Position numbers and translations under genes: made by a program
Notes under the pieces: generated by a model
What the model was told of the DNA's origin: nothing
Seen by the model: only the letters and a program-made list of their open reading frames with translations
Database searches by the model: none
Shown here: positions 1-21,081 of the stretch, in pieces
Numbering within the stretch: the first letter of the stretch is position 1
Layout of the letters: each line of letters starts with the position of its first letter
IMG/VR virus record: IMGVR_UViG_3300046011_003527
Span: 1 to 21,081 of that record
DNA from: a virus
Strand: one strand, 5' to 3'
DNA: 21,081 nucleotides

Positions 1-1
1 G

Positions 2-622
2 AGTGCTAATACTAACCCAGCGGTGCGTAGCACATACTTCTTAGCCAATACTATCCATACTCCGTTGTATGCAAGACTGACAAACTTTATGACAGCACCA
101 AACGTCTACACCGAAGCTAGTGATCCGGGTGTGGCGGGAACCAAAGAAGCAACTATCCGTGTTGGTGTATTAAGATGGACAGCAAATAATTACAGCACAG
201 GTTATCTACCAGTAGGACCAGATCGTTCAAGTGATGGCGGTAGTTATCAATACTTTACCATGGGCTTCCAACGCACAGGTATTTCAAACTTTAACTTACA
301 TCTCGTAGCACCCGCTGGTGTTGCTGGAGTATGGGTAGCGGCTCCGGGCACAACTATTGACTCGACTAGTGGTCTTAACGGTTGGTTAACAGCCACGACT
401 AGCTATGCTGGTAGTGGTGTACCGGGAAGTAATACAGGTGCCGGCGGTAATGGCAGTGACGGATGTGGCAGCGGAGCATTGATCGCAGCCAACGTAGCCC
501 TAAGTGGAACATTTACGATGACCTTAGGTACAGTTAGCATGTCATCAGCAACTAACAACGTTGCATTAATTAGAATTGCTCTAGCTAGTGGACAAACAGT
601 TTCCACATTGGCGGTGTCATAA
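2..622 (+). CDS. C-terminal part of a virion structural / fibre-like protein (5' truncated by window edge)
   Basis: The reading frame is open to the first base, so this is the last 206 residues of a longer protein. A GTG at position 23 could be mistaken for a start but has no ribosome-binding site and the frame continues upstream. The protein is rich in Gly, Ser, Thr and Ala and looks beta-structured. A segment with GLNGWL..., GSGVPGSN and a Gly-rich turn with one Cys, followed by a strand-rich end with NNVALIRIALASGQTVS, resembles the C-terminal domain of large structural proteins in T4-like cyanophages (from memory). Its TAA overlaps the ATG of the next gene (TAATG), so the two are probably translationally coupled. 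The role in the particle (fibre, baseplate or capsid decoration) cannot be decided. Confidence 0.7.
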   Translation, partial: SANTNPAVRSTYFLANTIHTPLYARLTNFMTAPNVYTEASDPGVAGTKEATIRVGVLRWTANNYSTGYLPVGPDRSSDGGSYQYFTMGFQRTGISNFNLHLVAPAGVAGVWVAAPGTTIDSTSGLNGWLTATTSYAGSGVPGSNTGAGGNGSDGCGSGALIAANVALSGTFTMTLGTVSMSSATNNVALIRIALASGQTVSTLAVS

Positions 623-3318
623 TGCCTATACAAAGCGCATCAGATAATCAAAAAGTAGACTACCTTTGGAAGAAGATAGTCTATGGTGCTGCTAAGACTG
701 ATATATCTGGCAACATCGACGCGACCAATGAACCTAATCCAAGTCCACTGTTAATACGTGGCGATAAGATCTTACAACAATCAGATCTGATCGCTAATAT
801 TATTCCTAGCAGTAACAGTAGTGTTGTAACAGTTTATCCAACTACACTCCCTGTAGAATGTACTAGCACAGCAGGAATTCCGACACCAACATTAACTTGG
901 CAAACAGGACAGACATTTTGGATCCCACCAGAGTTTGGATCAACATATCAGATCAAAGTTTATATCAGTCCAAGCGGACAGGCAGGCAACGTATTAACCA
1001 AAGGCACACAGGTATTTGCCACAGGCAGTGGTAATAACGATCTATGGGTATTTGACTACCAGGCAGGTATCCTAAACTTTAACAGCAACAATACACCTTA
1101 CAATGCCAGCAACCAACCTATCAGCTTTACTGGCAACAGCGTTTACATCAGTGGTGCTGTTTATTCTGGTGCATTTGGTTTACCTAGTACAGGTAATATT
1201 GGTAATCTGCTTTTAGGTAATATTACATTTAGTGGTAATACTATTTCTTCTAGTGAAGCAAATGGTAACATAATGATCAGTGCCCCCGGCACAGGTATAG
1301 TTCAATTTGTTGGACAAGATGCTATTGGTATACCAGCAGGTAATGATAGTACCAGACCATCAGATCCATATGTTGGTTATTTAAGATTTAATACTGATAG
1401 ATCTGATATTGAGTACTGGAATGGTACTATATGGTCTACCCCAGCTGCCGGAGTAATATCATCAGATACTATTAATCCTGATGGTGTGGCTAATACATTT
1501 GCCCTAAGTTCTAACAGTAGTACCTTAGGTGTTATGGTTAGTATCAACGGTACCCTACAACAACCAACCACAGCCTATACAATAATTAATAACAATCAAA
1601 TTCAGTTTACTGAAATTCCGTTAACCACAGATACTATTGAAGTTCGACGTATCGTGCCTGGTACACAAACTGTGTCAGCTGAATCGTTAACTCTTGGTAC
1701 AACAGCAGTCATATTAGATACAGCCAACGTTAACATTACAGGTAACGTATTACCCAGTGCCAATGTAACATATAGTTTAGGCAGTGAAACGCTACAGTGG
1801 AAAGATCTATGGGTCAGTGGTAATAGTATCTATATTGGTGGATCTGAACTAACAGTTGCCAATGGACAATTATCGATTGGTGGTAACACAGTTGGTGCCG
1901 CAGATCCATATGGTAATATAAATGTCAAAGCCTATACTGAGTCAATGGGCTTTGCTAATTACAGCAATGTCAACGTTGCAGCCTATACAACTACGCAATC
2001 ATATACTAACTATAGTAACGTAAATTTATCAGCGTATTTAGGCGGTAGCTTCTCCGTTGGAACAATCACTGCTGGTAGTTGGAATGGTGGAACCATTGGA
2101 GTTGCTTATGGTGGCACAGGCGGAACAACACCCACAGAAGCACTGACTAGTTTATTACCAAGTGGAGCAAGCACAGGATATGTATTAACCACAGGTGGTA
2201 GCGGCAGTTACTATTGGGCTAGCGCAGGCGGTGGAGGAGGTGCTACAGTTGGGCAAACGATTAATACTCTTCGACAATCAAATACAGCCACACAAGGACA
2301 GACAGTATTTACACTAACAGGCGGCATTACCTATACTCCAGGTACAGGACAGCTAGGTGTTTACATTAATGGTGTCCGCCAATTTCCCTCAGAGTATACA
2401 GAAACAGCCAGCAATGTCTTTACACTAACCGCAGGTATTAATGCTGGTGATATTGTGTTTGCTGAAATCAATCAGTCTCAGTCATTTAATAACTACGCTA
2501 ATTTAACCTATGCAAGTAACGTTGGTAATATTGCCGCCAGCGGACTAACAGTCCAGTCCGCGATTGAAAGTTTAGAAAATAATAAAGCACCACTAGCAAG
2601 TCCAGTGTTTAGTGGAGTAACAACTGTTGGTGGCAATTTAGTAGTCCAAGGTAACTTATTTGTCAATGGTAACCTAACAACTATTAACGCTAATAATTTG
2701 ACCATCAGTGACAGCATGATCTATCTAGCTGATGATAATCCAGCTGATACCCTAGACATTGGTATTGTAAGTGCATTTACTGATGCTGTCCGTTATCAAC
2801 ACACCGGGTTCGTGCGTGATGCTACAGATGGCACATGGAAACTATTTGCCAACGTAGTACCAGAGCCAACTTCAACAATTGATTTTACCAATGCCAATTA
2901 CAGCAATCTACGCCTTGGTAATTTAACAGCCATCGATGGATCATTCACAGGAAATATCTCAGCCACAGTATCTGGATTCTCAATTGGCTACAGAGATTTA
3001 CCACAGGTCACTGCTGGCAATGTTACTCTAGCATTAACAGATGCTAGCAAACATTTTTACGCTAACACCACAGCTCCATCAATCATCACTGTGCCTAGCA
3101 ATGCCAACGTAGCATTTCCGATTGGCACTACTATAGTGATAGTAAACAGAGGTAGTGGTAACATAACCATACAAAATCAAGGCGCAGGTGCGCCATTCCT
3201 GTATCTCTCTGGCAACGCTACTACTACCACTTCAAGAACTCTAACACAGTATGGTATGGCGACCTTGGTTAAAACAGAAACCAACTTATGGTTCGTTAAC
3301 GGTACTGGAGTAGTATAA
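622..3318 (+). CDS. Large phage tail-fibre-like structural protein (898 aa)
   Basis: A modular fibre protein. Residues about 1-170 form an N-terminal region that probably docks to the particle. Residues 246-272 match the common phage-fibre pattern of short strands around RFNTD and IEYWNGTIW. Residues 280-344 and 545-617 are two copies of a module centred on ING(T/V).Q, which also occurs near residue 1000 of the fibre gene at 7279. Residues 494-535 (GVAYGGTG, then GYVLTTGG) form a motif often seen near fibre shafts. Residues 650-750 are a shaft-type module beginning NKAPLASPVFSG. The final ~105 residues, from YRDLPQ to the end, resemble a C-terminal domain recurrent in phage structural proteins. 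It overlaps both neighbours by one base. The target receptor is unknown. Confidence 0.8.
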   Translation: MPIQSASDNQKVDYLWKKIVYGAAKTDISGNIDATNEPNPSPLLIRGDKILQQSDLIANIIPSSNSSVVTVYPTTLPVECTSTAGIPTPTLTWQTGQTFWIPPEFGSTYQIKVYISPSGQAGNVLTKGTQVFATGSGNNDLWVFDYQAGILNFNSNNTPYNASNQPISFTGNSVYISGAVYSGAFGLPSTGNIGNLLLGNITFSGNTISSSEANGNIMISAPGTGIVQFVGQDAIGIPAGNDSTRPSDPYVGYLRFNTDRSDIEYWNGTIWSTPAAGVISSDTINPDGVANTFALSSNSSTLGVMVSINGTLQQPTTAYTIINNNQIQFTEIPLTTDTIEVRRIVPGTQTVSAESLTLGTTAVILDTANVNITGNVLPSANVTYSLGSETLQWKDLWVSGNSIYIGGSELTVANGQLSIGGNTVGAADPYGNINVKAYTESMGFANYSNVNVAAYTTTQSYTNYSNVNLSAYLGGSFSVGTITAGSWNGGTIGVAYGGTGGTTPTEALTSLLPSGASTGYVLTTGGSGSYYWASAGGGGGATVGQTINTLRQSNTATQGQTVFTLTGGITYTPGTGQLGVYINGVRQFPSEYTETASNVFTLTAGINAGDIVFAEINQSQSFNNYANLTYASNVGNIAASGLTVQSAIESLENNKAPLASPVFSGVTTVGGNLVVQGNLFVNGNLTTINANNLTISDSMIYLADDNPADTLDIGIVSAFTDAVRYQHTGFVRDATDGTWKLFANVVPEPTSTIDFTNANYSNLRLGNLTAIDGSFTGNISATVSGFSIGYRDLPQVTAGNVTLALTDASKHFYANTTAPSIITVPSNANVAFPIGTTIVIVNRGSGNITIQNQGAGAPFLYLSGNATTTTSRTLTQYGMATLVKTETNLWFVNGTGVV

Positions 3319-4301
3319 TGACTGGCGTGACAGCGATGGTAGCTGCTGGTGCGATCAACAGACTTTTTAGTGTTCGAGTGACTGTAAGTCAAACATATTC
3401 AGCCAACACAACACAGACAACCTCAAATGTATCTGCCTTATCAGGATATGTAGCAGGTAGTACTGACATAATCATAACTGTAAATAGTGGAATATATGTA
3501 TATTCTACGTCCACAGCTACTCCGGCATTAACTATCTCTGGTGCTACAGCAGGTGACAGGGTATACCTAGTTAATAATGGATTCATCATGGGCAAGGGTG
3601 GTGATGCCGGATCAAATGGGGGTCCCGCTCTAAGTCTAGCAACTCCCACATTTATTACAAATAACAGTTACATAGCCGGCGGTGGCGGAGGTGGAGCCAG
3701 TATAACCACTGGAAGTCAACCGGCCGGGGGCGGTGGAGGTGCTGGGGGAGGAGCTGGTGGATCTACTAGCACGGCTGCAGGTGGAGCAGGTGGAGCCATA
3801 GGCCAATCAGGATCTAATGGAGCTCGCGTTGCAGGATTTGGAGCTAATTATAATGGTATAGGTGGTGGCGGTGGAGGTGGTAGAATACTTCCAGGAAATG
3901 GTGGTAGAGGAGCTTTTGGCGCGTACTTTGAAGGCCTAGCCAGCACCCTAGATATATGTATTATAAATTATGCAGGTTTAGGTGGTGAAGCTGGTGGGGG
4001 TGGAGGTAAATTTAGTGGATTTGGAATTTCCCCGTTTTTCCAAACTGCCGTACAATCTGTTACTGGTGGTGGTGGTGGGTGGGGAGCTGCTGGCGGCCTG
4101 GCCCTTACAGGAACTTATGCAATTACCGATGTAGTAAATTCTGGAGCAGGAGGTAGTGCAAGTGCAGCTGGGTTTAATGCCTTTAATCAAGCCACTAACG
4201 GAACCACAGGAACACAAGGATCAGGCGGTAAAGCCATAAACCTAAATGGTTATTCAGTTACCTATATTACACAAGGATCAATTTTTGGAGCTGTATCATA
4301 A
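3318..4301 (+). CDS. Polyglycine-rich tail-fibre adhesin, paralogue 1 (327 aa)
   Basis: After a beta-type N-terminal region (about residues 20-90, ending NNGFIMGKGG) the protein becomes a Gly-rich domain with many GGGGG and GGAGG runs up to about residue 300. It ends in a conserved strand segment, GGKAINLNGYSVTYIT, and a terminal FGAVS. This pattern is that of gp38-like distal adhesins of T-even phages such as S16, whose glycine runs pack as polyglycine II helices and present variable loops to the host receptor (established for S16). Assignment here is by pattern only. Unlike the paralogue at 5940 it has no ~60-residue attachment domain, so it probably rides on another fibre protein. A GGAG sits eight bases before the ATG, inside the end of the preceding gene. 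Confidence 0.75.
   Translation: MTGVTAMVAAGAINRLFSVRVTVSQTYSANTTQTTSNVSALSGYVAGSTDIIITVNSGIYVYSTSTATPALTISGATAGDRVYLVNNGFIMGKGGDAGSNGGPALSLATPTFITNNSYIAGGGGGGASITTGSQPAGGGGGAGGGAGGSTSTAAGGAGGAIGQSGSNGARVAGFGANYNGIGGGGGGGRILPGNGGRGAFGAYFEGLASTLDICIINYAGLGGEAGGGGGKFSGFGISPFFQTAVQSVTGGGGGWGAAGGLALTGTYAITDVVNSGAGGSASAAGFNAFNQATNGTTGTQGSGGKAINLNGYSVTYITQGSIFGAVS
3873..3904 (+). repeat. 32-bp exact direct repeat, copy 1 (with 4838-4869)
   Basis: A 32-base stretch encoding GGGRILPGNGG inside adhesin 1 is identical at the DNA level to 4838-4869 in adhesin 2, while flanking codons differ. It could be a recombination tract between paralogues or strong local constraint. Confidence 0.8.
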
Positions 4302-5236
4302 TGACCGCATTTAATCTAACAGTTTCGGCTAATACACAAAATTTTAATCTGAATACTGCACTGGTTGCTGCAGGATGGAACGGTACTGATGTAGTGGAAG
4401 CAACCATCACTGTTAATGCTGGCATTTATGTTTGGTCAGATTCTACTGCAAGTGCAGGCATGAACATTACCACGTTACCAGCAAACTCAACTGTATCTCT
4501 CATCAACAATGGTTTCATCATGGGCAAGGGTGGCGCCGGTGGAGCAGCACCTGGTGGATTTTCCGCTACTGCAACAGCTGATGGTCAACCAGGCGGTCCT
4601 GCTATATCTTTGGCAACCAATATTATATTAACAAATAACAGTTATATTGCTGGAGGGGGCGGTGGAGGTGCTGCTGGGGATTATGACGGCGGTGGCGGTG
4701 GAGCTGGTGGTGGAGCTGGTGGCACAGGAAAATTTGGCTCAAACACTCCCATTGCCGGAGGTGCTGGAGGTGCAATAGGGGTAGCCGGATCAAATGGTAT
4801 TAGTGCAAATTATACTTATACTGTTAGTTCAGGTGGCGGAGGTGGTAGAATACTTCCAGGAAATGGTGGCAGTGCCGTCCTTGGTCAATACGTTAGTCAA
4901 AATGGCATAGGCAAGGGCGGAGGAGCCGGTGGCGGAGGCGGAGCGTCGGCATGGAATGGAGTCGGAGACAACCCTGGATTCAGCGCGTACGGGGGGAATG
5001 GGGGTGCAAGAAATTCACCAGCAAATTTTATGGGTGCTTATGGAAGTAGTGATTTTCCAGATTTGAAACAATCATGCGGTGGTGGTGGCTGGGGAGCAAA
5101 CGGAGGAACAAATTTTAGTTATGCTAATCCCAAAAATCCCCATAGAGTTGGCGGAGCTGGTGGTAAAGCCATAGCACTTAATGGATATACTGTTAGATTT
5201 ATTACAACAGGTATTATATATGGAGCGGTTAGCTAA
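4301..5236 (+). CDS. Polyglycine-rich tail-fibre adhesin, paralogue 2 (311 aa)
   Basis: Same architecture as the gene at 3318. A short beta N-terminus (TVSANTQNFNL..., about residues 6-70) leads to NNGFIMGKGGAGG. A polyglycine domain with GGGGG and GGAGG runs follows (about 75-285). The conserved end is GGAGGKAIALNGYTVRFIT with terminal YGAVS. It lacks the attachment domain seen at 5940. The Gly-rich loops differ strongly from paralogue 1 apart from GGGRILPGNGG, which fits diversification of receptor-contact loops on a fixed scaffold (inference). It starts on a TAATG overlap and ends on another, followed directly by the 61-residue partner gene. Function as a distal receptor-binding tip is inferred from resemblance to gp38-like adhesins. 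Confidence 0.75.
   Translation: MTAFNLTVSANTQNFNLNTALVAAGWNGTDVVEATITVNAGIYVWSDSTASAGMNITTLPANSTVSLINNGFIMGKGGAGGAAPGGFSATATADGQPGGPAISLATNIILTNNSYIAGGGGGGAAGDYDGGGGGAGGGAGGTGKFGSNTPIAGGAGGAIGVAGSNGISANYTYTVSSGGGGGRILPGNGGSAVLGQYVSQNGIGKGGGAGGGGGASAWNGVGDNPGFSAYGGNGGARNSPANFMGAYGSSDFPDLKQSCGGGGWGANGGTNFSYANPKNPHRVGGAGGKAIALNGYTVRFITTGIIYGAVS
4838..4869 (+). repeat. 32-bp exact direct repeat, copy 2 (with 3873-3904)
   Basis: Partner of the repeat in adhesin 1. The third adhesin has the corresponding protein motif (GGRILPGTGG) but diverged codons. Confidence 0.8.
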
Positions 5237-5421
5237 TGAATACGCAATATGTGATTTATGATCAAGCTACAGGCTTGCCAGAGTATTATGATACATTAGA
5301 ACTCGCACGGGCCAGACAGCAAGAATTCCTAGAATTATACCCACATTTTGCAACAGATTTATTTGATATCACTGTTTGGCAAACCAATGATGACGGTACC
5401 ATAACGCAATATAAACAGTAA
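5236..5421 (+). CDS. Small adhesin-partner protein, copy 1 (61 aa, unknown)
   Basis: I do not recognise this family. The protein is acidic and aromatic-rich: it begins MNTQYVIYDQATGLPEYYDT, has a probable helix (LELARARQQEFLELY), and ends ITVWQTNDDGTITQYKQ. A second copy at 6959 has the same length, with roughly three quarters of residues identical by eye. Both copies sit immediately downstream of a polyglycine adhesin with overlapping stop and start codons (TAATG here). The constant pairing suggests a role tied to the adhesin, for example folding, capping or attachment. In T-even phages small assembly proteins accompany fibre tips, but no homology to them is visible. The Shine-Dalgarno GGAG lies within the adhesin's last codons. 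Confidence 0.7.
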   Translation: MNTQYVIYDQATGLPEYYDTLELARARQQEFLELYPHFATDLFDITVWQTNDDGTITQYKQ

Positions 5422-5424
5422 ATA
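5417..5424 (+). promoter_or_regulatory. Possible T4-type late promoter element (AGTAAATA)
   Basis: AGTAAATA differs from the TATAAATA late consensus at two positions and overlaps the stop codon of the 61-aa gene. It is followed by ACACTATAACAG, the same sequence that follows the gp13 late promoter, which strengthens the call. Initiation would fall near 5430, fifteen bases before the ATG at 5445. Confidence 0.45.
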
Positions 5425-5435
5425 CACTATAACAG
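5419..5435 (+). repeat. 17-bp sequence shared by two late-promoter regions (with 17767-17783)
   Basis: TAAATACACTATAACAG occurs identically here and at 17767-17783, spanning the last part of the -10 element and the predicted initiation region. The hairpin 5' arm present at 17749 is absent here. Confidence 0.7.
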
Positions 5436-5444
5436 AGACCAGCA

Positions 5445-5930
5445 ATGACAACACAGGTAAATTCAACAGTATTAGGCACATTAGGTAACTTGACGGTCAC
5501 CAACGATGTTAGGATCGGTGGCAATACACTGTTCACCAATGGTGCTTATAAAACATTAGCAGTTGGTGGTAGTAGCAGTGGCGGCGGATGGCTACAATTT
5601 TTATGGAACGGCAATGCCGGACCTTATATCTATAATGGTAATCAAAATTTAATATTATGGACTGATGGTGGCACACCTAAAATCACGTTAAATAATGCTG
5701 TTAACAAAAGCGTAGAAATCGTCAGCGCCAATGTTGACATCGTGTCGAGCAATGTTCGTGTGTCGGGCAATTTAACCGTCACTGGTAATGTGACATTCTC
5801 AGGATGGAGTATCCGTGAAACCGGTACTAAACTTTACTTTGCCTACAACGGTGTTAATAAAATGAGCGTAGACACGGGTGGTAATCTAGTGGTAACCGGT
5901 GATGTAACTGGTTTTGGTACTATAACCTAG
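5445..5930 (+). CDS. Small fibre-like structural protein (161 aa)
   Basis: A short beta-rich protein made of fibre-shaft modules: an N-terminal STVLGTLGNLTVTNDVRIGG segment, a middle region with WLQFLWNG and LILWTDGG, and a C-terminal shaft of alternating hydrophobic and Asn/Ser/Thr residues (VRVSGNLTVTGNVTFSG). It ends with a KLYFAYNGVNKMSVDTGGNL motif often found at the end of phage fibre proteins. It resembles pieces of the 898- and 1195-residue fibres. Its place between two adhesin cassettes suggests it is a short fibre or an adaptor for an adhesin (inference). Its own late-promoter-like element lies just upstream. It stops ten bases before the next gene. Confidence 0.65.
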   Translation: MTTQVNSTVLGTLGNLTVTNDVRIGGNTLFTNGAYKTLAVGGSSSGGGWLQFLWNGNAGPYIYNGNQNLILWTDGGTPKITLNNAVNKSVEIVSANVDIVSSNVRVSGNLTVTGNVTFSGWSIRETGTKLYFAYNGVNKMSVDTGGNLVVTGDVTGFGTIT

Positions 5931-5939
5931 GAGTAACTC

Positions 5940-6959
5940 ATGGCAGTACCTAGTTCCGGCATTCTTAAAATATCTAACATAGCCTCAGAATTCCAAGACA
6001 CTGTTCCATATCGACTCAGCAAGTATTATCGTGGTGGAGCATTGGTGCCCAACAGTAGCCAAAATGCTAACGTACCAACCAGCGGCGCAATTAAGTTAGG
6101 CAACTTCTACGGCGCAGTTCGACGTGTTGCACTTACACAAACATTTGCAACCAATACCACCCAGACAACCTTGAATGTTTCTGCACTAGCTGGATACGTG
6201 GCAGGGATCACTGACGTAACAATAACCGTAAATAATGGAGTTTATCTATACTCAACATCAACTGCTAATCCAGCTTTGACTATAACTGGAGCCGCAGCTG
6301 GTGATACGGTAACGTTAATTAACAATGGTTTCATTATTGGCATGGGGGGAAATCCCAATGTAGGTAGCCGCAGCGGAACCCAAGCTGGTGGACCAGCTAT
6401 GAGTCTAGGTTATAACATAAGTCTCACTAATAATAGCTACATAGCAGGCGGTGGTGGCTCGGGCGGTGGACAGGGATTTGGTGGTGGTGCAGTAAGCAAT
6501 AACTTTGGCGGTGGCGGTGGCGCAGGAGGCGGTCCCGGTGGTGGCCCAAGTGGCGGCGCGGGTGGTGGTCCTGGTAGTTCGGGTAGTAATGGTGGATCAT
6601 CTAACTATGGCGGGTGGACCGCATATGGCGGTGGCGGTGGCGGCCGTATTTTACCAGGAACCGGTGGAGGATCAAAATCGGGTGGCGGCGGGGCTGGTGG
6701 TGGCGCCGGTGGTGGTCCTAATGTAAATGGCGGTGGCGGTGGTAGTGCTAATAATGCAGGATCCAACGGCAATGGTGGTTCCAGCACATCAAACTATGGG
6801 TCTAGTGGTGGCGGTGGGGGCTGGGGAGCTGCTGGAGGAAATTATATTAACTCTCTTAGCGGAACTTATTTTGGTGGAGCAGGTGGTAAAGCCATCAACT
6901 TAAATGGATTTACTATAACTTATGTTGTAACAGGAACAGTTTATGGAGCGGTTAGCTGA
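5940..6959 (+). CDS. Polyglycine-rich adhesin with N-terminal attachment domain, paralogue 3 (339 aa)
   Basis: Residues 1-60 (MAVPSSGILKISNIASEF..., VPTSGAIKLGNFYGA) form a small N-terminal domain that recurs in many phage tail and fibre proteins and is thought to mediate attachment. From residue 63 the protein follows adhesin 1 closely: TQTFATNTTQTTLNVSALAG, then NNGFIIGMGG, a polyglycine domain (about 135-312) with several GGGGGG runs, and the conserved GGAGGKAINLNGFTITYVV...YGAVS end. It is thus a fusion of attachment domain and gp38-like adhesin, and the only one of the three that looks able to dock by itself. The start is supported by TAGGAG nine bases upstream. The stop overlaps the next start as TGATG. 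Confidence 0.75.
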   Translation: MAVPSSGILKISNIASEFQDTVPYRLSKYYRGGALVPNSSQNANVPTSGAIKLGNFYGAVRRVALTQTFATNTTQTTLNVSALAGYVAGITDVTITVNNGVYLYSTSTANPALTITGAAAGDTVTLINNGFIIGMGGNPNVGSRSGTQAGGPAMSLGYNISLTNNSYIAGGGGSGGGQGFGGGAVSNNFGGGGGAGGGPGGGPSGGAGGGPGSSGSNGGSSNYGGWTAYGGGGGGRILPGTGGGSKSGGGGAGGGAGGGPNVNGGGGGSANNAGSNGNGGSSTSNYGSSGGGGGWGAAGGNYINSLSGTYFGGAGGKAINLNGFTITYVVTGTVYGAVS

Positions 6960-7144
6960 TGCAAACGCAATACGTAATTTATAATCAGGCCACGGGTTTA
7001 CCTGAGTATTATGACACAGTAGAACTTGCTCGGGCTCGTCAAACAGAATTTATTGCACTGTATCCAACTTTTGATACTGATCTATTTGCCATAACCGTCT
7101 GGCAAACCAATGATGACGGAACGATAACCCAATATAAACAGTAA
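6959..7144 (+). CDS. Small adhesin-partner protein, copy 2 (61 aa, unknown)
   Basis: A paralogue of the 61-residue protein at 5236: YVIY.QATGLPEYYDT, ELARARQ.EF and the tail VWQTNDDGTITQYKQ are identical, with scattered substitutions elsewhere. It starts on the TGATG overlap with adhesin 3. The shared 16-base run TATGGAGCGGTTAGCT at the end of both preceding adhesins, and an 18-base identity running across both stop codons, show that adhesin plus partner is a duplicated unit. Function unknown. A dedicated chaperone or structural cap for the polyglycine adhesin is the simplest guess. Confidence 0.7.
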   Translation: MQTQYVIYNQATGLPEYYDTVELARARQTEFIALYPTFDTDLFAITVWQTNDDGTITQYKQ

Positions 7145-7181
7145 ATATCAACCGGTATCGATCAAAATTTCTCCAATCTCG

Positions 7182-7189
7182 TATAAATA
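7182..7189 (+). promoter_or_regulatory. T4-type late promoter (TATAAATA) for the 1195-aa fibre
   Basis: An exact match to the late -10 element recognised by the T4 gp55-class sigma factor, in an intergenic gap and upstream of a late structural gene. Initiation is expected near 7195, leaving an 84-base leader, unusually long compared with the other late promoters here. Confidence 0.8.
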
Positions 7190-7278
7190 CTACTAACAAC
7201 ACACAAGTAAGCCCCAGGGGAATATGGAACCGCAGGCTGTAACAATAGTGTAATAATTATTATTGCGGAGCTAACCCC
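7190..7278 (+). other. Long leader of the 1195-aa fibre gene with a possible 9-codon upstream ORF
   Basis: The leader contains CCCCAGGGG, an ATG at 7224 with AGGGG just before it that opens a nine-codon frame (MEPQAVTIV, stop at 7251-7253), and an AT-rich self-complementary stretch (TAATAATTATTA). CCGCA at 7230-7234 can pair with TGCGG at 7264-7268 just before the fibre start, so the ribosome-binding region (CGGAG) may be partly structured. The upstream frame is out of phase with the fibre gene. Confidence 0.35.
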
Positions 7279-10200
7279 ATGTCAGCATTGACTAGAATTC
7301 TTAACAATCAGATCTTTAGCAAAACCATCATTGCTAGCCAAAAGATCGCAGATGGAACCATCACAGGTAGTCTATTTTCCAGTAACGTAACAGTACCAGG
7401 TGACTTCTTAATCACTGGTAACTTGTTTGTCCTAGGTTCTAGTGCTTATACTACTATTGCGTCAACTAACACCTACGTCAATGATCCCCTGATCACGCTT
7501 AACAATGGTTTTGCTGGTAGTAATACCTACGATGAAGGGTTGATATTTAACCGTGGTACATCACAAAACCGTGCGCTAATCTGGAGCGAGTTTAATCAAG
7601 AGTTCCGCTTAATCGGTACTACAGAAACTGGTACTACCTATGGTAACGTAGCAGTCAGCAACTTTGCAAATATCCATGTTGGTAATCTAATATCTGACTA
7701 CAACGCCAACGTTGGTTCTTTAACCAGCGCAGGCGGTATCAACGGTGTAAATGCAATTTTATCAGGTGACCTAGCTGTTGACGGTGGTGATATTACCACT
7801 GCACAGTCAATGGGTAATGTATTCAACGCTAATGCAACCAGTATCAGTGCATTTGGTGCTGCGACCGGCATCTTACTAGGTGCTACGAGCGGAACATTGT
7901 TAGTTAACAATCCAACTATAGTTGGTAGCCAAACAACACAAAACATATTCAACGCCAATGCCACAACTGTAAATGCATTTGGTGCAGCTACAGCGATAAC
8001 TGTTGGTGCTAACAGCGGATTTACAGCAATACAAAATGGTAACATCTGGGTGCCAAATGCAACATCAATCGATGGAGCACAAACAACAGTAGCATTATTA
8101 AACACTAACGCAACTACTATCAATGCATTTGGCGCAGCCACAACACTTAATCTAGGTGCAAGCTCAGGCATAGCAACAGTTAACAATACAACAGTTTACT
8201 TACCGACTGCTACTAATATCGCAGTGGGTGGCGCTAGCTTAACATTTGCTAATACGGTAGTAGCGACAGTTAACGCATTTGGTTCAGCAACATCAACATT
8301 CTTAGGCGCGACTGGCGGTATTGTTACTGCTAGAGATGCATTGGCAGCTACTGGTACATTCTGGGCTAATTCAAGTGCTTCTACTACAACACAAGGTACA
8401 GGCGCGGTTATAGTTCCAAATGGTGGTATTAGCGTATCAGGTGCGGCTAACATTGCTAGCACACTAACAGTTGGTGGTGCTACACAATTAAACAGCACAT
8501 TAGGTGTTGGTGGTATCACAACATTCACTAACTCAACTAATGCAACAACTATTACCGATGGTGCTGTGATAATCCAAGGTGGCGCTAGCGTTCTAAAAGA
8601 TTTGTATATTGGTGGTAATTTATATGCGGCCAACATCGTTGGTATCACAGCCAACGTCATCACAGTTGAAGATCCGTTGCTATTCTTAAAACCAAGTTAT
8701 ACATTCCCATACAACTATGACATTGGTATTTACTCATCATTCCAAGGCGCTGGATTAACCACTGCTGGGAATATTCTCCAACACACTGGTGTAGTCCGTC
8801 ATCAAGAAACTAACACTTGGACCTTTGCAAGTAATCTTGCTGAACCAGGTGGCGGCCATGTAGTATTTGATAACAACACAGTTTATGATCCAATCAAAGC
8901 TGGTAACTTAGAATTAACAGTTACAACAGACAGTACAAGTGCATCCACTGGTGCGTTAATCGTAGCTGGTGGTGCTGGTATTGGTGGTAATATATTCCAC
9001 ACAGGCACACGTTTAGACACATCAGCAAGCAACTACTTATTTGCTTCAACACCAACAACAGTTGATGCATTTAAATCTGCGACTGATATTGAAATCGGTG
9101 CTACTACTGGTACTGTTGTGATTAACAATCCAACGGTAGTTGGTAGCCAAGTAACACAGGCATTATACGATACAATAACACAAACGTTAAACTTTGCTCG
9201 TTCATCTAATGTTACTATGGGCCATACAGATGGCACAACAACTTTACAAGGTAATGCTAACGTTCGTGCAGTTACACAGTCAACATCATTTACTAATGGC
9301 GCATTAGTAGTAGCTGGTGGTCTTGGTGTTGCAAGCAATTTAAATATCAAAGGCGGTAGTTATCTAACATTAGGTAAAGACCTAGCCGGTGGCGTGGTTT
9401 ATCCAGAAGACGCAGTACAAGTCACGGCAAATGCCAATTCAGCAAGTAGAATATCAATACAAAATCTTAGCAGTGATCAATCAGCTACTACAGAATTTAT
9501 AGCGATGGCTGACAATGGATCTAATGAAGACAATTATATTACTGTTGGTATAACCAGCAGTACATATAATTCAGCAGCACTTGCTCCTATTTTACAGCCA
9601 GGCGATGGCTACACACGTTCTATTAGTAATTTAGTATTGATTGCCGGTGATGATGTTGTTATTGCAGCAAATGGAAGAAGCCAAGTTGGTGTTAGGATTA
9701 GTGCTAGCAATTCAAACGTTGGCGTACAATATTCTACAGAATCTACAACAGAAAAAACTGGCGCATTCACAGTTGTTGGTGGTGTGGGTATTGGCAAAGA
9801 TTTGTATGTAGGCAAAGGTGCTACACTTAATAGTTTAAGAAGCACTAATCCAGTCCAAGTCCTTAGTTCGACATCAGGCAATGTGGCGATATTTGCCAAC
9901 GTAGCCACAACCTTAGCACAATCAACAGAATACGTAGTTATTGGTGGCGGTAATACAGTAGTACAACCAGGTGTAACATTAAAAGTTGGCAGTATTACAA
10001 GTATGATAATACCAACTGGTCCTACAGCTGGTAGACCAAGTAGCTTGTTTGGTGGTCCAGAATATGACGTACAAGGTATGTTCCGTTACAATACAACCAT
10101 TAACAACATTGAGTTCTTTGATGGTACTAACTGGCAGTCTTCAGGTTCGACATTTACAGTTATCAGTGACAGACAGTTCAGTGGTAACGTAGCAGGCGGC

Positions 10201-10866
10201 TTTGGTAACGTTGACGGTACAAATACTAACTTTACTTTACAAAGCTCAGCAACTACTGCTTCTACAATCATAAGTATTAACGGTGTCTTGCAGTTCCCAA
10301 CACTGGCCTACTCAGTAACTGGTTCAACACTAACATTTACAGAACCACCAGCCCCAGGTGACGTCATTGATGCACGTGTATTAACAACCACAGCCACAGT
10401 CGAATCTATCGCCAGCGGTAACGGGCTAAATCAATTTATCGCTGATGATGCCGGAGCACAGATTTTTACTGGAACCGATGCAACAACATTACGTGTAGAA
10501 ATTAATCCAGTTGGTGATATTGATATCAAAACTGGTAGCAAACTAACCTACGATCAAACTGCGGTTAATATTGCGGCTAATGCTACTCCATATGTGATCG
10601 CTACATTCTCGCAATCAACATATACCAGTGCAAAATATCAAATACAAGTCAGAAAAGATAGCACAAACTTCCAATCTATGGAAGCTCTGGTACTAACAGA
10701 CAAAGCAGGTAATGCTTATGTAACAACCTACGGTGTAGTTAACAATGGTACAGAAATGGGCACACTATCAGCTAACGTATTATCTGGTAACGTTAACCTA
10801 TGGTTTACTAGCGTAACTAACATGACCAATGCTAATATTAAAGCATTTGGTACTTACATTATCTAA
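7279..10866 (+). CDS. Very long tail-fibre-like structural protein with internal repeats (1195 aa)
   Basis: A modular fibre protein. Residues 1-150 include a shaft module (GDFLITGNLF..., NDPLITLNNG, NRALIWSEFNQEFRLIG). Residues about 180-360 hold four ~45-residue repeats with the core (I/V)(S/N)AFG(A/S)AT, and a decayed fifth lies near 593-601. A motif of the type GA(L/F)(I/V)V.GG.GIG recurs near 375, 427, 557, 673 and 829, probably marking shaft segments. Residues 932-953 give the FRYNTT...IEFFDGTNW pattern, and 985-1036 the ING-V-LQ module shared with the 898-aa fibre. The C-terminal ~125 residues (ATFSQSTYTSAKYQIQV onward) look globular and resemble a C-terminal domain of T4-like cyanophage structural proteins. 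Expressed late from 7182. Confidence 0.8.
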   Translation: MSALTRILNNQIFSKTIIASQKIADGTITGSLFSSNVTVPGDFLITGNLFVLGSSAYTTIASTNTYVNDPLITLNNGFAGSNTYDEGLIFNRGTSQNRALIWSEFNQEFRLIGTTETGTTYGNVAVSNFANIHVGNLISDYNANVGSLTSAGGINGVNAILSGDLAVDGGDITTAQSMGNVFNANATSISAFGAATGILLGATSGTLLVNNPTIVGSQTTQNIFNANATTVNAFGAATAITVGANSGFTAIQNGNIWVPNATSIDGAQTTVALLNTNATTINAFGAATTLNLGASSGIATVNNTTVYLPTATNIAVGGASLTFANTVVATVNAFGSATSTFLGATGGIVTARDALAATGTFWANSSASTTTQGTGAVIVPNGGISVSGAANIASTLTVGGATQLNSTLGVGGITTFTNSTNATTITDGAVIIQGGASVLKDLYIGGNLYAANIVGITANVITVEDPLLFLKPSYTFPYNYDIGIYSSFQGAGLTTAGNILQHTGVVRHQETNTWTFASNLAEPGGGHVVFDNNTVYDPIKAGNLELTVTTDSTSASTGALIVAGGAGIGGNIFHTGTRLDTSASNYLFASTPTTVDAFKSATDIEIGATTGTVVINNPTVVGSQVTQALYDTITQTLNFARSSNVTMGHTDGTTTLQGNANVRAVTQSTSFTNGALVVAGGLGVASNLNIKGGSYLTLGKDLAGGVVYPEDAVQVTANANSASRISIQNLSSDQSATTEFIAMADNGSNEDNYITVGITSSTYNSAALAPILQPGDGYTRSISNLVLIAGDDVVIAANGRSQVGVRISASNSNVGVQYSTESTTEKTGAFTVVGGVGIGKDLYVGKGATLNSLRSTNPVQVLSSTSGNVAIFANVATTLAQSTEYVVIGGGNTVVQPGVTLKVGSITSMIIPTGPTAGRPSSLFGGPEYDVQGMFRYNTTINNIEFFDGTNWQSSGSTFTVISDRQFSGNVAGGFGNVDGTNTNFTLQSSATTASTIISINGVLQFPTLAYSVTGSTLTFTEPPAPGDVIDARVLTTTATVESIASGNGLNQFIADDAGAQIFTGTDATTLRVEINPVGDIDIKTGSKLTYDQTAVNIAANATPYVIATFSQSTYTSAKYQIQVRKDSTNFQSMEALVLTDKAGNAYVTTYGVVNNGTEMGTLSANVLSGNVNLWFTSVTNMTNANIKAFGTYII
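7816..8358 (+). repeat. Tandem ~45-codon repeats in the 1195-aa fibre (4 copies)
   Basis: Four successive units each carry a core of the form (A/T)NAFG(A/S)AT followed by a glycine-rich LGA-type turn. They are diverged in DNA, so they are old repeats under protein-level constraint. A degenerate fifth unit follows at about 9040-9160, including a second NPT(I/V)VGSQ.TQ. Confidence 0.75.
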
Positions 10867-10876
10867 TAGGTAAAAT

Positions 10877-11617
10877 ATGCTCCAACTAGCTAGGAAATAT
10901 AGAAGAAATTACACAGGCGAAGATATTATTGTTGAGCGCAAGCATGAAGGGCAGAAATGGTGGGACGTTACTGAAACTATCCCCAACATGGTCACTAATA
11001 ACCAAATATCAAATCGAGCTGTGGTTATTGGTAACGGCCCCGGCCGTTTACCGTTTAATCTTAACAATCTAAAAACCCCACAAGGTCTATTAGGTGCTAC
11101 AACTGTACAGACCTACGGTTGCAATGCTTTATATAGAGATTTTACTCCTGACTTTCTGGTAGCCACAGGCAACAGCGGTATCATACCTGAAATTGCCGAT
11201 AGTGCTTATGTAAATAATAATATTGTTTATACTAATGCAATTCATTTGCTAGAGCATCCTAGTAAGTTTTATTTAATCCCTCATGATCCTTATGCAGATG
11301 CGGGCACAGTAGCGGCTTATATCGCTGCATTCGATGGCCATACGAGGATTTACCTAATAGGATTCGATGGCTACGATTTAGAAGGGCATAACAGTAATAT
11401 CTATGCAGATACCAATGGCTATGACCCAAAATGGTCTGTTGAAATCAATGGCGATAAATTTATCAACAATAGAGCACAGCTATTTAACACATATACTGAT
11501 GTTGATTTTGTGTGGGTTACTCAACATGGTAAAAGTACAGTACCAGAAAAATTAAAATGGTGCAATAATCATAGACAAATTAGTTTTCGTGATTTAGTCT
11601 TAGAGTGTGATCTATAA
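10877..11617 (+). CDS. Rossmann-type protein resembling MptE/DUF115 or GT42-like enzymes (246 aa)
   Basis: The motif VVIGNGPG (residues 49-56) begins a nucleotide-binding-type beta-loop-helix, followed by YGCNALYRDFTPDFLVA (80-96), ADAGTVAAYIAA (141-151) and RIYLIGFDGYD (157-167). This order (GNGP, CN.(L/F)Y, a small-residue helix, then IYL.G.D) is seen in MptE-like/DUF115 proteins and also recalls Campylobacter GT42 sialyltransferases. Which activity applies cannot be told from sequence alone. It lies ten bases after the giant fibre gene in the same orientation and so is probably made late. A sugar-transfer or surface-modifying role on fibres is possible but inferred. Its last six bases overlap the convergent Nudix gene. 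GGTAAAAT precedes the ATG. Confidence 0.55.
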   Translation: MLQLARKYRRNYTGEDIIVERKHEGQKWWDVTETIPNMVTNNQISNRAVVIGNGPGRLPFNLNNLKTPQGLLGATTVQTYGCNALYRDFTPDFLVATGNSGIIPEIADSAYVNNNIVYTNAIHLLEHPSKFYLIPHDPYADAGTVAAYIAAFDGHTRIYLIGFDGYDLEGHNSNIYADTNGYDPKWSVEINGDKFINNRAQLFNTYTDVDFVWVTQHGKSTVPEKLKWCNNHRQISFRDLVLECDL

Positions 11618-12040
11618 AACTGTTTCTAAAGTCTTAATTTTTTCCATAACAGCAGTAAAATTAATAGTGCGCCAAACTCCGGGATGTAGGGGTTTTGGAT
11701 GATCTTCTAGGCTCACCCATGAGTATCCACGGTGTTCATAGTTCAATATGGGAACGAATTCTTCTTCTACAGGTATGAGAAAAGTATGATAGGCAAAATA
11801 TCCGTTATCGCTGGTAAATTTTTCTATAGGAATGACTTTGACATCCTGGAATTCATACCCAAGTTCTTCTTTTAATTCACGGGTCAAAGAATCAAGTATC
11901 TGTTCATTGGCATCGATCTTGCCACCAGCTAATCCCCAGGTGCCTGCATACTTGGTGCTGTTGCGCAGTAGGAATAGATAACGGTGAGTTGATATTGAGT
12001 AGATGAAAGTGCCTACACCTTCTATATGACTAGGGTCCAT
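11612..12040 (-). CDS. Nudix hydrolase (142 aa)
   Basis: A complete Nudix box is present at residues 40-62: G, five residues, E46, seven residues, R54-E55, then E58-E59 and G61-Y62, which is GX5EX7REUXEEXGU with an aromatic last position. These glutamates bind the metal that hydrolyses a nucleoside diphosphate linked to X. Upstream GTWGLAGG and downstream YSWVSLED are also typical. The frame could start at 12094, but the ATG at 12040 is preferred: the fold begins just after it, an AGGA precedes it, and it shortens the overlap with gp15 to 19 bases. It is last in the minus-strand gp14-gp15 unit and so probably co-transcribed late. The substrate (oxidised nucleotide, NADH, ADP-ribose or capped RNA) is unknown. 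Confidence 0.9.
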   Translation of the reverse strand: MDPSHIEGVGTFIYSISTHRYLFLLRNSTKYAGTWGLAGGKIDANEQILDSLTRELKEELGYEFQDVKVIPIEKFTSDNGYFAYHTFLIPVEEEFVPILNYEHRGYSWVSLEDHPKPLHPGVWRTINFTAVMEKIKTLETVL

Positions 12041-13434
12041 AGTCCTGCTTTGTATTCGCCCTCGTAGCTTTTTACCCATTGAGATTGATTCCACTTGTAT
12101 TGAGTTCCAGTATTGAGATTACTTACATATTGTAGTGTCGTATCAGTACGGCTGTCAAATGATATGTCCCAATGAATCCCATTGTACTGTATGATATCAT
12201 TGGCATGTGCTACCAATTGTTGTCCATCGCTACCAGTCCAAATTGGAGCACCGTATCCAGGAGCATTGTCGAAACTTCCGATATCATCCAAGATCAGATA
12301 ACGTGTGCCGTTAACTGCTGATTGAGCTAATGATACAGCGGAATCTTTGCGAGGATCAACGATGGCATCGATCGGTGATAAGGTATTAGAGGGTTTGGTA
12401 TCTATGTCAACATTAAAAATCAATAGGCTGTCATCAGTTGGATGATAGCTGACCGTGCCAATGACTTCATTAAGGCCATCTTCCTGTAGCAGCCGGACCT
12501 GGCTGACGCCATTCTGCAGCTCACCATAGACACTAATTAAACTACGCCATATGTCCTTAGTGCCGACTTTGGTTGGAGTTTCTAATGTTGGTGGATCTCT
12601 TGGGTCAGCAATCTCACTGATCTTGAGCAAGGTCAGCTGATTACCGATCAGCAATACTCCATACATCAGCGGAGTGAAATACTGTCGACGACCTAGTAGA
12701 TTATCTTCACTCATAGCATCGGCACTGAGATTGCCATCGCTATCGTGTATGTTGGCGATGATCTTCTGTATGACTCCCAGCTTTTTGATCTTAGCTGGTG
12801 GACTGATCCACACAGGCAATTTAAATGTCAAGGTAGCCACATCGATGGGATTTTCAGTACCAATTGGCACAGTACGGCTGGTCCACGTTGGACTTTCGAG
12901 ATAGACCACACTTAGGCTGGTCCAGTCGATATAATTGTCGGTTGATTGTATTTCCAATGCTGGATTAAATAGCACCATCAGTTGTTCTAGTAGCTGTAGT
13001 TTTTGTTTGGTATTTGATGTCCAGATATCCAATTTTAGATCTATGGTATAGGGCACAGGCATAAGGCGTTCGATGCTGAAGGCATTACCTTGACGATTCT
13101 CGTACTCCATGGTGTCTTCATTGTAATAGCGTTCTCTGATCTGCATCTTGCCAATAAAAGCTGGATCCTGTACGCGATCGCGATCATAGGTAATGTTGTT
13201 GATCCAAGCAGCCATGGCCGGCACCGTGGGTAACATATTACCAGCGGTATTTTGGCTGAGTATGGCCTGCACCTGGCGACTGCTGTCACCATAGTAAACA
13301 GGCACACGCTGTAAGGTAGTATTACCTTCTCGATCCTGTCCAAACTCTACTTGGAATCCTGATACCATGCGTATGAACTGTGCTAGGAAACGCTCTATTT
13401 GAGCATCATAAAAAAATTGCTGATTAGCTGCCAT
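12022..13434 (-). CDS. 15: gp15-like tail sheath stabiliser / tail completion protein (470 aa)
   Basis: In T4, gp15 caps the contractile tail and joins it to the neck. Residues 1-213 follow the T4 gp15 pattern: FFYDAQIERFLAQFIRMVSGFQV, RVPVYYGD (43-50), LPTVPAMAAWINNITYDRDR (68-87), PVPYTIDLKLDIWTSN with LEQLMVLFNPALEIQ (126-163), and VATLTFKLPVWISPP (199-213). T4 gp15 is about 272 residues. Here an extra C-terminal region of about 200 residues is present, with short strands such as RYLILDDIG and IIQYNGIHWDISFD resembling small modules of the window's other structural proteins. It lies two bases after gp14 on the minus strand and overlaps the Nudix start. Confidence 0.85.
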   Translation of the reverse strand: MAANQQFFYDAQIERFLAQFIRMVSGFQVEFGQDREGNTTLQRVPVYYGDSSRQVQAILSQNTAGNMLPTVPAMAAWINNITYDRDRVQDPAFIGKMQIRERYYNEDTMEYENRQGNAFSIERLMPVPYTIDLKLDIWTSNTKQKLQLLEQLMVLFNPALEIQSTDNYIDWTSLSVVYLESPTWTSRTVPIGTENPIDVATLTFKLPVWISPPAKIKKLGVIQKIIANIHDSDGNLSADAMSEDNLLGRRQYFTPLMYGVLLIGNQLTLLKISEIADPRDPPTLETPTKVGTKDIWRSLISVYGELQNGVSQVRLLQEDGLNEVIGTVSYHPTDDSLLIFNVDIDTKPSNTLSPIDAIVDPRKDSAVSLAQSAVNGTRYLILDDIGSFDNAPGYGAPIWTGSDGQQLVAHANDIIQYNGIHWDISFDSRTDTTLQYVSNLNTGTQYKWNQSQWVKSYEGEYKAGLWTLVI

Positions 13435-13436
13435 CG

Positions 13437-15095
13437 TTAATTATCCGCTGAAGGACGCAGAGCTTGGCTCAAGCTCTGGCGTTCATTGATTACATTTCTG
13501 TAAATTGTATATTCTAATACACTGCCAATTGGCAATGGGCTCGCATCTGCTATGGTAGCACTTGATACTACACCAGTTAAGTTACCAGCTAGGGTATAAC
13601 TCGCACTTGATGCATTGGCTGCAGTCACGATGTAACTGCCATTGAAGGCAGTACTACCAGTTACACCTGCTATCAAGATATCTTGACCTACTACGAACGG
13701 TGTCGTTGGTTGGCTAGCGAATCGTACGGTAGCATTACCACCTGTGGCCGTAGCAGATGTTATCCTTAGTTTTCTTGGATACAGTGGACCAGTGATAGTA
13801 ACAGCTATATTACCACTGCTGTTAGATATGGTATTAGTGATAGGTAATCCGTCTAGACGAGTTCTGGCACCATACTTGTTATTATATGCGACTTTGGTAA
13901 CCACTGTCTTGGTAGAAAGTGTAAATGATAAGGTTGCGGCATTGGCCGGTGGAACGTATGAACTTGAAATACGTATAGCGTCCCAGGCGGCACTATTACT
14001 CATAAACTGGTTAGTATCATTAATGAATCCACTTAGTTGCGTTTGATTTTCTGTGCCTGGTGTTAGGTTAGTTCTCACAGCATCCTCTACTTTGACCCAA
14101 CGACGTCCATCATATCGGAACAGTCTATTAGGAATATAATCTAAACGTAGGAAGTAATCGCCTTGACCAGGAGTCACAGGGAATGCGATACCTGCAGCCA
14201 CTGTGGCACCGTTTGGTGGTAGTGCATCACCTGTTAGATATCCTTCAACTTTAACCGCACTGGTTAATGTTTGTGCGCTGGCATCAGCAATGTTTGAGCT
14301 AGCATCTGGATTCATGTCACTAGCGTCAAGAGCGCCAGGATCTACCGGATAGCCATGTTCATTTAATACTTCAGTATAGATAGTGGTAGTATCATATCCG
14401 CTCTTAGGTACATCTTGTTCTGCACGTGTAACAATAGCATCGTTGATTTCAATATATTTGTTGTAAGTACTGATAACTTCGCCGAGCGTATTATCGCTGT
14501 CACCACTGTCTGTGGCTGGTAAATTATCAAGTATGTCCTTGTATTCTTGGCTGTCTACCAACGGTTGTAGTTTAACACGCCATAGATGTGGCCACCAAGT
14601 CTGTGCGAATCCTTCCGCAGCACGGCTAGCATCATTAACCACATAGAACCGTTTGAGTGCAGCGCCGATACCTTCATCCAACGGATAGTAGTCTATTAGA
14701 TTTGGTAGTTCTAGTACATCACCTACCATGAGTTTGCGACCTATAATGTCGATCATGTCATCATAGTGGAATACAGCAAACATGGTATCACCAGTTAGGA
14801 ACAAGCCAAACTGTGTTAGATCGAAGTCATTGTCATTGATGCGATAGATAGTGCGGATAGTATAAACGCTGGTATCATATTTGCGATCACGATTTTCGAG
14901 GAATAACAAATCCTGTATGCCCATGATTCCAGTGGCACCCGTTTCTGTGGCGCTGGCATTGGTCTGTGCCAATGGACCTAAATATTTGTGGACGTAAACA
15001 TCAACACCACCCACGGTGAACATTTCACTCATTGTCTTGTTGATGAATTTATCGTCATTACCTTTGGTGGGCTTGTAAAGTGATAATCTTGGCAT
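13437..15095 (-). CDS. 14: gp14-like neck protein (552 aa)
   Basis: The first ~180 residues carry the gp14 signature: an MPRLSLYKP start, a long strand region, FGLFLTGDTMFAVFHYDDM (96-114), then GDVLELPNL (125-133), and FYVVNDASRAAEGFAQTWWP...WRVKLQPL (150-179). T4 gp14 is about 256 residues, so this version has some 300 extra. The extra part includes YFLRLDYIPNRLFRYDGRRWV (314-334) and, at about 445-518, a beta module with FNGSYIVTAAN that is also present inside gp13. gp14 and gp13 form the collar between portal and tail. The gene is first in a minus-strand unit read from 15116, with AGGATTAGGTA directly before its ATG. Confidence 0.8.
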   Translation of the reverse strand: MPRLSLYKPTKGNDDKFINKTMSEMFTVGGVDVYVHKYLGPLAQTNASATETGATGIMGIQDLLFLENRDRKYDTSVYTIRTIYRINDNDFDLTQFGLFLTGDTMFAVFHYDDMIDIIGRKLMVGDVLELPNLIDYYPLDEGIGAALKRFYVVNDASRAAEGFAQTWWPHLWRVKLQPLVDSQEYKDILDNLPATDSGDSDNTLGEVISTYNKYIEINDAIVTRAEQDVPKSGYDTTTIYTEVLNEHGYPVDPGALDASDMNPDASSNIADASAQTLTSAVKVEGYLTGDALPPNGATVAAGIAFPVTPGQGDYFLRLDYIPNRLFRYDGRRWVKVEDAVRTNLTPGTENQTQLSGFINDTNQFMSNSAAWDAIRISSSYVPPANAATLSFTLSTKTVVTKVAYNNKYGARTRLDGLPITNTISNSSGNIAVTITGPLYPRKLRITSATATGGNATVRFASQPTTPFVVGQDILIAGVTGSTAFNGSYIVTAANASSASYTLAGNLTGVVSSATIADASPLPIGSVLEYTIYRNVINERQSLSQALRPSADN

Positions 15096-15115
15096 TACCT
15101 AATCCTATTATCTAG

Positions 15116-15123
15116 TATTTATC
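15116..15123 (-). promoter_or_regulatory. T4-type late promoter (GATAAATA), minus strand, for gp14-gp15-Nudix
   Basis: Read on the minus strand as CGATAAATACTAG, one mismatch from TATAAATA. Initiation is expected near 15110, giving a leader of about 15 bases that carries the gp14 ribosome-binding site. It lies only four bases from the -35 box of the divergent plus-strand promoter. Confidence 0.7.
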
Positions 15124-15127
15124 GACA

Positions 15128-15156
15128 TTGACAAGCTAGCCAAAATGTGTTATACT
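15128..15156 (+). promoter_or_regulatory. Sigma-70-type early promoter (TTGACA-17-TATACT)
   Basis: A perfect -35 box at 15128-15133, a 17-base spacer and a -10 box with one mismatch at 15151-15156. Initiation is predicted at 15162-15164, the very start of the next gene. Probably read by unmodified host polymerase early in infection. Confidence 0.8.
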
Positions 15157-15161
15157 GTATT

Positions 15162-15428
15162 ATGGCTGAAATTACTCAGAGTTTAGATTGGGCAGAAGTG
15201 CAGATAGCACTAGAAGCACCTGCACATAAGATGAAACGCTACACTGGCGATATGCTGAAAATGAGCAGTGCTATAGGACATATGGTTAAAAAGCTGTCAG
15301 AAGAAGAAATCAACTGCCGCAGGCAAGGGCGCCAGACCCAACGACACAAGGAATTGCTAGGACAAATCAACCAAGAAATAGCCAATTATGAGCAATATTT
15401 GACTTTTGGTGTGCTATTAAATGGTTGA
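15162..15428 (+). CDS. Unknown small helical protein (88 aa), probably early
   Basis: I do not recognise it. It is charged and probably all-helical: a first helix (DWAEVQIALEAP), a Met-rich middle (MKRYTGDMLKMSSAIGHMVKKL) and a long C-terminal helix (EEEINCRRQGRQTQRHKELLGQINQEIANYEQYL) with coiled-coil character. An upstream in-frame ATG at 15147 lies within the promoter, so ATG 15162 is preferred. The promoter would start transcription almost on this ATG and no Shine-Dalgarno is present, so the mRNA may be leaderless. First gene of the early block. Its stop codon overlaps the -35 box of the next promoter. Confidence 0.65.
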   Translation: MAEITQSLDWAEVQIALEAPAHKMKRYTGDMLKMSSAIGHMVKKLSEEEINCRRQGRQTQRHKELLGQINQEIANYEQYLTFGVLLNG

Positions 15429-15453
15429 CAAATCTACCAAAAGATAGTATAAT
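15425..15453 (+). promoter_or_regulatory. Consensus sigma-70-type promoter (TTGACA-17-TATAAT)
   Basis: Both hexamers are perfect and the spacer is the optimal 17 bases. Initiation is expected near 15460, just before AAAGGAG (15463-15469) and the ATG at 15477. Confidence 0.9.
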
Positions 15454-15476
15454 ACACATAATAAAGGAGTGACTAA

Positions 15477-15701
15477 ATGCATGATTTTATTAGAAAACTA
15501 TGGGATAGCAAGGCCACAATAGCTGTTATATTGTGGATAGCTGTATTTGCTTGGGCATATAATTTAGATTGGGTTAAAAAACCAATTGTCCAACATAAGC
15601 CCGTGAGAAAGACCATAGAAGAAATCATGGCTACTCCGGTGGACACTGTCCAACAAGCCCCCTGGGACAACGATTTTAAATCAGCAGTGGAGCCTATCTA
15701 A
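15477..15701 (+). CDS. Single-pass membrane miniprotein (74 aa), probably early
   Basis: One hydrophobic segment at about residues 13-28 (ATIAVILWIAVFAWAY) is flanked by basic residues (K7, K12 before; K35, K36 after), followed by a soluble tail ending WDNDFKSAVEPI. No family recognised. It sits directly downstream of the strongest promoter in the window with an excellent AAAGGAG site, so high early expression is likely. A small inner-membrane protein made early could affect host physiology or exclude other phages, but nothing in the sequence shows which. Its TAA overlaps the next ATG (TAATG). Confidence 0.7.
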   Translation: MHDFIRKLWDSKATIAVILWIAVFAWAYNLDWVKKPIVQHKPVRKTIEEIMATPVDTVQQAPWDNDFKSAVEPI

Positions 15702-15874
15702 TGGAATATAAATGGAGCCAACCCTATCCCGGTGAAAGCCGTTATGAACGATTGTTCCGTGCCCAACGTATCCTACAGCTATCACGCCACGTCATGCTGT
15801 TAGACACTGTTGAGCCAGTCAAAGATTTAACAGAAGCGAATAAATATCTCATGAAGTTTAGATTGGAGAAATAG
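15701..15874 (+). CDS. Unknown small basic protein (57 aa), probably early
   Basis: A short frame beginning MEYKWSQPYPGESRYERLFR, then a probable helix (AQRILQLSRHVMLLDTV) and an end rich in Lys and Leu (NKYLMKFRLEK). The case for it being real is positional: it starts in a TAATG overlap with the membrane protein, fills the otherwise empty gap exactly, and stops one base before the next gene's ATG. Its codons look like those of its neighbours. No function recognised. Confidence 0.6.
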   Translation: MEYKWSQPYPGESRYERLFRAQRILQLSRHVMLLDTVEPVKDLTEANKYLMKFRLEK

Positions 15875-15875
15875 T

Positions 15876-16088
15876 ATGGGAACACCTGTATATATGGAAA
15901 TAGAAGAAGCCTATAGCATCGTCCAATGGCACGGTGAAGAATATGGCCATCGCAATCTCTTTGGAGCTCTAAACAGCATGGAAGAAAATTGGGATGATCT
16001 AGACAGCATGGAACGTGCGGCTTACAAACAGGTTAAACGTGAATTAGAAAAAAGTATAGTTGAATCAGAAGGTGGGTCTATTGACTAG
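15876..16088 (+). CDS. Unknown acidic small protein (70 aa), probably early
   Basis: Begins MGTPVYMEIEEAYSIVQWHG and is strongly acidic in the middle (MEENWDDLDSMER), with a C-terminal helix (RAAYKQVKRELEKSIVE). The start is supported by GGAG nine bases upstream, inside the previous gene's end. I recognise no family. A small, acidic, early phage protein can act by binding host enzymes, but that is speculation here. Its last eight bases overlap the next gene if that gene starts at TTG 16081. Confidence 0.65.
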   Translation: MGTPVYMEIEEAYSIVQWHGEEYGHRNLFGALNSMEENWDDLDSMERAAYKQVKRELEKSIVESEGGSID

Positions 16089-16281
16089 TGCAGAAGCACA
16101 TCAGCAGACGTTAGAGCATGAACAATGGGCGAACGAACATCATGAGTGTTCGGTTTGCTCTTGTGACTACACTGATGATGAAGGCGGTATCACGGGTTAT
16201 ATAGGTATATTGCCGGCTAGTTTCTGTCCAACTTGCCTAAGTGGTATAATTGATATGGTTGAACAGTTGACAGCAGAATAA
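16081..16281 (+). CDS. Cys-rich, probably zinc-binding small protein (66 aa)
   Basis: The Cys pattern C-S-V-C-S-C ... C-P-T-C, separated by about 27 residues, suggests a zinc ribbon-type site near CSVCSCDYTDDEGG and FCPTCL. The frame has no ATG near its beginning; TTG at 16060, GTG at 16072 and TTG at 16081 are candidates. TTG 16081 is chosen because AAGGTGG lies about seven bases before it and the overlap with the preceding gene is then only eight bases. The protein then begins MTSAEAHQQTLEHEQW. Function unknown; a nucleic-acid- or protein-binding role is likely for a zinc ribbon. Confidence 0.65.
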   Translation: MTSAEAHQQTLEHEQWANEHHECSVCSCDYTDDEGGITGYIGILPASFCPTCLSGIIDMVEQLTAE

Positions 16282-16294
16282 AATCCTGTATAAT
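16267..16294 (+). promoter_or_regulatory. Sigma-70-type promoter (TTGACA-16-TATAAT)
   Basis: Both hexamers are perfect and the spacer is 16 bases. The -35 box is within the last codons of the zinc-type gene. A TTTAAATA at 16299-16306, one base from the late consensus, could give a second late start for the same gene. AGAGAGGA precedes the ATG at 16319. Confidence 0.8.
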
Positions 16295-16318
16295 TAAGTT
16301 TAAATAAGAGAGGATACT

Positions 16319-17509
16319 ATGGCGATCAAGATTGACGGAATGAAAAAGAAAGCTAAAGTCAGTAACATTAACTTTAGCGATGAAAAATACACAGGTAAAG
16401 AACCCACGTGGGACTATGATCGCGCCTTGACTTTTTCAGACGAAGAATTTGATCATCACTTGCGTAAAAGCCTAGCCTATTATAATTACTACTATGGCCC
16501 TAAAGATCTAAAGAAATACGTAGTAGCTTGGTTGCGCCAGCATGAAGGCGACAGCGGAGTACATAAGTTAGACAAAGCCACTATCGATCGTTATTCTCGC
16601 ACTTCAGATAGCCTAACACCATTTACTGTCTGCGCTCTAGTCAAAGCTAACGAACAGGGTATGCCTTTGCGTGATCGCCACGTAGAATATATCCTTGATG
16701 CTGTACATCGTGTACTTGAAATGCGTGCCGACGATGAAGAAGTTGAGGAAAAGAAAGTAGACGCTAAACCTCAGATAAAAATTCCAACCATCCAAGATCG
16801 CATGAACGAAGTAGCCAAGAAACATATCCTTTATTTTGAGATCCTTGAAGATACACTATTCGCAGGCGAAACTGTAGATCCTAAAGCCTATGAATATCTA
16901 GTTAAGAACACGGTACCGCAGGCATTGATAGGTAAGATACAGGCAGTGTTTGAACCACGCTATGCTGAACTCAAAGAAGCACGCCAGGGCGAATGTGAAC
17001 AGCTAAAGGAAGCCTACAACCACTACAAAGCCGCAGACTATAAACGCTGTGAAGCATTTTACGACAAGCTATTCCAAGACTTGACCGCTTACAATCAGAC
17101 TAAGAAAGCCACTAAGAAAGCCGCAGTCCGTAAGCCACCACAAAAAGAAAAATTAGTCAAGAGCTTGAAATATCTCAAACAAGATACAGCACTTAAGATA
17201 GTGTCAATTAATCCAGTAGACATCGTTGGTGCAGAAGTTTTATGGGTCTACAATGTTAAAAATCGTAAGTTAGGCAAGTATGTAGCAGAAGATCAAGGTG
17301 GCGTGCTTGGGGTTAAGGGCACTACTATCACAGGCTTTAACGAAAACAAGAGCACACAAAAAACTCTGCGTAAACCAGAAGAACAGATCAAACAATTTCT
17401 AGCTTCAAGCAAGGTCGAATTACGTAAGTATCTTGAAAATATCAAGACTACAGAAATCAAACTTAACGGACGTATCAACTCCGATACTATACTACTTAAG
17501 ACACTATGA
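16319..17509 (+). CDS. Conserved-looking unknown phage protein (396 aa)
   Basis: I cannot name the function. The protein is Lys/Glu-rich and mostly helical. The N-terminal ~120 residues (NFSDEKYTGKEPTWDYDRALTFS, then LAYYNYYYGPKDLKKYVVAWLRQHEG) look like a compact helical domain. A charged linker follows (ADDEEVEEKKVDAKPQ, about 137-152), then long helices, a Lys-rich stretch (TKKATKKAAVRKPPQKEKLVK, about 262-282) and a small strand-rich C-terminal domain (LKIVSINPVDIVGAEVLWVYN). I believe similar proteins occur in T4-like marine phages, but this is from memory. The basic middle would suit nucleic-acid or protein binding. It has its own strong promoter and overlaps the next gene by four bases (ATGA). 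Confidence 0.75.
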   Translation: MAIKIDGMKKKAKVSNINFSDEKYTGKEPTWDYDRALTFSDEEFDHHLRKSLAYYNYYYGPKDLKKYVVAWLRQHEGDSGVHKLDKATIDRYSRTSDSLTPFTVCALVKANEQGMPLRDRHVEYILDAVHRVLEMRADDEEVEEKKVDAKPQIKIPTIQDRMNEVAKKHILYFEILEDTLFAGETVDPKAYEYLVKNTVPQALIGKIQAVFEPRYAELKEARQGECEQLKEAYNHYKAADYKRCEAFYDKLFQDLTAYNQTKKATKKAAVRKPPQKEKLVKSLKYLKQDTALKIVSINPVDIVGAEVLWVYNVKNRKLGKYVAEDQGGVLGVKGTTITGFNENKSTQKTLRKPEEQIKQFLASSKVELRKYLENIKTTEIKLNGRINSDTILLKTL

Positions 17510-17721
17510 AAATAGAAGCGGCAATGGTAGTGATTGGTCTAGCCCTGGCACATCAACCGGTTAGCCAAGAAGCACAACAGTTAAGAACAGAAATAATTGA
17601 CTACTATTGCGGACATTACAAGCAATTAGAGCAAGCAGATGATGGTGAGTTCAATCCGCCAGAAGTTTATGCCAAAATACAGCAGACCTGTGATAATTTA
17701 AGAAAGATTCAAAAAACCTAA
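17506..17721 (+). CDS. Unknown small protein (71 aa)
   Basis: Starts on an ATGA overlap with the preceding gene. The first ~16 residues (MKIEAAMVVIGLALAH) are hydrophobic and could be a short signal-like segment or buried helix. The rest is polar and helical with two Cys (YYCGHYKQLEQ and IQQTCDNLRKIQ), which could form a disulphide if exported. No family recognised. It is the last gene before the hairpin and late promoter of gp13, so early transcription from 16267 would pass through it into that hairpin. Confidence 0.65.
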   Translation: MKIEAAMVVIGLALAHQPVSQEAQQLRTEIIDYYCGHYKQLEQADDGEFNPPEVYAKIQQTCDNLRKIQKT

Positions 17722-17745
17722 TCCCCCTCAAGGTAGCGAAAGGCA

Positions 17746-17791
17746 AAGTTATCCTGTTGTAGATAATAAATACACTATAACAGGATAATTT
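17746..17791 (+). promoter_or_regulatory. RNA hairpin sequestering the gp13 ribosome-binding site (candidate translational switch)
   Basis: TTATCCTGTT at 17749-17758 is the exact reverse complement of AACAGGATAA at 17779-17788. With flanking and inner pairs the RNA stem reaches 17 bp (17746-17762 with 17775-17791, two G-U pairs) around a 12-base loop. The 3' arm contains the AGGA Shine-Dalgarno of gp13, and the loop contains the late promoter -10 element. RNA reading through from upstream would hide the site; RNA from the late promoter would lack the 5' arm. Confidence 0.75.
17765..17772 (+). promoter_or_regulatory. T4-type late promoter (AATAAATA) for gp13
   Basis: One mismatch from TATAAATA, located in the loop of the hairpin. 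Initiation is expected near 17778, immediately before the 3' arm. The downstream sequence ACACTATAACAG is the same as at 5425-5435. Confidence 0.7.
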
Positions 17792-17793
17792 AA

Positions 17794-18987
17794 ATGTCTT
17801 TACTTCCAGCAAACGTTACATCAACCGGTAATCTAACAGCAACTCTTAGTATGCAAACTGAGAGCTTGTATAATACCTATACAGGTACAGGTGCTGGACA
17901 TATAGCATTTGATGCTAATCTACAAGCACAATTAACACAAGTATCAAGTCTACAAAACGATATTATTGATTATATCCGCCTACGCCTAGGCTATGGTATG
18001 ATCGATGTTGAAGCAGATAAAGAACACTTTGACATGGGTATTAAACAAGCACTGATCCGCTATCGCCAAAAGAGTTCAAACAGTGTAGAAGAAAGTTATG
18101 CATTTTTAGATTTGTATCCTGAAACACAAGAATATATCTTACCTAACACAGTCATGGATGTTAAAGCGATTTATCGTCGTGGTATTGGTAGCGTAACAGG
18201 CACAACAGCTAGCCAATTTGAACCATTTGCATCAGGATACTTAAACACTTATATGTTGGTAGCTGGGCGAGTTGGCGGGTTAACTAATTATGAATTATTT
18301 GTAGACTATCAAAAATTAGCCATGCGTATGTTTGGCGGCTTTATGAACTTTACTTGGAATAAAGTCACTAAAAAAATGACTTTAGTTCGTAAAATACCAT
18401 TCCAAGGTAGCGGTGCTACATTAAGATTAAAAAGTTTATCAGCAAGTGGCACAGCTCCAGGTAGCACAGTTACATTCCAAATTTCAAGTCAAGGTCCTTG
18501 GAATGGTGTTAGCGTAGGTAGCACTGTTGCTATTACTAATTGCCCTGTTTCAGGATACAATGGTAGCTATGTTATTACCAGTGTGGACCCAACACAGCAA
18601 GTCTTTACATTTTTAAATACAGCTGCTCTTGGTGCTACTGTGGTCAATGATATGGCATTGGCTTCTACATACGTGAGTTCTCCTAGTAGTCCAGAAACTG
18701 CTGTAACCGAAACAGTGTTATTACATTTGTATAACTACAAACCAGATATCATGTTGTTAAACGATCCACAGGTATTTCCTTGGATACAAGACTATGCTTA
18801 CGCTCTGACATCAATGAGTATAGGTCAGGCACGTGAAAAATTTGCATCAATCGCAGGCCCACAAGGCGGAACCAGTTTAAATGGTACAGCACTCAAACAA
18901 GAAGGACAGGCGCTATTGGACAAACTTGATGACGAAATCAAGAACTTTGTTGATGGTGGTGCTCCATTAACTTGGATAATGGGTTAA
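17794..18987 (+). CDS. 13: gp13-like neck protein (397 aa)
   Basis: gp13 forms the neck with gp14 and joins the head to the tail. The signature is at residues 54-132: NDIIDYIRLRLGYGMIDVEA, FDMGIKQALIRYRQKSSNS, YLPE-type strand TQEYILPNTVMDVKAIYRRG. At the C-terminus, WIQDYAYALTSMSIGQAREKF and GPQGGTSLNG with EGQALLDKLDDEI (about 330-385) match the end of gp13 proteins in T4-like phages. Between the strand ending LVRKIPF (about 203) and the one starting ETVLLHLYNYKPD (about 306) lies an inserted ~80-residue beta module with GYNGSYVITSVD, also found in gp14. T4 gp13 is about 309 residues. AGGA eight bases before the ATG sits in the hairpin stem described above. Confidence 0.85.
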   Translation: MSLLPANVTSTGNLTATLSMQTESLYNTYTGTGAGHIAFDANLQAQLTQVSSLQNDIIDYIRLRLGYGMIDVEADKEHFDMGIKQALIRYRQKSSNSVEESYAFLDLYPETQEYILPNTVMDVKAIYRRGIGSVTGTTASQFEPFASGYLNTYMLVAGRVGGLTNYELFVDYQKLAMRMFGGFMNFTWNKVTKKMTLVRKIPFQGSGATLRLKSLSASGTAPGSTVTFQISSQGPWNGVSVGSTVAITNCPVSGYNGSYVITSVDPTQQVFTFLNTAALGATVVNDMALASTYVSSPSSPETAVTETVLLHLYNYKPDIMLLNDPQVFPWIQDYAYALTSMSIGQAREKFASIAGPQGGTSLNGTALKQEGQALLDKLDDEIKNFVDGGAPLTWIMG

Positions 18988-18993
18988 AAAGTC

Positions 18994-19022
18994 TAGACAA
19001 CTGTCTAAAACTCTCGTAAAAT
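18994..19022 (+). promoter_or_regulatory. Sigma-70-type promoter (TAGACA-17-TAAAAT) with an inverted repeat over the -35 box
   Basis: Each hexamer has one mismatch and the spacer is 17 bases. TAGACA-AC-TGTCTA (18994-19007) is an inverted repeat covering the -35 region and could be a small operator. Initiation is expected near 19029, ahead of AGGGG and the ATG at 19048. Confidence 0.6.
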
Positions 19023-19047
19023 AGTAGTATCAACTAAGGGGATTTCA

Positions 19048-19749
19048 ATGAGTCAAATCATCGGTATCGTAGGCTTTATCGGTTCAGGTAAAGATACGGT
19101 TGCAGACTATCTGGTTAACTTTCATAGATTTAAACGTGAGAGCTTTGCTAACAGCCTAAAAGATGCTGTAAGCCAGGTATTTGGATGGGACCGTGAACTG
19201 CTAGAAGGTAGGACTAAAGAAAGTCGTGAATGGCGCGAAACTCGTGATGAATGGTGGACTAAACGCTTAAAGAAAGACATTACTCCTAGATATGTTCTAC
19301 AGTATTGGGGGACAGAAGTAATCCGCAAAGGATTTCATGATGACATGTGGGTGGCCAGCTTAGAAAATCGCCTACGTAATACTAAAAATGACATAGTGAT
19401 TACTGATTGTCGTTTTCCTAATGAAATTAAAGCTATTCGCAACGCAGGTGGCCGTGTAGTGCGTATCAAACGTGGTCCAGAACCTAAGTGGTTTGATGAG
19501 GCAGTGAGTATGAACAAAGGTCCTAATCGCAATATGTCATGGGCATTAAGCAAACAAAAAATAGAAAAACTCAAAGTACATGCTAGCGAAACTGCCTGGG
19601 TAGGACAAAAGTTTGATGTAGTATTAAACAACGATGGGAATATTGAAGAATTATATCAACAGATTGAAGCTAATATAATCAATAATCAGGTACAAGATCG
19701 CCTTGACGCCATCCTAAACCCTCTCGGGCAACTTCAAATTGGCAGTTAG
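19048..19749 (+). CDS. Deoxynucleoside monophosphate kinase, T4 gp1-like (233 aa)
   Basis: It phosphorylates dNMPs to dNDPs with ATP, feeding phage DNA synthesis in the cytoplasm. The Walker A P-loop is GFIGSGKDT (residues 9-17). FANSLKDAVSQVFGWD (33-48), LQYWGTEVIRKGFHDDMWV (84-102), a Walker B-like IVITDCRFPNEIKAIRNAGG (116-135) and a final NNDGNIEELYQQIE match the layout of T4 gp1. Length (T4 gp1 is about 241) is normal. It has its own sigma-70-type promoter, so it is probably early. AGGGG lies seven bases before the ATG. The last 71 bases overlap the convergent HNH-like gene. Confidence 0.9.
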   Translation: MSQIIGIVGFIGSGKDTVADYLVNFHRFKRESFANSLKDAVSQVFGWDRELLEGRTKESREWRETRDEWWTKRLKKDITPRYVLQYWGTEVIRKGFHDDMWVASLENRLRNTKNDIVITDCRFPNEIKAIRNAGGRVVRIKRGPEPKWFDEAVSMNKGPNRNMSWALSKQKIEKLKVHASETAWVGQKFDVVLNNDGNIEELYQQIEANIINNQVQDRLDAILNPLGQLQIGS

Positions 19750-20029
19750 CACAGACTGTTTTTAGATTAGTCATGCTGGTATTGTTTAGATCACCATCGA
19801 CATGATAGACATATAACTGTTCTTTTAACTTAGCCTTGAACCCACACTTTTCACAGTGTGGTTTCTTTTTATAGCCTAGTTCCATCCAGCGTGGTCTGGG
19901 TGCCGGCAAATTACGCTTTTTCCTAATGCAACTATCACAGCGGGTCCTATAGTAAATTTTACCGTGCATCTTATAGTTGACTGCAACAGGCTTTTTACCA
20001 CAGATTAGACATATTTTTCGGTATTCCAT
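19679..20029 (-). CDS. HNH-like zinc protein, possible endonuclease (116 aa)
   Basis: Two Cys4 sets are visible: C7/C10 with C31/C34, and C59/C62 with C93/C96. The second surrounds an HNH-type segment, YHVDGDLNNTSMTNLKTVC (75-93), with H76, N82/N83 and N88-L89 in the expected places. The last catalytic-site His, which usually follows the final CxxC, is Gln here (CANCQ), so activity may be altered or lost. Similar small zinc/HNH proteins occur near structural genes in T4-like cyanophages (from memory). ATG 20029 is preferred over an in-frame GTG at 20074 because the protein then begins just before the first Cys pair, and AGGTG lies directly before it. A weak late-promoter-like GCTAAATA lies at 20035-20042 on this strand. 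Confidence 0.75.
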   Translation of the reverse strand: MEYRKICLICGKKPVAVNYKMHGKIYYRTRCDSCIRKKRNLPAPRPRWMELGYKKKPHCEKCGFKAKLKEQLYVYHVDGDLNNTSMTNLKTVCANCQFEVAREGLGWRQGDLVPDY

Positions 20030-20101
20030 ACACCTATTTAGCTTACAGTAGTGGATGAACCTTTCAAAGGGCACCTAAGAACACTAAAATTGCCAAATAT
20101 C

Positions 20102-20109
20102 TATAAATA
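20102..20109 (+). promoter_or_regulatory. T4-type late promoter (TATAAATA) for gp18
   Basis: Exact consensus in the gap before the sheath gene. Initiation is expected near 20115. AGAGGA at 20128-20133 is the ribosome-binding site, nine bases before the ATG. Confidence 0.85.
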
Positions 20110-20142
20110 GTTTAAAGCAATCTATTTAGAGGATCTCATACT

Positions 20143-21081
20143 ATGGCATCATTAGTTTCCCCAGGCGTTCAGGTAACGATCATCGATCAAAGCCAATACG
20201 CACCAACCCAAGCTGGTTCAGTACCCTTGGTTATACTTGCAACAGCACAAGACAAATTAACTCCAGGTGATACAATCGCAGCAGGCACAACAATAGCCAA
20301 TTCTGAAAAAATCATCACAGTGACCAGCCAACGCGATCTCGTTAATTTATTTGGTAATCCTTTCTTCGCAGTTGATGCAAGTGATAATCCAATTAACGGC
20401 GATGAACGCAACGAATATGGTTTATTAGCGGCTTACTCAGCACTAGGTGTGACAAATACCATGTATGTGCAACGAGCCAATGTTAATCTAGCACAACTAG
20501 AAGGAACGGGCACACGTCCAACAGGCACACCACCCGATGGAACATATTGGTTAGATGTAGGTACTACTAACTATGGTATCTATGAATGGTCACAAGATAC
20601 TGGATTTACCCTAACAACACCATCAGTGATAACATCGACTAGCTATCTAAGCAGTGGCGTACCACTAGCTTCATATGGTAGCATTGGTGAGTATGCTGTG
20701 GTAGCTACAAGTTCAGCTAATCCAATCTATTACAAAGGTTTTGACAATGCGTGGAAATTAGTAGGCAGCGACGATTGGAAATCAGTAGTTCCAACTGTTA
20801 CAGGTAACATCGCAAGTCCCACAGTTACAGCCGGCGATAAGATGTTCATCAATGGTAATCTTGTTACTATGTCAGGCACGACAGCTTCTACTGCTGCAAC
20901 TAACATTAACTCAGCAAGTATCATAGGAGTTTCAGCATTTGTAAATTCTAGTAATCAATTAGAAATTTTCTCAAACGGTCTGACTGTTGTTTACAGTAAT
21001 GCAGCTGGTAACGTTCGCGGTGTAATTGACACTAGCACAAGTGCACCAAGCACGCTACAAATTACTCGAGGATCAGTGCTG
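20143..21081 (+). CDS. 18: gp18-like tail sheath protein, N-terminal 313 residues (3' truncated by window edge)
   Basis: Sheath subunits form the contractile tube that drives DNA injection. The start MASLVSPGVQVTIIDQSQY matches the sheath N-terminus, which carries an SPG(V/I) motif followed by a strand in T4 gp18. VPLVILATAQDKLTPGD and VTSQRDLVNLFGNPFF (about 62-77) follow the conserved order, as does LLAAYSALGVTNTMYVQRANV (95-115). From about residue 120 a variable region begins, with TGTPPDGTYWLDVGTTNYGIYEW, probably a surface-exposed insertion. The frame is open to the last base and the C-terminal domain lies outside the window. gp13 is separated from gp18 by the kinase and HNH-like genes. 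Confidence 0.9.
   Translation, partial: MASLVSPGVQVTIIDQSQYAPTQAGSVPLVILATAQDKLTPGDTIAAGTTIANSEKIITVTSQRDLVNLFGNPFFAVDASDNPINGDERNEYGLLAAYSALGVTNTMYVQRANVNLAQLEGTGTRPTGTPPDGTYWLDVGTTNYGIYEWSQDTGFTLTTPSVITSTSYLSSGVPLASYGSIGEYAVVATSSANPIYYKGFDNAWKLVGSDDWKSVVPTVTGNIASPTVTAGDKMFINGNLVTMSGTTASTAATNINSASIIGVSAFVNSSNQLEIFSNGLTVVYSNAAGNVRGVIDTSTSAPSTLQITRGSVL

Follow-up and report, generated by a model that had tools for sequence, protein, structure and literature searches.

A T4-like myovirus record holds, within its tail-fibre cluster, what we read as a modular multi-adhesin locus for receptor recognition, with fibres of two kinds and matching gp38-type tips; we put the probability of this reading at about two in three. 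An 898-aa fibre would carry adhesin 1 through a short hydrophobic plug, and a 161-aa fibre would carry adhesin 3 through a three-part dock. Each tip would have a polyglycine-II core with hypervariable loops on display, and the tips should touch different surface receptors; both may be in use at once in one virion. Adhesin 2, which has no dock, would most likely be a spare specificity that can be moved onto a dock by recombination, or else be mounted in another way. Module swapping of this sort would let phages change which bacteria they attach to.

Gene layout and the question of a switch

The stretch of DNA that was analysed, called the window here, is a complete virus record of 21,081 bases, perhaps a piece of a larger genome. 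Judged from its genes the source virus is a T4-like myovirus, because the record carries those for a T4 gp15-like sheath stabiliser, tail sheath, head-tail adaptor and dNMP kinase. Across its 21,081 bases no tRNA genes and no Rfam matches were found. Promoter and terminator scans of the record stayed at chance level, and the late-promoter motif TATAAATA has two sites, not above chance.

All genes of the adhesin locus lie on the plus strand. The first ORF (622-3318) encodes the 898-aa tail fibre, which has a weak match to the T7 fibre N-domain and ends in the type A C-terminus (...LWFVNGTGVV) that recurs in loci L002-L004 and in loci fetched by this end alone. Adhesin 1 (3318-4301, 327 aa) is made up of the plug MTGVTAMVAAGAIN, a beta scaffold, Gly-rich loops and the C-end, as delimited by ORF, motifs and alignment. 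Adhesin 2 (4301-5236, 311 aa) starts in a TAATG overlap with the stop of adhesin 1 and, by ORF, junction and alignment, is an intact gp38-like body that lacks an N-terminal dock. The first 61-aa partner gene (5236-5421), recognised by its ORF, the family profile and a model that predicts a compact beta-beta-alpha-beta-beta fold, is followed by the 161-aa short fibre (5445-5930), an ORF whose C-terminus (FSGWSIRETGTKLYFAYNGVNK...GDVTGFGTIT) falls into fibre-end type B. Adhesin 3 (5940-6959, 339 aa) has a dock of about 62 residues (MAVPSSGILKISNI...SGAIKLGNFYGA) ahead of a gp38-like body, assigned by phrog_30374 on the dock, predicted structure and PDB matches. The second 61-aa partner gene (6959-7144; ORF and family profile) closes the series. 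The partner genes start at TAATG and TGATG junctions, after adhesins 2 and 3.

The initial annotation had named three paralogous Gly-rich adhesins and two 61-residue genes, and the ORF list has all five where it put them. It had also described an array in a row; the three paralogues do share one locus, but adhesins 2 and 3 have the 161-aa fibre ORF (5445-5930) between them. A -1 frameshift fusing adhesins 1 and 2 was considered and set aside, no slippery heptamer being seen when the sequence was inspected by eye.

Repeats among the adhesin genes at the DNA level are far beyond chance. An adhesin C-end and its 61-aa gene are joined as one block by a repeat, the copies of which (5148-5424 and 6871-7147) are 77% identical, and adhesins 1 and 3 have 219 bp of N-terminal scaffold DNA at 74% identity. 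Because the paralogues are alike at their ends and vary in the middle, a switchable device had been suggested; inversion or a diversity-generating retroelement might then pick the adhesin in use. This suggestion found no support: we consider such a switch highly improbable, since the genes have a single orientation, the inverted repeats are weak and imperfect and none convincingly brackets the adhesins, and no recombinase or reverse transcriptase was seen among the ORFs scanned. An invertible switch of the Mu/P1/phiCh1 type left neither bracketing repeats nor a site-specific recombinase within the 21-kb record, possibly a fragment beyond which a recombinase could lie, and no reverse transcriptase of a diversity-generating retroelement was seen among the scanned ORFs of that same possible fragment.

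A gp38-like family with hypervariable loops

The three adhesins contain 26-29% Gly. The shared motifs that had been reported for them are real: near the N-terminus, NNGFIMGKGG in adhesins 1 and 2 and NNGFIIGMGG in adhesin 3; near the C-terminus, GGKAINLNGYSVTYITQGSIFGAVS, GGKAIALNGYTVRFITTGIIYGAVS and GGKAINLNGFTITYVVTGTVYGAVS in adhesins 1, 2 and 3. A family alignment was built with 62 members from the window and from viral contigs. Fifty of its columns are at least 90% conserved in the 59 relatives, and adhesins 1, 2 and 3 each keep 49 of them. Column entropies over the 62 relatives place hypervariable segments at adhesin-3 residues 141-150, 181-190, 221-230, 281-290 and 301-310. The family pattern is thus one of conserved Gly-rich motifs between at least five hypervariable segments, and the common scaffold with differing Gly-rich loops, first described for these three genes, is borne out by column conservation and entropies as a feature of the whole family. 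At non-Gly positions the loops of the window's three adhesins are about 25-29% identical. Conserved Gly motifs with hypervariable segments are known for the gp38 of T2, S16 and PP01 (PMC12529663, PMC6851490, PMC12892980), and in PP01 gp38 it is loops D and E that contact OmpC (PMC12892980).

A gp38-like fold for adhesin 3, with a beta-helix, a polyglycine-II sandwich and distal loops, is well supported by prediction. The AlphaFold2 model has a pLDDT of 86.5 and a pTM of 0.84; its dock region, where three short helices are predicted, is of low confidence (pLDDT 49-74). A Foldseek search of the PDB returned PP01 gp38 (9v85, E 1.2e-8) and S16 gp38 (6f45, chain D, E 1.8e-6), and at E≤0.001 the matching entries were gp38 proteins only. 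A second structural comparison gave Z 20.7 to both 9v85 and 6f45, so that the comparison with S16 gp38 that the initial annotation had proposed, run on adhesin 3, recovers the gp38 fold. Sequence agrees, as PP01 and S16 gp38 also rank first in a search with the family profile. Among the 62 family members, 30 match Pfam GP38 at E≤0.1 (best 7e-11); adhesins 2 and 3 miss its gathering score (15.8 vs 25 bits) and adhesin 1 has no match. The miss is a limit of the score and not a biological feature, hence the name "gp38-like", and the identity first proposed is backed by fold, profile search and Pfam relatives alike. For adhesins 1 and 2 we infer the same fold from 52-60% identity; adhesin 2 is claimed as a gp38-like body only, because its N-terminal attachment part is absent.

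Whole adhesins gave no tblastn matches in cultured phages, probably through masking of the Gly-rich part, and the N-terminal part alone recovered relatives there. In the PDB, phmmer matches of adhesin 1 were of low complexity only and were discarded. A scan of bacterial genomes with the whole family alignment confirmed no locus, and a second scan yielded five MAG loci only.

Fibre ends, docks and tandem tips

The scaffold is preceded by 28 residues in adhesin 1, nine in adhesin 2 and 70 in adhesin 3, and by at least 21 in the remaining 59 family members. The three adhesins had been taken as alike; their scaffold and C-end are indeed common, but the extreme N-termini differ (a 28-aa plug, none, and a dock of about 62 aa). 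Adhesin 1, with its short hydrophobic plug, comes directly after the 898-aa fibre and its type A end, and adhesin 3, with its long dock, directly after the 161-aa fibre and its type B end. The type A end is the proposed socket for the plug and the type B end that for the long dock, which makes two socket and plug types in the window.

The gene for adhesin 2 comes after adhesin 1, not directly after a fibre gene, and the nine residues before its scaffold, where 61 relatives all have 21 or more, were read from one assembled contig. With the dock absent and a single contig to go by, adhesin 2 could be a duplicate that is silent or in decay and never reaches a fibre, a recombination left-over without a role, or a gene that lacks its dock through an assembly error. 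That the loss of one adhesin is tolerated is seen in OLIVR5, where, of two tandem adhesins, the leading one is broken (the frame is shifted, in a stretch 32 bases shorter than in OLIVR6) and the other intact. Against this stand the open frame of 311 codons, the 49 of 50 family-conserved residues, the coupled start (TAATG) and the partner gene immediately 3', and we regard these explanations, taken together, as unlikely though deserving of attention.

To relate docks to fibres, the fibre ends upstream of adhesins were sorted into class A (as in the 898-aa fibre), class B (as in the 161-aa fibre) and a class that looks, by its sequence, like the S74 intramolecular chaperone, from which it takes its name. 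Among loci chosen by adhesin, a type A end was followed by a short dock in 9/9 cases and a type B or S74 end by a long dock in 27/27, a match in all 36 classified cases. As this first set was selected by adhesin, a second sample was drawn with the fibre end as the sole criterion; class A had a long dock after it in 0/36 loci and class B in 15/23, and among the other eight class B loci three have a dock that has diverged but is still visibly similar. The p-values (about 1e-8) should be taken as a guide only, because the rule was drawn from related sequences that are not independent. A Mantel test of dock against fibre end was weak (r 0.32) and non-specific (scaffold 0.30), and was replaced by the class test.

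With class A fibres, a short hydrophobic plug of one kind stands at the front of tips that otherwise differ widely: some are gp38-like adhesins, some are Gly-rich tips of other kinds, one is 200 aa long (L147) and one 701 aa (L149). The long docks contain up to three pseudo-repeats, at 1.9 motifs per dock vs 0.5 in shuffles, as in the three KDGG/KDAG-x-WK units of L048. In S16 gp38 three tryptophan-bearing helices cap the trimeric gp37 fibre (PMC6851490), and the pseudo-repeats recall these helices. From this parallel and the matching of fibre end to dock, we infer that plugs and docks mount the adhesins on fibre ends. In practical terms, the last 60 or so residues of a fibre predict the mount of the next tip gene, and with this rule one can say, for uncultured phages, which fibre a tip belongs to, and can tell receptor-binding bodies apart from mounts.

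Of 63 non-redundant loci, counting the window, 9 have two or more adhesins, and three adhesins are present in the window and L070 only. The docks of L070 are 97-100% identical, and its loops about 30% identical at non-Gly positions, as would be expected for tips that compete for one fibre; the window has, in contrast, two mounts and a mount-less body. If all three adhesins of the window likewise vied for a single fibre tip, virions would bear a mixture of tips, as phenotypic mosaics. The tandem adhesins of L070, L066 and L013, with docks 73-100% identical and differing loops, make this conceivable, but the window has plug A on adhesin 1, nothing on adhesin 2 and dock B on adhesin 3, with a further fibre ORF between adhesins 2 and 3, which leaves the idea with little probability. 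Two tandem long-dock Gly-rich adhesins are each found in the cultured Agrobacterium/Rhizobium phages OLIVR6, OLIVR5 and IG49. With OLIVR5 and OLIVR6 being cultured Agrobacterium phages, the multi-adhesin question is open to experiment.

Related loci indicate that the modules are exchanged. L003 has the window's layout, with one adhesin in slot one and a non-Gly tip of 266 aa on the same long dock in slot two. In L001 the window's long fibre ends in class B, and the adhesin has the long dock to match. The adhesins of L001 and L003 are 78% identical in their loops and 25% in their docks. Conversely, adhesin 3 and L001 are 90% identical in the dock and 55% in the loops (same-codon identity drops from about 0.74 to 0.38), and adhesin 1 and L003 are 68% and 48% identical. 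Read from these identities, mounts and loops move separately, and related phages trade docks and receptor loops independently of each other. The comparison across relatives proposed in the initial annotation thus turned up both tandem arrays and dock/loop exchange, with the array members in the window not being equivalent mounts. Multi-receptor use, which it also suggested, is plausible, because scaffolds are kept, loops differ and similar arrays recur. A bolder extension, in which this phage group keeps standard sockets and plugs, stores plug-less bodies such as adhesin 2 as donors and has a dedicated partner, as a recombination-driven combinatorial cassette system for host range, seems to us rather doubtful.

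The 61-residue partners and known systems

That two 61-residue partners are linked to the adhesins was correct, and it is general across relatives: in 42/57 clusters the last adhesin has a partner no more than 200 nt downstream, and 47 of 48 partner-family members adjoin an adhesin. The domain apparently occurs once or twice per member. The 61-aa protein is modelled with confidence (pLDDT 93.7), and searches of Pfam, PHROG and the PDB and by fold gave no convincing match; photosystem I subunit D chains were rejected as fold relatives, their best Z of 5-6 being in the range of common arrangements. No relatives of the partner were found in cultured phages. The locus points to an unnamed, widespread family of small proteins tied to polyglycine adhesins.

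Our best guess is that the 61-aa proteins accompany the adhesin body as helpers of its folding or assembly. They might instead be structural components of the tip, retained on the virion, an alternative we hold to be the less probable of the two but a substantial one. The nearly constant position beside an adhesin (47/48) would suit it, as would co-variation of the partner with the adhesin C-end and loops (r about 0.33) above that with the dock (0.17); the physical closeness of the C-end could alone produce this correlation, and the 61-aa protein has no fold or family match to guide the choice.

Small genes after Gly-rich adhesins are also seen in the haloarchaeal Hafunavirus, the adhesin of which governs host range (PMC8651126). 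The likeness ends there: the HF2 small ORF, tried as a partner relative, does not match the 61-aa family profile, and the HF2 adhesin has no match to the adhesin profile. The multi-tailspike complexes of Ackermannviridae (PMC8432352) similarly provide several receptor-binding proteins per phage, with receptor modules on different carriers; those are tailspikes in a branched complex, whereas the window has polyglycine adhesins on what would be fibre tips.

The closest systems are the gp38 proteins of T2/S16/PP01-type phages (Pfam GP38; 6f45, 9v85), which share with the window the predicted fold, Gly-rich core and hypervariable loops and, in the case of adhesins 1 and 3, a gene directly 3' of the fibre gene and a putative N-terminal attachment part. 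Such phages usually have one gp38, on gp37, whereas the window has three adhesins and two fibre types, with two kinds of dock, one dock-less member and a linked small partner gene. In the model of Tetart and Krisch (J Mol Biol 1998), as it is cited in PMC12529663, T-even adhesins are swapped at conserved motifs, and loops appear to be swapped between such motifs in the window's group as well. Compared with the model as cited there, dock and loops move independently in this group, and several possible donors are adjacent in one genome. The locus combines gp38-like adhesins, in tandem and on proposed modular mounts, with an unnamed family of partners, and one of the adhesins is dock-less.

The dock and the partner family

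In locus L048, the dock, which is the N-terminal stretch proposed to plug the adhesin into the fibre end, consists of three near-identical units (7899-8060; KDGGVWK, KDGGTWK, and KDAGTWK), each with one Trp, and is a candidate three-fold plug fitting a trimeric fibre. The 61-aa partner family may serve non-Gly tips too. One member, in locus L014 (164-412), is encoded 2.5 kb from the adhesin and follows a truncated ORF of no assigned identity.

Adhesin genes in other settings

In loci L059, L054, and L017, adhesin genes are interspersed with genes for PAAR-like spike-tip proteins carrying MPAxxRxGDxCTGHGC (7144-7566, 596-880, and 9600-9884, respectively). Gly-rich adhesin-like proteins are also encoded on the MAG contigs L097 (5791-6888), L100 (2229-3266), and L101 (5845-7485), among whose sources is Oligoflexia BroJett040. 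Because their N-termini resemble Tat/Sec signal peptides, sequence suggests that these are secreted, cellular proteins carrying a gp38-like domain.

Strand switch and late-promoter-like sites in the window

In a strand-switched block (11612-15095, minus strand), the ORF of a Nudix hydrolase shares 73 bases with that of a T4 gp15-like sheath stabiliser; the block also encodes a structural protein. The T4 late-promoter-like TATAAATA occurs at 7182-7189 and 20102-20109, directly upstream of the genes for a 1195-aa protein and the tail sheath, both structural, and the number of such sites in the window (two) is not above chance.

Tandem adhesins of cultured phages

Records of the Agrobacterium/Rhizobium phages OLIVR5, OLIVR6, and IG49 partly lack annotation for their Gly-rich adhesin frames. 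Compared with OLIVR6 (L096, 4001-5131), the first of the two tandem adhesins in OLIVR5 (L095, 4001-5099) is split by a 32-base length difference.
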